64,000 nt of DNA from Gammaproteobacteria bacterium (GTDB taxonomy: Bacteria > Pseudomonadota > Gammaproteobacteria > UBA4575), in NCBI GenBank assembly GCA_028279275.1, contig JANQOB010000018.1:62001-126000 (forward strand), in the 5' to 3' direction. Each line of letters starts with the position of its first letter. The stretch's first letter is position 1. Below, piece after piece: positions 1 to 64,000 of this stretch. The translations under genes and the position numbers were made by a program. The notes under the pieces were generated by a model, which did no database searches, was not told where the DNA came from, and worked only from the letters and a program-made list of their open reading frames with translations.

Positions 1-111
1 TAATGCTGAGGAAATACTCTCGACGGTGGCGCTGTTATAATTCATAACAAGTAATGGAGAATAAATTTAACTATTTAATAACCTTACAGTAGTGCTAAAT
101 ATTTTACATCT
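1..111. other. Upstream flank of senB
   Basis: No complete gene fits here. Plus-strand frame 2 is open from the window edge to a stop at 38-40 and frame 3 to a stop at 45-47, so the 3' end of an upstream gene may lie here. The visible tail is too short to identify. The rest is AT-rich leader before the ATG at 112, with no strong ribosome binding site. Confidence 0.3.
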
Positions 112-1080
112 ATGAAAATACTTCTCATTACTCCTGCTTTACCAAGCGCGCGTGCAGGCAATCGGGTTACCGCCGTGCGTTGGAAAAACATATTAACCGA
201 TCTCGGACATAAGGTTCAGGTTAAAAATAGTCAGGACGATATACAAGAAATATGTAAAAAATCAGACTTAATGCTTGCACTGCATGCATGGCGCAGCGCT
301 AATTCAATAGAAACGTTTAATTACCTTGCCCCAGAAAAACCGCTAATAGTTGCATTGACAGGTACTGACTTATACCGATTTATACACTCACATCCTAAAC
401 CCACATTACGTTCTATAAAACTAGCTGATACATTAATTTCGCTTCATGACTTAGCGCATTTAGCAATCCCTAAAGTTTATCGTAGAAAAGTGAATGTTAT
501 CTATCAATCCGCTAGCTCAGTAAAAAGATCAGTCAATAAAAACAAAAGGTTCTTTGATGCATGTGTGATCGGACACCTGAGAGAAGAGAAAGATCCATTA
601 CGTGCAGCCTATGCAGTGCGAAAATTACCTCAGGAGTCTCGCATCAGAATTAAGCAATTTGGAAAAGCCCACACACTCGCTTGGGCCAAGCGTGCACAAA
701 AAGAAGCAGCTTCAAATGAACGTTATCACTGGTATGGCGAAGTTCCTCATTGGAAAATTCGTCAGCAATATGCCCATGCTGATGTAATGGTATTAAGTTC
801 TAAAATGGAAGGTGGTGCGAACGTTATTTCAGAAGCATGTGTGGCGGGAATGCCCGTAATCGCATCAGATATTGCGGGATCAATTGGCTTATTAGGAAAA
901 AATTATCCTGGTTATTATCCTTACGGTAACACTCAGGGACTGAGCGAGCTGTTACTGAGAGCCGAAACGGACCGAAAATTTTTGGCAAAGCTCGAAAAAG
1001 CTTGTAGAAGTAAGTCTAACCTGTTTACTTATGCTAAAGAAAAAAACAACATGAAAAAATTATTAAGTAAGATCATATGA
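112..1080 (+). CDS. senB: SenB-like selenosugar synthase (GT-B glycosyltransferase)
   Basis: A 322-residue GT-B glycosyltransferase. The N-terminus (MKILLITPALP, then GNRVTAVRW), LMLALHAWRSANSI and LIVALTGTDLY match the family once called TIGR04348 and now known as SenB. In selenoneine synthesis SenB joins selenophosphate to a UDP-sugar to form a selenosugar. The C-terminal donor-site motif is visible near residues 235-250 (GGANVISEACVAGMPVIAS). It is the first of four plus-strand genes; the next starts 59 bases later. The expected partner SenA (EgtB-like) is not in the window and could lie upstream of base 1. A selenophosphate source, the SelD fusion at 6610-8880, is close by. Family assignment is from memory of motifs; substrate is inferred. 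Confidence 0.82.
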   Translation: MKILLITPALPSARAGNRVTAVRWKNILTDLGHKVQVKNSQDDIQEICKKSDLMLALHAWRSANSIETFNYLAPEKPLIVALTGTDLYRFIHSHPKPTLRSIKLADTLISLHDLAHLAIPKVYRRKVNVIYQSASSVKRSVNKNKRFFDACVIGHLREEKDPLRAAYAVRKLPQESRIRIKQFGKAHTLAWAKRAQKEAASNERYHWYGEVPHWKIRQQYAHADVMVLSSKMEGGANVISEACVAGMPVIASDIAGSIGLLGKNYPGYYPYGNTQGLSELLLRAETDRKFLAKLEKACRSKSNLFTYAKEKNNMKKLLSKII

Positions 1081-1139
1081 AATAAGTTTTCCAATATCAT
1101 GGTCTTCTAACTATAGGAGCTAATTGCTAAAAATTCTGA

Positions 1140-1922
1140 ATGATTATTGCAAAATTCATCTTTAACGCGCGCCATCGCAGAGCGTGGTCTAATCCCGAGA
1201 GGAAAATTCAAACATTAGAGAGCTTTGCTCAGACAGAAATCGATGCAGGTGAATCTATACTCAGTGCTCTGCCGTATGTTGACAATCCTAGGCTGCGAAA
1301 ACATTTAGAACGACATGCTAAAGATGAATTGGAGCATGGATATCTATTTAGTGCACAAGCACAAAAATTACGAAAACTACAACCAAACTCATCAAGCATT
1401 TATAAAAAGCCAGATAAACTTTACAACTTATCTAGATTCAAAACTTCAACTGAGCTGAATTCGCATGATTTTTTTTCAGGAGAAAACTATGAAAAATTAG
1501 GTGAAATCACATACGTTGCTATGTTGAATATAGCTGAAGCAAAGGCTGAAAAAGTATTTAGCAAACATCATCAATTATTACACGATGACCCCGAAACATT
1601 TAAAATTTTTGAAAGAATATTAAAAGATGAGCGCTATCATGTTTCATATACAGGTAAATTTCTTACTGAATGGACAAATCAAGGTAAAACCAAGCAGGTA
1701 AAAAAAGCTTTGTCCTTTGCAAAAAAAGCACGCCTTCTGAATAGTATAAAACGAAAAAGTTCTAAAGTGGGTGAAAAAATAGGGTATTTGATTCTGTATA
1801 TTCTTTACTTTACGGCAATCATCCCTTTTGCATTTGCATCCAAAATTAGTCGCACAAAAAAAGGCTGGCAGTATCCTGTAAAAGTTAGTCAAGACCTTAA
1901 ACAAGGTCATTCACAATACTAA
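1140..1922 (+). CDS. Membrane-anchored ferritin-like diiron protein
   Basis: A 260-residue protein with the four-helix diiron pattern of the ferritin-like superfamily: E33 on helix 1, E63xxH66 on helix 2, E133 or E137 on helix 3 and E164xxH167 on helix 4. A single hydrophobic stretch near residues 209-230 would anchor it in the membrane, followed by a basic tail. An in-frame stop directly precedes the ATG, so this is the first possible start; the nearest AGGAG (1115-1119) is about 20 bases upstream, which is far. It lies between senB and the carbamoyltransferase gene, probably in one transcript. Oxidase, oxygenase or desaturase chemistry is possible; the substrate is unknown. Confidence 0.7.
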   Translation: MIIAKFIFNARHRRAWSNPERKIQTLESFAQTEIDAGESILSALPYVDNPRLRKHLERHAKDELEHGYLFSAQAQKLRKLQPNSSSIYKKPDKLYNLSRFKTSTELNSHDFFSGENYEKLGEITYVAMLNIAEAKAEKVFSKHHQLLHDDPETFKIFERILKDERYHVSYTGKFLTEWTNQGKTKQVKKALSFAKKARLLNSIKRKSSKVGEKIGYLILYILYFTAIIPFAFASKISRTKKGWQYPVKVSQDLKQGHSQY

Positions 1923-1939
1923 ACATAAGTAGAAGTATA

Positions 1940-3640
1940 TTGGATATTTTAGGTATATCTGCTTTTTATCATGATGCCGCCGCAGCACTAGTAAGAGATG
2001 GTATTCCTCTAGCAGCTGCACAAGAAGAAAGGTTCACTCAAATAAAAAATGATCCAACATTTCCAATCAATGCGATTAATTTCTGTTTGCAAGAAGGAAG
2101 TGTTTCGATAAACGAAATTGACTGGATCGTTTTTTATGAAAAACCATTACGTAAATTTGAAAGAATACTAGTTACACATCTAAGTCATTTTCCACGCTCT
2201 TCAAAAGCATTCAGTCGAGCAATGTTCTTATGGCTTGGTGACCGCCTTTGGTTAAAAAATCGAATTGCAAGTGAACTTGGGGTTGCCCCCAAAAAAATTC
2301 TTTTTACGGAACACCATCAGTCTCACGCAGCCAGTGCCTTCTTCCCTTCTCCTTTTAGAGATGCTGCTATCTTAACCGTTGATGGTGTTGGCGAATGGGC
2401 AACCACCACTTTTGGCAAGGGATCCGAAAATCATTTAGAAATCATCTCAGAACTACACTTTCCACATTCACTTGGACTTTTATACTCCTCAATTACTGCA
2501 TTTCTTGGATTTCGTGTAAACGAAGGAGAGCAAAAAGTAATGGGCCTTGCAGCTTACGGCAAGCCAGCTTATCAAGACCAAATTCGATCTTTGCTGTCAT
2601 TTTCTAATGACGGAAGTTTTGAACTTGATGTTTCTGCTTTCAGATACCCTTTTGATCCTGAAAAAAGCTTTGGCCCTAAAATAACAAAATTATTAGGCAA
2701 CGAACGCAAACCTGATAATCCCATTTTGTATCAGAGTGGTAATTCAAAACATGCTGATATAGCGGCTAGCGTACAACTAGTATTAGAAGAATGTATGCTT
2801 AAACTTGCCAATCAATTACATCTTCAAGTTCCATCAAAAAACTTATGTCTAGCCGGCGGTGTAGCATTAAACGTAGTGGTCAATAGCAAAATATTAGAGC
2901 AAAGTCCTTTTGAAAATATTTTTATCCAGCCTGCAGCAGGGGATGCAGGTGGGGCACTTGGTGCTGCGCTATATATTTATCATGTTGAACTAAATGAAAA
3001 AAAACGTTTTACCCAAAAACATGCATTTCTGGGTGAAAAGGCCGAAGCAACTAGATCTGTGAGTACACGAAATATATATGAAGAAATTTCTGATGAGGAT
3101 AAATTAATTGAAAATGTTGTTCACAAACTATTAAACCAAAAAACTGTTGGTTGGGTGCAAGGAAAATTTGAATGGGGTCCCCGTAGCTTAGGACACCGCA
3201 GCTTGATTGCCGATCCTCGTAACGTGGAAATGAAACAACACATTAATCAATACATAAAACATCGTGAAATGTTTAGACCTTTTGCCCCTGCAATTACAAA
3301 GGAGAACGCAGATAAATTTTTCGATATCCCAAAAGGAGCTGATTCAGCTGTTCCATTCATGCTGTTATCAGTATTTGCTTTAGAAGAGAAAATCGAATTT
3401 ATGCCCGCTGCTTTACATGTCGACAATACAGCCAGAGTACAAGTAGTTGACAAAGACAGCGACCCATTGTTTCATAAATTAATCTCAAGGTTCGGAGAAC
3501 AAACAGGTGTGCCGATATTATTGAATACTTCTTTAAATCTTCAAGGTCAACCTATGGTTAGGGGCGAAAACCAAGCAACTGATCTATTGCAAAAAAGCCA
3601 GTTAGACTGTTTAGTAGTAGAGAATCGTATATACAATTAA
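1940..3640 (+). CDS. Carbamoyltransferase, NodU/CmcH/TobZ family
   Basis: A 566-residue enzyme of the family that moves a carbamoyl group from carbamoyl phosphate via carbamoyl-adenylate to a hydroxyl on a sugar or other small molecule. The N-terminal Kae1-like domain opens with GISAFYHDAAAALV and carries the metal-binding histidines in HHQSHAASAFF and the nearby GLAAYGKP motif. The smaller C-terminal domain has the typical GPRSLGHRSL and REMFRPFAPA stretches. The start is TTG, chosen because the family begins M(D/N)ILGISAFYHD. It is 17 bases after the diiron gene and 37 before the DUF5989 gene. The acceptor is unknown; the neighbours suggest a sugar or a secreted glycan. Confidence 0.9.
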   Translation: MDILGISAFYHDAAAALVRDGIPLAAAQEERFTQIKNDPTFPINAINFCLQEGSVSINEIDWIVFYEKPLRKFERILVTHLSHFPRSSKAFSRAMFLWLGDRLWLKNRIASELGVAPKKILFTEHHQSHAASAFFPSPFRDAAILTVDGVGEWATTTFGKGSENHLEIISELHFPHSLGLLYSSITAFLGFRVNEGEQKVMGLAAYGKPAYQDQIRSLLSFSNDGSFELDVSAFRYPFDPEKSFGPKITKLLGNERKPDNPILYQSGNSKHADIAASVQLVLEECMLKLANQLHLQVPSKNLCLAGGVALNVVVNSKILEQSPFENIFIQPAAGDAGGALGAALYIYHVELNEKKRFTQKHAFLGEKAEATRSVSTRNIYEEISDEDKLIENVVHKLLNQKTVGWVQGKFEWGPRSLGHRSLIADPRNVEMKQHINQYIKHREMFRPFAPAITKENADKFFDIPKGADSAVPFMLLSVFALEEKIEFMPAALHVDNTARVQVVDKDSDPLFHKLISRFGEQTGVPILLNTSLNLQGQPMVRGENQATDLLQKSQLDCLVVENRIYN

Positions 3641-3677
3641 ACTATGCAGTGTATATTGCTAAATTAAATAAATAAAA

Positions 3678-3860
3678 ATGAAATTTACGCAATCAACGAA
3701 TACTTATATAAGCACTTTTTTAGAGCTAATTATAGGTTTACATAAAAGTGGTTATTGGTGGCTTATACCTTTAATCATTATTTTATTGCCTTTGTCATTC
3801 TTTTTCATACTTGCGCAAGCGGTGCCGATTGTTGCGCCTTTTGTGTATACGCTCTTTTAA
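3678..3860 (+). CDS. DUF5989 family small membrane protein
   Basis: A 60-residue protein with one central membrane segment (about residues 26-50) and the characteristic ending LAQAVPIVAPFVYTLF. Proteins of this family commonly sit directly beside carbamoyltransferase genes, as here, and their function is not known. The ATG follows an AT-rich leader. The stop lies 15 bases from the end of the convergent SGNH gene, leaving little room for a terminator. Whether it is a subunit or anchor for the carbamoyltransferase is inference from position only. Confidence 0.75.
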   Translation: MKFTQSTNTYISTFLELIIGLHKSGYWWLIPLIIILLPLSFFFILAQAVPIVAPFVYTLF

Positions 3861-3875
3861 AAATTTGACTCTTGT

Positions 3876-5003
3876 TTAAGAGCATTTGACTACATGCTTA
3901 ATGTTGCATAGCTCTGTGTATATGGCGTCCGCAATTTTCTCATGCCCTAAGGCAGACCAATGATTATCTTTTTGTATTTGAATTTCTTCACCAGCCGATA
4001 ATGACTCGCGGATTTTTGGCCCTAAATTTATAGTATAAATCCCAAGCTCCTTACCTAAGTTTTCAAAATCTTGTTCTAACTGTGAATAGTTATGCTCAAT
4101 ATTTAACAAAACAAAATGTGTGTTATTTTGCCTGGCAGACTCAGCAAAGTTTTTTATTACTAATTTTGTAAGTTCCCATACCTTGCTGTTTACAGTAAAA
4201 ATACTCTTTTCCTGATAATTCCTAAAGTATCTTAATAATATTCTCATAACTACACTTTTATTCATAAATGAAATTCGATCGACTCCCGCATTATGATCAA
4301 AAAGATCATATTGATTAGGTATAGGTGAACCTGCAAGACTAAGGCCGGTCTCATCTTTCACAAAATATGGTTTGGCGTAAAAAGTAAAACTACTTGTATT
4401 TCTAGGTATATGATGAAATGCAAAAGCCAAGACAATTACATCTAGTGCATAATCTTTAATTTCATTTTCATAGTAAAGCAGCATTTGATCAGTGCCATAA
4501 CCGCGAACACCAAAGTTTAGCACTTGAGCATCATCTAGTTTTTTATCTAAGAGCGATACATAAACTTCATTATCATTTACTGATTCTCCAAAAGTTTGTG
4601 AAGCCCCGATAAAACCAATTTTGAGTCTATTATTTAAATTAAGTAAATCATCGGTATTTTTACCTCTCAGACCATGCTTATTGGTAGAAATAGATACATC
4701 CCACAAACCAGGCTTGATATGTTTTACCCTAGCATTAGGTTTAACTTTCCAACCAAGCTTCTCATCATGTATGTCAAATGAGTACGGACTCGTGATCGTA
4801 CTGTATTTATTATTTTCAGGACGACTTTTCCATATTAAAAAATGATGTTGCTCACTCGATAAGCCATAATACGGCAGGTATAAAAGATCTGCTGAGCTAT
4901 AGTAGTAGCGTACAGAAACCTCTAAAAACAAAAAAGCCGAAATTACTGCAAATATATAACTTAAAATTTTAAAGTTTGAAAAATGATTTTGTCTTTCTAC
5001 CAT
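3876..5003 (-). CDS. SGNH/GDSL hydrolase-like protein, membrane anchored
   Basis: A 375-residue protein with an N-terminal signal anchor (about residues 12-30) and an SGNH-type fold. The nucleophile block is GFIGASQTFGE, with Ser135; NFGVRGYGTDQ fits the glycine block; DNHWSALGHE near the C-terminus supplies the Asp-x-His pair. Such proteins act as esterases or acetyltransferases on extracytoplasmic glycans and lipids. It converges on the carbamoyltransferase operon; SGNH proteins accompany carbamoyltransferase/DUF5989 genes in other glycan clusters. The exact substrate is unknown. Confidence 0.7.
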   Translation of the reverse strand: MVERQNHFSNFKILSYIFAVISAFLFLEVSVRYYYSSADLLYLPYYGLSSEQHHFLIWKSRPENNKYSTITSPYSFDIHDEKLGWKVKPNARVKHIKPGLWDVSISTNKHGLRGKNTDDLLNLNNRLKIGFIGASQTFGESVNDNEVYVSLLDKKLDDAQVLNFGVRGYGTDQMLLYYENEIKDYALDVIVLAFAFHHIPRNTSSFTFYAKPYFVKDETGLSLAGSPIPNQYDLFDHNAGVDRISFMNKSVVMRILLRYFRNYQEKSIFTVNSKVWELTKLVIKNFAESARQNNTHFVLLNIEHNYSQLEQDFENLGKELGIYTINLGPKIRESLSAGEEIQIQKDNHWSALGHEKIADAIYTELCNIKHVVKCS

Positions 5004-5052
5004 CGATCTCGCATGGTTCAGAAATACGATATATCAATTTATTATCATGTAT

Positions 5053-5424
5053 CTAGTTCACAGCAAATTCATGCCAATCACCATTGGATTGTTGGTACTT
5101 AAAGCCATTCTCAGTTATTTTCACACGTGATTTTTTTGTTTTATTAGGTTTTATCTTTAACTTAGCTAGCTGTTTACTCGTTTTTAGATCCAGAATAACA
5201 AATTCAACCTTTTCACTGGTTTTATTTTTCACACGAAACTCATACAAACCAGGCTCTAAATTATTCAAATCCTCAGATGTATCAATAGAATCCTCATTAA
5301 GTATTAATTCTAACTTAATATAATCACTTTTGAGTCCTCCAGCCCCACCACCACCTGCATAGAGAGTAGAGGAAATGAGTAGTAAAAAAGCAAGCAAGGC
5401 TAAGGAAAATATTATTTTATGCAT
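5053..5424 (-). CDS. Small secreted protein, cupredoxin-like fold suspected
   Basis: A 123-residue protein with a clear signal peptide ending near residue 23 (LYAGGGGAGG follows). The stretch LEPGLYEFRVKNKTSEKVEF looks like the middle of a cupredoxin-like beta sandwich, where related proteins read GxYxFxVxNxxxxxHEF. The usual ligand His is Lys-Val here and no Cys/His/Met cluster is present in the mature part, so it is unlikely to bind copper in the standard way. It lies 49 bases upstream of the SGNH gene on the same strand and may share its transcript. Function unknown; the fold call is tentative. Confidence 0.5.
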   Translation of the reverse strand: MHKIIFSLALLAFLLLISSTLYAGGGGAGGLKSDYIKLELILNEDSIDTSEDLNNLEPGLYEFRVKNKTSEKVEFVILDLKTSKQLAKLKIKPNKTKKSRVKITENGFKYQQSNGDWHEFAVN

Positions 5425-5951
5425 ATTACTGTTCCCTTAATTTTTTACGTTAACTCAAATATGACCTTAGATTACAGTATAAAATTTCACACAAGACAAT
5501 AAATGTTTATAAAAATATTTAATCAAAAATAAAAGTATATCTTTGGTCTTAACAATTAAGACATATAAAGTGATAAAGCTTGAAAATCTAGATCATGTTT
5601 GGATACATAGTAACCAAACAATGGTAAATTTTGGTCTGGCAATGAGTGCACTTGCCAATTTAATGGCGAAATTCAAATAATTACTCTGCTTAGTAATCCA
5701 TTAATGTTCCTAATTAACTACATAATGAAGTTTTAATTGTGCATACTTATCACAAGTCGTAGGGTATGGACTGTAGGTGTTTTTTTAAATTGTTTGATAT
5801 CGTAGGCTAACAAACAATACATGCAAATCGACCTGGCGTAACTTAATATCAATGTCTTGGAAAAGTAGAACACTACTCAACGAGACAAATTAACAGCAAA
5901 ACGCAAGATTCGATTCAAAAAGCACCACAATCAAAACATAAGCCTACAAGG
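5425..5951. other. Long intergenic region, no gene recognised
   Basis: About 530 bases of AT-rich sequence between the small secreted protein and the terminator at 5952. No tRNA-like cloverleaf, no ORF with a credible ribosome site and no repeat family was seen. A plus-strand RNA ending at the strong hairpin 5952-5983 would start somewhere in here, but no promoter can be fixed by eye. Confidence 0.4.
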
Positions 5952-5983
5952 AAAGCCCGCTCACACAGTTCAACGCGGGCTTT
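5952..5983. terminator. Intrinsic terminator, probably bidirectional
   Basis: A nine-base-pair GC-rich stem (AAAGCCCGC paired with GCGGGCTTT) around a 14-base loop. On the plus strand it is followed by CTTTTGC. On the minus strand it begins nine bases after the stop of the DUF2238 gene, so it most likely ends the selD-DUF2238 transcript. It could also end a plus-strand RNA from the gap upstream. Confidence 0.75.
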
Positions 5984-5991
5984 CTTTTGCT

Positions 5992-6591
5992 CTAGGACTT
6001 TATTTGGACCAATTGCTTGTCATGTAACTTAGACAAAGTAAGCAAACCTATAATTGCGCCTAACAAGGCTAAACCCATATCAGACTGTGTATCCCATTCA
6101 TATCCTTGTGTTGCTAAAAACGCATCTGCGCCTTCTCCAATTGCAAGCGCTGCCCACCATTCTATGAGCTCATAAAATGCACTAAAAGCAAGACAAAAAC
6201 TAATACAGAAAAAATATTGCCAAAAAGAATTTGGAATGATGTTTTTACGGATAATAATCTCTCGCGCAATCAGTGCAGGGACAAAACCTTGAGCAAAATG
6301 TCCTACCTTGTCGTAATTATTTCTAGCAAACCCAAACCATTCTTTAAAATAGTCAAATAATGGCACTTCTGCATAAGTATAATGACCGCCAACCATCAAG
6401 ATTACACAATGAATCAAAATTAAAATATATAATAGCGGAGTCAGTCGAAAAGAATTATATGTAAACACTAACACAACAATTCCGATGATTGCTGGTAACA
6501 CTTCAAAGAACCAAGTGATTTGGTCTTTAGGGTGAATTGCAGACCATATAAAGACTATAAAAAAAACACCAAGCCAAGCAACTTTATACAT
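5992..6591 (-). CDS. DUF2238 (YjdF-type) integral membrane protein
   Basis: A 199-residue protein with about six membrane segments and the DUF2238 signature: HYTYAEVPLFDY, then RNNYDKVGHFAQGFVPAL, SAFYELIEWW and TQGYEWDTQSDM. Conserved His and Glu residues in the membrane part resemble those of membrane-bound hydrolases, but no function has been established for the family. It starts 18 bases after the selD fusion stop on the same strand, so the two are probably co-transcribed. A selenium role would be inference from that position alone. Confidence 0.8.
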   Translation of the reverse strand: MYKVAWLGVFFIVFIWSAIHPKDQITWFFEVLPAIIGIVVLVFTYNSFRLTPLLYILILIHCVILMVGGHYTYAEVPLFDYFKEWFGFARNNYDKVGHFAQGFVPALIAREIIIRKNIIPNSFWQYFFCISFCLAFSAFYELIEWWAALAIGEGADAFLATQGYEWDTQSDMGLALLGAIIGLLTLSKLHDKQLVQIKS

Positions 6592-6609
6592 ACATTGCTA
6601 ATAATTCGT

Positions 6610-8880
6610 TTAATCTAGGTTTATATAAATACTTTCTACAGTTGCACCTTCTTGCTCCACATAGCCAATCGAACACGCCTCTGAATAACCCAGGCTTTGC
6701 AGTTCAGTTATACAGGCTTGTTCATATTGTTTAGGTAAGCTTGCAAGTAAACCACCTGCAGTCTGTGGATCAAACAATAATGGATAGTAAGAATGTTTTA
6801 CGGCGTCTTCCTGATTTTTAATTGCTCTACGTAAACGAACGTTTGAAGGCTGCAAAGAACTAAAAATTCCTAGCTGCATAGATTCCATTGCACCTTTTAA
6901 AATAGGTAAAGAATTAATATCAATATGAATATCAACACCTCCTACTCGCAACATTTCAACTAAGTGGCCCAGCACACCAAATCCTGTTACATCTGTACAA
7001 GCATGCACATCGTATTTATATAAACATTGTGCAGCAGCATGATTTGATTGAATCATTGAATCAATTGCTTTAGAAACCCAACGCCCTTTTGCTTTGCCTC
7101 GCATATCTGCTGCGAATAATGTTCCAGTACCTATCGGCTTTGTTAGGATGATAGTATCACCATCTTGCATTCCACTTTTTGCTAATAGTTTTTCTTTTTC
7201 AACTATGCCTGTAACACTCAAACCAAATGATAATTCAGCACCCTCGCTAGAGTGTCCTCCAACAAGTGCAGCATTATGTTGATTAAGAACTTGTAATGCA
7301 CCCTGCATCATCTGCTGTAATTGTTGTTCTACCATTTGTTCTTTCCCATACGGCACAGTTGCAATCGCCATGGCAGCTTGTGCTTCTGCACCCATCGCAA
7401 ACACATCACCTAAACTATGATTTGCAGCAATTTGACCAAACACATATGGATCATCAATAAACGAACGAAAATAATCCACAGATTGCACCTGAACTTTTCC
7501 TTCAGGTACTTGCAAAACCGCAGCGTCATCTGGCGCATCCAAACCTAAAACTACATCCTCACGTTTTATAGTTGTTAATTTATTCACAACCCGGCTAAGC
7601 ACATTACTGCCAACTTTTGCACCACAACCGCCACAACGCATCGCAATTGCGGAAATCTCTTTTAATGTGTCTTTATTGGCTAATTCGCTATGTAATGGTT
7701 CTGGCTCCTCATCCATTTCGGGAAGCTGCTGATACTTACGCATGAATTCACGATCAATATAGTCTTTAAGTTTCCATATCCATGCACCTTCAAAAGTAAA
7801 GATACCTCTAGAGCCAATTGCACACTTATCTCCGGTACTGATTAAACTTAAAAAACTAATCTGTGGAACATGTTTTTTTAAAGGTTTATTGGTAAGCGCA
7901 CGTCGAATGTTTTTATATAAAGGCGGGCCCTGTCGAACCGCGAATACCCCTGATTTAGGTCGCGGATAATCCACAACTGAAGCTATATCACCTGCCGCAA
8001 AAACGTCTACATGAGAAATAGATTGCAATGAATCATTCACTGCAACAAAACCGCGGTCATCGACGGCCAGTCCTGATTCCTTATACCAACCGGGGGCAGA
8101 TGCATGTGTGGCCCAGATAATGGCATCCGCTTGCAATATTTGACCATCATCTAATTCGATAGCATTGGCGTTTACGCGTTTAGCTTTACTTCCTTTATGT
8201 ATTTTGATTTCACGCTCTGCTAGTACACGACGAAATCGCTTTTGTATCGAATTATTGTGTGTAGCCAGTATAGGTCCTGTGCCCGTTATTAAATCAAACT
8301 GCAAGTTATCATTTGTGCAAGAATTCTCTCGTAGTAAATTATGCAAATGGAATTGCGTAGCAAGCGCGACTTCCACTCCTCCAGCACCTGCACCCACAAC
8401 AACTACTTTAAAATCTCCCTTGCGTGAAAGCACTTGTTGCATGAGTTCTTCCCACCCTTGTAAAAACTCGTTAATGGGTTTTACGGCGAGTGCATGTTCT
8501 TTTGAGCCGGGAACTTCAATATGTGATGGCGTTGAACCTGTATTAATAGAAAGTACATCATAACGAATAGGTGGGCGATCACCGCAAATAACATTTTTAT
8601 CTTCAAGTTGTATATAAGTAGCGGGTGCATGAATAAGTCTTGCACCACAAAACTTTGCTAGCGGGCGCAAATCAATATGACTTTCGTCATAACTATAATG
8701 TCCGGCAATATAGCCCGGTAACATTCCTGAATACGGGGTGTGTACATCACGTGTAATCAAAGTAATTTGTAAACCAGCTAATGGTTTCATGCCAAATTTC
8801 TTCAACACAGCCACATGACTATGTCCGCCACCAATTAATACTAAATCCTTAATAACCGGAGTGTTTTTAACTGACTGCAA
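6610..8880 (-). CDS. selD: SelD fused to an N-terminal pyridine nucleotide-disulfide oxidoreductase
   Basis: A 756-residue two-domain protein. Residues 1 to about 390 form an FAD/NAD(P)-binding oxidoreductase related to NDH-2 (LIGGGHSHVAVL at 15-26; VVGAGAGGVEVA at 161-172; FAAGDIA near 294-300), matching the known 'N-term to SelD' family (TIGR03169). Residues from about 405 form selenide, water dikinase, which makes selenophosphate from selenide and ATP. The active site is CGGCGAKVG with Cys419 and Lys422; no in-frame TGA is present, so this SelD is a Cys form. The oxidoreductase may feed reduced selenium to the kinase domain, though this is inferred. Users of selenophosphate in reach include SenB at 112-1080; selA, selU and SenA are not in the window. 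Confidence 0.93.
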   Translation of the reverse strand: MQSVKNTPVIKDLVLIGGGHSHVAVLKKFGMKPLAGLQITLITRDVHTPYSGMLPGYIAGHYSYDESHIDLRPLAKFCGARLIHAPATYIQLEDKNVICGDRPPIRYDVLSINTGSTPSHIEVPGSKEHALAVKPINEFLQGWEELMQQVLSRKGDFKVVVVGAGAGGVEVALATQFHLHNLLRENSCTNDNLQFDLITGTGPILATHNNSIQKRFRRVLAEREIKIHKGSKAKRVNANAIELDDGQILQADAIIWATHASAPGWYKESGLAVDDRGFVAVNDSLQSISHVDVFAAGDIASVVDYPRPKSGVFAVRQGPPLYKNIRRALTNKPLKKHVPQISFLSLISTGDKCAIGSRGIFTFEGAWIWKLKDYIDREFMRKYQQLPEMDEEPEPLHSELANKDTLKEISAIAMRCGGCGAKVGSNVLSRVVNKLTTIKREDVVLGLDAPDDAAVLQVPEGKVQVQSVDYFRSFIDDPYVFGQIAANHSLGDVFAMGAEAQAAMAIATVPYGKEQMVEQQLQQMMQGALQVLNQHNAALVGGHSSEGAELSFGLSVTGIVEKEKLLAKSGMQDGDTIILTKPIGTGTLFAADMRGKAKGRWVSKAIDSMIQSNHAAAQCLYKYDVHACTDVTGFGVLGHLVEMLRVGGVDIHIDINSLPILKGAMESMQLGIFSSLQPSNVRLRRAIKNQEDAVKHSYYPLLFDPQTAGGLLASLPKQYEQACITELQSLGYSEACSIGYVEQEGATVESIYINLD

Positions 8881-8975
8881 AATTTTTCCCAGTGCGTTAA
8901 CCCATTAATTAGATCGTGTCGTTTACAAGCTTAGAACCCGTAATTAATTAACTTAATCAAAAAGGAACCTTCGAG

Positions 8976-9815
8976 ATGAAAATCAAGCTACTTGAACATG
9001 GGTGGTTATATTTATTATTAGTGCTAAGTGTAGCAGCTCCCTGCATGGCATCGAGTAAATATGTGCCTAATTCGCCGGTTAGTATACAAATCATTGCTGA
9101 TAACGGTACGCATTTCCCCATATATCCTGTGACACAAGGTAATTTGAAAAATGAGACACGAGCGTATCTAGAGGCCGTGAATGGAGAAAATTACTCCCTA
9201 CAGATTCGTAATAATTCCAATCGACGTGTAGGACTTGTGATTGCAGTAGACGGTAGAAATATTATTTCGGGGAAACAATCCACACTCAAGCAAAGCGAAA
9301 ATATGTATATCTTGGGTCCTTATGAAACCCAAACTTATTCAGGTTGGCGCACTAGCAGTCGTGATATACATCGTTTTTACTTTACAGATATGGAAGACTC
9401 TTATGCTCATGCATTTGGCGATGACTCTGCTATGGGTGTCATTGCTGTTGCAGTTTATGAAGAGAAATTACCTTTCTTTAAAAAACGTGAAAAAATAATT
9501 AACTCAAAACCACAAGATAAATCGCCCAACCGATCTTATGATTCAACAGCATCTAATGAATCTGCAACTGCAGACCAAGCTGAAGCCGGTACAGGTTTCG
9601 GTGAGCATCAAACCTCATATGTTCGTCGAGTGCAATTCAATCCTAAACGAATAGCAAAAGTGAAAAGTTTCTATAAGTATGAATGGCGCGGAACCCTTTG
9701 CAACAAACGTATTATAGAATGTGGTCACCGCTATGATGAACGAGAGAATCGGTTTTGGCCTAGAGATGCTTACGAGGTGGGGTTTGCGCCCTATCCTCCT
9801 GACTATCATAGATAA
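8976..9815 (+). CDS. Secreted protein of unknown function
   Basis: A 279-residue protein with a signal peptide (hydrophobic residues 9-24, cleavage near CMA-SS). The middle part (about 65-160) looks like a beta-rich domain: YSLQIRNNSNRRVGLVIAVD, then LGPYETQTYSGWR and an acidic GDDSAMGVIAVAVYEE. Residues 175-205 are a low-complexity Ser/Asn/Asp linker, and the tail has two Cys (LCNKRIIECGHRY) that could form a disulfide. A ribosome site AAAAGGAA precedes the ATG. It is transcribed divergently from selD with a 95-base gap. I do not recognise a characterised homologue. Confidence 0.65.
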   Translation: MKIKLLEHGWLYLLLVLSVAAPCMASSKYVPNSPVSIQIIADNGTHFPIYPVTQGNLKNETRAYLEAVNGENYSLQIRNNSNRRVGLVIAVDGRNIISGKQSTLKQSENMYILGPYETQTYSGWRTSSRDIHRFYFTDMEDSYAHAFGDDSAMGVIAVAVYEEKLPFFKKREKIINSKPQDKSPNRSYDSTASNESATADQAEAGTGFGEHQTSYVRRVQFNPKRIAKVKSFYKYEWRGTLCNKRIIECGHRYDERENRFWPRDAYEVGFAPYPPDYHR

Positions 9816-9863
9816 AAATTGATATTTGTGAATGTGCAGGGTTTGTTCCCAGCATAAAATGAC

Positions 9864-10343
9864 TTAACAATTAGAGGCTATTTCTGCTTGTAGTTCTTCT
9901 TTTTTACTTTCAATTTGATCATCAGACAGATAGCTTCTTTCGCCGGATGCCTCATCTAATTCATACCAACGGTAACTGCCGTGATTATAGTTATGAAGTT
10001 GATCTTGTAGTGCCGCACAAAGTTTTTTCTTTTTATCGGCGGCTTGTTGAGCTTCCAATCTTTTTTCCTGTCGCTCTAAACGCTCCGATTGTAAGTAGTT
10101 CACATACTTTTTCTGATGCATTAAGCGTTGTTCTACAACATTTGAATCTTGCCCAAGAGTTGCCGCACCCGTTTCTATATTGATTTGTTGCGCTTGGCTA
10201 TTCATTTTGCGGTCACTGTAATGCACCTTGCCATTTGCATCGACCCATTTGAAGATTTCAGCATGCGCTGAGTTACCAAGAAAAAATAATCCCAGAAAAA
10301 TTATTCCTGGTAGAGTGATACTACTCATTCCAACTCTCGTCAT
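9864..10343 (-). CDS. DUF4124 domain protein, periplasmic
   Basis: A 159-residue protein with a signal peptide (cleavage near AHA-EI) followed by the DUF4124 motif FKWVDANGKVHYSDRK (about 31-46). The rest is a charged coiled-coil-like helix rich in Gln, Glu and Lys (about 75-110). DUF4124 proteins are common in gammaproteobacteria and their role is unknown. Its first codon overlaps the last four bases of gshA, so it is probably the second gene of that operon. Confidence 0.8.
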   Translation of the reverse strand: MTRVGMSSITLPGIIFLGLFFLGNSAHAEIFKWVDANGKVHYSDRKMNSQAQQINIETGAATLGQDSNVVEQRLMHQKKYVNYLQSERLERQEKRLEAQQAADKKKKLCAALQDQLHNYNHGSYRWYELDEASGERSYLSDDQIESKKEELQAEIASNC

Positions 10344-11938
10344 ACCATCACTTCCTGCTCAGATGCTGAATTTGAAAAATAATTGTGCAGGAATTGATCA
10401 AATGTTTGTGTGTCGGAAGCCTCAATTTGTCTTTGATTTTCTACCGACTGTCGTACACTAGTTTGAAAAAAATTCGCGTCTTTCTCACTTAAGTCACTGT
10501 TGCGCAGTTGATTTTCATGTTGTTTGGAGACACGACTTGCAAATTCAAAAAAACATTCATTATTGTCGTGCAGATCCTGCAGAACTCTAGCCGAGGGAGT
10601 TAATGCAAGGTTATTGACCACAGCTTGTTGATTTTGCAAGGCTCGACTATAAGCGGATGTATTATTTTGTTCATCAAGAATTGCAGAAATTGCTTGCATT
10701 TCACTTAAAATTTCCTGCGCCCAATCTTGCAGAGTAGATAAACGATCTACTCTCGAAAGTTTTAATTTTGGATCGCGACCTTGATGAGCAACTTTGCTAT
10801 CGTTATCTTCTATCGCATCACGTTCATGTTTATCAATCAGTGGGCTTTGCTGTAACAAACAAAACAACATGAAACATTCGAGGAAATATAACTGCTCCTC
10901 GCTAACTCCTAGTGGATCATATAAATTAAGGTCAAGTGATCTAAGTTCAACATACTGAACACCTCGTTGCGCGAGCGCATTAACGGGCTTTTCATTTTTA
11001 ACTAAAGGTTGTTTAGGACGAATGGCGCTGTAATACTCATTTTCAATTTGCAAAATATTGGCATTAAGTTGTCGATACTCTCCATTCACCTTTACACCTA
11101 TTTTTTCATACTCTGGGCAAGGTGTTTCAATCGCTTTCGTTAAACACTCTATATATGAGGGCAAACTGTCGTAACAGGCTTGTACACCCGTTTCACTTTC
11201 CTTTTTATTGGTATAACCGATGTCGCCCATACGCAGACTCGTAGCATAAGGTAAGTAATAAGTTTTACTATCAAACTTTTCTAACGTATTGGGTTGCCCA
11301 CTTAAAAAAGATTTGCAAATTGCTGGAGATGTGCCAAACAAATAAAAAATTAACCAACCATAGCGCTGCATATTCCGAATCAATCCCATGTATTGTTCAG
11401 AAATAAAATTTTGCTTGCTTTGTTTTTGGCCTAGAAGAACTTGATAGTATGGCCAAAAACTCTCTTGCATAGAAAAATTAAAATGCACACCTGCAATGAC
11501 CTGCATCATTTTTCCATAGCGATGTCCCAAACCACGACGGTAAACCGTCTTCATCATGCCTAAATTCGAGCTACCGTAATTTGCAATGGGAATCCCTTGT
11601 TCACCTGCGACTACACATGGCATGCTTGCAGCCCACATATACTCATCGTCGAGCTGTGCATATACAAATTTGTGAATGTTGCGCAGAAAATCACGCGCTT
11701 TTACCACACCTTGAATGGGGGGCGTAATAAGTTCTAACAAAGCTTCAGAATAATCTGTTGTGATATATGGGCTTGTCAATGCCGAGCCCAGCTTTAGTGG
11801 ATGAGGCCGTTGAGAGAGCTTACCGTTTAAATCTACACGCAACGATTCTTTTTCTACGCCTATGCTGCCATTCGCTAACAATCCAAGTTTTTGATCACGG
11901 CCCATAACCGTCAGTGTATTATGTAGCTGTTTATACAT
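10340..11938 (-). CDS. gshA: Glutamate-cysteine ligase, type 1
   Basis: A 532-residue enzyme of the enterobacterial GshA class (E. coli 518), which makes gamma-glutamylcysteine from Glu, Cys and ATP, the first step of glutathione synthesis. Motifs include GVEKESLRVD near the N-terminus (metal and glutamate site), GVHFNFSM, and the central VEQRGVQYVELRSLDLN-like stretch, here QRGVQYVELRSLDLN. It is divergent from bpt with a 66-base gap and overlaps the downstream DUF4124 gene by four bases. The glutathione-degrading enzyme Ggt is also in the window (53043-54773). Confidence 0.96.
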   Translation of the reverse strand: MYKQLHNTLTVMGRDQKLGLLANGSIGVEKESLRVDLNGKLSQRPHPLKLGSALTSPYITTDYSEALLELITPPIQGVVKARDFLRNIHKFVYAQLDDEYMWAASMPCVVAGEQGIPIANYGSSNLGMMKTVYRRGLGHRYGKMMQVIAGVHFNFSMQESFWPYYQVLLGQKQSKQNFISEQYMGLIRNMQRYGWLIFYLFGTSPAICKSFLSGQPNTLEKFDSKTYYLPYATSLRMGDIGYTNKKESETGVQACYDSLPSYIECLTKAIETPCPEYEKIGVKVNGEYRQLNANILQIENEYYSAIRPKQPLVKNEKPVNALAQRGVQYVELRSLDLNLYDPLGVSEEQLYFLECFMLFCLLQQSPLIDKHERDAIEDNDSKVAHQGRDPKLKLSRVDRLSTLQDWAQEILSEMQAISAILDEQNNTSAYSRALQNQQAVVNNLALTPSARVLQDLHDNNECFFEFASRVSKQHENQLRNSDLSEKDANFFQTSVRQSVENQRQIEASDTQTFDQFLHNYFSNSASEQEVMV

Positions 11939-12004
11939 AGGTATTTATTGTTATTCTTTTAGTAAAATATATATGCACGATTATAGCGACTTAGCAAAGT
12001 AAAG

Positions 12005-12697
12005 ATGGATTTTTATCAAACTCCAGTTCATCCATGTGGTTATTTACCTAACCGCTATAGCATTAATATATTTGCGGACCCCAATACCGAAATATCCACG
12101 CAAACTTATAGTTGGCTAATCGACCATGGTTTTCGACGTAATGGCAGCCATTTATATCGTCCGCAATGTCCTGAGTGCAAATCCTGTATACCTACACGAG
12201 TATGCGTTAAAGATTTTGAACTCAGCCGTTCTCAACAGCGTACATTAAAAAGAAACCAAGACCTCAGTACTCAAATCGTAGAAAAAAAATATATACAAGA
12301 ACATTTCGACTTATATTTGCAATATCTACAAAATCGTCACAATGAAAGTCCTATGACATTGTCCACTCAACATGACTATGAAGAGTTTATTCTAGGTACG
12401 TGGTCCGATACCCAATTTATAGAATTCAGACTAGAAGATAAATTAATCTGTGTTGCTGTCTTTGATTATTTACCCCAGGGCCTTTCCGCAGCATACACTT
12501 ATTTCGATACGACATATCTAAATCGTAGTTTAGGCACGTTGGCGATTTTGAAATTAATCGAACTCGCAAAATCCAAACAATTAACTTATGTGTATCTTGG
12601 CTATTGGATTAAAGAATGCCAAAAAATGAATTATAAAATTAACTTCGCACCTATTGAAGGCTACATCAACAAAACTTGGCAACTTGTTGAAGAATGA
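12005..12697 (+). CDS. bpt: Aspartate/glutamate leucyltransferase (Bpt)
   Basis: A 230-residue member of the R-transferase/Bpt family, which adds Leu from leucyl-tRNA to proteins with N-terminal Asp or Glu and so marks them for ClpS-ClpA degradation. It has the family start (DFYQTPVHPCGYLPNR), the cysteine-rich YRPQCPECKSCIPTRV region and the C-terminal GNAT-like half with LGYWIKECQKMNYK. Transcribed divergently from gshA. It ends convergently with ampD, with only a short gap that contains an ampD relic on the other strand. Confidence 0.94.
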   Translation: MDFYQTPVHPCGYLPNRYSINIFADPNTEISTQTYSWLIDHGFRRNGSHLYRPQCPECKSCIPTRVCVKDFELSRSQQRTLKRNQDLSTQIVEKKYIQEHFDLYLQYLQNRHNESPMTLSTQHDYEEFILGTWSDTQFIEFRLEDKLICVAVFDYLPQGLSAAYTYFDTTYLNRSLGTLAILKLIELAKSKQLTYVYLGYWIKECQKMNYKINFAPIEGYINKTWQLVEE

Positions 12698-12705
12698 TAG
12701 CCTAA

Positions 12706-12745
12706 GGCTAACAGCCTGTGAAATTTTCCCCAATCAAATGCGAGG
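12706..12745 (-). pseudogene. Relic of a second ampD 3' end
   Basis: Forty bases between the bpt and ampD stop codons align without gaps to the last 13 codons of ampD (12756-12795), exactly 50 bases away. The nucleotide match is 27 of 40, but translation keeps frame: LAFDWGKFHRLLA against LAFNWKKFRDLLA, nine of 13 identical. The relic's FDW is closer to what I recall of AmpD family C-termini. No stop follows in the same place. This fits a leftover from a duplicated or replaced ampD, too diverged for recent slippage. Chance is not excluded at this length. Confidence 0.5.
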
Positions 12746-12752
12746 AAACTTC

Positions 12753-13301
12753 TTAGGCCAATAAATCTCTGAATTTTTTCCAATTAAATGCGAGGCCTGG
12801 ATCGGATTTTCTACCAGGTGCAATATCAGAATGCCCCACAATATCCTCTTTACTTAAAGACAGATACGCTATACGTAGACAATCCACCAATGTTGCCAAT
12901 ACTGCATATTGCTCAGGCTCATAAGGGGTTTCATCCGCACCTTCCAACTCAATTCCTATAGAAAAATCATTCGCCCGAGATCTGCCTTTATAGTTTGATT
13001 CTCCTGCATGCCACGCGCGTTTATTGAATGGCACAAATTGCAATAATTCACCGTTTCGACGAATCAGCACATGTGCTGAAACTTTTTTATCCGCAATTTT
13101 TTTAAAATAAGAGTGTTCATTTGGATCAAGCTGGTTGGTGAATAGCTGTTCAATATATGAACCCCCAAATTCATCAGGTGGCAAACTGATGTTATGAATC
13201 ACAATTAAGGAGAGTTGTGTGTCCATCGGCCTCTCATCTTGATTGGGTGATGGAATGTACCGCACGCCAACAACTCTATGACTTGCAGGATCAACACGCA
13301 T
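12753..13301 (-). CDS. ampD: N-acetylmuramyl-L-alanine amidase AmpD
   Basis: A 182-residue cytoplasmic zinc amidase of the Amidase_2 fold that cleaves 1,6-anhydromuropeptides during cell-wall recycling. The zinc ligands are visible: His36 in IVIHNISLP, His157 in GHSDIAPGRKSDPG and Asp167 in the same motif. RAWHAGES is the usual substrate-loop stretch. There is no signal peptide, as expected for AmpD rather than AmiD. It converges on bpt; 40 bases resembling its own 3' end lie just past the stop. Confidence 0.95.
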   Translation of the reverse strand: MRVDPASHRVVGVRYIPSPNQDERPMDTQLSLIVIHNISLPPDEFGGSYIEQLFTNQLDPNEHSYFKKIADKKVSAHVLIRRNGELLQFVPFNKRAWHAGESNYKGRSRANDFSIGIELEGADETPYEPEQYAVLATLVDCLRIAYLSLSKEDIVGHSDIAPGRKSDPGLAFNWKKFRDLLA

Positions 13302-13443
13302 AATTTATTGCCACAAATTCAACACCATCTAAGAGTTACAATAATTCAATTCTAACCGAATCGTAACACTAATCTGGCATATCTGCGGTTTATGTGCTCA
13401 ATTCATGGGTTGAGCTAAAAAAAGCCGCTATTAAAGAGCTTTT

Positions 13444-14484
13444 TTATTTTTGATTAGGATGAAGTTCGCTTAGTAAAATATCAGACATATATAAAATTTC
13501 ACCTGCTTTATTATTTATTTGAAATTTGAGTTTTGGAGATGGCTCATCCCAGAGAATTTCAATTATTCCATAGTTGTTTTCACGAATAATTTCTTTGCTT
13601 AAACGATATCGATTTTTTTCTTCTTTCTTGTTCATCCCTGTATTCATACCACTTGACGTTATCTCAATCAGTGGATAGTTAATCTTATCATTTTCCATTC
13701 TTGAAATTTCAGCTAAGTGCCTATCACCACTTATCAAAACAACTCCATTTGCATTCGTTTGGGCAAGCAGGTCGAATAATTTTTTTCTTTCAAAAGGATA
13801 GTTCGCCCATTTTTCCCAACAGTGTTCATCAGGAATCACTTGAATGCTGGAGACAATAATACGTAGTTTCGCCGGCTTTTTAAGTTCTTGGGCAAGCCAT
13901 TCCCATTGCTCATGCCCTAAGATCGATACATCAGGATTAAGCTGTTTACCGTAATTGGTTCTGGGACATTGTTCTGTTGGTTCATCCATTACTGATGGTC
14001 CACGAAAATAACGTGTATCCAGCAGTATTAGTTGTAGTCGTTTTTCAGCTTCACCAAAAAAGTATGATTGATATATCCCTGGCCTGGATCTTGCCGGTGA
14101 TTCATAAGAAACTTTAAAAAAATCTAAAAATAGTTTTTCCGCTTTTTCTTTTATAGGATTTTCTGCACCAGCATCGTTCTGACCATAGTCATGGTCATCC
14201 CATGTTGCATAGACTGGTATCTCACTTGAAAAACGATCATATCCTGGTTGTTGTGATAGCAATTTATATTTTTGTTCCATTATATTTGGGTCAACAGTAT
14301 CTGCATAGATATTGTCACCCATAAAAACAAATATATCCGGTTTTTCCTTATGTATTGCGTCCCAAATGGGTTGCTCTCTATCTTGTTTTAAACAAGAACC
14401 AAAAGCTATCTTGTCAATTTGTTCAGCTGATGCATTAAAACTAGATAGCAATAATATCGATACTACAAAATGTGAAAATTTCAT
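13444..14484 (-). CDS. PhoD-like secreted phosphatase/phosphodiesterase
   Basis: A 346-residue metallophosphatase of the PhoD family with an N-terminal signal peptide (cleavage near ASA-EQ). Metal-binding motifs are in order: FGSCLKQ, FMGDNIYAD, TWDDHDYGQND and SGDRHLAEIS. Family members hydrolyse phosphomono- or diesters at the cell surface; the substrate here is unknown. It lacks the N-terminal Ig-like domain of full-length Bacillus PhoD. A weak A/T-rich hairpin (about 13418-13445) at its 3' end may act as a terminator. Confidence 0.87.
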   Translation of the reverse strand: MKFSHFVVSILLLSSFNASAEQIDKIAFGSCLKQDREQPIWDAIHKEKPDIFVFMGDNIYADTVDPNIMEQKYKLLSQQPGYDRFSSEIPVYATWDDHDYGQNDAGAENPIKEKAEKLFLDFFKVSYESPARSRPGIYQSYFFGEAEKRLQLILLDTRYFRGPSVMDEPTEQCPRTNYGKQLNPDVSILGHEQWEWLAQELKKPAKLRIIVSSIQVIPDEHCWEKWANYPFERKKLFDLLAQTNANGVVLISGDRHLAEISRMENDKINYPLIEITSSGMNTGMNKKEEKNRYRLSKEIIRENNYGIIEILWDEPSPKLKFQINNKAGEILYMSDILLSELHPNQK

Positions 14485-14591
14485 AGCATAAAAGTATAGC
14501 CAGCAACCATTACAGAATTATTGAGATTAGATCTTGCTTCAGGTCAAAAATGCTTCTTTGTGTTGTCCTTACTGTATTTACGCCCTTGTGC

Positions 14592-15164
14592 TCATTCATT
14601 CGGTTCACAACTGGGGCATATCTCCAAGTCTTCAATTTCTTGTTTGGTGTATCTAGGCACGATGTGCTGAGGACAATTCCGATCCCAAGCCTCTATATGG
14701 ATAATGTAAGATCGCTCTACGTTAGCTTTATAACTAGGCATGGAAAGTTTTTTATTTAACGCTTCGTCCCCTTCTTTTATTTCTGCCGTGCCCCAAAGTT
14801 TAATACGTGCCCTATTTGGGTAATCCATAAAAAATAAGCAAACTTTATTATTACCTTGTATGTTTCCGTAAGAAATGTATTGGCGATTACCTGAAAAATC
14901 AGCAAACCCTAAAGTGTGTTTATCAATTACTTTTAAAAATCCCTTTGGACCACCTCGATGTTGTATGTAAGGGTAACCTTCACTGTTTACGCTCGAAATA
15001 TAAAATGAATCTCGTTCAGCAAGAAAATCTCTTAATTTAGTGGTGACTATATTTTCCCACCCGCCAAATTCTTCAGCGCGAGCATAAATTGATCTAGAGC
15101 CTTTTTGTTCTTGAATTTTTTTTACCGTATCGGTAAATGCAATGTCACTTATAAACTCTCTCAT
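14592..15164 (-). CDS. Pyridoxamine 5'-phosphate oxidase family flavin-binding protein
   Basis: A 190-residue protein of the FMN-binding split-barrel class. Visible features are FYISSVNSEGYPYIQHRGGPKGFLK-type barrel strands, FADFSGNRQYISYGN and the conserved IKLWGTAEI. The C-terminal tail has CPSC, unusual but found in some members. It is the last gene of a three-gene minus-strand operon, 55 bases after the TetR gene. Members reduce or bind flavin-dependent substrates; a detoxification role is likely given the TetR partner. It is not the biosynthetic PdxH. Confidence 0.78.
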   Translation of the reverse strand: MREFISDIAFTDTVKKIQEQKGSRSIYARAEEFGGWENIVTTKLRDFLAERDSFYISSVNSEGYPYIQHRGGPKGFLKVIDKHTLGFADFSGNRQYISYGNIQGNNKVCLFFMDYPNRARIKLWGTAEIKEGDEALNKKLSMPSYKANVERSYIIHIEAWDRNCPQHIVPRYTKQEIEDLEICPSCEPNE

Positions 15165-15219
15165 CTTTTCTCTCTCATAATTAACTTAAGTTTGACGAGA
15201 CCAGGCTGGAATTTAAACA

Positions 15220-15789
15220 TTACTCACCAATGAGTTCCATAATACGTTTTTCAAGGCGCTTCATTGCGCGTACAAATATTTTTGGATCATCCTGGGATCT
15301 CGCTAGAACCAACGCCCCCTGAATACCCCCTACAACTTCCTCGGCAATCTCTTTGGCATCTTTCTTTGCCAACCCATTCCGTTTTAATGCTGTCGTTAAT
15401 GAATTCATCCAAATTTTAAAATAGTTGCACACTTTTTCAGAAAAATGGTCACGCGTATGGTCCAAGGCAAATGCACCAACTAAACATATTCGCTTTCCAG
15501 ATTTAAAATACCGATTCACTTCATTAAACATCAAGCGAATACTTGAAACAGCATCTTCACTTTCACGTAATGGTGCAAATACATTCTCATTAAACCATGT
15601 ATCAATTTCATTTAAGACAGCTTCAGCCATTTCATTTTTTCCATTGGGAAAAAAATGATAGAGGCTGCCTTTGCCAAGCCCAGTGCGTTCGGTAATTTCA
15701 GATAGCGATGCGCCCGCAAATCCATACTCTCTAAAAATTTCTCCTAGGGCAGGAATAACATCACTACGTTCTGCAAAGACTTTTGGCAT
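15220..15789 (-). CDS. TetR/AcrR family repressor
   Basis: A 189-residue regulator. The N-terminal helix-turn-helix is clear (IFREYGFAGASLSEITERTGLGKGSLYHFFPNGK, residues about 18-50, given here as the FGFAGASLSEI to LYHFF span). The C-terminal ligand domain resembles the LmrA/YxaF-like group. Its ATG lies three bases after the DUF1348 stop, so translation is coupled. The operon promoter at 16284-16326 carries two related half-palindromes that this protein probably binds, giving autoregulation. Confidence 0.9.
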   Translation of the reverse strand: MPKVFAERSDVIPALGEIFREYGFAGASLSEITERTGLGKGSLYHFFPNGKNEMAEAVLNEIDTWFNENVFAPLRESEDAVSSIRLMFNEVNRYFKSGKRICLVGAFALDHTRDHFSEKVCNYFKIWMNSLTTALKRNGLAKKDAKEIAEEVVGGIQGALVLARSQDDPKIFVRAMKRLEKRIMELIGE

Positions 15790-15792
15790 TAT

Positions 15793-16263
15793 TTACAATC
15801 CAAGCTCTGTAAGTCCGGGATGATCGTCGGGGCGCGCTCCTTGTTCCCACAAAAACTTGCGCTGCGATTCTTTAATAGGTACGTCATTTATACTTGCTTC
15901 GCGACGTTGCATTAATCCTTTGTCATTAAACTCCCAATTTTCGTTTCCATGGGCACGAAACCAATTTCCTGAATCATCGTGATATTCGTACTGAAAACGT
16001 ACTGCAATTCGATTGCCGTTATAAGTCCATAACTCTTTTATTAATCGATAGTCCAGTTCACGTGCCCACTTGCGTTTAAGAAAGGCAATAATTTCATCAC
16101 GCCCACTGAAAAACTCTGCACGATTCCGCCAACAGCTATCGGCTGAGTAAGCGAGTGCTATTTTCTGTGGATCTTGCAAATTCCAAGCATTTTCTGCCAT
16201 ACGCACTTTTTGGATTGCGTCTGCTTCGCTAAATGGTGGAAAAGGGGGTCTTTCTTCTGGCAT
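15793..16263 (-). CDS. DUF1348 / nuclear transport factor 2-like protein
   Basis: A 156-residue NTF2-like protein of the DUF1348 family. Motifs include [25 protein letters not shown] and [20 protein letters not shown]. The frame is open further upstream, but the start at 16263 is preferred: it has an AGGA site nine bases before the ATG, begins where the family begins, and lies downstream of the promoter at 16299-16326. It is the first gene of the TetR operon. Function unknown; family members often accompany TetR regulators of small-molecule response genes. Confidence 0.85.
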
Positions 16264-16283
16264 TTGATATTTCCTATCTTGAT

Positions 16284-16326
16284 TGTACTGATTGGTACAA
16301 TATATACCGATTGGTACAGAATGCAA
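16284..16326 (-). promoter_or_regulatory. Promoter with paired TetR-type operators
   Basis: On the minus strand a -35 TTGCAT (16326-16321) and a -10 TATATT (16304-16299) are 16 bases apart. Overlapping them are two copies of GATTGGTACA on the plus strand (16290-16299 and 16309-16318), 19 bases apart. The first is part of TGTACTGATTGGTACA (16284-16299) and the second of ACCGATTGGT, both palindromic at their ends. The layout fits repression by the TetR protein encoded in the operon. Confidence 0.65.
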
Positions 16327-16357
16327 CCCACATATTGCAAAATTTCCACGAGCATAA

Positions 16358-16384
16358 AAAAGGCCTCATAAAATGAGGCCTTTT
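16358..16384. terminator. Terminator after groEL
   Basis: Eleven-base-pair stem, AAAAGGCCTCA paired with TGAGGCCTTTT, with a five-base loop. U-tracts are present on both strands, so it can end groESL on the minus strand and stop plus-strand transcription entering groEL. It begins 24 bases past the groEL stop. Confidence 0.85.
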
Positions 16385-16407
16385 ACTACGAGAGTATATG
16401 AAAGGAA

Positions 16408-18069
<1,662 letters not shown>

Positions 18070-18114
18070 CTAAATGCGTTAATTACTTTTAAATTTAATA
18101 TATGTTGAAGGTGC

Positions 18115-18402
18115 TTACTCGATAACTGCCATGATGTCGTCTTCACGCATCACTAATAATTCATCGCCATCAACTTTGACCTCTGTGCCGGAGTACTTTC
18201 CAAACAGGACTTCATCACCTTTCTTAACATCCAATTTTCGAACATCTCCGCTGTCGGTAACTTTGCCGTTACCCACTGCAATCACTTTTCCTTTAATAGG
18301 TTTTTCGGTTGCTGAGTCTGGAATCACAATCCCACCTGGGCTCGTGCGCTCCTCTTCCATACGTTTGACGACCACTCGGTCATGCAAAGGACGTAATTTC
18401 AT
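18115..18402 (-). CDS. groES: Co-chaperonin GroES (Hsp10)
   Basis: A 95-residue co-chaperonin forming the heptameric lid on Gro[16 protein letters not shown] at the start, the mobile loop with [11 protein letters not shown] (about 22-32) and [11 protein letters not shown] are all standard. A GGAGG-type ribosome site (GGAGGCG) precedes the ATG. First gene of the operon, directly downstream of the promoter and CIRCE element. Confidence 0.99.
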
Positions 18403-18466
18403 TGACGCCTCCTAAATAAGCTAAAAATTGTAAAATTTAATCGTGTTTCTCGTAGGTGCTTTCTTG

Positions 18467-18493
18467 TTAGCACTCTCTATTAATGAGTGCTAA
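18467..18493 (-). promoter_or_regulatory. CIRCE element (HrcA operator)
   Basis: A perfect match to the CIRCE consensus: TTAGCACTC, nine-base spacer, GAGTGCTAA. It sits at and just after the -10 box and about 65 bases before the groES start. CIRCE is bound by the HrcA repressor, which is stabilised by GroEL. hrcA itself is not in this window. Confidence 0.97.
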
Positions 18494-18520
18494 TCATACG
18501 AATGAACATATTGAAGTCAA
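18493..18520 (-). promoter_or_regulatory. groESL sigma-70-type promoter
   Basis: On the minus strand: -35 TTGACT (18520-18515), 16-base spacer, -10 TATGAT (18498-18493). The last base of the -10 box is the first base of the CIRCE element, so HrcA bound there would block RNA polymerase. No convincing sigma-32 -10 (CCCCAT) was seen. Confidence 0.8.
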
Positions 18521-18545
18521 GGATTTTATAGGGTTAATTAGCGGC

Positions 18546-19031
18546 TCAGTTGTCTTTGGGGCGCTGGGTCACCTCACCCTCATAGACGTTGCCTGATGTC
18601 CCTCTAGTAGAATCACTCCTGGTTGTTGCCGAAAAGCCTACATTCATATTCGCTAAGGGATTGAATCGATTGACTAAAAAAGTAACTACCGGTCTTCGCG
18701 TTATGGGCAGCAAACAAAAGAAACCGATGGCATCAGTAAAAAACCCAGGGGTAAGCAACAGTGCTCCACCTATCAACAAAGCGACTCCTTCAAGAATTTC
18801 GTTGGCTGGCACTCGCCCTTCATTCAGAGCCTGATTAAAACGTATATAGGTCTGTAAACCCTGGCTGCGCAACAATCCTGCGCCAATTACTGCGGTCAGC
18901 ACCACAAGCGCAATAGTAGGAAGCCAATTGATGATTCCTGCGACTTGAACTAATAGGTAGATTTCAAGAATTGGAATCAGCAGAAACAGGGCAAATAAGA
19001 TTGGAAACACTCGAACGCGAACAGGCGGCAT
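18546..19031 (-). CDS. fxsA: FxsA family cytoplasmic membrane protein
   Basis: A 161-residue membrane protein of the FxsA family, in E. coli linked to relief of F-plasmid exclusion of phage T7. Three to four membrane segments are seen, with ILEIYLLVQVAG, TAVIGAGLLRSQG and ALLLTPGFFTDAIGF typical of the family. An upstream TTG would add 19 residues, but the ATG at 19031 has a GAGAG ribosome site and matches the usual start. It lies just upstream of groES on the same strand, as in many gammaproteobacteria; the groES promoter follows its stop. Confidence 0.9.
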   Translation of the reverse strand: MPPVRVRVFPILFALFLLIPILEIYLLVQVAGIINWLPTIALVVLTAVIGAGLLRSQGLQTYIRFNQALNEGRVPANEILEGVALLIGGALLLTPGFFTDAIGFFCLLPITRRPVVTFLVNRFNPLANMNVGFSATTRSDSTRGTSGNVYEGEVTQRPKDN

Positions 19032-19123
19032 ATCATCTCTCGTTACGGGATTTACTGGCAATATGGGGGCAACTGACCCAAACTTCAACTATTAACCCAA
19101 AGTCAATTGATAGGTATTGAGAG

Positions 19124-19444
19124 ATGGGCTTACCGATCATCGTGCTAACCACTTTTCCTGATATCGACACCGCTCAGCGGCTCGCAGAGGGAATGGTGCA
19201 GGCAAAGTTGGCGGCATGTGTAAATATATTGCCGGCAGGGCAATCTATATATATATGGGAAAATAACCTTTGCAAGGAATCTGAGTATTTGGCGGTCATT
19301 AAAACAATGGACAGTCACTATCAGGCGCTTGAAGAATATATTAAAAGGCATCATCCATACGAACTTCCTGAGATCGTAGCGACTCAAATTACTGATGGTT
19401 CAAAAGAATATTTATCATGGTTAGAAACAAACACAACAGCATGA
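19124..19444 (+). CDS. cutA: CutA1 divalent-cation tolerance protein
   Basis: A 106-residue trimeric PII-like protein. TTFPDIDTAQRLAEGMV, KLAACVNILP, the SIYIWE strand and HPYELPEIVA are the family marks. It has been tied to copper tolerance, though its biochemical job is unsettled. Its TGA overlaps the ATG of dsbD (ATGA), so the two are translationally coupled, a pairing conserved in gammaproteobacteria. Divergent from fxsA. Confidence 0.95.
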   Translation: MGLPIIVLTTFPDIDTAQRLAEGMVQAKLAACVNILPAGQSIYIWENNLCKESEYLAVIKTMDSHYQALEEYIKRHHPYELPEIVATQITDGSKEYLSWLETNTTA

Positions 19445-21342
19445 ATTTTTTACGCATATCATTACTTTTACTTTTTGCTTTTTTCTGTACTTCAGCTTCG
19501 GCTGACAGCGCACTTTCTAGTTTAAGTGGTGACGAAGAAGAAGAATTTTTAGACCCTGATGTTGCATTTGTAGTAACCGCAAAACAGGGTGATGACGGTA
19601 CCATTAAAACCAATTGGCTCATTCAAGATGGGTACTACCTTTACAAGGACAAAATCAGTGTTGCGCCCGTCGATGAATCCCAAATCAGGTTGGGTGAATT
19701 ACCTTTGCCAGAAGGCGAAGAAAAAGAAGACGAATATTTCGGATTAATCGTAAGTATTGATCATGAATTTAATGCTGATATACCGATTACACATTTAGCG
19801 ACTAATGAGGACGCCGTTGATTTAATTTTTAAATATCAGGGCTGTGCGAAAGCCGGATTATGTTATCCACCGATTACTAAAACGTTACGCGTAAATTTAG
19901 ATTCCGCTTCTACTAATCTTGTATCAACAAGCGATAATGACGATGGTGTCGGGAGTCCTTCTTCAACCGGAACTGAATTTCAGTCTGAGCAAGATAAAAT
20001 TGCAGGCACCTTAGCTTCTGGAAAACTTTGGTTTACGGTTTTCTTTTTCTTTGGTTTAGGTTTACTACTTGCGTTTACACCTTGTGTGTTCCCGATGATC
20101 CCTATTCTTTCCAGCATTATTGTGGGTCAGGGTGAAGAAATTTCAACTTCTAAAGCATTTTCTTTATCACTGGTTTATGTATTAGCAATGGCGGTGACGT
20201 ATACCATCGCGGGAGTCATTGTCGGTTTGTCAGGTGAAAACATTCAAATATGGTTTCAAAACCCTTGGGTGATTAGCGTGTTTGCTGGGATCTTTGTATT
20301 GCTCTCACTCGCGATGTTTGGTTTTTATGAACTACAAATGCCGAGCGGTATTCAATCAAAACTCAACAGCATTAGTTCAAATCAAGAACAAGGTTCCTAT
20401 GTGGGTGCAGGCATCATGGGTTTGTTATCTGCTTTGATCGTAGGTCCTTGTGTGACTGCACCACTTATTGGCGCTTTAATTTATATTGCCGAAACGGGTG
20501 ACGCATTGGTTGGTGGTGTGGCTTTATTTGCCTTAAGTATGGGCATGGGTGCGCCACTGCTAGCAATCGGCACTTCTGCAGGAAAAGTTTTACCCAAAGC
20601 AGGGCCTTGGATGGATGCCGTCAAAGCCGTCTTTGGTGTGCTATTACTCGCATTGGCAATTTGGATGTTAGAACGTATTTTGCCAGCACCGATTATTTTA
20701 TTGCTTAGCGGTGCATTACTGATTGTCTCTGCGATTTACTTGGGTGCGTTAGATGCAATCAAAGAAGGTGCATCCGGTTGGTCTAAACTCTGGAAAGGAA
20801 TGGGTTTAATCTCGTTGGTATACGGTGCAATTTTAGTTATTGGTGCCGCAGGAGGAAGCCATAGCTTGTTACAACCATTACAAGGAATTGCAGGAATGAC
20901 GACGCAGATCGCGAGTAACGATTCTGCTCATTCTAACTCAAGTTCTAAACATGCACTTCCATTCCAGCAAATTAAAGGTTTGGATGGTCTGCAAACTGCA
21001 CTAAGTCAAGCGGCTAAAGAAGGTCGTCCTGTGATGTTAGATTTTTATGCAGATTGGTGTATATCTTGTAAGGAGATGGAAGCATTTACGTTTAGTGACA
21101 GTAGTGTACAAGAATCGTTGAATAATTTTGTAATGTTACAAGCCGATGTAACAAAAAATGACGACCTTGATAAAGCTTTATTAAAAGAGCTTGGCTTGTT
21201 TGGTCCACCGGCAATTTTATTCTATGACCCATCTGGGAATGAACTTCGTAACTTCCGTGTAGTCGGATTTATGGATGCAGGAAAGTTTTCTTCTCATATT
21301 GAAAACTTTAAGCAGACTGGAAGAATTGCTTTAAACAACTGA
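19441..21342 (+). CDS. dsbD: Thiol:disulfide interchange protein DsbD
   Basis: A 633-residue inner-membrane protein that carries electrons from cytoplasmic thioredoxin to the periplasm. Domains in order: signal peptide; periplasmic domain with the Cys pair in YQGCAKAGLCYPP; an eight-helix membrane domain with the reactive cysteines in FTPCVFPMIP and VGPCVTAPLIG; and a C-terminal thioredoxin domain with DWCISCKEME. The start at 19441 overlaps the cutA stop by four bases and begins a good signal peptide; the frame is open 24 bases further upstream. Ends at a hairpin (21357-21375). Cytoplasmic thioredoxin is at 35920-36246. Confidence 0.97.
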   Translation: MNFLRISLLLLFAFFCTSASADSALSSLSGDEEEEFLDPDVAFVVTAKQGDDGTIKTNWLIQDGYYLYKDKISVAPVDESQIRLGELPLPEGEEKEDEYFGLIVSIDHEFNADIPITHLATNEDAVDLIFKYQGCAKAGLCYPPITKTLRVNLDSASTNLVSTSDNDDGVGSPSSTGTEFQSEQDKIAGTLASGKLWFTVFFFFGLGLLLAFTPCVFPMIPILSSIIVGQGEEISTSKAFSLSLVYVLAMAVTYTIAGVIVGLSGENIQIWFQNPWVISVFAGIFVLLSLAMFGFYELQMPSGIQSKLNSISSNQEQGSYVGAGIMGLLSALIVGPCVTAPLIGALIYIAETGDALVGGVALFALSMGMGAPLLAIGTSAGKVLPKAGPWMDAVKAVFGVLLLALAIWMLERILPAPIILLLSGALLIVSAIYLGALDAIKEGASGWSKLWKGMGLISLVYGAILVIGAAGGSHSLLQPLQGIAGMTTQIASNDSAHSNSSSKHALPFQQIKGLDGLQTALSQAAKEGRPVMLDFYADWCISCKEMEAFTFSDSSVQESLNNFVMLQADVTKNDDLDKALLKELGLFGPPAILFYDPSGNELRNFRVVGFMDAGKFSSHIENFKQTGRIALNN

Positions 21343-21356
21343 TTGCTAGTTTCTTA

Positions 21357-21380
21357 ACCACAATCTGATTGTGGTCATTA
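21357..21380 (+). terminator. Probable terminator after dsbD
   Basis: An eight-base-pair stem ACCACAAT/ATTGTGGT with a three-base loop, followed by CATTATTTTT. It lies 15 bases past the dsbD stop. Confidence 0.65.
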
Positions 21381-21495
21381 TTTTTGTAAGCTAAATCATA
21401 GCTCACCGGTCTAGTGTAAATGGCCGTACTATACTTCTGCGCTGACTCTTTATATTTCAATTACTGAATTATAGATTTTAACTTATAGTAGACAT

Positions 21496-22350
21496 ATGGA
21501 GATCAATTTAGACACCGGTAAGCTAATTGTCTTTCTTGGAGGGCTATTTTTATTTCTGCTTATAGAGACTCTATTTCCTACGCGTGAATGGCAAGACTCA
21601 CGTCTGAAACGCTTTGCTTTTCATGGAAGTATTGCGGCTTTAAATACTGTCATCATACGAATTCTTATATACGTTCCATTTTTACTCTGGGTGGTTTACG
21701 TTGAAGAAGAAGGTTGGGGCATCTCGCGTTGGCTGGAAATTTACGGTTGGACGGAAATTATCTTGTCAATCATAGTACTCGATTTCTTTGATTATATTTG
21801 GCACCGCGCCAATCACCGAGTACCTATTTTATGGCGCTTCCATAAAGCTCATCACTCAGACACGGCAATGGACGTCACTACAGCGCTACGCTTTCATCCA
21901 ACTGAATTAATGGTCTCAGGTCTAGTTAAAGCGACATGGGTCGTAATTTGGGGTCCAACGGTTGTGGCATGGTTTTTATTCGAGGCTCTCATTAGTTTGT
22001 GCGCACAGTTTCATCATAGCAATATCGATTTTCCTAACTGGATTGAAAAATGGCTATCGTGGATTATCGTAACCCCGCGATTTCACGCATCCCACCATGC
22101 TGTCGATAGACGCTATGGTGATGCCAACTTTTCTACTATTTTCAGTATATGGGATCGAATATTTGGAACGTATTCTCAGCCAGAGCAAGATGGCGCTACA
22201 ACTCGAGGAATTGATGCTTTGGGCTTACCCGAAGCACGAGAGTTATGTTTTTCACCGATGGCTTGGTTGGTAGAACCTTTTCGTTCTCGCAACCAGAACC
22301 TTGCTTATGAGCGTGTTGTCGAAAAAGCACCAAACAAAAGCAAATCCTAA
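21496..22350 (+). CDS. Sterol desaturase / fatty acid hydroxylase family protein
   Basis: A 284-residue integral membrane di-iron enzyme. The histidine clusters are in order HRANH, HKAHH, FHP, HHSN and HASHH, as in the ERG3/C-5 sterol desaturase superfamily. Three or more membrane segments occupy the first 150 residues. Bacterial members hydroxylate or desaturate membrane lipids, but the substrate cannot be read from the sequence. Its end lies 31 bases before the repeat peptide gene, which may share the transcript. Confidence 0.9.
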   Translation: MEINLDTGKLIVFLGGLFLFLLIETLFPTREWQDSRLKRFAFHGSIAALNTVIIRILIYVPFLLWVVYVEEEGWGISRWLEIYGWTEIILSIIVLDFFDYIWHRANHRVPILWRFHKAHHSDTAMDVTTALRFHPTELMVSGLVKATWVVIWGPTVVAWFLFEALISLCAQFHHSNIDFPNWIEKWLSWIIVTPRFHASHHAVDRRYGDANFSTIFSIWDRIFGTYSQPEQDGATTRGIDALGLPEARELCFSPMAWLVEPFRSRNQNLAYERVVEKAPNKSKS

Positions 22351-22381
22351 TAGAACAAATGAACTTAACAGGAGTACTAAA

Positions 22382-22609
22382 ATGAAATTTTTTAAACTAC
22401 TAACCGCATTATTTTTATCTACCTTTTTAGTAGTTGCCTACGCAGGTGAGCACGCAGGTAAAACTGCAGAGGAAAAGAAAGAGCATGCAGGCGATGCTGC
22501 TGAAAAGAAAGAACATGCAGGCGATGCTGCTGAAAAGAAAGAACATGCAGGTGATGCCGCAGAGAAAAAGAAGGAACATGCAGGCGATGCTGCTGAAAGC
22601 AAGGAATAG
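22382..22609 (+). CDS. Secreted tandem-repeat peptide (EHAGDAAEKK units)
   Basis: A 75-residue precursor with a signal peptide (cleavage near AYA-GE, residue 21). The mature part consists almost wholly of five units of 10-11 residues based on EHAGDAAEKK, which are highly charged and likely helical. AGGAG precedes the ATG at 22382; a longer in-frame start at 22301 inside the upstream gene is rejected. The next gene starts 17 bases later. No characterised family is recognised. A hydrophilin-like or metal-binding role (one His per unit) is speculation. Confidence 0.7.
   Translation: MKFFKLLTALFLSTFLVVAYAGEHAGKTAEEKKEHAGDAAEKKEHAGDAAEKKEHAGDAAEKKKEHAGDAAESKE
22448..22606 (+). repeat. Five tandem 30-33-base coding repeats
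   Basis: Units begin at 22448, 22481, 22511, 22541 and 22574. Units two to four are nearly identical at the DNA level; the first (EHAGKTAEEKK) and last are diverged, and two have an extra Lys codon. The repeat has no stop in several frames on both strands, which explains long overlapping open frames here that are not genes. Confidence 0.9.
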
Positions 22610-22626
22610 GATAAGGAGATAACAAA

Positions 22627-23145
22627 ATGCGAACCCAAATACTAAAATACTTAGTCACTTTTCCCCTAATAGGGCTAACCTTTGGGTTCGCATTTAATCT
22701 TCATGCCACTGATGAAAACATCGGTGACGAATTTAATATTGAGCATAGTAGCCCGCCTGCAAATACAGATAAAAATCCGCCTAAATATTATGTAGAAGAT
22801 ATTAAAAAAGCGATGGAGATTCATCTTGCCGAGCGAGTGGATGAAAATGGAATTTTTCGTATGCGTGATGACAAAACAGGTGAAGTGTTGGAATTAAAAT
22901 TTGTAAAAATTCACGATCCTGTGCGCGTTATCAATAGTAATACTTATTTTGCCTGTACTGATTTTCATGTGGTGGGTGAACGAAAAAAACTCTATGACCT
23001 AGATTTTTGGATGAGCCCAGTGAATGGAGAGCTCACAATCTACAAAGAGAAAATACATAAAGAACCACGAAAAGCATTATTGTATGGTTGGTATAAACAA
23101 CCACGCTATACATTTGTCAACGATAGAGTGGTTACACTTTATTAA
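22627..23145 (+). CDS. Conserved periplasmic protein, unknown function
   Basis: A 172-residue protein with a signal peptide (cleavage near LHA-TD). The mature part reads as one globular domain: YYVEDIKKAMEIHL, then IFRMRDDKTGEVLELKFVKIHD, TYFACTDFHVVGE and LYDLDFWMSPVNGELTIYKEKIHKEPR. I recall this pattern only from uncharacterised bacterial proteins. A GGAG ribosome site precedes the ATG. It follows the repeat peptide by 17 bases, so both may be exported products of one transcript. Confidence 0.72.
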   Translation: MRTQILKYLVTFPLIGLTFGFAFNLHATDENIGDEFNIEHSSPPANTDKNPPKYYVEDIKKAMEIHLAERVDENGIFRMRDDKTGEVLELKFVKIHDPVRVINSNTYFACTDFHVVGERKKLYDLDFWMSPVNGELTIYKEKIHKEPRKALLYGWYKQPRYTFVNDRVVTLY

Positions 23146-23224
23146 TTTTCATTTAGCTCAACTAAATATATTTCTGTTCATGTAGAGTAGCTGATTGTTT
23201 TATAGAAACATCAGGACATGGTTG

Positions 23225-23929
23225 TTACTTTACTAAAAGATCTGCAGGTATAAGCTCCTCTTTACCAGCGGACTTTCCCCACAATTCCTCAAGCCGCTTA
23301 TCGCGCCCACAGGCAAAACGATAATATTTATAGCGAATGGGATTCTTCTGATAATAGTCTTGATGATAATCTTCAGCAGGATAAAAAGTTTTTGCGGGTA
23401 AAATTTCTGTCACGATGGGCGAATCGAAAAAAGCTGCTGCTGCAAGCTTGCTTACAGATTCATTGGCGAACTCTTTTTGTTCTTCGTTTAAATAAAAAAT
23501 GGCTGTGCGGTAACTGTCTCCTTTATCGCAAAACTGTCCATATCGATCTAATGGATCAATGTTATGCCAAAAAACATTGAGCAAGGTTTCATAATTTATT
23601 TTCAATGGGTCGTAAATGATTTCTACGGCTTCATAATGGCCTGTAGTGTCAGATGATACTTGCTTGTAGGTTGGGTTCTCAGTATGCCCACCCGTATATC
23701 CTGATGTAGTAGCTATCACGCCTTCGAGTTTGTCGAACGGGGGTTCCATACACCAAAAACACCCGCCTGCAAAAATCGCACGAGCGGTTTGCGAAGGATC
23801 AGCTCTTTCCTCAGCAAGAGCAGAAGCATGCAAACTAAAAAGTGCAACTAATGCAGAAGCAATAAATATCCTTTGTCGGTACCCAGAGCCGAATAAGAAA
23901 ACCATTGGAATACCTCGTTTTAAAAACAC
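23225..23929 (-). CDS. msrA: Peptide methionine sulfoxide reductase MsrA, exported form
   Basis: A 234-residue MsrA that reduces methionine-S-sulfoxide. The catalytic GGCFWCMEPPFDKL motif, SGYTGGHTENPTYKQV and GHYEAVEI are intact. A hydrophobic N-terminal segment (about residues 23-38, ending in ASALAEE) suggests export to the periplasm, so electrons could come through DsbD. A second in-frame ATG (MVFLF) at 23905 would give a shorter, more typical signal peptide. The catalytic residue is Cys, not selenocysteine. Confidence 0.93.
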   Translation of the reverse strand: MFLKRGIPMVFLFGSGYRQRIFIASALVALFSLHASALAEERADPSQTARAIFAGGCFWCMEPPFDKLEGVIATTSGYTGGHTENPTYKQVSSDTTGHYEAVEIIYDPLKINYETLLNVFWHNIDPLDRYGQFCDKGDSYRTAIFYLNEEQKEFANESVSKLAAAAFFDSPIVTEILPAKTFYPAEDYHQDYYQKNPIRYKYYRFACGRDKRLEELWGKSAGKEELIPADLLVK

Positions 23930-24150
23930 CTAAAGTGAAACAAATGACTCAATGATAAGACCGTTTTTTATAGTAATTGTTCGCAAATTCTTTAAAATCG
24001 CAGAGAAATTATGGATAACTTCGCTCAAAATCCAGAAAACTGTAATTTTAAGACGAATTGACTAGCTTCATTTGAATTTTCGTGTACACTGACAGCTAAT
24101 TATAATAACCCAGCATTTTAGCGACAATTCCCTACAAGATAGCCTCAAAT

Positions 24151-24591
24151 ATGCACAAATTGCTTTTATTAAATGGCCCTAATCTGAATTTACTCGGTCA
24201 ACGCGAGCCTGAAGTATATGGCTACGAAACCTTGAACGATGTCATCAAGCGAGCTCAAAGCACAGCAGACAAACTAGGACATAGCTTGGATGATTTTCAA
24301 AGTAATGCAGAGCATGAATTGGTCAATCGTATTCATCAGGCTAAAACCGAAGGTGTGGATATGATCATTTTCAATCCTGGTGCTTTTACACATACCAGTA
24401 TCGCATTACGTGATGCATTATTAGGCGTCGATATTCCATTCATTGAATTGCACTTGTCGAATGTGCTTGCACGTGAAGAATTCCGCCAACATTCATTTCT
24501 TTCCGACATCGCAGTTGGCGTGATATCAGGCATGGGGGCTAAAGGTTATGAGCTAGCCGTTGAGGCCGCAGATTTTAAACTCAACAAATAA
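24151..24591 (+). CDS. aroQ: 3-Dehydroquinate dehydratase, type II
   Basis: A 146-residue dodecameric-type enzyme that converts 3-dehydroquinate to 3-dehydroshikimate in the shikimate pathway. [20 protein letters not shown] carries the catalytic Arg/Tyr lid; [16 protein letters not shown] and [18 protein letters not shown] follow, as usual for AroQ. It lies 63 bases upstream of accB, the standard gammaproteobacterial order. Its pathway leads to chorismate, used by the chorismatase at 49349-50356. Confidence 0.97.
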
Positions 24592-24654
24592 AATAAAATT
24601 CGCATTGATTATGTATGTATCACTATCAATTGAAATCATAAGTAAGAGACAAAC

Positions 24655-25110
24655 ATGGATATCCGTAAAGTTAAAAAACTTATAGAGCTACTCGAAGAGT
24701 CAGGCGTAGCTGAAATTGAAATTAAAGAAGGTGAGGAATCCGTACGCATCAGTCGTGGTGTAAGCACTGCCAGTCAAAATCATATTGTGATGCCTCCTGC
24801 TGCTGCACCTGCGGCTCCTGGCATTCCCACAACAGCAGAAGCCCCTGCACTTGAAGCCAGTGCTGAAGTCACAAGTGGTCATAGCGTTGACTCGCCTATG
24901 GTGGGCACTTTTTATGAAGCCCCGGCACCTGGACAAGCACCCTTTGTAGAAGTCGGTAAAAGCGTAAGTGTTGGTGACACACTTTGTATAATCGAAGCCA
25001 TGAAAATGCTTAATCAAATCGAAGCCGATAAAGCGGGTGTTATTAAAGCTAAACTAGTTGAAAACGCACAACCGGTTGAATTTGGCCAAACCTTGTTCAT
25101 CATTGAATAA
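24655..25110 (+). CDS. accB: Biotin carboxyl carrier protein of acetyl-CoA carboxylase
   Basis: A 151-residue BCCP. Residues 1-40 form the N-terminal domain, followed by an Ala/Pro-rich linker (about 46-70) and the biotinyl domain with Lys117 in IEAMKML, where biotin is attached. It carries the carboxyl group from AccC to the AccAD transferase in fatty acid synthesis. accC starts five bases after its stop, so the pair is one operon. Confidence 0.98.
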
Positions 25111-25115
25111 ATCTC

Positions 25116-26453
25116 ATGCTTGAAAAAGTAGTAATAGCCAACCGTGGCGAAATTGCATTGCGCATCTTACGTGCTTGTCGCGATATGAATATAAAAACGG
25201 TCGCAGTACATTCTGAAGCAGACCGAGATTTAATGCATGTTGGCATGGCAGATGAATCTGTTTGTATAGGCCCGGCAGCTTCTGCAGAAAGTTATTTAAA
25301 TATTCCTGCAATCATAAGTGCAGCGGAAGTAACCGATGCAACGGCGATACATCCTGGTTATGGTTTTTTATCCGAAAATGCAGAATTTGCCGAAGTTGTT
25401 GAATCCAGCGGTTTTATTTTCATAGGACCAAAATCAGAAACGATTCGCATGATGGGAGATAAAATTGCTGCTAAACGTGCAATGGAAGCGGCAGGGGTTC
25501 CATGCGTCCCAGGTACCTCTGAGCCGATTGGTGATGATATGGATCGTGCTAAACAACTAGCACAGGAAATTGGTTACCCAATAATGGTCAAAGCTGCCGG
25601 TGGTGGTGGTGGTAGAGGTATGCGTGTAGTGCACAGAGAAGACGAACTCACTGAGGCAGTCTCTTTAACCAAAACTGAAGCGGGTGCAGCGTTTAATGAT
25701 GACCGCTTATTTATGGAAAAGTTTTTAGAGGAACCTCGCCATGTTGAATTTCAAGTTTTAGCCGATACGCATGGCAATGCAATTCATTTATGTGAACGTG
25801 ATTGCTCTATGCAACGACGTAACCAAAAAGTAATTGAAGAAGCTCCTGCTTTTGGTATTACACCGGAACAACGCGAACAAATTGGTTCAGTAATTACCGA
25901 AGCTTGTCGGCAGATTGGGTACCGGGGTGCGGGTACGTTTGAATTTTTATATGCAAATGGTGAATTCTATTTCATAGAAATGAATACGCGTGTGCAGGTT
26001 GAACATCCTGTAACTGAAATGATCACAGGTATTGATATTGTTAAACAACAATTGTTAATTGCTGCAGGTGAAAAACTTACCTTCGCTCAGGATGACATCA
26101 AAATTCGTGGGCATGCCATTGAGTGTCGTATCAATGCTGAAGATCCATATAAATTTATTCCTTGTCCTGGGAAAATAAGCCACTTTCATTGTCCAGGTGG
26201 GCCAGGAATCCGTGTGGATACTCATTTATACAATGGCTATAACGTTCCACCCTACTATGACTCGATGATTGGCAAGTTATTAGCTATTGGGCACAGCCGA
26301 GAAGGTGCTCTGACGCGAATGCGTGGAGCCCTACATGAAATCGTGATTGATGGAATTACAACCAACATCCCATTACTACAAGATCTTATGATGGATGATA
26401 CTTTTGTGAATGCAAAGCATAATATCCATTATCTCCAGTCAAAGCTTTCATAA
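25116..26453 (+). CDS. accC: Biotin carboxylase subunit of acetyl-CoA carboxylase
   Basis: A 445-residue ATP-grasp enzyme that carboxylates biotin on AccB using bicarbonate and [21 protein letters not shown] at the start, the glycine-rich [14 protein letters not shown] loop and [14 protein letters not shown] in the active site are intact. Length matches E. coli AccC (449). Located directly behind accB. Confidence 0.98.
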
Positions 26454-26499
26454 AGATTTTCATCATTATTAACTCTTAAATACAAACACCTTCTAAATT

Positions 26500-27369
26500 G
26501 TGTTTGAAATTAGTATACGTCTGCATCGCACTCAAACACTCGCTGCAGAAATTCTGCTTGAAAACTTAGGTTCAATTTCAATCAGCCTAGGAGATGCTGA
26601 AGATGATGCTATTTTTGTTGAAAAAGTAGGTTCTATGCCTTTGTGGCAAAACGTTACTTTAAAAGCATTGTTTACCGATAATATTGATGAGTCTGAGTTA
26701 CAAAAAAAATTAGAAAACGCACTAAACAGTGCAATTGAAATAAATAAACAACAAATAAATGAACAAAACTGGCAAAAAAAATGGATGCAAAATTTGCATG
26801 CCTCACGTTTTGGTGAACGCCTATGGATTTGTCCAACATCTACAACTTGTCCTGACCCATTCGCAATTAACATACGACTTGATCCAGGACTTGCATTCGG
26901 TACAGGTAGCCATGACACCACATCATTATGCCTAGAATGGTTAACGAATTACTCAATTCAGGACAAATGTGTGATGGATTTTGGCTGTGGCTCAGGAATT
27001 TTAGCCATTGCAGCGTATTACCTGGGTGCACGCAAAGTCTATGCATTAGACCATGACCTCCAAGCGATACAAGCTACACAAATGAATGCCGAAAAGAATC
27101 AAGTCGATAACAAAGCTTTAGAAATAAAATTGGCTGACGCACCTAATCAACTCAATTGCGATGTAATCATTGCTAATATTTTATTAAAGCCATTAATTGA
27201 TTTGTGTGAGCAATTTGCAAAATGTATTTCACCTACAGGCAAGCTAATTTTATCCGGTATACTTGAAGAACAACTTGTAGATCTAGAAAAGTCTTATCAA
27301 TCATATTTTAAATTTGATGCTATTCACTCGAAAAATGAATGGTTATTGATAGAAGCCTCACCGTCTTAG
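26500..27369 (+). CDS. prmA: Ribosomal protein L11 methyltransferase
   Basis: A 289-residue SAM-dependent methyltransferase that trimethylates ribosomal protein L11. The N-terminal L11-recognition domain is followed by LDPGLAFGTGSHDTTSLCLEW, the SAM motif MDFGCGSGILAIAA and VIIANILLKPL. The start is GTG at 26500; no better ATG is near. It sits 46 bases after accC, in the conserved accBC-prmA order. Confidence 0.95.
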   Translation: MFEISIRLHRTQTLAAEILLENLGSISISLGDAEDDAIFVEKVGSMPLWQNVTLKALFTDNIDESELQKKLENALNSAIEINKQQINEQNWQKKWMQNLHASRFGERLWICPTSTTCPDPFAINIRLDPGLAFGTGSHDTTSLCLEWLTNYSIQDKCVMDFGCGSGILAIAAYYLGARKVYALDHDLQAIQATQMNAEKNQVDNKALEIKLADAPNQLNCDVIIANILLKPLIDLCEQFAKCISPTGKLILSGILEEQLVDLEKSYQSYFKFDAIHSKNEWLLIEASPS

Positions 27370-27379
27370 AATAACTTCC

Positions 27380-28177
27380 ATGTTTACGAAATGTCCTGAG
27401 TGTCAAGCCATCTTCCGTGTTACCGAAGAACAACTTGGGATGGCTGAAGGTTTAGTGCGTTGTGGAATTTGTGATTCGGTTTTTGATGGTCGAGAAAATA
27501 TTGAAGAAGGTCAGGATCCAGTAGAAGTAAGTTATGCCCAACAAGATTATGAAGAACAATCCAACAACCTAGATCATGAGCAAGACTTCAGCGTTGAGGA
27601 GCAGGTAGATACCGAGAATGAGAAGTTTGAAGGCGAAGATGAACTCATAGAACCTGAGACGATACCTACTGTTATTCGTGATGATTTTGGCGGTAATGTG
27701 CTGAGTAAAACTAATAGCTCTGTGCAAATTGCTGTTTTTACATTAGGCGCTATTGCCTTAGCGTTATTTCTCCTCGGACAAATTAGTTATTGGCAAAATG
27801 TTGATCTATTGCCACGTTCCTGGATAAATCACTTTTGTAAACCCTTTGGCTGTGGGGATGACGAAAAAAGTAAATTAGATGCAATAAAGATTTTGAATCG
27901 TAATGTTTATACGCACCCTAATGCTAAAAAAGCTTTGATGATTACTGTTTCATTTGTAAATCAAGCTCAGACCGCACAACCTTATCCACAATTACAAATT
28001 TCACTATTGGATACTCAAGGCCAAAAAGTTGCCATGCGTCGGTTTAGCCCAAAAGACTACCTTGTGAATAAATCACTTGTCGATACACTTATGCTCCCTA
28101 ATCAGCCAGTTGGCGCACGTCTAGAGGTACAAGACCCAGGTAACTTAGTCATTGCTTATGAATTTGAATTCTTCTGA
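27380..28177 (+). CDS. Zinc-ribbon plus DUF3426 membrane protein
   Basis: A 265-residue protein. The N-terminal zinc ribbon uses Cys5, Cys8, Cys28 and Cys31 (CPEC...CGIC). An acidic linker (about 45-95) leads to one membrane segment (about 117-137) and the DUF3426 domain with PYPQLQISLLDTQGQKVAMRRF-type strands and a YLVNK motif. Found in this place, between prmA and dusB, in many gammaproteobacteria; function unknown. Its last 20 bases overlap the start of dusB. Confidence 0.88.
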   Translation: MFTKCPECQAIFRVTEEQLGMAEGLVRCGICDSVFDGRENIEEGQDPVEVSYAQQDYEEQSNNLDHEQDFSVEEQVDTENEKFEGEDELIEPETIPTVIRDDFGGNVLSKTNSSVQIAVFTLGAIALALFLLGQISYWQNVDLLPRSWINHFCKPFGCGDDEKSKLDAIKILNRNVYTHPNAKKALMITVSFVNQAQTAQPYPQLQISLLDTQGQKVAMRRFSPKDYLVNKSLVDTLMLPNQPVGARLEVQDPGNLVIAYEFEFF

Positions 28178-29183
28178 AACACTACTTAAGCCCTTGAAAA
28201 TTGGTCCCTACACGTTATCTGGCCATGCTCTTTTAGCGCCCATGGCGGGGATAACGGATAGTGTTTATCGTCACATATGTATGCAAATGGGCGCTACAGC
28301 AACCGTGTCGGAAATGCTTACCTCTGATATTGCACATTGGAAAAGCAATAAAAGTTCTCAACGAATAATTAAGCCATCAGACCCTGAACCTCGTATCGTG
28401 CAAATCTCTGGGACCAAACCTGAAATGATGGCAACGGCTGCAAAACTTTGTGTAGACAAAGGTGCGCAAATCGTCGATATCAATATGGGATGTCCAGCCA
28501 AAAGAGTTTGCAGAAGTCAAGCGGGGTCAGCTTTATTAGCGGATGAAAAAAATGTTGCACGCATTTTAGAAGCAGTAGTTAATGCAGTGCATGCACCAGT
28601 TACGCTAAAGATGCGTACTGGTATTGATCCACAAAATAGAAATGCAAAAACCATTGCAAAAATTGCTGAATCTGCCGGAGTTCAATCGCTTGCCATACAT
28701 GGACGCACACGTCAATGCATGTATAAAGGAAATGCAGAATACGAAACAATAAAATCTGTAAAAAATGTAGTGACTATTCCAGTAATTGCAAATGGTGATA
28801 TAAATTCTCCACAAAGTGCAAAAAAGGTCTTGGCTTTTACCGGAGCAAATGCGATTATGATAGGGAGAGCAGCGCAAGGTAATCCTTGGATATTTAAACA
28901 AGTTAATTACCAACTAAAAAATAATAAGATGCTGCCCACACCCTCATTGGAAGAAATCGAAAACGTAGTACTAACTCATACTTTTGGGTTATATTCGCAT
29001 TATGGAAATAAAGTGGGTGTACGTGTTGCTCGAAAACATATCACTTGGTACTTAAAAAATTATAAAGGCTATGCGATATTTAAAGATGCGTTGTTAAAGA
29101 CAGATAGTCCTAAACAGCAACAAAGTCTTCTAAAAGATTTCTTTAAATTTCTGCATACAAACATAACGGAGTTAGCCGCATGA
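28158..29183 (+). CDS. dusB: tRNA-dihydrouridine synthase B
   Basis: A 341-residue FMN enzyme that reduces uridine in the tRNA D-loop. LLAPMAGITDSVYR, the catalytic Cys in INMGCPAKRVCRSQAGSALL and IHGRTRQCMYKG are visible (given as short blocks). The ATG at 28158 is preferred to an upstream TTG at 28152. It overlaps the DUF3426 gene by 20 bases and fis by four, giving the classic dusB-fis operon. Confidence 0.95.
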   Translation: MNLNSSETLLKPLKIGPYTLSGHALLAPMAGITDSVYRHICMQMGATATVSEMLTSDIAHWKSNKSSQRIIKPSDPEPRIVQISGTKPEMMATAAKLCVDKGAQIVDINMGCPAKRVCRSQAGSALLADEKNVARILEAVVNAVHAPVTLKMRTGIDPQNRNAKTIAKIAESAGVQSLAIHGRTRQCMYKGNAEYETIKSVKNVVTIPVIANGDINSPQSAKKVLAFTGANAIMIGRAAQGNPWIFKQVNYQLKNNKMLPTPSLEEIENVVLTHTFGLYSHYGNKVGVRVARKHITWYLKNYKGYAIFKDALLKTDSPKQQQSLLKDFFKFLHTNITELAA

Positions 29184-29461
29184 ACGCATCATTTTCTACA
29201 GCACAAGTTACAAATTTACATCAAGAACGTCGCAAACAACCTTTGCGTGATAATGTTAAAAATTCGTTTCGACTTTACTTAAACTCTTTAAGCGGTCATG
29301 AACCTGAAGAGCTGTACAAAATGTTTATCGAGGAGGTTGAACGTCCTCTACTTGAATCTGTTATGCAATATTGCAATGGTAATCAAACCAAAGCAGCAAG
29401 ATGCCTAGGCCTTAACCGAGGCACGCTCCGCAAAAAACTTAAAATCTACGGCCTTAACTAG
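29180..29461 (+). CDS. fis: DNA-binding protein Fis
   Basis: A 93-residue nucleoid protein and regulator that bends DNA. The C-terminal helix-turn-helix is conserved (GNQTKAARCLGLNRGTLRKK), and the dimerisation helices precede it. Length matches E. coli Fis (98). The ATG overlaps the dusB stop (ATGA), so the two are co-translated. purH starts 58 bases downstream. Confidence 0.96.
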   Translation: MNASFSTAQVTNLHQERRKQPLRDNVKNSFRLYLNSLSGHEPEELYKMFIEEVERPLLESVMQYCNGNQTKAARCLGLNRGTLRKKLKIYGLN

Positions 29462-29519
29462 TCTCTTCGCACAAGTTATTAAACAATACACCAAACATCG
29501 TTTATTGGTTGTTCTGTAG

Positions 29520-31094
29520 TTGGCTAAATCTGAGCCGCAATCTATTCGTCGTGCCTTAATCAGCGTTTCCGATAAAACCGGAATCGTTGATTTTGCGCAT
29601 GCGCTGAATAAGCTTAATATTGAATTGTTATCCACGGGCGGTACAGCAAAGCTATTAAGTGAAAATGGTCTTGATGTAATTGAAGTATCCGATTACACCG
29701 GCTTTCCAGAAATGATGGATGGGCGTGTGAAAACATTACATCCAAAAATACACGGTGGTATTCTGGGTCGACGCGGCACAGATGATCAAATCATGCAAGA
29801 GCATGACATTGCTCCTATTGATTTAGTTGTAATCAATCTTTACCCTTTTGCAGCAACAGTCGCAAAACCGGATTGCATACTAGAAGATGCGATTGAGAAC
29901 ATTGATATTGGCGGTCCTGCAATGTTACGTGCGGCTGCTAAAAACCACCGCTACGTTGCTGTAGTGGTTAACCCAGCAGATTACTCTGCAATTTTAGATG
30001 AATTAACCAACAATCATTGTGCATTAGGGGATGAGCTACGCTTTGATCTTGCAGTCAAAACGTTTGAGCACACTGCGCAATATGACGGCATGATTGCAAA
30101 CTATCTAGGTAAAAAACTACCTGATAGCGATACCACTTTCCCACGTACTTTAAATATGCAATTCCAGCAATCTCAGGTTTTGCGATATGGAGAAAACCCT
30201 CACCAACGAGGCGCATTTTATATTGAAGAAGGTGTGTTAGAACCTAGTGTTGCATCTTCTAAAATAATTCAAGGTAAAGAGCTTTCTTTTAACAATGTAG
30301 CGGATACCGATGCAGCATTAGAATGCGTTCGACAATTCACAGCCCCCGCATGTGTAATTGTAAAACACGCTAATCCATGTGGAGTTGCCGTTGCAGAGGA
30401 TAGTTTACAAGCTTATGAATTAGCTTATCAAACTGATCCTACTTCTGCATTTGGTGGCATTATTGCTTTTAATCAAACATTAGATGCTGATACTGCAAAA
30501 AAGATTATCGATCGACAATTTGTTGAAGTTCTAATTGCACCGACTATTCCCGAAGATACGCGTTCAGTTCTAGCTGCTAAGAAAAATGTGCGTGTCCTAG
30601 AATGCGGTAGTTGGGAAGGAACAGTTGAAACTTTTGACTACAAACGAGTACTCGGTGGCCTGCTAGTTCAAGACCGTGATCTAGGTGTTATACATTCTGA
30701 CGATTTAAAAATTGTTTCCAAGCATGCGCCAAGTGAAGATGAAATTCGAGATTTATTATTTGCCTGGAAAGTTGTTAAATTTGTGAAATCGAATGCCATT
30801 GTGTTCGCACGCAATCAACAGACTGTTGGTGTGGGTGCAGGACAAATGAGTCGTGTGTACTCTGCACGCATAGCAGCAATCAAAGCACAAGATGAAAATT
30901 TCGAAGTAGCAGGTTCAGTAATGGCTTCAGATGCATTTTTTCCTTTCCGTGATGCCATTGATGCGGCACATAAAAATAAGATTACTGCCATCATCCAGCC
31001 TGGTGGTTCCATGAATGACCAAGATGTAATTGATGCAGTGGATGAGTATGGAATGGCTATGGTGTTCACAAACTTACGACACTTCCGCCATTGA
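29520..31094 (+). CDS. purH: Bifunctional AICAR transformylase / IMP cyclohydrolase
   Basis: A 524-residue enzyme for the last two steps of IMP synthesis. The N-terminal cyclohydrolase begins [17 protein letters not shown] and holds STGGTAKLL and [15 protein letters not shown]; the C-terminal transformylase has [11 protein letters not shown] and SDAFFPFRD. The start is TTG (TTG GCT AAA), which fits the family N-terminus. The family usually carries purD next in line, as found two genes on. Confidence 0.97.
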
Positions 31095-31265
31095 TCCGAT
31101 TTTTCTAATGTATCTTTTGTTTTAATACATCGTTGCAGCACTTTCTGCGATGCTCATTTACATACTTGTAAACTCTGCTTCTCAAAAGCACTGCGCCTCG
31201 TCTAAAAACAAATTCTACGTTTATTAAAATCGGCTAATAAAGTTAGCAAGGATACAAATCAACCT

Positions 31266-32159
31266 ATGACGCTGGTTATTCAAATATTAAGTATTATGTT
31301 TCCTATTGTGGCAATCGTTGCCATTGGTTGGGGGCTTGGTCGTATCTCAAGCTTGGATATGGGCACAGCAAATCGCTTGAATATAGACGTATTTGTTCCG
31401 GCTTTGGTATTTTCGGCTTTTAGTGACAAGGCATTTTCATTAGCGCCTCACATTTCATTGGCATTAGCGGGTTTAGTAATTGTCTTAGGTGCAGGTGTTA
31501 TCGCATTAATTATTTCTAAAACTACACATTATAGTTTTCGTACCATCGCACCTCCTATGATGTTTCATAACGCGGGTAATGTGGGTTTGCCGATTATGAG
31601 CCTAGCATTTGGAAAACCAGGTCTAGTCACGGGGTTGGTGTTATTTTTAGTCGGCAATATCACGCATTATGGATTGGGGACATATATTCTAAGTGCTGGT
31701 CAGGGAATAAAAATACTCTTACGCCAAGCGGTTATATGGGCAGCAATATTTGCTCTGATTATTAATATGTCATCCTTTGTAATTCCAGACAGTGTAATGC
31801 TACCTATTACAATGTTGGGCCAGATTGCTATTCCGCTGATGTTATTCTCGCTGGGTGTAAAAATTGCCAGTATCGATTTTCAAGAATGGAAAATTGGAGT
31901 GCTGTTTGGCGCACTTTCACCCGTAATTGGGTTTGCAATTGCCTTTTTAATAGTAATGTTATTTGATCTCAATGAGATTCAAGCCGGTTCTTTATTACTA
32001 TTTGGCGCACTACCTCCTGCGGTCATGAATTTTTTATTCGCAGAACGGTTTAACCAACAACCAAAGTCTGTTGCATCTATTGTGTTAATAGGTAATTTAT
32101 TCGCTATGATTACTTTACCATTAGCACTCGCATACGTTCTAACTCAGTACACAATTTAA
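31266..32159 (+). CDS. AEC family auxin-efflux-type transporter
   Basis: A 297-residue membrane protein with about nine to ten helices, of the auxin efflux carrier (AEC) family. Family marks are IVAIGWGLGR near the start, FHNAGNVGLPIMSLAFG with the central Asn-Gly-Pro helix break and the repeated fold half (ALPPAVMNFLFAERF). Bacterial members export organic acids such as malate or malonate; the substrate is not known here. It lies between purH and purD with one base before purD, so is probably co-transcribed with it. Confidence 0.85.
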   Translation: MTLVIQILSIMFPIVAIVAIGWGLGRISSLDMGTANRLNIDVFVPALVFSAFSDKAFSLAPHISLALAGLVIVLGAGVIALIISKTTHYSFRTIAPPMMFHNAGNVGLPIMSLAFGKPGLVTGLVLFLVGNITHYGLGTYILSAGQGIKILLRQAVIWAAIFALIINMSSFVIPDSVMLPITMLGQIAIPLMLFSLGVKIASIDFQEWKIGVLFGALSPVIGFAIAFLIVMLFDLNEIQAGSLLLFGALPPAVMNFLFAERFNQQPKSVASIVLIGNLFAMITLPLALAYVLTQYTI

Positions 32160-32160
32160 A

Positions 32161-33432
32161 ATGAAAGTATTAATTGTAGGCGGCGGCGGCCGTGAACATG
32201 CTCTTGCATGGAAAATTGCTCACTCTAATAAAGTAGCAAAAGTATTTGTTGCCCCAGGAAACGCAGGTACCGCGAACGAATCAAAAACCGAAAACGTTGC
32301 CATTGATGCTGAAGATATACCTGCTCTTAAATCTTTTGCGCTGGAACAAAAAATTGACTTAACGGTTGTAGGACCTGAAGCACCTTTAGTTGCCGGCATT
32401 GTGGATGAATTTCAAAAAGATGCACTGAAAATTTATGGCCCTTCAGCTGCGACAGCACAATTGGAAGGGTCTAAGGCTTTCGCTAAAGAGTTTATGCAAA
32501 AACATGGAATCCCTACAGGCGCCTATGCCGTGTTTACCGACTATAAATACGCAGAAAATTATATTTCCTCTCAATCGTTTCCTCTTGTCATTAAAGCGGA
32601 CGGATTAGCCGCTGGAAAAGGTGTTGTCATTGCTTCGCATTTAGATGAAGCTTTGCAATGCGCAAAACAAATGCTAAGTGGTTCAAGCTTCGGGGAAGCT
32701 GGACATCGAATTGTGGTTGAAGAGTTTATTCAGGGCGAAGAAGCCAGCTTCATATGCATGGTCGATGGTGAACATGTTTTGCCGTTGGCCAGCTCACAAG
32801 ACCATAAAGCACGTGATGAAGGGGATACGGGTCCCAACACAGGAGGTATGGGTGCGTATTCTCCAGCTCCAATCGTTGATGAAGCAATGCATGAAAAAAT
32901 TTTAGCGCAAGTAATTCATCCAGTCGTACAAGGCTTTGCAAAACAAGGTACTCCGTTCGTTGGGTTCTTGTATGCTGGTCTGATGATTGATAAAAATCGT
33001 AACCCATATGTATTGGAATACAATTGCCGTTTTGGTGACCCTGAAACGCAGCCTATTTTAATGCGCATGCAATCGGACTTTGCCGAGTTATGTTTAGCAG
33101 GGGTAAATAAACAACTAAATCAGCACACTATCGAATGGGATAATCGCGCCGCACTTGGTGTGGTGTTAGCGGCAGGAGGTTATCCAGAGAATTATCAAAA
33201 AGGTGACACCATAGAAGGACTAGACAACCAAGACACTGCAACACAAAAAGTTTTTCATGCCGGTACAAAACTACAAGATGGTCACGTCGTAACAAATGGT
33301 GGACGGGTTTTATGTGCGACCGCCCTAGGGGATGACATTGCTAGTGCACAACAAGACGCTTATGCATTAGTAAATAACATATCTTGGCCTAATATGTTTT
33401 ATCGAAAAGATATTGGTTATAAAGCCATTTAA
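32161..33432 (+). CDS. purD: Phosphoribosylamine-glycine ligase
   Basis: A 423-residue ATP-grasp enzyme (GAR synthetase), step two of purine synthesis. KVLIVGGGGREHALAWK, VIKADGLAAGKGVVIA, RFGDPETQPIL and TGGMGAYSPAP are intact. Length equals that of E. coli PurD. The ATG follows the AEC stop by one base. A hairpin at 33442-33467 ends the transcript. Confidence 0.98.
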   Translation: MKVLIVGGGGREHALAWKIAHSNKVAKVFVAPGNAGTANESKTENVAIDAEDIPALKSFALEQKIDLTVVGPEAPLVAGIVDEFQKDALKIYGPSAATAQLEGSKAFAKEFMQKHGIPTGAYAVFTDYKYAENYISSQSFPLVIKADGLAAGKGVVIASHLDEALQCAKQMLSGSSFGEAGHRIVVEEFIQGEEASFICMVDGEHVLPLASSQDHKARDEGDTGPNTGGMGAYSPAPIVDEAMHEKILAQVIHPVVQGFAKQGTPFVGFLYAGLMIDKNRNPYVLEYNCRFGDPETQPILMRMQSDFAELCLAGVNKQLNQHTIEWDNRAALGVVLAAGGYPENYQKGDTIEGLDNQDTATQKVFHAGTKLQDGHVVTNGGRVLCATALGDDIASAQQDAYALVNNISWPNMFYRKDIGYKAI

Positions 33433-33441
33433 TAAAAATAC

Positions 33442-33467
33442 TTGAGCATTTGCTCAATTATTTTTTT
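33442..33467 (+). terminator. Terminator after purD
   Basis: A six-base-pair stem TTGAGC/GCTCAA with a four-base loop, followed by TTA and seven T. It starts nine bases past the purD stop. Confidence 0.75.
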
Positions 33468-33776
33468 GATATCATTCAACATAATCTTCTTTAATTTGCG
33501 CATTTTTTCTTGCTAAAAATTGTGCATAAACTACACATTTTTTCAGCGTTGTTCACATACTTATACTTATTTTATTTTGAATAAGCTTATTTATCTCACA
33601 AATCATTAGTGATTCAACAATCTTGCATTGACAGTTATTACAAATTATTTATATTGATAAGAAATAATCTACATTTGCATTTATTTACTTTAATAATTGA
33701 TTACTTATTCATTAAAAATTTAATCAATAAAACATAGTTTTCAGAATGTAATTCTAATGTTTAGGGATATACTGGT
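33468..33776. other. Very AT-rich intergenic region before a TetR gene
   Basis: About 310 bases, only around a quarter G+C by eye, much lower than the flanking genes. It holds one exact DnaA-box-like TGTGCATAA (33521-33529) and a small palindrome AGAATGTAATTCT (33743-33755) that could be an operator for the TetR gene downstream. A TATACT lies only a few bases before the TetR ATG. No ORF or RNA is recognised. Confidence 0.4.
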
Positions 33777-34367
33777 ATGGGGAGGCAACCTGCTTTCGAA
33801 AGAAGCGATGTACTTGATAAAGCTTCTAAAATTTTCTTGCGTAACGGATTTCAACGCACAACCATTAAAGACATAACAAAGGCAACAGGGCTACAACCCG
33901 GTAGCATCTATTCAGCATTTGAAAACAAGTCTGGTTTATATACTGAAGTCATAGAACATTATACGAAACGTCAAATAGGCGTAATAGACGAATGTGCAAA
34001 GCAACATTCCAAAAGTCTTGATGCATTAAGAAGTTTTTTTAATTTGGTGGCGGATAAAAGCAAAAATAAAACACCTGATGCGCATTGTTTATTAGTGTAT
34101 GGCGCTTTTGAGATTCCTGAAACTGAAAAAGAATTACGCTACTACGTACAACTTAAGTTGCAAGAAATTGAATCACGAGTTTATGTCTTACTCGTTAAGG
34201 CCCAGGAAAACGAAGAGATTGTCTGCGATGAAGATCCTATTCAATTAGCTCGCTTTTTAATGACCTTACTATTTGGCTACCGAGTGCTTGCTCGACTACA
34301 ATCCAGTTCCGAGACGATTGACAATATGCTAGATCGAGTGTTCCAGATTATAGAAAATAAAAAATAG
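33777..34367 (+). CDS. TetR/AcrR family transcriptional regulator
   Basis: A 196-residue regulator. The N-terminal HTH is clear: KIFLRNGFQRTTIKDIT, then TGLQPGSIYSAFENKSGLY (about 18-55). The C-terminal domain resembles the AcrR group that regulates efflux or lipid genes. It stands alone between the purD terminator and convergent rho, so its targets are probably elsewhere. The palindrome at 33743-33755 may be its own operator. Confidence 0.88.
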   Translation: MGRQPAFERSDVLDKASKIFLRNGFQRTTIKDITKATGLQPGSIYSAFENKSGLYTEVIEHYTKRQIGVIDECAKQHSKSLDALRSFFNLVADKSKNKTPDAHCLLVYGAFEIPETEKELRYYVQLKLQEIESRVYVLLVKAQENEEIVCDEDPIQLARFLMTLLFGYRVLARLQSSSETIDNMLDRVFQIIENKK

Positions 34368-34417
34368 ATCAATTATTTGATAGCAATCTTGTTATCCCAT
34401 TTGAAAGTTACTTAAAC

Positions 34418-35674
34418 CTATCTTTTCATTGCTTCGAAAAATTCATCATTGGTTTTTGTTGTTTGCATGCGCCCCAACATGAAATCCATTGCTTCAATCT
34501 CATCCATAGGATGCAAGAATTTTCTCAGTACCCAAATTTTTTGTAGCTCATCCTGATCAGTGATCAATTCTTCACGACGTGTTCCAGATCTATTGATATT
34601 TATCGCAGGAAAAACTCGTTTTTCTGCAATACGGCGATCCATATGAATTTCCATATTACCGGTACCTTTAAATTCCTCGTAAATAACCTCATCCATTTTA
34701 GAACCGGTTTCAACAAGTGCAGTCGCAAGAATAGTAAGGCTACCCCCTTCTTCGATATTTCGTGCAGCGCCAAAGAAGCGTTTTGGACGTTGTAAAGCGT
34801 TAGCATCAACACCACCCGTTAATACCTTGCCTGATGCTGGTACTACAGTGTTATAAGCACGTGCTAGACGTGTAATAGAATCTAATAAAATGACTACGTC
34901 TTTTTTGTGTTCGACTAAACGTTTAGCTTTTTCAATAACCATTTCAGCAACTTGTACATGTCGGCTTGCAGGCTCATCGAAAGTACTGGAAACTACCTCA
35001 CCCTGTACCATGCGAGACATTTCTGTTACTTCTTCGGGTCTTTCATCAATCAACAATACAATCAAGAAGCACTCGGGATGATTAGAAGTAATGCTTTGCG
35101 CAATATTTTGCAGCATTAGTGTTTTTCCAGCTTTTGGAGGTGATACGATTAGACCGCGTTGGCCTTTACCGATTGGTGCACAAATATCAATAATGCGTGC
35201 AGTAATATCCTCAGTACTACCATTACCACGCTCAAGCTTTAAACGCTGATCAGGATGTAATGGAGTTAGATTTTCAAATAATATTTTACGCTTAGCATTT
35301 TCCGGTTTATCAAAGTTAATCTTGTCAACTTTGAGCATTGCAAAATAACGCTCACTATCTTTAGGTGGGCGGATTTTTCCCGAAATCGTATCTCCTGTAC
35401 GCAAACCAAAACGACGAATTTGACTTGGCGATACATAGATATCGTCCGGGCCCGCCAAGTAGGAACAATCTGAAGAACGTAAAAAACCAAACCCATCTTG
35501 CAAGATTTCAAGTACACCATCACCAAGAATATCTTCACCATTTTTTGCATGTGCCTTGAGTATTGAAAAAATAATATCTTGTTTACGTGAACGAGATAGG
35601 TTGTCTATCTTCATTTCAGCAGCGATGTCGATTAACTCCGATGCCGGTTTTTTCTTCAATTCTGTTAAGTTCAT
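34418..35674 (-). CDS. rho: Transcription termination factor Rho
   Basis: A 418-residue hexameric RNA helicase that ends transcription (E. coli 419). [18 protein letters not shown] begins the N-terminal helix bundle, the RNA-binding domain has [12 protein letters not shown], and the ATPase has [15 protein letters not shown] (Walker A) and [16 protein letters not shown] (Walker B). The ATG at 35674 is preferred over an upstream in-frame start at 35749, which adds 25 unusual residues. It lies 245 bases after trxA on the same strand, the conserved trxA-rho order; that leader may serve autoregulation as in E. coli. Confidence 0.98.
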
Positions 35675-35919
35675 GAGCGTATATTCGTTATTTGATAGAT
35701 GTTTAAAGGTGTATTTATTTAAAGCAATACAGTGGCGCACTGTTTGCAAGGTTCACGCTCTAAAAGCGCTTTTTATATCCTGAAAATAGCCCTTAAGTTA
35801 TCCTGTGATTACTCGAAATTCTGGACTAATTTCTAATGTAATTTTTGAATTATTTTTTGATGCGGTCGGTTATATTTATTTAGTTTCTAAATGTAGAGGT
35901 TAATGGAAGGGTTCTTAAA

Positions 35920-36246
35920 TTAAATACTTTGATCAATAAACGCAGTTAATTGCGATTTTGATAACGCACCTACTTTCGTCGCTTCAGCGTTACCATTTTT
36001 GAAAATCATGAGTGTGGGTATTCCACGAATACCATACTTTGGTGGTGTATTCGGATTGTCATCGATGTTTAACTTGGTAATTTTTAATTTACCTTCATAA
36101 TCACCAGCGATTTCATCTAATAACGGAGCAATCATTTTGCATGGGCCACACCATTCTGCCCAATAATCAACCAGCACAGGTTGCTCGCTTTTTAAGACTT
36201 CTTCTTCAAAACTGTCATCCGTAACATGACAAATATTTTCGCTCAC
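35920..36246 (-). CDS. trxA: Thioredoxin 1
   Basis: A 108-residue cytoplasmic thioredoxin with the classic active site WAEWCGPCK (Cys33, Cys36), [10 protein letters not shown] and the cis-Pro RGIPTLMIF. It keeps protein thiols reduced and is the electron donor for DsbD (19441-21342). It lies upstream of rho, as in E. coli and Pseudomonas. Confidence 0.98.
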
Positions 36247-36599
36247 TTATTTAAACTCCAATCAATAAAATAAATTTTGTTTTTGAAATAGAACACCTGG
36301 AATGATGCTCTCAAGGGGGTCAAAAGTGGATAGGTGTATTTTTATGCATTCTTTATACGATTACAAGCCCCTACTAGATCGCGGCTTGAATTCGGCTCTA
36401 TTTGCCGATGAATGTAGTCTTTTTAGCAGTTATTGGAGCTTTAGTGGTGATTTTTTAACCTAAAAATACCCAGCTTCTTAGTCTTGCTCATATCTACAGA
36501 TTCATGAACAGGGCAAATTTTTGACAGCTTGAGATTAAACTATCAAAAGCATAAAGGCTTATTCATAATTCACGCGAATAGTTCAATCCATATTGGTCA
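36247..36599. other. Intergenic region between trxA and an NDUFA9-like gene
   Basis: About 350 bases between divergent genes, so it should hold both promoters, but neither can be fixed confidently. A 39-codon plus-strand open frame starts at ATG 36344 and ends at TAA 36461-36463, with a weak AGG site about ten bases upstream. It matches nothing I know and may be chance. Confidence 0.35.
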
Positions 36600-37538
36600 A
36601 TGAAGAATTTAAGCATTTGTGTACTCGGAGGAACGGGCTTCGTAGGTCGCCATCTATGTGCGGAATTGGTGAAACGTGGGCACCAAGTGAAAGTACTCAC
36701 CCGTCGACGCGAACAGCATCGCGAACTACTGGTGCTGCCCAGCTTGCAATTGATCCAGGCGGATGTGCATAACGAAACCCATCTTAAGCAGCATTTTAAT
36801 AATTGTGATGCGGTCATTAATCTGATCGGAATCCTTAACGAAAAAGGGCATAAAGGTAATGGTTTTCACATTGCTCATGTTGAGTTGTCACGTAAAGTCA
36901 TCACTATGTGCTCAAGTTGCAAAGTAAGCAGGTTACTGCATATGAGTGCACTGAATGCCAGCCCTGAGGCAAAAAGCTTTTATTTGCGTACTAAAGGTGA
37001 AGCTGAAAATTATGTTCATACCTATGCAGCTAATAAAATTGCAGTAACCAGTTTTAGACCCTCAGTTATTTTTGGTGTCGAGGATTCATTTATGAATCGA
37101 TTTGCATCGGTATTAAAATTTACCCCTGGCGTATTACCTCTCGCATGCGCAAATACCAAATTCGCGCCCGTGTATGTTAATGATGTAGTCCAAATTATGG
37201 CTGACTCACTCACCGATACGAGTAGCTTTGGTGAAAGAATTAATTTATGCGGACCCAAACAATATAGTCTTAAAGATTTAGTGAAATATGTGGCAACTAT
37301 GAGTGGTCATAAGCGAATTATTTTTGGTCTGCCAAATTGGCTATCTAAACTACAAGCCAACGTGCTTGAATACGTCCCAAGCAAACCATTCTCAATAGAT
37401 AATTACCACTCTCTGCAAAAAGATAGTGTATGTGATGGTGAATCAATTTGCATGACGCCTCTAGAATCTATCGTTCCTAGTTATTTACAACAAGATCGAA
37501 ATTATTCTCTTTTAGACCGATTTCGCGCAAAGCGTTAA
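36600..37538 (+). CDS. Complex I NDUFA9-like NAD(P)-binding SDR protein
   Basis: A 312-residue atypical short-chain dehydrogenase. ICVLGGTGFVGRHLCAELVKRGH is the Rossmann motif (short block GGTGFVGRHL), followed by INLIGILNEKG, LLHMSALNAS and SFRPSVIFG, the pattern of the family related to mitochondrial complex I subunit NDUFA9. The Tyr-x-x-x-Lys motif is replaced by YLRTKGEAE, as in that group. Bacterial members are of uncertain function, perhaps in quinone or lipid metabolism. Confidence 0.87.
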   Translation: MKNLSICVLGGTGFVGRHLCAELVKRGHQVKVLTRRREQHRELLVLPSLQLIQADVHNETHLKQHFNNCDAVINLIGILNEKGHKGNGFHIAHVELSRKVITMCSSCKVSRLLHMSALNASPEAKSFYLRTKGEAENYVHTYAANKIAVTSFRPSVIFGVEDSFMNRFASVLKFTPGVLPLACANTKFAPVYVNDVVQIMADSLTDTSSFGERINLCGPKQYSLKDLVKYVATMSGHKRIIFGLPNWLSKLQANVLEYVPSKPFSIDNYHSLQKDSVCDGESICMTPLESIVPSYLQQDRNYSLLDRFRAKR

Positions 37539-37563
37539 TTAAAGGTTACCCATACTAAATTAT

Positions 37564-38622
37564 CTATGTGCAATTTTTTGCGGATTGCAGCAACTCTACT
37601 CGTTCCTCCTCGGAGGAACTTGCAATTACTTCAACACGTGAATAAAACCTTTCAAAATCACGACCACATAAAGTAAAAAGACTTCGAAATGCAGGTACTA
37701 ATTCACGATATAAAGAAATTGCACCGAGTTGAGCATTGTTAAGTGGTCCCGACATCCATTTTTCATACCTTGCAATGTGTTTATTTTCACTACTTAATTT
37801 AGAGAATTTTCTACGCATTTCAGCAATCAGAATTTCCTTTTCAACTCGCATTTCTTCTAAGTCATAATCTTTTTGGTACAAGGCATCAAATTCATCACGA
37901 TTGGTTTCAATAAATGAAGAAAAAAGCTTTTTTTGTGCTAACCAGTTTTCGTAATTACGAACTTCATCTTTGCGATTTTGTTCATGCAGCCAAAGTAACA
38001 CCCCTATTTCTTCCACAGATGTCGCAAAGGCTTCATTGAAGGCCCCATCCCCTTTGAGATAAAACTGTTGATGTGCAAGCTCATGAAAAATATACGCTGC
38101 AGTAACTAATTCACCGCGATCAAGCATGCTACTTAACAAAGGATCATCAAACCAACCAAGTGTTGAATAGGCTGGAACACCCGCGACATAGACGTCTAAT
38201 CCCTGCATGGAAATTTGCTCGGCATAACGCCTGGCATCAGCCTCGTCAAAATATCCTCGGTAGGGCACACAGCCTATTACCAAAAAACACCACTGGTGCA
38301 AAGAGATAGAAAACTCAGGAGCAGCAAATACATTCCATGTCACATAAGGTTGGTCTAATTGCACATAACTACGGTAACTGTCGTTATCGGGTAATTTAAG
38401 TTTTTCGCTTGCAAACAAGCGTAATTCTTGAGCTAAACGTAATTGGTTAACTAAGTTTTCGTCTCGAGTTGAATCGTTTACGATATTAACGATAGGTTCG
38501 CGTTTCGAAATTAGTTTAAAATGTCCTGAAACAGACTGATGATAATAACCAACCGTACTGCAACCTGAAAAACACACTAATAAGCACCCAAGTACAAATT
38601 TCTGAACCATGCTCCCTAACAT
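37564..38622 (-). CDS. Putative zinc aminopeptidase lipoprotein (PF10023 type)
   Basis: A 352-residue exported protein. The N-terminus has a lipobox-like end (CFSGC, Cys21). A gluzincin motif HELAHQ with downstream NEAFATSVEE supplies His, His and Glu ligands, and YVAGVPAYSTLGWFDDPL is typical of the family named 'predicted aminopeptidase'. A second in-frame ATG (MVQKF, 38610) is possible and would give a more usual lipoprotein start. It is convergent with the NDUFA9-like gene and divergent from cca. Substrate unknown. Confidence 0.85.
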   Translation of the reverse strand: MLGSMVQKFVLGCLLVCFSGCSTVGYYHQSVSGHFKLISKREPIVNIVNDSTRDENLVNQLRLAQELRLFASEKLKLPDNDSYRSYVQLDQPYVTWNVFAAPEFSISLHQWCFLVIGCVPYRGYFDEADARRYAEQISMQGLDVYVAGVPAYSTLGWFDDPLLSSMLDRGELVTAAYIFHELAHQQFYLKGDGAFNEAFATSVEEIGVLLWLHEQNRKDEVRNYENWLAQKKLFSSFIETNRDEFDALYQKDYDLEEMRVEKEILIAEMRRKFSKLSSENKHIARYEKWMSGPLNNAQLGAISLYRELVPAFRSLFTLCGRDFERFYSRVEVIASSSEEERVELLQSAKNCT

Positions 38623-38655
38623 GTATTTACATTATCACACTAATGAGTTCTGGTA

Positions 38656-39813
38656 ATGGAAGTGTATCTTGTAGGTGGTGCGGTACGTGATGAACTTTTA
38701 GGGCTGCCTATTACGGAGCGTGACTGGGTAGTGGTAGGGGCCACCGCCGAAGAAATGCAATCTCAAGGTTTCCAAACTGTAGGCAAGAATTTTCCAGTCT
38801 TCCTGCACCCTGAAAGCAAAGAAGAATATGCACTGGCGCGAACAGAGCGCAAGCAAGGGCGCGGTTATCATGGCTTTGAAGTGCATGCAGCACCAGACGT
38901 TACCTTAGAAGAAGACTTATTGCGCCGCGATATCACTATTAATGCCATCGCTCAAAGCGAGAATGGTGAAATTATAGATCCTTATGGCGGGCTACAAGAC
39001 ATTAAAAATAAAGTTTTACGTCATGTCTCTGATGCATTTGCCGAAGATCCACTACGTGTGTTACGCATCGCACGCTTTGCAGCAAAATTTCATTCGCTAG
39101 GATTTGAAATTCACCAAGAAACCTTATCCCTTATGCGACAAATAGTAACGACAAGAGAACTAAGAGAAATTTCACGTGAACGCATATGGCAGGAAACCTC
39201 TAAGGCATTACTGACGGATTCACCTGGCGAGTTTTTTCTCGTTTTACAAGAAACAAATGCCTTAGCGCAAGTCTTTCCATATATCTATTACCCTCTAACT
39301 CTCCCAGAGAGCAGCTCTCTCGCTCATGAAGTACTAAAAGCCATTACCAAAAAATATAATGATGCAAATGTCCGCTTTGCAAGCTTTGTTGGGGGTTTGC
39401 ATTTCCATGCACACGAAAACCACGACAATATTAAAAAATTAACTCTTGAATTTCCATTGCCCAACGCCTGTAAAAAACTCGTAACGCTTATTATTTCGTT
39501 GCAAAATGATTGCCATAATAGTTTGCATTTAAATGCGCAGCAACTATTACAGTTATTACGCAAATTAGACGCGAGAAGAAATCCTGAGCGATTTATTATT
39601 TTATTAGATATCTGTGAAGCAACTTATACCTGTGCACATAAAAACAGTTCATATAAACAAAAGAAATGGCTACAAACCATTGCAATAGAAGTAGAAAAAG
39701 TAAGTATTGATACCTGGATTCGCGAAAAAATAAGCGCAGAAGAATTAACTACGAATATTCAGCAAGCCCAATTAACAATACTTGAAGACTTGCTTAAGAA
39801 TAGAGACTACTAA
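38656..39813 (+). CDS. cca: CCA-adding tRNA nucleotidyltransferase
   Basis: A 385-residue class II enzyme that builds or repairs the tRNA 3' CCA. The head domain has GGAVRDELLGLPITERDWVVVG with the catalytic acidic residues in ERDW, then DLLRRDITINAIAQ and DPLRVLRIARFAAKF (short blocks). The C-terminal part aligns with the E. coli HD domain region, but where E. coli-like enzymes have a His-Asp pair this one reads FVGGLHFHAHE, so the phosphohydrolase function is probably lost. Its stop abuts the convergent uppP stop. Confidence 0.94.
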   Translation: MEVYLVGGAVRDELLGLPITERDWVVVGATAEEMQSQGFQTVGKNFPVFLHPESKEEYALARTERKQGRGYHGFEVHAAPDVTLEEDLLRRDITINAIAQSENGEIIDPYGGLQDIKNKVLRHVSDAFAEDPLRVLRIARFAAKFHSLGFEIHQETLSLMRQIVTTRELREISRERIWQETSKALLTDSPGEFFLVLQETNALAQVFPYIYYPLTLPESSSLAHEVLKAITKKYNDANVRFASFVGGLHFHAHENHDNIKKLTLEFPLPNACKKLVTLIISLQNDCHNSLHLNAQQLLQLLRKLDARRNPERFIILLDICEATYTCAHKNSSYKQKKWLQTIAIEVEKVSIDTWIREKISAEELTTNIQQAQLTILEDLLKNRDY

Positions 39814-40611
39814 CTATAGATAAAAGTATAGCAGCACACCACCAAGCAAAATGCGGTAAACCACAAAAGGCAACATGCCTATTTTACTCACCACTTTCAA
39901 AAACCAATCTATACACAAAAAAGCCACAATAGCCGAACACCCGATTACCGCAAGGGTTAACGGCCAATGAATGATAAACTCATGATGTGTTGCTTTATAA
40001 GAACCATATAATGTGGCTGCTAGGATGGTGGGTATAGCAAGTAGAAATGAAAACCTTGCAGCCTCGACACGTGTTAATCCCAGCCACATCCCCGCGGTCA
40101 TCGTGACACCTGAACGTGAAGCACCGGGTATTAATGCAAACGCTTGGGCGATACCAATTAAAATAGCATCTTTAAAGCTTAATTCTTTGTTGGTTCTTGT
40201 TTGGCTACCTCGTTTATCAGCTAGCCAAAGTAAAAGCGCAAATACGATCGAAGCAATTCCAATCACGACTGCATCACGCAAATAAGGTAGCAGATAGGCT
40301 TGGACAAAAACAGCAACTATCAAAATAGGTAAGCTTGCCCAAAGTAACAACCAAGCTAATTTGCTCTCATCCGTATTTACACCGGAGCCAAATGATTCTA
40401 ACCAGTCATTCATTAATTTCGATAGGTCACGACGAAAATAAAAAATTACCGCTAACAAACTGCCTAAATGTGCTGCAATATCAATCACTATCCCCTGGTC
40501 TTGCCATTGCATAATAATGGGCAATAACACTAAGTGCGCAGAACTCGATATAGGTAAAAATTCTGTTAAGCCTTGTATTACCGCAAGTAAAAATGCGTGT
40601 AGTGCATCCAT
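39814..40611 (-). CDS. uppP: Undecaprenyl-diphosphatase UppP (BacA)
   Basis: A 265-residue membrane protein that recycles the C55 lipid carrier by removing one phosphate from undecaprenyl diphosphate. GLTEFLPISSSAHLVL and PGASRSGVTMTAGMWLGL hold the catalytic Glu, His, Ser and Arg residues. About eight membrane segments. Confers bacitracin tolerance in other species. It is convergent with cca with no bases between the stops. Confidence 0.97.
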   Translation of the reverse strand: MDALHAFLLAVIQGLTEFLPISSSAHLVLLPIIMQWQDQGIVIDIAAHLGSLLAVIFYFRRDLSKLMNDWLESFGSGVNTDESKLAWLLLWASLPILIVAVFVQAYLLPYLRDAVVIGIASIVFALLLWLADKRGSQTRTNKELSFKDAILIGIAQAFALIPGASRSGVTMTAGMWLGLTRVEAARFSFLLAIPTILAATLYGSYKATHHEFIIHWPLTLAVIGCSAIVAFLCIDWFLKVVSKIGMLPFVVYRILLGGVLLYFYL

Positions 40612-40652
40612 ATTAAATTTAATAATTGAGAGTTCTAAATTGATCTAATCTT

Positions 40653-41840
40653 CTATAGGCGGGCACGCATATCTCTAACTGTAAATTGATCTGCTCCATA
40701 GTCGATGCCTTTCCCCAACACCATTACTTGAAAACGCTCACTAATTGCTGAACCTAGTGTAAGGTGTTTAAGCTGTGCAATCTGAGCAAGACGTTCCACT
40801 TCGGTCTCTGCATTGGGCTGCCATTCAAGTAGATGGTTTGCCAACATAAAATTACGTTGTGAACCAAAAGCCAATAGCCCCATCTGCAGATAATTTGCAA
40901 TCTTTGCTACTGCGGAAAAATCCACGTCTGCAGTGATATCTTGTAAACCTGGATAAGACAACACATCTTCCGATACTTGGTGTTTAAAATAACACCGTAG
41001 GGTGCCCATATTGCGCTGCGGGTGATAGTACTCGTGACGCGGGTAACCGTAATCAATCAGAATCATCACACATTGTTGGCATGCATTAGCCCATGCTGAC
41101 AGCGTAGGCTCAATATTTAGATTAACCTCACTTTGATAACCTTGTTTGAGCGGCTCATCTAGCATTACCGTAATAAAATCTAATTCGGCATCAAATTGTT
41201 CATTTGGTTTTTTTAACGCCCAGGTAAAACATTCTTGCTCATCTAATCCTACAGACCTCTCTTGAATGTTTTGTGATTGCACTTCAAAACACTTCACTGG
41301 CAATGCATCTAAAACTTCATTGGCGATGATAATAGTGGTATCGAGTTTGTAAGAAAGATCAGTAAACCAAACAACGTTATCAACGTACTCTGGAAGTAAC
41401 TGCTTAATAAGTTTATATTGTTTTGACATTAAAACTGCGCTGCTTTCATAGATATAATAGTGTTTGGGCAGCATTTTCCAGACCGTTAAATACTTCAAAA
41501 TATCTACTGCCAGTTTGCCGCTACCTGCGCCAATTTCTAAGATGGTTCTCTCACTATCATCTCGAATTAACCTCGCACAAGCATGTGCCAAACAATAAGC
41601 CAAATGAATAGAAGTTTCCGGCACAGTAGTAAAATCTCCTTGCTCACCAAAGATTTTATTTGGCTGCTGGTAATACCCTACTTCTGGGTCATGTAATGCG
41701 ATTTGCATATACTCATCAAAACCAATTTCACCTTTACTTTGGATAGCGTGTTTAATGCGCTGCGCGCACTTTTGTGTAGCGCCTTGTTGAGCCTCAGATA
41801 ATTCAATTATTCTTGAATCTGAATTTTGTGAACTGGACAT
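40653..41840 (-). CDS. SAM-dependent methyltransferase, MidA/NDUFAF7 family
   Basis: A 395-residue protein of the DUF185/MidA family. GEIGFDEYMQIALHDPEVGYY, FGEQGDFTTVPE, the SAM motif ILEIGAGSGKLAVDIL and IIIANEVLDALPVKCFE are visible as short blocks. The mitochondrial homologue NDUFAF7 methylates a complex I arginine. The bacterial role is not settled. It is divergent from the pteridine reductase gene. Confidence 0.9.
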   Translation of the reverse strand: MSSSQNSDSRIIELSEAQQGATQKCAQRIKHAIQSKGEIGFDEYMQIALHDPEVGYYQQPNKIFGEQGDFTTVPETSIHLAYCLAHACARLIRDDSERTILEIGAGSGKLAVDILKYLTVWKMLPKHYYIYESSAVLMSKQYKLIKQLLPEYVDNVVWFTDLSYKLDTTIIIANEVLDALPVKCFEVQSQNIQERSVGLDEQECFTWALKKPNEQFDAELDFITVMLDEPLKQGYQSEVNLNIEPTLSAWANACQQCVMILIDYGYPRHEYYHPQRNMGTLRCYFKHQVSEDVLSYPGLQDITADVDFSAVAKIANYLQMGLLAFGSQRNFMLANHLLEWQPNAETEVERLAQIAQLKHLTLGSAISERFQVMVLGKGIDYGADQFTVRDMRARL

Positions 41841-41902
41841 CGCGCTACGGTTAAATCAAGGTGTGTTAAAGTTTATGAATAACAAACGTGAATAATTAAC
41901 TA

Positions 41903-42640
41903 ATGAGTAGTCCTAAAATTGTCATGATCACTGGAGCCGCAAGACGCATAGGTGCTGAAATGGCTCGACACTTACACCAAGCGGGTATGAACATCGTTCT
42001 ACACTATCGTAGCTCCAGTAAAGATGCTAGCGCGCTTGCAGACCAACTCAATGCCAGCCGACCAGAGTCAGTAAAACTTCTCAAAGGAGACTTGAAAGAT
42101 TATGCATCCTTTCCGGCATTAATTGATCAGGCTATTACATTATTTGGTCAAATCGATGTACTCATAAACAATGCCTCTTCGTTTTACCCGACGAATTTAC
42201 AAGATGTTGATGAAAAGATATGGGAAGACCTGATAGGGGTAAACCTCAAAGCGCCTTTATATTTAACTCAGACACTAGCTGAGCATTTAAAAAAACAAAA
42301 CGGCTGTATTGTTAATATCGTTGATATACATGGCGATCGACCTTTAAAAGATTATTTTGTCTATAGCATTGCCAAAGCAGGACTAATTATGTTTACCAAG
42401 TCTATGGCGCGCGAATTAGCACCCGAGATACGTGTAAACGGTATTGCGCCCGGCGCTATCATGTGGCCCGAGGAACAACACTATGAAGGCATGCATCAAG
42501 AAATAATTTCGCGTACTGCATTAAAACGTGAAGGACACCCAAATGATATTGCCGAAGCTGCATTATTTCTTATTGAACATGCGGATTATATTACTGGGCA
42601 AATTATTGCGGTGGACGGTGGCCGAACACTAAGTAATTGA
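41903..42640 (+). CDS. Pteridine reductase-like SDR
   Basis: A 245-residue short-chain dehydrogenase. ITGAARRIGAEMARHLHQAG is the cofactor site with the Arg-Arg typical of NADPH-using pteridine reductases, INNASSFYPT follows, and the catalytic YSIAKAG supplies Tyr and Lys. Such enzymes reduce dihydrobiopterin or dihydrofolate and are named pteridine reductase or FolM. The folate genes folK and folB lie 0.7-1.5 kb away, which supports a pterin role. Confidence 0.88.
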   Translation: MSSPKIVMITGAARRIGAEMARHLHQAGMNIVLHYRSSSKDASALADQLNASRPESVKLLKGDLKDYASFPALIDQAITLFGQIDVLINNASSFYPTNLQDVDEKIWEDLIGVNLKAPLYLTQTLAEHLKKQNGCIVNIVDIHGDRPLKDYFVYSIAKAGLIMFTKSMARELAPEIRVNGIAPGAIMWPEEQHYEGMHQEIISRTALKREGHPNDIAEAALFLIEHADYITGQIIAVDGGRTLSN

Positions 42641-42668
42641 GTGAGCCCAGGGAGGTGAGCCCAGGGAT
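42641..42668 (+). repeat. Two tandem copies of a 14-base unit
   Basis: GTGAGCCCAGGGA occurs at 42641-42653 and again at 42655-42667, giving a 14-base period directly after the pteridine reductase stop. AGGGATG appears again near 42689. It may be part of a dispersed intergenic element, but only this place in the window shows it. Confidence 0.6.
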
Positions 42669-42712
42669 GGGCGAATATGATGTCCATCAGGGATGATGCA
42701 ACCGATTAAAGT

Positions 42713-42904
42713 TTGATTAGCAAAAACAATGAAAAGGAGACAAACATTAAATTTGATTGGCTTTCAACGCTGCTAGTTACACTTCTGATAGCGACGTTGT
42801 TAGCATTTTTCACTGGATTATTCCCATACCCTTACGGTTGGATTATTCTTACAATTGTGCTCATAGCTAGACTAACTTCAAATCGTAGAAAAAATAACAG
42901 CTAG
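42713..42904 (+). CDS. Small two-helix membrane protein
   Basis: At most 63 residues, with two hydrophobic segments (residues about 18-35 and 41-55) split by PYPYGW and a basic tail. The longest reading starts at TTG 42713 with no good ribosome site. A strong AAGGAG at 42734-42739 lies six bases before an in-frame ATT at 42746, so a shorter 52-residue product from a rare ATT start is plausible. No family is recognised. Confidence 0.5.
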   Translation: MISKNNEKETNIKFDWLSTLLVTLLIATLLAFFTGLFPYPYGWIILTIVLIARLTSNRRKNNS

Positions 42905-42971
42905 TGACCTAAAGCGGATATAATAAGTTTGCTAGTTTTTATACAGATTATATTAGTAATAGAAAAATAGA

Positions 42972-43262
42972 ATGGAACATAAATTTCAAGTAGAAAACAT
43001 CAGATGTGGTGGATGTGTTAATACCATTACAAAGAAGTTGAGAAAAATATATGGAGTAGAAGGCGTAGATGTAAGCGTTGAAGATAAACAAGTTATTGTT
43101 AATACAAAAACAACCGCTGATGACGAAATTCGAGATGCTATTAGCGAAAAACTCACTAAATTAGGTTATCCAGAAACAGGATCAGCAGGAGCAAATAATT
43201 TTAAAGCTAAGGCCACTTCTGTAGTTAGTTGCGCCATAGGTAAAGTTTCAAACAAAACTTAA
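42972..43262 (+). CDS. Heavy-metal-associated (HMA) domain protein
   Basis: A 96-residue protein with a ferredoxin-like HMA domain. ENIRCGGCVNTITKKL holds Cys12 and Cys15, the metal-binding pair, and KLTKLGYPETG closes the domain. It resembles CopZ/Atx1 copper chaperones. Residues 75-96 form an extra tail with one more Cys (VVSCAIG). No copper ATPase is nearby, so the partner is unknown. Confidence 0.85.
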   Translation: MEHKFQVENIRCGGCVNTITKKLRKIYGVEGVDVSVEDKQVIVNTKTTADDEIRDAISEKLTKLGYPETGSAGANNFKAKATSVVSCAIGKVSNKT

Positions 43263-43311
43263 CTTACAAATTAACTGCTAGGCTGTCATTCATAGTGATC
43301 AAGGCAGTCAC

Positions 43312-43797
43312 TTAAAATTTATATTCAATTACTTCCATCCCCTCTTTTTCTTCAAACGCTTCCCAAAGTTCCTTAAGTGTTTTCTCTTCTTCAGGATGTA
43401 ATACATCTCCAGCTACTTCGGCGAGGGGTTTGAGTACAAAGTTGTAACGCATAATATCCGGGTGTGGCACATTGACGCCTTCCATTTGCATCACCAGATT
43501 CCCATATAAAATCTGATCTAGATCAAGAGTTCGGGGTTCATACTTTTCTTTACCACGCGTGCGACCATGATCTGATTCAATTTGTTTTAATACTTGGCTA
43601 ATTTCTAATGGTGACTCATCGCTATCAAACCCCACCACTAAGTTATGAAAATTATCCCCTTCAAATCCTATCGCTTTGGTTTCATATACATTAGAAACAT
43701 CCAGCTCACCAAAGTGGTCTCGCAATGCCTTTATAGACGCAAGTATGTTTTTTTCTGTTTCGATATTACTACCGATACTGACATAGACTCGAGCCAC
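43312..43797 (-). CDS. folK: 2-Amino-4-hydroxy-6-hydroxymethyldihydropteridine pyrophosphokinase
   Basis: A 161-residue HPPK that activates 6-hydroxymethyldihydropterin with ATP in folate synthesis. YVSIGSNIETEKNI, VYETKAIGF and the signature EPRTLDLDQILYG with catalytic Asp residues are present. The start is GTG, overlapping the folB stop in TAGTG, so translation is coupled. Confidence 0.95.
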   Translation of the reverse strand: MARVYVSIGSNIETEKNILASIKALRDHFGELDVSNVYETKAIGFEGDNFHNLVVGFDSDESPLEISQVLKQIESDHGRTRGKEKYEPRTLDLDQILYGNLVMQMEGVNVPHPDIMRYNFVLKPLAEVAGDVLHPEEEKTLKELWEAFEEKEGMEVIEYKF

Positions 43798-44153
43798 TAG
43801 ATTCGTTCACCCCGTTCTATTGTTATACCCACATCGCGCGAACCACGAACAGCCCCAGGCTTACTGATCGTGACACGAACCCATGGAATACTAAATTCCT
43901 GAAGAAGAATTTCCGCAACCTTTTCAATCAAAGTTTCGATCAGCTCGTAGCGGCTGTCTTCAACGAACTGAATGATACGCTTAGAAATTGCCTTGTAGTC
44001 CAAGGCATCATCAATAGAGTCAGTTGCAGCCGCCTTAGCGATATCGGTGGCAATTTCTAGATCGATGCGCACTTTTTGCTTGATGCGCTTTTCCCATTCA
44101 AATATGCCGATCGTGGCATCTACCTCTAAATCCCGCAGAAATATTGTGTCCAT
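43797..44153 (-). CDS. folB: Dihydroneopterin aldolase
   Basis: A 118-residue tunnelling-fold enzyme that converts dihydroneopterin to 6-hydroxymethyldihydropterin, the substrate of FolK. FLRDLEVDATIGIFEWEK has the active-site Glu (IGIFEWE), followed by DALDYKAISK, LIETLIEKVAE and VTISKPGAVRGS. It is the first gene of folB-folK, divergent from rpmB. Confidence 0.95.
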   Translation of the reverse strand: MDTIFLRDLEVDATIGIFEWEKRIKQKVRIDLEIATDIAKAAATDSIDDALDYKAISKRIIQFVEDSRYELIETLIEKVAEILLQEFSIPWVRVTISKPGAVRGSRDVGITIERGERI

Positions 44154-44280
44154 TGCTTAACTATACGTGTTTTTAGGTTTTTGTAGGTAGAACTTGGTTT
44201 TCCAGCTGTCTTGGCTTGAGCCAGTATGGTGATTCTGTTATCTTCACGCGCCCTATTTGCAAGGATTTTGAGTAAATAAC

Positions 44281-44517
44281 ATGTCTCGTGTATGTCAGGT
44301 TACAGGAAAACGCCCTAAAGCAGGGAATAACGTTTCTCATGCCCATAATAAAACACGCCGTCGTTTTATGCCTAATATACAGTCTCACCGCTTTTGGGTG
44401 GAGAGCGAAAACAGGTGGGTAAAACTGCGCGTCTCAACAAAAGGCATGCGCATCATTGATAAAAATGGTATCGATGAGGTACTGGCCAATGTACGCAAAC
44501 GTGGTGTGAAAGTATAA
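44281..44517 (+). CDS. rpmB: 50S ribosomal protein L28
   Basis: A 78-residue ribosomal protein. [23 protein letters not shown] and the [14 protein letters not shown] region are typical (shown as short blocks). Cys5 is present alone, so no zinc site. rpmG follows 11 bases later, the standard pair. Confidence 0.98.
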
Positions 44518-44528
44518 GGTATTAATTC

Positions 44529-44696
44529 ATGGCTAAAGCAGTTCGCGAAAAAATCAAACTTGTTTCAAGTGCTGGCACTGGACATTACTACACCACCAGT
44601 AAAAATAAACGCACCATGACGGAAAAACTTGAGATCAAAAAATATGATCCAGTGGTTCGTAAGCACGTCATGTATAAAGAAGCGAAAATTAAATAA
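44529..44696 (+). CDS. rpmG: 50S ribosomal protein L33
   Basis: A 55-residue ribosomal protein, easily missed because it is short. It starts [20 protein letters not shown] and contains YTTSKNKR and the [10 protein letters not shown] motif. The zinc-binding Cys pairs of the C+ form are absent, so this is the zinc-free form. The end lies 19 bases before the convergent desaturase gene. Confidence 0.97.
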
Positions 44697-44715
44697 GCTA
44701 CGCTCCAAATAGCCT

Positions 44716-45894
44716 TTACACTGCGGGCTGCAGTGCGTAACTACGTAAGCTTTGTGCAAATTCCTGTAGTACCTTAATTCCTGTAGCTTCTGCTTCTTTA
44801 CACCATTGTATGATTGCTTGAATCATACGCTCGTGACTTGCATACGTTTCATTCCAAAGATCCTGGAGCCTACGACGAAATTCGTAGACTGTTTTCAATG
44901 CTTCGCTATTTTGTAAAAGCTCTTGTAAATACTCTCTCTGCAAGGGCTTCATGCGACTGTCTTCGCGCACTAAAGCTGTGCGCATTTGATTGATTAATTT
45001 TTTATAGCGACCTTCAAAGCTTGGTAATTCAGCATGAAAAGTGGGCAATGTAACTTTTTGTGCATACTCAGCCATTATGTGTAACTGACTCGAAACCATC
45101 GCTTTTGCAGTTTCTAAATCAATAATATCTTTATTTAACACGCGTGTGGGCTGTGGTGCGCGTCGTAATACTTTTGCCAAACCTAGAGCACTGAACATAC
45201 GAATATAAAACCAACCTAAGTCTATTTCCCACCATTTGCTCGAAAATTTTGCTGAGCTTGGATATGCATGGTGATTATTATGTAGTTCTTCACCACCAAT
45301 TATTAAGCCGAGATTAATAATATTGGTAGAACCGTCTTCCGTTTCAAAATTACGATAACCCCAATAATGGCCAATACCATTGATCACACCTGCGGCATTG
45401 AGAGGAATCCAAATCATTTGTACCGCCCAAATGGTTAAACCAATCGGTCCGAACATCACGATATTTAAAACAAAACTAATACTTAAGCCAACAAAGCTAT
45501 AACGTGCATACAGATTACGCTCTAGCCAATCATTCGGGGTGCCATGACCGTACTTTTCTAAGGTTTCTAGATTTTTTGCTTCTTCTTGATAGAGTTCTGC
45601 CCCTCGCCAAAAAACTTTTGCAATACCTTTGGTATATGGGCTATGGGGATCTTCTTCAGTTTCGGTTTTTGCATGATGTTTACGATGTATCGCAACCCAT
45701 TCTTTTGTCACCATGCCGGTTGTTACCCATAACCAAAAGCGGAAAAAATGTGATAGCAGAGGGTGTAAATCTAGAGCGCGATGTGCCTGACAACGATGCA
45801 GATATAAAGTAACCGAAATAATAGTGATATGAGTGAGAACCAGCGTTACAGCTATGTAGCCCCACCAGGGTAAAGAGACTAGTCCGTTAAACAT
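44716..45894 (-). CDS. Acyl-CoA/acyl-lipid delta-9-type fatty acid desaturase
   Basis: A 392-residue membrane desaturase. The three histidine boxes are HRCQAH (33-38), HRKHH (70-74) and HNNHH (near residue 208), which bind the di-iron centre. Four membrane helices are expected in the first 200 residues. A C-terminal extension of about 130 residues, rich in charged helices (LQREYLQELLQNSEAL), is longer than in the simplest bacterial forms but occurs in Pseudomonas-type DesA enzymes. It introduces double bonds in membrane lipids, with a likely role at low temperature. Confidence 0.9.
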   Translation of the reverse strand: MFNGLVSLPWWGYIAVTLVLTHITIISVTLYLHRCQAHRALDLHPLLSHFFRFWLWVTTGMVTKEWVAIHRKHHAKTETEEDPHSPYTKGIAKVFWRGAELYQEEAKNLETLEKYGHGTPNDWLERNLYARYSFVGLSISFVLNIVMFGPIGLTIWAVQMIWIPLNAAGVINGIGHYWGYRNFETEDGSTNIINLGLIIGGEELHNNHHAYPSSAKFSSKWWEIDLGWFYIRMFSALGLAKVLRRAPQPTRVLNKDIIDLETAKAMVSSQLHIMAEYAQKVTLPTFHAELPSFEGRYKKLINQMRTALVREDSRMKPLQREYLQELLQNSEALKTVYEFRRRLQDLWNETYASHERMIQAIIQWCKEAEATGIKVLQEFAQSLRSYALQPAV

Positions 45895-46238
45895 GTAGTT
45901 GATCCTAGTAAATTATTGTTATTATTTTGTGAAGTATACAACATCCTTTTGCAGATAAATCATACGTCTATGGCAAGTTGCCGGGCAAGGGCAAGTTGAT
46001 TACTGGTCTCACAATGTGGATATCCGACATTATGTAATGTTTGACAAGTTGCACTGTCCGCTAAGTAGTTGATTTAAACTAAAGACCAATATGCAAAAAT
46101 TACAACATGCAAATGCTTGTATAATCCGGAAGTTATCCTATTAAACATGTGTAGTACACAATATTATAGTAACGGCCGATAAGCTCCTTTACCAATAACC
46201 ATCCATCGCTTGCTTATAATCAATTGTAGAATCGCAGT
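45895..46238. other. Intergenic region with divergent promoters
   Basis: About 340 bases between the divergent desaturase gene and the ABC operon. TATAAT occurs at about 46115-46121 and again at 46215-46220, either of which could be a -10 for the ABC operon, but no matching -35 is well spaced. CAAGTTG is present three times (45974, 45992, 46045). No RNA or ORF is recognised. Confidence 0.35.
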
Positions 46239-47165
46239 ATGACACAAGAAACATTGTTGTCTGTAAAAAATTTGTCGCATAGCTTTGATGGCCATAAAGC
46301 GATCAACAATATCAACTTTGAAATCAGCCGTGGTGAAGTTGTAGCATTACTCGGTGTTAATGGTGCTGGCAAATCCACTACTTTAAATATAATTACTGGA
46401 AACCTAACCCCTGATAAGGGTGATGTGTATATTTGTGATCATAATGTTTTTAAACAACCTAAATCAGCAAAATATAATCTAGGTTATCTACCTGATATTC
46501 CACCTTTATATCGAGAACTCACTGTCTATGAATTTTTAAAATTTGCTGCACGTATTCATGGTGTTACTAAACATGAAATAGAGAATAAAGTTCAATCAAT
46601 TGTAGAAACTTGTGGCTTAACTTCAGTTGAAAAAAAGTTAATCGCAAATTTATCCAAAGGTTATAGGCAGCGTGTGGGTATTGCGCAAGCAATTATCCAT
46701 AACCCGGCACTCGTAATACTTGACGAGCCAACTGTGGGTTTGGATCCAGTGCAAATGCAGGATATTCGTGCTCTATTAACAGAGTTATCAAAAAATCATA
46801 GTGTATTGTTGTCCACCCATTTGCTTAATGAAGCTGAATCTACATGCGACAGAGTGTTGATTATTGATCATGGAAATTTATTACTTGATCAGTCTCTTGA
46901 AAATCTAAAACAAAGTCCAAGCAAACGTGTGAAATTACGCTTTAATGGCAACCCGCCCATTGAAGACCTAAAGACGCTACCAGGCTGTGAATCCGTAAGC
47001 TGCTCTCAGTATGGAAAATATATCTGCAGTTATAGTGACACGGAATTTATTCAACAGTTACAGACACGTTCACTAAAAAATGATTGGCAACTTTATGAAA
47101 TAAGTACTCTTGGTAGCTCCTTGGAACAAGTGTTTCTAGATCTTGTGATGCGTGATTCAACATGA
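46239..47165 (+). CDS. GldA-like ABC transporter ATPase
   Basis: A 308-residue ABC ATPase of the drug-resistance/gliding type. Walker A is GVNGAGKST, the signature is LSKGYRQRVGIAQA, Walker B is LVILDEPTVGLDP and the H-loop is STHLLNEAE. The C-terminal 90 residues form the accessory domain of this class. It overlaps the permease gene by four bases, and the auxiliary gene follows, giving a GldA-GldF-GldG-like module. The transported molecule is not known. Confidence 0.9.
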   Translation: MTQETLLSVKNLSHSFDGHKAINNINFEISRGEVVALLGVNGAGKSTTLNIITGNLTPDKGDVYICDHNVFKQPKSAKYNLGYLPDIPPLYRELTVYEFLKFAARIHGVTKHEIENKVQSIVETCGLTSVEKKLIANLSKGYRQRVGIAQAIIHNPALVILDEPTVGLDPVQMQDIRALLTELSKNHSVLLSTHLLNEAESTCDRVLIIDHGNLLLDQSLENLKQSPSKRVKLRFNGNPPIEDLKTLPGCESVSCSQYGKYICSYSDTEFIQQLQTRSLKNDWQLYEISTLGSSLEQVFLDLVMRDST

Positions 47166-47908
47166 TCTGGACGATTACCCAAAATGAATTAAAGCGAATT
47201 TGGGTTTCACCCATAGCATGGATATTATTTTCTGTGGCGTTATTGGTATTGGGCTTACTATTACTCATTCTGCTTAATAATTTTTACAGCGAACTACAAG
47301 CACAGTTAGTGGGTTTAGAACGTGCGCCAGGTTTAACTGATTTAGTCATAGCGCCATATATGTTTTGGGTGGGAGTAGTAGGTATATTATTAGTGCCCTT
47401 ATTTGCGGTTCGCAGTAACACCGAAGAACGCCAATCCGGTAGTCATGTACTATTAAATAGTGCCCCCGTCAGCGCAACTCAAGTCGTATTGGGTAAATAT
47501 TTCGCCCTAGCATTCTCGGCATTTATATTTACTTTGATTTGTAGCAGCTATGCTTTGCTATTAGGCTACTTCACTGCAATTGATTATGGCAAAACAGCGG
47601 CGGCTGTTTTAGCAGTCTTTCTATTTATCAGTTCGTTTTGTGCAGCGGCGCTTTTTATCGCTAGTCTCACTCGTGTGCCAATTATCGCTACTGCCGCAAT
47701 TCTAGGTTTGCTCTTACTTTTCGTTATGCTGTATATGTCTGGATCTGCTAGCGCAAGTAGTAGTGAGTTATTTCTGTACTTATCTAATTTTCCACACCTA
47801 ACAAATTTATTAACAGGTTCAATAGATACACAGCACTTAGCTTATTTCTTGTTAACTATGGTTTTATTTTTAATCTTGTGCATCAGAAAGCTCAGCCATG
47901 AAAGATAA
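47162..47908 (+). CDS. GldF-like ABC-2 permease
   Basis: A 248-residue membrane protein with six helices. The start TITQNELKRIWVSPIAWIL, RSNTEERQSGSHVLLNSAPVS-type cytosolic loop and LGKYFALAFSAF are typical of ABC-2 permeases of the GldF/NosY group. Overlaps both the ATPase gene (four bases) and the auxiliary gene (11 bases), so all three are one operon. Confidence 0.88.
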   Translation: MIWTITQNELKRIWVSPIAWILFSVALLVLGLLLLILLNNFYSELQAQLVGLERAPGLTDLVIAPYMFWVGVVGILLVPLFAVRSNTEERQSGSHVLLNSAPVSATQVVLGKYFALAFSAFIFTLICSSYALLLGYFTAIDYGKTAAAVLAVFLFISSFCAAALFIASLTRVPIIATAAILGLLLLFVMLYMSGSASASSSELFLYLSNFPHLTNLLTGSIDTQHLAYFLLTMVLFLILCIRKLSHER

Positions 47909-49253
47909 AGCTTTACAACAACGGTTTCGCAAATGGATAGAGCTGATAATTTTGCTAAGCTTGATAGGTTGCTGTGCTTGGTTAACACAAAAATATCATT
48001 ATGTGTTTGATTGGACTCGCGATAGTCGCAACACTTTGACTGAAACAAGTCGTTCTGTTTTGCAACAAGTTAATGATGAATTATTGATGACTGTATTAGC
48101 ACGCAATGCTGCGAGCGATCGTCATGCTATACAACGTCAAGTTGAAAAGTATTTAAAATTCAAACCGGATATCGACTTTAAATTTCTTGATAGCGATAAA
48201 CAAATTGAAATTGCAAAAGAACTACACCTTTATAACGCCAATCAAATACGTATTGATTATCAAAGTCGTTTTGAGATTATAGATGTTATTTCAGAAGCTG
48301 AAATTACTAACGCCCTTCAACGACTAACCAGACAAGAGAAACCTTGGGTCGCATTTCTATCAGGTCATGGTGAACGCAATCCGTTTGCCGATGACAACCA
48401 AGGTTACAGTACATTAAAACAGACATTGGAAACCAGTGGAGTAGAAGTACAAGATTTAAACTTGTTACAAACAACGGTTATACCCGACAACATTTCAGTA
48501 TTAGTCATCGCAGCGCCACAAGCTGCATTATTGCAGGGCGAAGAAAAATTAATACTAGATTATGTTGATTCAGGAGGTAATTTATTATGGTTGTTTGACC
48601 CCGTAGGTGAAAATCAACCTCTTGCTTCATTAGCCAGTAAACTTGGTTTGAGTTGGATACATGGCACGATCATTGATGCAAATCAGGAACTACGCTCAAT
48701 TCTAGGTATCAAGCATCCCGCAGTTGTTCCCGTAGTGGAATATCAACAACATGCCATTACGCAAAATATAAATAATCAAACTTTATTTCCATTTGCCACG
48801 GGAATAGCAATCGATATTCAAGATAATTGGCAAGCCAATCCGTTATTTTATTCTTTGCCTCGCGCTTGGTCTGAAACCAATGCACTTAGTGGTGATAACG
48901 TGGTCTTTGACAGTGCTTCTGGTGATACGGAAGGACCTTTACTGATGGCAGCAAGCCTCCATCGCACCCTAAATAAGCAGAACGAGCAGCGTGTTGTAAT
49001 CGTGGGCGACAGCGACTTCGCTGCGAATGCATACATCGGTCATGGTGAAAATCTGACATTAATTGTAAGTGTATTACAGTGGCTAGCACATGATGACCAA
49101 CGTATCTCCTTATTACCCTATCAGCCCCCCGATGTTTCAATTGAATTCAGCAGTATCTCTATCGCCACTCTTGCCGCAACCTATTTATTAATTGTGCCGC
49201 TAGCAGTACTGTGCATTGGCATATTTATTGGCATACGACGTCGTCGCGCATAA
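47898..49253 (+). CDS. GldG-like ABC auxiliary protein
   Basis: A 451-residue protein with a membrane helix at each end (about 13-33 and 420-443) and a large periplasmic part. TRDSRNTLTETSRSVLQQV, AFLSGHGERNPFADDNQGYSTL, NLLWLFDPVGE and VVIVGDSDFAAN are family marks of the ABC-type GldG/PF09822 proteins. The frequent fourth member, a DUF4340 protein, is absent here. In Bacteroidetes GldAFG is needed for gliding; in proteobacteria the role is unknown. Confidence 0.88.
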   Translation: MKDKALQQRFRKWIELIILLSLIGCCAWLTQKYHYVFDWTRDSRNTLTETSRSVLQQVNDELLMTVLARNAASDRHAIQRQVEKYLKFKPDIDFKFLDSDKQIEIAKELHLYNANQIRIDYQSRFEIIDVISEAEITNALQRLTRQEKPWVAFLSGHGERNPFADDNQGYSTLKQTLETSGVEVQDLNLLQTTVIPDNISVLVIAAPQAALLQGEEKLILDYVDSGGNLLWLFDPVGENQPLASLASKLGLSWIHGTIIDANQELRSILGIKHPAVVPVVEYQQHAITQNINNQTLFPFATGIAIDIQDNWQANPLFYSLPRAWSETNALSGDNVVFDSASGDTEGPLLMAASLHRTLNKQNEQRVVIVGDSDFAANAYIGHGENLTLIVSVLQWLAHDDQRISLLPYQPPDVSIEFSSISIATLAATYLLIVPLAVLCIGIFIGIRRRRA

Positions 49254-49348
49254 ATTAGCTGTTCTATAATCGATCTAATCGGTTAAATTAATCTTTAAAT
49301 TAATTTTGCTTGCTAGCTAGGTCGCGGCAAGCGCGTTACAGTTACTAC

Positions 49349-50356
49349 ATGAGTGTACATATAGACCATTTAAACCAGGCAGCATTAGATATAGTCGTAA
49401 GCGAAGACAGGGGGATCTTACCCAAGCAACAACCTTTGCTAACGCATCTATATTTCGGCAATAGCGCCCGCCAGCATCCTGACTGTTTATCCATTCAAAC
49501 TGAACTAGAACTCTTGGGGTCGAATTTATTTGCACAGTATTGGTTTACTGACCAGCAAGTATCACAAAATCGCTATCAAAATATTCGTTATGCACATACG
49601 CCCCAAATGTTGTTTGGCTTTATTGAATTAACCTGCTCTAGCAAAACTTGTTTGCAGTCATTAACTCAAAAAGCCTACAGTGAGATTTACCAATGCCTGG
49701 AAAATACAACTTGTAAACATTTATTACGCACCTGGAATTTTTTCCCGGAGATTACTGCTAAAGATTCAAAGCATTCTCAATTAAATCGTTATGAATCATT
49801 TTGTCATGGTCGATTACAAGCCATGCAATCATGTAACATCAAGACCAAGGTTTATCCTGCAGCGACCGTTATAGGTAATCATGAAAATACCTTTCAAATT
49901 TACTTTTTAGCCAGCGACACGCCCGGAACTGCAGTAGAGAATCCACGCCAAACCAGTGCGTATCACTACCCAGTTGAAGAACAGCATACTCAGCCATTAT
50001 TTTCCCGTGGCTTAATAAAAACATGGGGACAGCGAACTCATTTCTATGTGTCTGGCACTGCCAGCATTGTTGGGCATGAAACTTTACATATCAATGACGT
50101 TTGTGCGCAACTCAATGAGGCAATCAATAACGTAGAAACATTAGTAGCCCATGCAAATGACAAGTATCACACGCAGTTAAACGCCCAAGATGATCTATTG
50201 TATATGAAGGTTTATATTCGCCGACGTGAAAATGTTGATCAAATAAAGCAAGTGCTCGCGGCAAGATTATCAAGCACCACTCCACGTGCACTGTTACTCG
50301 GCGATATGTGTAGAGAAAATTTATTAGTGGAAATTGAAGCTTTCTACCAAGCTTAA
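49349..50356 (+). CDS. Chorismatase, FkbO/Hyg5/XanB2-type
   Basis: A 335-residue enzyme resembling the chorismatase family, which cleaves chorismate into pyruvate and a hydroxybenzoate or dihydroxy-diene acid. Marks are NPRQTSAYHYPVEE, FSRGLIKTWGQ and FYVSGTASIVGHETLHINDV (as short blocks), then NEAINNVETLV, and YMKVYIRRRENVDQI in the C-terminal half. XanB2 of Xanthomonas makes 3- and 4-hydroxybenzoate, the latter for ubiquinone. An upstream in-frame TTG at 49310 would add 13 residues; ATG 49349 is preferred though neither has a good ribosome site. mutM begins four bases after its stop. Product class is inferred. Confidence 0.82.
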   Translation: MSVHIDHLNQAALDIVVSEDRGILPKQQPLLTHLYFGNSARQHPDCLSIQTELELLGSNLFAQYWFTDQQVSQNRYQNIRYAHTPQMLFGFIELTCSSKTCLQSLTQKAYSEIYQCLENTTCKHLLRTWNFFPEITAKDSKHSQLNRYESFCHGRLQAMQSCNIKTKVYPAATVIGNHENTFQIYFLASDTPGTAVENPRQTSAYHYPVEEQHTQPLFSRGLIKTWGQRTHFYVSGTASIVGHETLHINDVCAQLNEAINNVETLVAHANDKYHTQLNAQDDLLYMKVYIRRRENVDQIKQVLAARLSSTTPRALLLGDMCRENLLVEIEAFYQA

Positions 50357-50360
50357 TAGG

Positions 50361-51173
50361 ATGCCTGAATTACCAGAAGTAGAGACTACTCGACGTGGCA
50401 TAACTCCCCATGTAAAAGACAACAAAATTGAGGATGTGGTCATTCGTCAAGCCAGCTTGCGTTGGCCTGTACCTCTTAATCTCAAAAAAAAGCTTCAAGG
50501 TAAAAAAATACAAAATATCAATCGTCGTGCAAAATATTTATTGTTTAGTACAGACGCTGGACACATAATCATTCACTTAGGAATGTCGGGAAGTTTGCGT
50601 ATGGTCAACCATCAGACTACACCTCGTAAACATGACCATATTGACTTTGTGTTATGCAAAAAAACCTTACGCTTTCATGACCCAAGAAGATTCGGCGCTA
50701 TTTTATGGACGAGTAAAGATCCGCTGCAGCATGATTTGCTACAAAATCTTGGTCCTGAACCATTGAGTACGGAATTTACAGGTGCTTATCTACACCGCGT
50801 CGCCCAAGGTAAAAAAGTCAATGTCAAAAACTTTATTATGAATAATCATATTGTTGTAGGAGTAGGAAACATATATGCCAATGAGTCATTATTTTTAAGC
50901 GGCATACACCCGCAACGTGCGGCAGGAAGAATTTCTTTAGCACGTTATGAATGCCTGGCTAACAATATTAAGAAAGTCCTCACAAATGCGATTAAATTAG
51001 GAGGCACGACTTTACGTGATTTTGTTAATGAAGAAGGCAAGCCTGGTTATTTTGCCAATCAGTTAAATGTTTATAAACAAACCGGAAAGCCATGCCCGGT
51101 ATGTAAAACTCCGATAAGAGTTCGCACTATCGGTCAACGCAGCAGCTTTTTTTGTGTACAGTGCCAGCATTGA
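50361..51173 (+). CDS. mutM: Formamidopyrimidine-DNA glycosylase
   Basis: A 270-residue base-excision enzyme that removes oxidised purines such as 8-oxoguanine. It starts MPELPEVETTRRGI, where Pro2 is the catalytic nucleophile after Met removal, so the ATG at 50361 is chosen over one 27 bases upstream inside the chorismatase gene. LHLGMSGSLR-type residues (IIHLGMSGSLR) and VGVGNIYANESLF are present, and the C-terminal zinc finger is CPVCKTPI...CVQC. Confidence 0.98.
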   Translation: MPELPEVETTRRGITPHVKDNKIEDVVIRQASLRWPVPLNLKKKLQGKKIQNINRRAKYLLFSTDAGHIIIHLGMSGSLRMVNHQTTPRKHDHIDFVLCKKTLRFHDPRRFGAILWTSKDPLQHDLLQNLGPEPLSTEFTGAYLHRVAQGKKVNVKNFIMNNHIVVGVGNIYANESLFLSGIHPQRAAGRISLARYECLANNIKKVLTNAIKLGGTTLRDFVNEEGKPGYFANQLNVYKQTGKPCPVCKTPIRVRTIGQRSSFFCVQCQH

Positions 51174-51190
51174 TTACTTAACTATGTTGT

Positions 51191-52069
51191 GTGGAAAATA
51201 TATTAAAAATCGTATTAAGTCTCTTCCTAAGGTTGGTAGCAAAATTGTCGCCCACATTGGCAGCCAATCTAGCGTGGTCATTTTTTTGCAAACCACGAAT
51301 TCGTAATAAAGAACTAAGCCAATCTGAAAAAGACCTACTTCAGCAAGCCCAGCAATTTTTCATTAATAGTGGCGAATATCAGATAGCAGTTTATCAATGG
51401 CAAACAGCAAAAAATCCTGATACAGCGAAAACAGTATTATGTGCACATGGTTGGGCAGGACATGCATTAAATTTTTCATACATCATTCAACGTCTGTTAG
51501 CAGACGGGTTCAATGTACTTGCCTTTGACGGACCTGCACATGGTAATTCTTCCGGCAAACAAACCAACCTACTCCATAACACTCAAGCATTGCTCGAAAT
51601 TTCTGATCATCTACACCCCATCGATGCATTAATCGGTCATTCATTTGGTTCGATGACTAATGCGCTCGCAATCGATTTAACACGAAACACTGAACAGCTT
51701 GGAAAGGTAAATGAAATTGTACTGATTGCTGGGCCTAATCGATTAGCAGGTATTTTTGCTTCTTTTATCCAAGCCATGCAGTTACCAAATATTATCTTAG
51801 AAATTTTTCACCAAAAACTTCAGTCAATTGCTAATCGCAGTATCGACAGCATGACAACAAAAAATTTTTTACAAAATTTCCATGGTCAAACTTTAATAAT
51901 CCACGATTATAAGGATCGTGTCATACCACACTCAGAAGCTGAAGCCGTCGCAACTCATCCGGGTACTAGATTATTCTCAACTACTGGCAACGGGCATGGA
52001 AGAATTCTCATAGCCGATGCTGTATTAGAAGAAATTTCTAACTTTCTGAGTTCAGGTGATATTTACTAA
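51191..52069 (+). CDS. Alpha/beta hydrolase
   Basis: A 292-residue alpha/beta hydrolase. VLCAHGWAGHALN forms the oxyanion region, LIGHSFGSM contains the nucleophile Ser, and the Asp and His fit IIHDYKDRVIPH and TGNGHGRIL. The first 35 residues include a hydrophobic segment (ILKIVLSLFLRLVAKL) that may bind the membrane. The start is GTG. It follows mutM by 17 bases. Substrate unknown. Confidence 0.85.
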   Translation: MENILKIVLSLFLRLVAKLSPTLAANLAWSFFCKPRIRNKELSQSEKDLLQQAQQFFINSGEYQIAVYQWQTAKNPDTAKTVLCAHGWAGHALNFSYIIQRLLADGFNVLAFDGPAHGNSSGKQTNLLHNTQALLEISDHLHPIDALIGHSFGSMTNALAIDLTRNTEQLGKVNEIVLIAGPNRLAGIFASFIQAMQLPNIILEIFHQKLQSIANRSIDSMTTKNFLQNFHGQTLIIHDYKDRVIPHSEAEAVATHPGTRLFSTTGNGHGRILIADAVLEEISNFLSSGDIY

Positions 52070-52239
52070 AATCGTAATTGTGGTTCGGATTCCGTTTACT
52101 TATCAATTTAGACCGGTTGTCATATCACTTTGTCACTCATGGCCAGGATGCTGCCTTGTGTCATTATCTGGAAGTGAAATTTTGTGAAAGGCCTCAAAAT
52201 TATGAGCTTAATTACTTACGGAACTAAATTTTCACTTTC

Positions 52240-52416
52240 ATGGATCTTTCGGATAAAGAACGCTATTCCATTAGCAAGGTTGGTAAAGACACATTTGTGC
52301 TTACTGATGCAGACACCTTGCAAACCTGGCAGATAGAAATTCTGCGAAATAGCTACAAAGAAACTGAGGCTGAAACAAAATCTGATACCAACAGTCCAAG
52401 CTCTGAAAATAAATAA
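52240..52416 (+). CDS. Small hypothetical protein (58 residues)
   Basis: ATG at 52240 to TAA at 52414-52416, with an in-frame stop just upstream. The translation is compact at first (YSISKVGKDTFVLTDADTLQ, then TWQIEILRNSY) and ends in a Glu/Ser/Asn-rich tail. There is no clear ribosome site, so translation is uncertain. It lies between the hydrolase gene and the convergent DsbA-like gene. No family is recognised. Confidence 0.4.
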   Translation: MDLSDKERYSISKVGKDTFVLTDADTLQTWQIEILRNSYKETEAETKSDTNSPSSENK

Positions 52417-52431
52417 AAAATAATCTACTAG

Positions 52432-53043
52432 TTAGTTTTCCGCTAAAGACTCTATTCTCTGCTGCAAATCTGCATAACTTACATACCCATTCGCCAAAAC
52501 ATTGTACTGATCCTGATGTTCAAGCATGAGGCTCGGATAGCTACGCACATTGAGTTGCTCACATAAAGAAAAATCCTTCTTGAGCTCTTCCTTTATTAAT
52601 TCACTTTGTAAGTCTTGTTTAAATTGCAAAATATTCAAACCAAATTTTTCTACAATTTTTATTAACACATCTTCGTTAGTGAGATCTTGATTTTCTGTAT
52701 AGTAAACATGTTGCAGATCATGCATATATGCTAATTCTTGTGCTTTACGTTGTTTACAAAAGGCTTTAATACTCAAGCACACCAATGTGGTGTTATAAAT
52801 AAAATCTTCTGGCATCGCAAAGCGAAAATCAAATGCCTGCCCTGTCGTCTGGTGTACTTTATGCCACTGCCCTAGTACATAGTTACGTAAAGTATCGTCC
52901 ATGGGTTCCGTGGTATCTACTCTAAACGGAGTTAACACCAAACGTATTTTTTCAGTGCCGTATTCTTTTTTTAAATTTCGTATAACTGGCGAAAACCCCC
53001 AGCACCACGAACACATCGGGCTTGCAAAATAAACAAACTGCAT
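52432..53043 (-). CDS. DsbA-family thioredoxin-fold protein
   Basis: A 203-residue protein of the DsbA/FrnE-like group. The active site is at the very start: YFASPMCSWCWGF (Cys11, Cys14), and the cis-Pro is in RSYPSLML. No signal peptide, so it acts in the cytoplasm. Members of this group are oxidoreductases or isomerases; the exact partner is unknown. Its start codon shares one base with the ggt stop, so the two are co-translated. Confidence 0.88.
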   Translation of the reverse strand: MQFVYFASPMCSWCWGFSPVIRNLKKEYGTEKIRLVLTPFRVDTTEPMDDTLRNYVLGQWHKVHQTTGQAFDFRFAMPEDFIYNTTLVCLSIKAFCKQRKAQELAYMHDLQHVYYTENQDLTNEDVLIKIVEKFGLNILQFKQDLQSELIKEELKKDFSLCEQLNVRSYPSLMLEHQDQYNVLANGYVSYADLQQRIESLAEN

Positions 53044-54773
53044 TATTGGCTCGTTTCGACTTGAGCAGTACCAATAGCACGTAGGTCACTTGCAGCTGTG
53101 ACCTGTTTGGTTTTTAAATCCCAAACAATTACATGCATATTTCCATAGGAGCGTTCCAAGTCATTCAACACATGCCCCATTGATTGCAAAGTCGCTATAG
53201 TATCGGCTTGTAATGCACCGCTTTCATATTGAATTTCGTCAGGTAAGAACTGATGATGGTAACGCGGCAAATTTACCATTTGCTCTGCGGATGCACCTTC
53301 AGAAAATGCCAACGCAGACAACAACACCATGCTAATAATGCGACTTCCTCCTGGAGTACCTAGAATTGCAATCCGCTGACCGTCACTTAAAAATGTTGGT
53401 GACATGCTGGACAACATGCGCTTGCCAGGTTCAATCGCATTAGCTTCACTGCCTACCAAACCCCATAAGTTTGCATGCCCCGGTTGTATGGAAAAGTCAT
53501 CCATCTCATTATTAAGCAGCACTCCAGTGCCTTTAGCAACAAACCCCGAACCAAAGTAATAGTTGATCGAGAGTGTAGCGGCGACTTGATTGCCATCTTG
53601 ATCCAGAATGGAAAAATGTGTGGTGTTTTGAGCCTGCTCGTTTACTTTAGGTTTATCATCAAGCACGTTTTCTAAATAATCTTCACTACGCGTTGCATGT
53701 TGAGCGCTAAAATCAGCCCAGTGCTTTTCTGCATGCGACATTGACAGTAACTCATCAACTTGAACATTTACAAAGTCCTTATCCCCTAAATATCTTGCAC
53801 GATCATAATAAGCTCTGCGCATTGCCTCAACGATGACATGTTTGCGTTGTGCCTCATTCATCGCTGGTAGATCAAACTGTGAAAGCATGTTCAATACTTG
53901 CATCATCACAATTCCCCCTGAAGAAGGTAATGTTGCGCTCACAATTTCTAAATTTTTATAATTACCTTTAATTGGCTTACGTTCTATCACTTGATAATCA
54001 TCTAAATCTTCTAACTGCCATATTCCTCCTGCTTGTTGCACACTACTCACTAATTTTTGTGCAACATCACCACGGTAAAATCCATCAAACCCATCAGCAG
54101 CAATTTGTTCAAGCACTTGCGCTAAGTCCGACTGCACTAATTTAAAACCCGCTTGCGGCACTTCTCCATTTGGCATAAAGATTTTCATCGTTTCTGGAAA
54201 CTGCTGTAGACGCTCCACCACGACCTTGGCACGTTTGGCATAAAACTCTGTTAACAAAAATCCATCACGCGCGAGCTCAATGGCTGGGGCTAAACTTTGA
54301 CTTAACGGCAGACGACCATAGTTCTCTGCAATATGCGTGATTGCAGCTGGAGTACCAGGAATACCTGCGGCTAAGGGTCCGGTTACGGAATTTTTAGTAG
54401 GGTTGCCTTGGGCATCGATATACATGTCGCGTGTGGCAGCAAAAGGTGCTACCTCTCGACCATCCACCATTATGTCGTAATCTTCATCGGCAAAATGCAG
54501 TAGCCAAAACCCACCACCACCTATACCCGAAGCATAAGGTTCTACCACGGCTAAGGTTGCGGTTACTGCCACCGCCGCATCAAAAGCATTACCGCCTTCT
54601 TGTAAGATTTTTATACCGGCTTGAGTGGCCAGTGGATGTGCGCTTGCAACCGCATATTCAGATTTTGAGATAGTTTCTAAAACATCTGGTTTGGGCTCTG
54701 ACGAGTCGTCACAGGCGGATAATAATGGTAAGCATATGATTAAATAAAAACATGCCGACCATAATTTACCCAT
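53043..54773 (-). CDS. ggt: Gamma-glutamyltransferase, lipoprotein
   Basis: A 576-residue enzyme that cleaves glutathione and other gamma-glutamyl compounds. The N-terminus has a lipobox (PLLSAC, Cys21), so it is probably tethered to a membrane. AVASAHPLATQAGIKILQEGGNAFDAA and GSGIGGGGFWLLH-type motifs open the large subunit; NTTHFSILDQDG contains the autocleavage nucleophile Thr; SSMSPTFL and GTPGGSRII follow. Works downstream of glutathione made by GshA (10340-11938). Confidence 0.96.
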   Translation of the reverse strand: MGKLWSACFYLIICLPLLSACDDSSEPKPDVLETISKSEYAVASAHPLATQAGIKILQEGGNAFDAAVAVTATLAVVEPYASGIGGGGFWLLHFADEDYDIMVDGREVAPFAATRDMYIDAQGNPTKNSVTGPLAAGIPGTPAAITHIAENYGRLPLSQSLAPAIELARDGFLLTEFYAKRAKVVVERLQQFPETMKIFMPNGEVPQAGFKLVQSDLAQVLEQIAADGFDGFYRGDVAQKLVSSVQQAGGIWQLEDLDDYQVIERKPIKGNYKNLEIVSATLPSSGGIVMMQVLNMLSQFDLPAMNEAQRKHVIVEAMRRAYYDRARYLGDKDFVNVQVDELLSMSHAEKHWADFSAQHATRSEDYLENVLDDKPKVNEQAQNTTHFSILDQDGNQVAATLSINYYFGSGFVAKGTGVLLNNEMDDFSIQPGHANLWGLVGSEANAIEPGKRMLSSMSPTFLSDGQRIAILGTPGGSRIISMVLLSALAFSEGASAEQMVNLPRYHHQFLPDEIQYESGALQADTIATLQSMGHVLNDLERSYGNMHVIVWDLKTKQVTAASDLRAIGTAQVETSQ

Positions 54774-54810
54774 AGAATGTTACTTAGTTAGTTCTACAAA
54801 CACTAAGAAA

Positions 54811-55305
<495 letters not shown>

Positions 55306-55356
55306 TTAATATGAATAATACCGCTTATGGCAAATAATTTACGCTCATGATGAATA

Positions 55357-55911
55357 CTAGTGGGAATAAAGGGCATAACGTACTTCACCGCTAATTTTTT
55401 CACGTACACAAGATAGTGTTTTTAGCAGTTTGGGTACGGACTGAGAAGCCGCAGACTCTACATACAATAGTCCTTTCAATGACAATAACTGCTTTTCAAT
55501 CAAAAGTGACATTGTTTTTTCTAAAAGATCGGAATTGAAAGGCGGATCTAAAAATATAATATCGTACTGTTTAGTATCTGCTTGTATAAATTTAAGTGCA
55601 TTCTGTAGCTTAATCTCGATTGTATGTGCCTGAAAAATTTCTTTTTGCTTTTTTAGCTGCGCAACTATCTTGGCATCTTCATCCACTAGAATCGCATGTT
55701 TCGCGCCGCGAGAAATTGCCTCAAAAGCTAAAGCACCGCTGCCTGCATATAAGTCTAAACAAGTCGATCCTTCTACATAATTTGCTAACCAGTTAAAAAG
55801 TGTTTCACGTACACGGTCAGGAGTGGGGCGTATTTTTTTTGAATTTATAAAATGAATGTGTCGGCTGCGCCACACGCCGCCAATTATGCGCAAACTATTT
55901 TTGTTAGCCAC
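55357..55911 (-). CDS. rsmD: 16S rRNA m2G966 methyltransferase
   Basis: A 184-residue SAM enzyme. IIGGVWRSRHIHF at the start, RPTPDRVRETLFNWL, LDLYAGSGALAFEAISRGA for SAM and the DPPF catalytic motif (IIFLDPPFNSDLL) are clear. It follows the M16 gene by three bases and precedes coaD. Confidence 0.96.
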   Translation of the reverse strand: MANKNSLRIIGGVWRSRHIHFINSKKIRPTPDRVRETLFNWLANYVEGSTCLDLYAGSGALAFEAISRGAKHAILVDEDAKIVAQLKKQKEIFQAHTIEIKLQNALKFIQADTKQYDIIFLDPPFNSDLLEKTMSLLIEKQLLSLKGLLYVESAASQSVPKLLKTLSCVREKISGEVRYALYSH

Positions 55912-55914
55912 TCG

Positions 55915-57234
55915 TTATGATCCGTGTTCTCCATCTGGACCACCGACAATTATGGTAACGAGTTTTTCTGTATTTAAATGTTTTTTAAATGCAGTGCGAA
56001 TTTTTTCTTGTGTAACTGCTGAAATATTGTCATTAAAAGTTTCTAAATAATCGAGAGGAAGTTGGTAATATCCAATTAATGACAAGTAACCTAAAATGTC
56101 GCGGTTGCTATCTATGCGCAAGGGAAACCCACCAAGAATGTTATTTTTAGATAGACTTAGCTCCTCTTCGCTAGGACCTTCCATTAAAAATTTGTCTATA
56201 GTTTGCAAAGAAACTTCGGCGGCTTGCTGTGCTTGATCCGTGCGTGTTTGCAAACCCAGTATAAAGGGCCCGGGCGTTAACAATGGGAAAAAATAACTGT
56301 ACACACTGTAAGAGAGACCGCGCTCTACTCGCACTTCTTTTACTAAGCGCGAAGTAAAACCACCACCACCCAAGACATGATTCCCTGCGTATAACGCAAA
56401 ATAATCTTCGTCTCCTCGCTGGATCCCTAATTTACCTAAGTACACATGTGATTGTTGTGAAGGAAAAGGTATGTAAATATCTCGCACATCATCCGCAACC
56501 GTTGGTACTGGTAATGGTTCGGGTTTAGAGCCTTGAGTAAAACTAGTAGCAATTTGTTCTGCAATTCCCCTAGCCTTTTGTAGATCTATATCTCCTACAA
56601 TTGCAATCAACGCATTATTAGCAACAAGATATTGTTGATGAAAGTTTTTCACATCTTGTAAACGAATACTTTCTACAGTGTGTTTATATCCCTGTGTTGG
56701 ATGTGCATAGGGATGGTCATTGTAAATAGCTTTGTAAAATGCGCGACTGGCCATATCTCCAGGACGCTGCGAGGAATCTTTAATTGCTATAAGTGCTTGA
56801 TTTTTTATACGTAAAAAATCTTTTTCAGGAAAACTTGGATTTGCGGTAATTGCGATAAATGTTTGCAGCGCTGGCACAAATAATTTTTCATCTGTAAGAC
56901 TTCGTAACGCCACACTGGAACGATCCAAACTTACACTCGCGCCAAAACGTGCACCCAATCCTTCAAATGTTTCGGCGATATCATCTGCTGATAATGAACC
57001 GCTACCAGTATTCAACATAGCGTGCATCATTTGTGATAACCCAGGAAGCTCAGCATCGCGTCCACTACCCGCATCGAAGGTGATAGCAATATCTATCATA
57101 GGCAATTCTGGGGCTGCTACGAATAAAGCTCTTACGCCGTTAGAAGTTTGCCATTGTTCAATCTGTGGAGCTGCAGATGCAGTATGGAGAAAACTAAAGC
57201 CAAATAAACATAATGCGATTAATTTGATTTTCAT
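55915..57234 (-). CDS. M16 family protein, non-catalytic subunit
   Basis: A 439-residue M16 family member with a signal peptide (cleavage near ASA-AP). Where active M16 proteins have HxxEH it reads LSQMMHAMLN, so zinc binding and catalysis are lost. It keeps the C-terminal RGLSYSVYSYF-like Arg-Tyr region (VERGLSYSVYS), which holds the substrate in dimeric M16B proteases. It lies 21 bases after the catalytic partner gene. The pair probably forms a heterodimeric periplasmic protease or quality-control complex. Confidence 0.9.
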   Translation of the reverse strand: MKIKLIALCLFGFSFLHTASAAPQIEQWQTSNGVRALFVAAPELPMIDIAITFDAGSGRDAELPGLSQMMHAMLNTGSGSLSADDIAETFEGLGARFGASVSLDRSSVALRSLTDEKLFVPALQTFIAITANPSFPEKDFLRIKNQALIAIKDSSQRPGDMASRAFYKAIYNDHPYAHPTQGYKHTVESIRLQDVKNFHQQYLVANNALIAIVGDIDLQKARGIAEQIATSFTQGSKPEPLPVPTVADDVRDIYIPFPSQQSHVYLGKLGIQRGDEDYFALYAGNHVLGGGGFTSRLVKEVRVERGLSYSVYSYFFPLLTPGPFILGLQTRTDQAQQAAEVSLQTIDKFLMEGPSEEELSLSKNNILGGFPLRIDSNRDILGYLSLIGYYQLPLDYLETFNDNISAVTQEKIRTAFKKHLNTEKLVTIIVGGPDGEHGS

Positions 57235-57255
57235 ATGGAATTTTTTCTGTTGAAA

Positions 57256-58653
57256 CTAATTATTTTCTGCTACATGCTCAATTGGTTGTAGCAGTGCAAC
57301 GGTTAATCTATCTTCAATTAAGTATTTTTGCGCAACTTCACGCACCTGTTCAGCGGTAATGGCATTGATACGTTGTCTGTACTCCCCCATTTCCTTCCAC
57401 CCTAAACCGACTGTTTCTAAACTGCCAATTACGGTTGCCTGTCGTTGCACCGAATCTTGCTGATAAACCTCGCTTGCAATCACTTGAGCTTTCACGCGAT
57501 CAAGCTCTTCTTCGCTTACTAAGTTTTGCTGTATATCCTTAATCTCTTCATATAGTGCTTGCTCTACTTCTGCAATGCTGTGCTGTTCGGTTGGTGTAGC
57601 GTCAAATAAAAATAAAGTTGGATAACGTGCGAACAAATTGTAGCCAGCACCCGCTCCTGAAACTAATTCTTTTTCGCGCACTAAACGCTTACTTAATCTT
57701 GCACTGCGACCACCATCTAGCACTCCTCCTAACACCGATAAGGCGTAAGCTTCCCAGTCATTTTCCGCGGTAGCCAATGAAGGTACTTTATAACCCAGCA
57801 TGATATAGGGCACTTTAGCGATTGCCTTTACCGTTACACGCCGTGTTCCCGTTTGAGGCTGCTCGACGCGTGGTTTGCTGGCCTTAATTTCACGACTTTT
57901 TATGTCGCCAAAATATTGCCGTGCCATAGTGAACACCTGCTTTGGCTCTACATCCCCCACTACAACCAACGAAGCATTATTGGGCATATACCAGCGTTGG
58001 TACCATTCTTCTAAGTCAGAAACTTGTAAGTTCTCTAAATCATTCATCCAACCAATAATAGGATGATGATAGGGGTTATTAGTAAACGCGGTTGCAAAAA
58101 GTTGTTCAAATACACGAGCATTGGGATTATCGTCAGTGCGGAGCCGGCGTTCTTCTTTTACAACTTCGATTTCGCTTTTAAAGTCTTCCTCAGAAAGAAT
58201 TAAATTTTGCATACGATCCGATTCAAGCTCAAAACTAAGCTCTAAATTGTCTTTACCCATTAATTGGTAATAAGCCGTATAGTCTCGTCCTGTAAATGCA
58301 TTATCACGTGCACCGATCTCTGCAACGAGTGACGAAAAAGTTCCCGAAGGATATTTCTCTGTACCTTTAAACATCATGTGTTCCAGCGCATGCGAAACAC
58401 CTGTGATACCACTATGCTCCTGGGCAGAACCCACCCTATACCATACTTGTGAAACCACTACAGGAGCACGATGATCCTCCTTGACAATTACCTTCATACC
58501 ATTGGCTAAGGTTGTTTCATGAGTCTTAAGCGTTTGATCACTGATAATGGACATTTCGACAGCATCATTTTTCTCAGCAATAGTATGAGAAGAAAAGTTG
58601 CTACAGCCGAGTAATAGCAGCAGAACGAGTGGCAAAAATTTAATTGGCTTCAT
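57256..58653 (-). CDS. M16 family zinc protease, catalytic subunit, lipoprotein
   Basis: A 465-residue M16 peptidase. The lipobox LLGC (Cys17) suggests a lipoprotein. The inverted zinc motif is His88-x-x-Glu91-His92 in SHALEHMMFKGTE, with the third ligand in a downstream acidic helix (EVVKEERRLR). It is divergent from ftsY with a 141-base gap. The paired M16 genes next to ftsY are a conserved gammaproteobacterial arrangement. Confidence 0.93.
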   Translation of the reverse strand: MKPIKFLPLVLLLLLGCSNFSSHTIAEKNDAVEMSIISDQTLKTHETTLANGMKVIVKEDHRAPVVVSQVWYRVGSAQEHSGITGVSHALEHMMFKGTEKYPSGTFSSLVAEIGARDNAFTGRDYTAYYQLMGKDNLELSFELESDRMQNLILSEEDFKSEIEVVKEERRLRTDDNPNARVFEQLFATAFTNNPYHHPIIGWMNDLENLQVSDLEEWYQRWYMPNNASLVVVGDVEPKQVFTMARQYFGDIKSREIKASKPRVEQPQTGTRRVTVKAIAKVPYIMLGYKVPSLATAENDWEAYALSVLGGVLDGGRSARLSKRLVREKELVSGAGAGYNLFARYPTLFLFDATPTEQHSIAEVEQALYEEIKDIQQNLVSEEELDRVKAQVIASEVYQQDSVQRQATVIGSLETVGLGWKEMGEYRQRINAITAEQVREVAQKYLIEDRLTVALLQPIEHVAENN

Positions 58654-58794
58654 TTGTTACGCGTGGTTGTACTTGATGTTAGGATTAGCGCCGTTTTATT
58701 CACGGCATTGTTGTTTAGACCATACTATAACTATTTGTTCAAAATCTATGTCTCAATTTAGAGTAATTAAGACAATATATCTTGGAGTCGTTAC

Positions 58795-59742
58795 ATGACC
58801 GACGCGGGAGTTTTTCAACGCCTACGAAAAGGCCTGTCAAAAACCAGTGATGCACTGACTGAAGGTTTGGCTACGGCGGTTTTAGGCAAAAAAGAGCTCG
58901 ATGACGATTTAATTACGGAAATTGAAGATCGTCTAGTTATGGCAGATGTTGGGATAGAAACGACTAACAAAATCATCGAGAACTTAATTACCCGAGTGAG
59001 TCGTACCCAGCTCACGGATATAGAAGTGCTCTATGATGCCTTGCAAGAGAGCATTGCGGAAATTTTACAACCATGTAATAAACCTTTAATTATGCAAAAC
59101 ATTCGACCATTTGTAATTTTAGTGGTGGGTGTAAACGGTGCAGGAAAAACGACTACGATAGGAAAAATTGCACAACGGTTAGTAGAATATCGGCAATCTG
59201 TAATGCTCGCAGCAGGTGACACCTTTCGGGCCGCTGCTGTTGAACAATTACAAGAATGGGGAAAACGTATCAATGCGCCGGTGATTGCACAAAAGAGTGG
59301 TTCTGACAGTGCGGCTGTTGTCTTTGATGCCTTTCAATCTGCACAAGCTCGCAATGTAAACGTGCTGATCGCTGACACCGCAGGCCGTTTACACACACAG
59401 CAAAATCTAATGCAAGAATTACAAAAAATAAAACGTGCTTTACAAAAGATTGATCCTGCTGCGCCGCACGAAACTTTGTTGGTTTTGGAAGGCGGTACTG
59501 GACAAAATGCTATCAATCAAGCAGTAGAATTTCATCAAGCTTTAGGGGTTACAGGTATTGCCATAACCAAACTGGATGGCAGCGCAAAAGGAGGTATCGT
59601 TTTAGCCATTGCAGATAAATTAAATCTGCCAATTCGATACATAGGAGTGGGAGAAGCGGTTGAAGATTTGCGTGTATTTAATGCTCAGCAATACGCAGGA
59701 GCCTTGCTGGGTCGTGAACCTATTACCGCAGAGATTACTTAA
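58795..59742 (+). CDS. ftsY: Signal recognition particle receptor FtsY
   Basis: A 315-residue SRP GTPase that docks SRP-ribosome complexes at the membrane. GTPase motifs: GVNGAGKTTTIGK, DTFRAAAVEQL, DTAGRLHTQQNL and TKLDGSAKGG. The acidic A domain of E. coli FtsY (497 residues) is almost absent, so this is a short form. The usual DAxTGQ motif reads EGGTGQ, a conservative but uncommon change at a very conserved place. First gene of ftsYEX. Confidence 0.97.
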   Translation: MTDAGVFQRLRKGLSKTSDALTEGLATAVLGKKELDDDLITEIEDRLVMADVGIETTNKIIENLITRVSRTQLTDIEVLYDALQESIAEILQPCNKPLIMQNIRPFVILVVGVNGAGKTTTIGKIAQRLVEYRQSVMLAAGDTFRAAAVEQLQEWGKRINAPVIAQKSGSDSAAVVFDAFQSAQARNVNVLIADTAGRLHTQQNLMQELQKIKRALQKIDPAAPHETLLVLEGGTGQNAINQAVEFHQALGVTGIAITKLDGSAKGGIVLAIADKLNLPIRYIGVGEAVEDLRVFNAQQYAGALLGREPITAEIT

Positions 59743-59745
59743 CTA

Positions 59746-60441
59746 ATGATCGAGCTGCAAAATGTCACCAAGCGCTACCCGGGAAACAGGGAGGCACTTT
59801 CACATTTAAATTTAACCATCGAGCAGGGTGAGATGGCATTCTTAACCGGTCCGTCAGGTGCTGGAAAAAGTACCTTACTAAAACTTATTGCAGCAATAGA
59901 AAAACCGACACGTGGACAAATCTTCATCAACCGTAAAAACATAACACGTATTCCCAATCGCAAAATACCTGCATTGCGCCGACACATGGGTGTCGTTTTT
60001 CAAGATCATCATTTATTACACGACCGCAATGTATTCGACAATGTTTCGTTACCTTTACAAATAGCAGGATTCGCGCAGGTGGATATCAACCGTCGTGTGC
60101 GAGCAGCATTAGATAAAGTTGACCTCCTTGATAAAGAAAGCATGATGCCAATTACATTATCAGGTGGTGAACAACAGCGTGTAGGCATAGCACGTGCAGT
60201 GGTACATAAACCTGCGATATTACTAGCGGATGAACCTACCGGAAATTTAGACCCCGAGCTTTCTGCCGAAATCATGCAACTTTTTAGTGATTTTAATCAA
60301 GTCGGAGTGACGGTATTAATCGCCAGTCACGATCTTGACCTTATCATGCGTTTACAGAAACGCATTATTCGTTTACGTGATGGTCAATGTATCGATTCGC
60401 AAAGCATTCAAAGTGCACAAGAGTATGAAGTTATTAATTGA
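59746..60441 (+). CDS. ftsE: Cell division ATPase FtsE
   Basis: A 231-residue ABC ATPase. Walker A GPSGAGKST, Q-loop VVFQDHHLL, signature LSGGEQQRVGIARA, Walker B ILLADEPTGNLD. With FtsX it drives periplasmic amidase activation at the septum. It starts three bases after ftsY and ends three bases before ftsX. Confidence 0.98.
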   Translation: MIELQNVTKRYPGNREALSHLNLTIEQGEMAFLTGPSGAGKSTLLKLIAAIEKPTRGQIFINRKNITRIPNRKIPALRRHMGVVFQDHHLLHDRNVFDNVSLPLQIAGFAQVDINRRVRAALDKVDLLDKESMMPITLSGGEQQRVGIARAVVHKPAILLADEPTGNLDPELSAEIMQLFSDFNQVGVTVLIASHDLDLIMRLQKRIIRLRDGQCIDSQSIQSAQEYEVIN

Positions 60442-60444
60442 GGT

Positions 60445-61413
60445 ATGGCTAAAACTAGACATCAACAGCCTTTAAAACGGCCAAATTTAAAAACACGCTT
60501 TCGCGCTTATGTGCGTGACCATTTGCGTGTGCTGCTATTTAGTTTAGGTAAACTTTACCGCACACCATTTGCCTCAATCATGACGCTACTGATGATTGCT
60601 GTAGCGCTGGCATTACCTACTTGTTTATATGTGTTATTAAATAATCTACAAAACGTTACTAATCAATGGGACGATGCGGGTCAGATCACTCTTTTTTTAG
60701 ACAGCGGCACTTCGGAAAAACAAATCAAAAGTGTAAAACAACAAATTGCAAATAATGAGAATGTCGAACAGGTAGTGTATGTACCCGCAGATATCGCACT
60801 TAACGATTTTAAACAACGAAGTGGGTTCGGTGACTTATTGGAAGGCCTACCAGATAATCCATTACCTCCCACTATCGTGGTTACACCTGTTAATAGTGCA
60901 AAAAAAGGTAATACTCTTTATGAACTAAGAAACTCACTGCAAAAATTAGCTCATGTTGACCAAGTTCAGTTAGATATGCAGTGGCTACAACGTTTGCAGG
61001 CGATTTCTAAAATTATACAGCGCACAATTTTTGCCATTGGCGTCATGCTTGCGCTATCTGTGTTACTCGTAGTAGGAAACAGTATTCGTTTAGATATTGA
61101 AAACCGTCGTGATGAAATTGAAGTGACTAAATTAATCGGAGCAACTGATCGCTTTATTCGCAGACCATTTTTATATGGGGGTTTGTGGTTCGGATTATTA
61201 GGTGGAGTACTCGCACTCTTACTGGTCTTCATCGTGCTATTAGGGATTCGTCAGCCTACTCAAGAACTTGTCAGCCTCTACAACAGCAATTTCAAACTTA
61301 TGTTGCCAAGTTTCAAACAAAGTCTGAGCTTGATACTAGCGAGTATTTTATTAGGATTATTAGGCTCTTGGTTAGCTGTGAATCGACGTATTAGTAAAAT
61401 ACAACCAAGTTAA
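60445..61413 (+). CDS. ftsX: Cell division membrane protein FtsX
   Basis: A 322-residue protein with four membrane helices and a large periplasmic loop (about 80-190) between the first two, as in all FtsX. The N-terminal cytoplasmic tail is basic. NRRDEIEVTKLIGATDRFIRRPF is the coupling helix region (short block EVTKLIGATDRFIRRPF). It closes the ftsYEX operon; the unusual minus-strand insert follows. Confidence 0.97.
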   Translation: MAKTRHQQPLKRPNLKTRFRAYVRDHLRVLLFSLGKLYRTPFASIMTLLMIAVALALPTCLYVLLNNLQNVTNQWDDAGQITLFLDSGTSEKQIKSVKQQIANNENVEQVVYVPADIALNDFKQRSGFGDLLEGLPDNPLPPTIVVTPVNSAKKGNTLYELRNSLQKLAHVDQVQLDMQWLQRLQAISKIIQRTIFAIGVMLALSVLLVVGNSIRLDIENRRDEIEVTKLIGATDRFIRRPFLYGGLWFGLLGGVLALLLVFIVLLGIRQPTQELVSLYNSNFKLMLPSFKQSLSLILASILLGLLGSWLAVNRRISKIQPS

Positions 61414-61439
61414 GTAAGCATTGATTTTTGACTGTTGAA

Positions 61440-61634
61440 TTACTTCTCAACAATAAAATTATTTCTGCCGCCAAGGCGTGCAAAAGGGTGTCTTTTTATT
61501 AAGTTCGAATACGCCTTCTTGGCTTCATCTAAATCGGAATAAGTATCACTAATTTTAATCCAGTGCTCATTTTTCATGTTCATCACATAGTATGTGACTT
61601 GTGATGAGAGGGCAGGTTGTATTTGAGTACTCAT
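61440..61634 (-). CDS. Small hypothetical protein (64 residues)
   Basis: A 64-residue acidic-basic protein without signal or membrane segment. YYVMNMKNEHWIKISDTYSD and DLDEAKKAYSNLIKRHPFARL look like one small alpha/beta unit, with the helix DLDEAKKAYSNL regular in heptad spacing. It lies 26 bases after ftsX on the opposite strand and 40 bases from the Nu1-like gene. No family recognised; probably part of the same insert. Confidence 0.5.
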   Translation of the reverse strand: MSTQIQPALSSQVTYYVMNMKNEHWIKISDTYSDLDEAKKAYSNLIKRHPFARLGGRNNFIVEK

Positions 61635-61674
61635 CCTTGAGTCCTAATAATTAGAAATTAAATTTTCAGTGCAT

Positions 61675-61908
61675 TCACCATTCGTGTTCTAAATTAGACA
61701 CTGACAATCGCCAATTTATGGCATCTGCGGTATCAAATATTAGCTCGCGTTCTACCGTGTTAAGTGTATTAGTGTTTGTATCATTTGCAGCAACACCGAT
61801 ACGCTTTCGAATATAAGGCAATCCTCTTTGTATCCAGTGATCGATCGTGGGTTGATCCACACCAAAGATATGCGCTAAATCAGATTTGCTTACTTGAACA
61901 CCGGGCAT
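61675..61908 (-). CDS. Phage terminase small subunit (Nu1)-like HTH protein, short
   Basis: A 77-residue protein from ATG 61908, which begins MPGVQVSKSDLAHIFGVDQP. The first 33 residues (VSKSDLAHIFGV, then TIDHWIQRGLP) and the late FDTADAINWRL match the winged-HTH of lambda Nu1-type terminase small subunits and phage-like regulators. It lacks the rest of Nu1 (181 residues), so it is either a remnant or a self-standing DNA-binding protein. A longer in-frame reading to 62019 adds 37 unlikely residues. No other phage gene is near. Confidence 0.6.
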   Translation of the reverse strand: MPGVQVSKSDLAHIFGVDQPTIDHWIQRGLPYIRKRIGVAANDTNTNTLNTVERELIFDTADAINWRLSVSNLEHEW

Positions 61909-62371
61909 GTATGTATATTTATAAAAATATTCTTTAAAAATTTTATGGCTATATATTTTTTGGCGTATTCGTAATAGACAGAGTCCGAATTTAGACCGAT
62001 AAATGGGCAGCAACTCCAATCCTGCTTTTTTGAGAGTAGATCTCTAACACATCCTGTAGAAGAGAGCTGCTCCTCGCCTGTATCAGCATAAAGATACTGT
62101 TTCAGAATTTTGAAACAACAGGCTTTCGGGTGAAGCGCCCTGACGAAGCGACGTAATAACCAATTGAGATATGGTGCCATTTAGCAGCCATGTTCGAGGT
62201 GAATTTCATTGCCAAAAAGCATGTGATCCACAACCTTCTCTAAGAACCGTTATTGAGCAAATTCGACTTAATGCAGTGCTAGGGGTGGAGTCTAAATACT
62301 TTGAATTTGCGTAAAAATCAGGCTTTTTGTACGTGTTAAATGCGTTCATTAGGTCAAATACAGGTCAATAT
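61909..62371. other. Insert flank upstream of rpoH, no clear gene
   Basis: About 460 bases. A minus-strand open frame at 61890-62180 overlaps the Nu1-like gene in another frame and has no ribosome site or recognised domain, so it is treated as chance or decayed sequence. The last 30 bases run into the rpoH promoter. No integrase, inverted repeat or att site was seen. Confidence 0.35.
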
Positions 62372-62399
62372 TGAACCTTTCGCCTAATTAGCACTCTAA
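62372..62399 (+). promoter_or_regulatory. Sigma-E-like promoter of rpoH
   Basis: TGAACCTT (62372-62379), 15 bases, then TCTAA (62395-62399), close to the sigma-E consensus GGAACTT-N15-16-TCTRA. Transcription would start near 62406, giving a leader of about 57 bases to the preferred rpoH start. A sigma-70 reading from TTGAAC is also possible but its -10 is poor. E. coli rpoH also has a sigma-E promoter, but the match here is by eye. Confidence 0.5.
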
Positions 62400-62462
62400 C
62401 CTCAAGACTGCTAAAATATGCTTAGCAAACCAAAATCAACCAAAGAGGGGAAATTAGCCAGA

Positions 62463-63329
62463 ATGTCAAAGTCGATTATGCCTACCCAAACTCATTTATC
62501 AGTATCTACAGCTAATGTAGACAGCTATATCGCGTCTGCTTATCAACTACCTGTGTTAGATGCAGAGCAAGAGCATGCACTCGCCATTCGCTTGCATGAA
62601 CACAATGATTTGGATGCCGCTCGCACTTTGATTCTTCATCACCTTCGCTTTGTGGTGCAAGTTGCCCGTGGTTATAGCGGTTATGGCCTACCCCTTGCTG
62701 ATTTAATCCAGGAAGGCAACATTGGATTAATGAAAGCAGTAAAAAAATTCGACCCACATAAAGGAGTGCGCTTAGTTTCTTTTGCTGTTCACTGGATACG
62801 AGCTGAAATTCATGAGTTTGTATTGCGAAATTGGCGTATTGTTAAAATTGCTACAACCAAAGCACAACGCAAATTATTCTTTAACTTGCGCAGTAGCAAA
62901 AAAAGATTAGCCTGGTTAAATCAACAGGAAGTTGAGAATGTCGCAAAAGAATTAGGCGTCAAACCTGTAGAAGTCTTAGAAATGGAAAAACGCCTCAGTA
63001 GCCCTGACCTTGGTTTTGATCTGCCTGAGCAGGTTGATGACGATGAATCATCAACAAACTATTCACCTGCAACATACTTAACGAGCGACAGCGCGTCTCC
63101 TGCAGAACAATTAGAGCAGAATGATTGGCAAGCCCATCAAACTCAGCAGTTACAAACTGCTTTACAAGAACTTGATGAACGTAGCCGCGAAATTATTGCT
63201 AAACGTTGGCTCGCTGAGAAAAAAACAACACTACAAGATTTAGCTAAGGAATATGACATTTCAGCTGAACGTGTGCGCCAGCTAGAAAGTAATGCAATTA
63301 AAAAACTTAAACTTGCCGTAGCAACATAA
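62463..63329 (+). CDS. rpoH: RNA polymerase sigma-32 (heat shock) factor RpoH
   Basis: A 288-residue sigma factor from ATG 62463 (E. coli 284). Region 2 has [34 protein letters not shown] and [19 protein letters not shown]; the RpoH box is QRKLFFNLR; region 4 has [20 protein letters not shown] frame-open ATG at 62418 would add 15 residues and leave almost no leader after the sigma-E-like promoter, so 62463, with GAGGGG 12 bases upstream, is preferred. Confidence 0.97.
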
Positions 63330-63332
63330 TAG

Positions 63333-64000
63333 CTACGGCTTCTCCAGTCGTGAGTAGAAAATCAACGTAACAACACTCAGCAATAATAATGCTGCACCAC
63401 CATTGTGCATAACGGCAACGCTAATCGGTAGGCTCATTACCACATTTGAAATTCCTAGTACTATTTGAGCAAGTAAAAACAATAAAGTAATGATTGCTAA
63501 TTGACGCATATTTGATGACGACAATTTACTCATCATTATTCGGAACAACACGACGATCCAAAATATTGCAACCACAATTGCAAAAACTCGATGGCTAAGA
63601 TGAATAGCGGTTCTAGCAGGATTATCCAACACCCCAAATTCATAGTTTTGACCTAATCCACGCCAAAACACAAACCCTTCTTTAAAGTCTGTTGCAGGCC
63701 ACCACTTTCCCTGACAAGTTGGAAAATCTGGACAAGCCAAGGCGGCATAGTTTGCACTTGTCCAGCCACCTAATAAAATTTGCACCACTAATAAAAACAG
63801 CCCCACTAATAAAATTGATGTTAGAGGTGTATTGCTTGTTGTAGTTTGACTAGCTGCAGGTTGCAACACCAACCACCAAAGCAACGCTAAGATGCTCAAT
63901 CCACCTAGTAAATGCAGCATTACAATTACTGGTTTCAATAACAACGTAACAGTCCACATACCTAATAAACCTTGAAATATAACCAAGCCAACTAGAAAAA
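63333..64000 (-). CDS. ctaA: Heme A synthase CtaA/COX15, C-terminal part
   Basis: The C-terminal 220 or so residues of a membrane protein that oxidises heme O to heme A for cytochrome oxidase. About six helices are visible. Heme-ligand histidines lie in HLLGGLS, AIHLSHRVF and VAVMHNGGAAL. CPDFPTCQGKW is the family's conserved Cys pair loop. The gene continues beyond base 64000, so its start is not seen. It is convergent with rpoH. Confidence 0.93.
   Translation of the reverse strand, partial: FLVGLVIFQGLLGMWTVTLLLKPVIVMLHLLGGLSILALLWWLVLQPAASQTTTSNTPLTSILLVGLFLLVVQILLGGWTSANYAALACPDFPTCQGKWWPATDFKEGFVFWRGLGQNYEFGVLDNPARTAIHLSHRVFAIVVAIFWIVVLFRIMMSKLSSSNMRQLAIITLLFLLAQIVLGISNVVMSLPISVAVMHNGGAALLLLSVVTLIFYSRLEKP

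Follow-up and report, generated by a model that had tools for sequence, protein, structure and literature searches.

Selenoneine, a selenium antioxidant of marine animal tissue, is made by a bacterial pathway that was worked out in a betaproteobacterium (PMC9814287). The sen cluster of Variovorax paradoxus (senA, senB, and senC) encodes SenA, SenB, and a SelD-type enzyme together, and the cluster for ovoselenol, with its enzyme OvsA, likewise combines SenB, SelD, and an EgtB-like selenoxide synthase. A further described form of SelD is the Ndh-SelD fusion, which according to a 2008 paper accounts for ∼40% of the Cys-type SelDs in ocean samples, has a function that is “not fully clear,” and always carries a CxxC motif (Zhang and Gladyshev; PMC2398784). 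Such literature as we draw on here links this fusion to selenophosphate supply in general, whereas in the present case neighborhood and co-occurrence tie it to SenB.

The locus described here lies at the start of the window, a 64 000-nucleotide stretch of the genome of an uncultured gammaproteobacterium. Like the Variovorax cluster it encodes SenA, SenB, and a SelD-type enzyme together; unlike that cluster, its SelD is fused to an NADH-dehydrogenase-like domain. With egtD elsewhere in the genome, we read senA, senB, and the SelD fusion, at a probability of about 0.86, as a selenoneine-type sen locus, predicted from sequence to convert selenide and hercynine to selenoneine. Its features are as follows.

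1..45, minus strand: 5′ end of senA (selenoneine synthase, 439 aa); remainder upstream of the window, L004:10726-12045
46..111, no strand: gap of 66 bp between the divergent senA and senB starts
112..1080, plus strand: senB, selenosugar synthase (GT4 Se-glycosyltransferase; TIGR04348)
1140..1922, plus strand: protein directly after senB that we read as ferritin-like from its E/H motifs (no Pfam or NCBIfam match)
1940..3640, plus strand: carbamoyltransferase (NodU/CmcH type) after the ferritin-like gene (PF02543, 284 bits; PF16861, 200.9 bits)
5992..6591, minus strand: DUF2238 membrane protein, encoded on the selD strand 18 bp past the end of selD (PF09997, 198 bits)
6610..8880, minus strand: selD with N-terminal NADH-dehydrogenase-like domain, SenC equivalent (TIGR03169 and TIGR00476)
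6727..7641, minus strand: SelD domain, residues 414-718 (TIGR00476 match range)
7624..7635, minus strand: CxxC motif C416-C419, SelD catalytic loop
7732..8847, minus strand: NAD(P)H/FAD oxidoreductase domain, residues 12-383 (TIGR03169 match range)

The sequence-only reading had named a SenB-like gene and a SelD gene, and both frames proved exact (322 aa for senB; 756 aa with a TTG start for SelD, 5.5 kb away) and score above their family cut-offs. The senB product matches the curated equivalog profile TIGR04348 at 392.5 bits (cut-off 300) and solved SenB (8jjn) at 180 bits. By alignment its N17, T20, H58, R61, T85, R157, K160, and E233 correspond to Variovorax N20, T23, H58, R61, T85, R155, K158, and E231, so that the catalytic residues are those of Variovorax SenB. 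Across 16 aligned rows N17, H58, R61, T85, K160, and E233 are invariant, with T20 replaced by S in two. A mutagenesis study of the Variovorax enzyme assigns donor, acceptor, and Se–P-cleavage roles to N20, T23, H58, R61, T85, K158, and E231 (PMC10891094). The Variovorax EGGAH motif differs from the EGGAN found here and in 95 of the 96 non-Variovorax SenB rows, and the exact GHLRxxK motif is absent from 4 of 97 rows. Placement in the SenB clade, on which the earlier assignment depended, holds, subject to long-branch warnings, in a tree where the solved SenB of Variovorax falls within this SenB set while five further GT4 enzymes from the order lie outside it.

SenA, for which a search upstream of base 1 had been suggested, is indeed there, on the minus strand. 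It passes the SenA profile NF041186 (484 bits, cut-off 420) and misses those for EgtB (337.7 bits, cut-off 360) and OvoA (154.1 bits, cut-off 400). Residues H51, H133, and H137, which we take to be the iron ligands of the EgtB fold, are kept in all 74 rows of the SenA group (69/69 distinct) when aligned to EgtB, SenA, and OvsA references. No other strong EgtB-like enzyme turned up in the genome, where the next match scores 44.7 bits; a homologue search returned at least 120 close relatives, most of them unnamed. That the pathway is instead a sulfur one resembling ergothioneine synthesis, in which SenA does the work of EgtB and SenB is an ordinary glycosyltransferase, might be argued from the sub-threshold EgtB score, from the membership of SenB in GT4, and from two SenA relatives (P0037 and P0083, among the matches listed) that their sources name EgtB. 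We give this hardly any credence: the protein is above the SenA and below the EgtB cut-off, and the SelD residues, the acceptor-pocket residues of SenB, and a putative selenate transporter among relatives all point to selenium. Variovorax SenB, moreover, is reported to disfavor thiophosphate 10-20 fold (PMC10702425). The transporter evidence comes from locus L134, where a putative selenate ABC transporter binding protein (TIGR04553, 390 bits, cut-off 250) adjoins senB; relatives of this protein and its permease occur in 18 of 80 SenB loci, L134 included.

Another conceivable product is ovoselenol, which would form if SenA acted like OvsA on histidine and the ring were then N-methylated. OvsA is in fact the best-scoring solved relative of our SenA in the PDB (330 bits, versus 229 for solved SenA), although in identity the two are nearly equidistant from it (40.6% over 421 columns for OvsA, 38.4% over 367 for solved SenA), and our protein has a region at about residues 315-365 that solved SenA lacks. 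In a tree carrying a long-branch warning, OvsA and its relative from the contrast locus L130 (Cocleimonas) form a clade apart from the SenA group of the window (100/100), but the branch of Variovorax SenA is long (2.99) and its position uncertain. The L130 enzyme is 56.6% identical to solved OvsA and, at 412 bits, falls short of the SenA cut-off (420); its gene adjoins an OvoA-type N-methyltransferase (TIGR04345, 309.6 bits, cut-off 170), and the SelD of that locus is stand-alone, all unlike the window locus. No genome among 19 of the order has TIGR04345 above cut-off (26.1 bits is the best here), and EgtD passes in 13 of them, with a truncated copy in a 14th. We accordingly consider ovoselenol a very improbable product. 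L134 has a relative of the L130 methyltransferase too, and a SelD fusion lies with it within a single 17-kb piece.

Selenoneine, the preferred product, calls for hercynine, and this genome encodes EgtD on a contig other than that of the locus (TIGR03438, 342.8 bits, cut-off 290.9; G000:C5:250051-250962). SenA and EgtD occur together in 14 of the 19 genomes of the order and are jointly missing from the other 5 (Fisher p 8.6e-5, kinship ignored), counting one truncated, below-cut-off copy each of SenA and EgtD among the 14. In L047 and L051 EgtD is flanked by SenA on one side and by the SelD fusion on the other; of the 40 named loci with flanks of 5 kb or more on each side, only 7 include EgtD.

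The 6610-8880 product matches both TIGR03169 (Nterm_to_SelD; 479 bits, cut-off 310) and TIGR00476 (selD; 306.7 bits, cut-off 125). The look-alike fusion family TIGR04369 was tried as an identity and rejected (484.4 bits, under its cut-off of 700). The SelD domain aligns with E. coli SelD (3u0o) such that C419 corresponds to C17 and K422 to K20, with the conserved aspartates matched; we presume these cysteine, lysine, and aspartate residues to be catalytic. C416, C419, and K422 are invariant in all 53 fusion rows (49/49 distinct). An AlphaFold model of the fusion has pLDDT 87.1 and pTM 0.87, with loop 411-428 below pLDDT 50. Nearest in fold to the oxidoreductase domain among solved structures are YjlD and type II NADH dehydrogenases. 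Chemistry of the sulfide:quinone-reductase type was considered and set aside: the only frequent cysteine of the domain, C99, is present in 37 of 53 rows (34/49 distinct), and sulfide:quinone reductases rank lower among the folds. The domain order is that of the described Ndh-SelD fusions (Zhang and Gladyshev 2008; Mariotti 2015; TIGR03169), and the CxxC is the motif that the 2008 paper gives for all of them.

The grouping of senA, senB, and selD is not a chance one, as none of 14 control genomes passes the SenB cut-off and the neighborhood recurs in relatives. The pathway link between SenB and SelD, proposed earlier from their proximity, gains from the adjoining senA and from 13 of 16 related loci in which senB and SelD share one piece; in the three misses (L046, L052, and L060) a contig edge is close by. 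Similarly, genome G005 has senA and senB with no SelD over cut-off, and its contig ends at the expected selD position. SenA is divergent from SenB and within 1 kb of its 5′ side in 65 of 80 named loci. It was not seen in the genomes G006, G011, and G012, which have senB and the fusion, nor in Alphaproteobacterial loci such as L195.

Among 369 genomes of the class, the oxidoreductase domain occurs in 22 of 23 with SenB versus 35 of 346 without (p 5e-19, kinship ignored), and in 18 of the 22 having both, the two are no more than 10 kb apart on the same contig. It is missing from 10 of the 40 named loci with flanks of 5 kb or more on each side. The recurrent pairing suggests a purpose for the widespread Ndh-SelD fusion. 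The fusion is not exclusive to the SenB pathway: of 39 frames counted as full-length fusions in these 369 genomes, 19 come from genomes without SenB.

SenB had also been taken as the sole visible user of selenophosphate. This stands within the window and fails genome-wide: the suggested search for selA and selU found no SelA in the whole genome, while SelU (the tRNA 2-selenouridine synthase MnmH) is present on another contig, C18, so SenB is not the sole likely user. A screen for tRNA-Sec gave 14 hits, none at gathering score, and the best 8 of the 14 are Leu, Ser, Tyr, or Arg tRNAs by ARAGORN. One could suppose that the fusion mainly serves SelU, its proximity to senB being incidental, given that SelU is encoded in this genome and that fusions occur in SenB-less ones. 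The SelU gene, though, is on a different contig, and the 80 named SenB loci contain no relative of SelU; the sharing of one piece by senB and SelD, and a full-length fusion frame in 20 of 23 SenB genomes versus 19 of 346 others in the class sample, likewise argue that the proximity is meaningful, and we find the SelU-centered explanation highly unlikely.

Several further genes lie within or beside the locus. The DUF2238 gene is found beside selD or senB in G001, G002, G003, and G005. The ferritin-like and carbamoyltransferase genes share the senB strand with gaps of only 59 and 17 bp, possibly forming one transcript, and the block is kept in G005; they might conceivably tailor the selenosugar or selenoneine to a carbamoylated selenometabolite. 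Yet G005 is the only one of 16 other related loci to have the block, none of the 80 named SenB loci does, and in three genomes of the same genus senB and selD occur without it; another reading, given the SGNH-like gene next in line, is that these may be surface-sugar genes. Tailoring thus seems improbable, and both genes look accessory, outside the core.

In the selenoneine pathway that we propose, the SelD domain would convert selenide and ATP to selenophosphate, and SenB would transfer the sugar moiety of a UDP-sugar onto the selenium with release of phosphate. EgtD would trimethylate histidine to hercynine, this route being predicted here, and SenA, as a non-heme iron enzyme, would couple selenosugar and hercynine oxidatively, with selenoxide breakdown then yielding selenoneine as in Variovorax paradoxus. 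A share of the selenophosphate would likely go to SelU for tRNA 2-selenouridine. The least supported step is that of the oxidoreductase domain, which, with NAD(P)H and FAD, would probably deliver selenium in reduced form to the CxxC loop of its SelD partner domain. More tentatively, and with some doubt on our part, Ndh-SelD may have evolved together with SenB as a self-contained activator of selenium driven by NADH: the FAD domain, having no invariant cysteine of its own, would reduce selenium parked on the invariant CxxC of the SelD loop, passing it from selenide through selenophosphate to selenosugar without free toxic selenide, and in genomes where senB and the fusion were seen without SenA it would feed a further selenosugar-derived metabolite.

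Among the matches listed from the sponge/symbiont literature, selenoneine is not named. If the prediction of a selenoneine-type locus is true, many uncultured Gammaproteobacteria and Alphaproteobacteria would be able to make selenoneine, and the Ndh-SelD fusion would gain a specific job, that of feeding SenB. Should the self-contained activator also prove real, the abundance of the fusion in ocean data would mark a large bacterial output of selenosugar and selenoneine.

The sequence-only reading had placed a SenB-like gene and a SelD fusion together in a selenium locus; both frames were confirmed, and the SenA sought upstream of base 1 is present in L004, the DNA piece that reaches upstream of the window. 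The source draft genome is 2.70 Mb and 94.7% complete, with the window spanning bases 62001-126000 of its contig C3. The features are:

Window 112-1080, plus strand: SenB (TIGR04348, 392.5 bits; cut-off 300)
Within window 6610-8880, minus strand: SelD half of the fusion (TIGR00476, 306.7 bits; cut-off 125)
Within window 6610-8880, minus strand: N-terminal partner in the fusion (TIGR03169, 479 bits; cut-off 310)
L004:10726-12045, minus strand, starting at window base 45 and running upstream: SenA, 439 aa (484 bits; cut-off 420)
Window 1940-3640: NodU/CmcH-type carbamoyltransferase, in the variable senB-selD insert
Window 3876-5003: SGNH/AlgX-like protein (weak match, below cut-off), in the same insert

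Judged by sequence, this is a sen cluster of the selenoneine type, with its chemistry predicted. The start codons of the divergent senA and senB are separated by 66 bp, and the SenA frame falls under the EgtB (337.7 versus 360) and OvoA (154.1 versus 400) cut-offs. The SenB residues described as important in PMC10891094 are present in the window protein. In a tree that carries long-branch warnings, the solved Variovorax SenB groups among these SenBs and separately from five GT4 enzymes of the window order; the Variovorax protein has EGGAH, whereas 95 of the other 96 SenB rows carry EGGAN and one lacks the motif. The fusion falls short of the look-alike model TIGR04369 (“fusion_not_SelD”), scoring 484 bits against a cut-off of 700.

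The insert between senB and selD is variable, being found in the window and in the related genome G005 and absent from G001, G002, and G003. Ferritin-like and carbamoyltransferase genes occur in this position only in G005 among the relatives, and in none of 80 named loci (the best 80 of at least 577). Upstream, ∼8.4-11.5 kb from the window, L004:2598-3560 and 453-2582 hold an ArsS-type radical SAM protein (TIGR04167, 469.6 bits) preceded by a mercuric-reductase-like protein that has a membrane part at its N terminus; an RND efflux pair comes next. In 5 of 16 related loci, ArsS is found on one piece with senA and senB.

SenB had also been read as the only visible user of selenophosphate, which holds within the window and fails for the genome, where SelU lies on contig C18 (332.6 bits; cut-off 219.75). 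No SelA was found in a whole-genome search of this 94.7% complete draft, nor any genome-wide tRNA-Sec match at the gathering score, the best 8 of 14 weak matches being ordinary tRNAs. EgtD, the hercynine maker, is encoded on contig C5 (342.8 bits; cut-off 290.9), and the genome search found no strong EgtB-like enzyme besides SenA, the next SenA-model match scoring 44.7 bits. With SenA, SenB, SelD, and EgtD all detected, the genome covers those steps of selenoneine synthesis and has one further likely selenophosphate user.

Within the order we sampled 19 genomes, from one family and six genera. Scores exceeded the cut-off in 16 for SenB, 17 for SelD, and 13 each for SenA and EgtD, with one further SenA cut by a contig edge (G009) and one further EgtD truncated (G005). 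With these two scored as present, 14/19 genomes have both SenA and EgtD and 5/19 have neither (G006, G007, G011, G012, and G013; Fisher p 8.6e-5, kinship ignored), a pattern that could partly reflect missing sequence, since those five genomes are 77-91% complete and the genes are adjacent in some relatives. EgtD lies between SenA and the SelD fusion in loci L047 and L051. The senB gene and SelD, whole or cut, share one piece in 13 of 16 related loci, and the other three (L046, L052, and L060) have a contig edge nearby; G005, the source of L052, has no SelD above cut-off anywhere in its genome. In G006, G011, and G012, senB adjoins the SelD fusion (loci L057, L058, and L059; the L058 fusion is split into two frames), and genome searches found no SenA over cut-off and no EgtD; the end point there may be the selenosugar or another product. 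SenA and SenB form two groups within the one family, one in which g4 joins Thioalkalivibrio/Thiohalophilus types and one made up of g1, g3, and g6 as a separate clade; this split, which sets L047 and L051 against L048-L050, suggests replacement or transfer.

The alternative product is ovoselenol. The closest solved relative of SenA is OvsA (330 bits, 40.6% identity), ahead of Variovorax SenA (229 bits, 38.4%), so the product cannot be read from sequence alone. In the SenA tree, OvsA pairs with the L130 (Cocleimonas) enzyme (100/100), apart from the window group; Variovorax SenA sits on a long branch, its placement unsure. The L130 enzyme is 56.6% identical to OvsA and scores 412 bits, under the SenA cut-off. 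Its ovoselenol-like locus (L130:384-7663) also holds an adjoining TIGR04345 methyltransferase (309.6; cut-off 170), SenB, a stand-alone SelD, and a SaoE-like permease (134 bits, below the cut-off of 325). In contrast, TIGR04345 is over cut-off in 0/19 genomes of the window order, and selenoneine is therefore the favored prediction for the window pathway.

Beyond the order, a SenB-alignment scan of genome contigs gave at least 577 confirmed stretches, and the comparison used the best 80; this set is seeded with SenB of the window family, is biased to its kin, and shares a few contigs with them. Among these best 80 of at least 577, SenA or OvsA occurs in 66, SenA lies divergent and no more than 1 kb 5′ of SenB in 65, the oxidoreductase domain occurs in 53 (many loci being short), and EgtD in 10; for the 40 with at least 5 kb on each side, SenA/OvsA is found in 34, the oxidoreductase domain in 30, and EgtD in 7. 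At locus L134, a phosphonate-type ABC transporter adjoins senB, its binding protein passing the NCBIfam “putative selenate” model TIGR04553 (390; cut-off 250). Relatives of this binding protein and permease were found by tblastn in 18 of the same best 80 of at least 577, L134 included, with no match in the window or L004. Five mostly Alphaproteobacterial loci (L172, L190, L191, L194, and L195) combine SenB and the SelD fusion on a piece that lacks SenA, together with relatives of the putative selenate transporter and, as annotated on L195, an amidohydrolase, a molybdenum hydroxylase large subunit, and an AllG-like protein. L134 also carries a relative of the L130 methyltransferase on one piece with a SelD fusion, so the fusion may serve more than one end product.

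Across 369 genomes drawn evenly from the class, SenB exceeded its cut-off in 23 and TIGR03169 (counted at E ≤ 1e-50) matched in 57, comprising 22 of the 23 SenB genomes versus 35/346 others (p 5e-19, kinship ignored); the exception, G200, is 87% complete. Of the 22 SenB genomes with the domain, 18 carry it on the senB contig, no more than 10 kb away, and G060, G266, G306, and G362 carry it on another contig. Full fusions, taken by length as open frames 650 aa or longer with no SelD criterion, occur in 20/23 SenB genomes versus 19/346 others (p 2e-19, kinship ignored); the remaining SenB genomes have a 446-aa unfused frame (G124), a 506-aa frame at a contig edge (G359), or none (G200). About half of the full frames (19/39) are in genomes without SenB, so the fusion has further uses as well. 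The available text of review PMC13188914 does not state the Ndh-SelD/SenB link, and we do not claim it as unpublished.

Ndh-SelD proteins are by far the commonest SelD fusions according to Mariotti et al. (PMC4561486); Zhang et al. 2008 (PMC2398784) report CxxC in all of them and state that they account for ∼40% of Cys-type SelDs sampled from the ocean. C416, C419, and K422 are invariant in our 53 fusion rows (49 distinct), and the N-terminal domain has a single frequent cysteine, C99 (37/53 rows; 34/49 distinct). An AlphaFold model from 38 aligned sequences (pLDDT 87.1, pTM 0.87) has pLDDT <50 in the catalytic loop 411-428 and in short stretches at 1-4 and 675-679; its predicted halves resemble SelD (2yye, 3u0o) and YjlD/type II NADH dehydrogenase. 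Zhang et al. 2008 (PMC2432076) proposed that the NADH oxidoreductase serves SelD by reducing a selenium compound. To this we add that, as the FAD domain has no conserved cysteine pair of its own, electrons would pass from it to selenium bound at the CxxC of SelD. The sen locus here is a variant, with the Ndh-SelD fusion as its likely selenophosphate maker.
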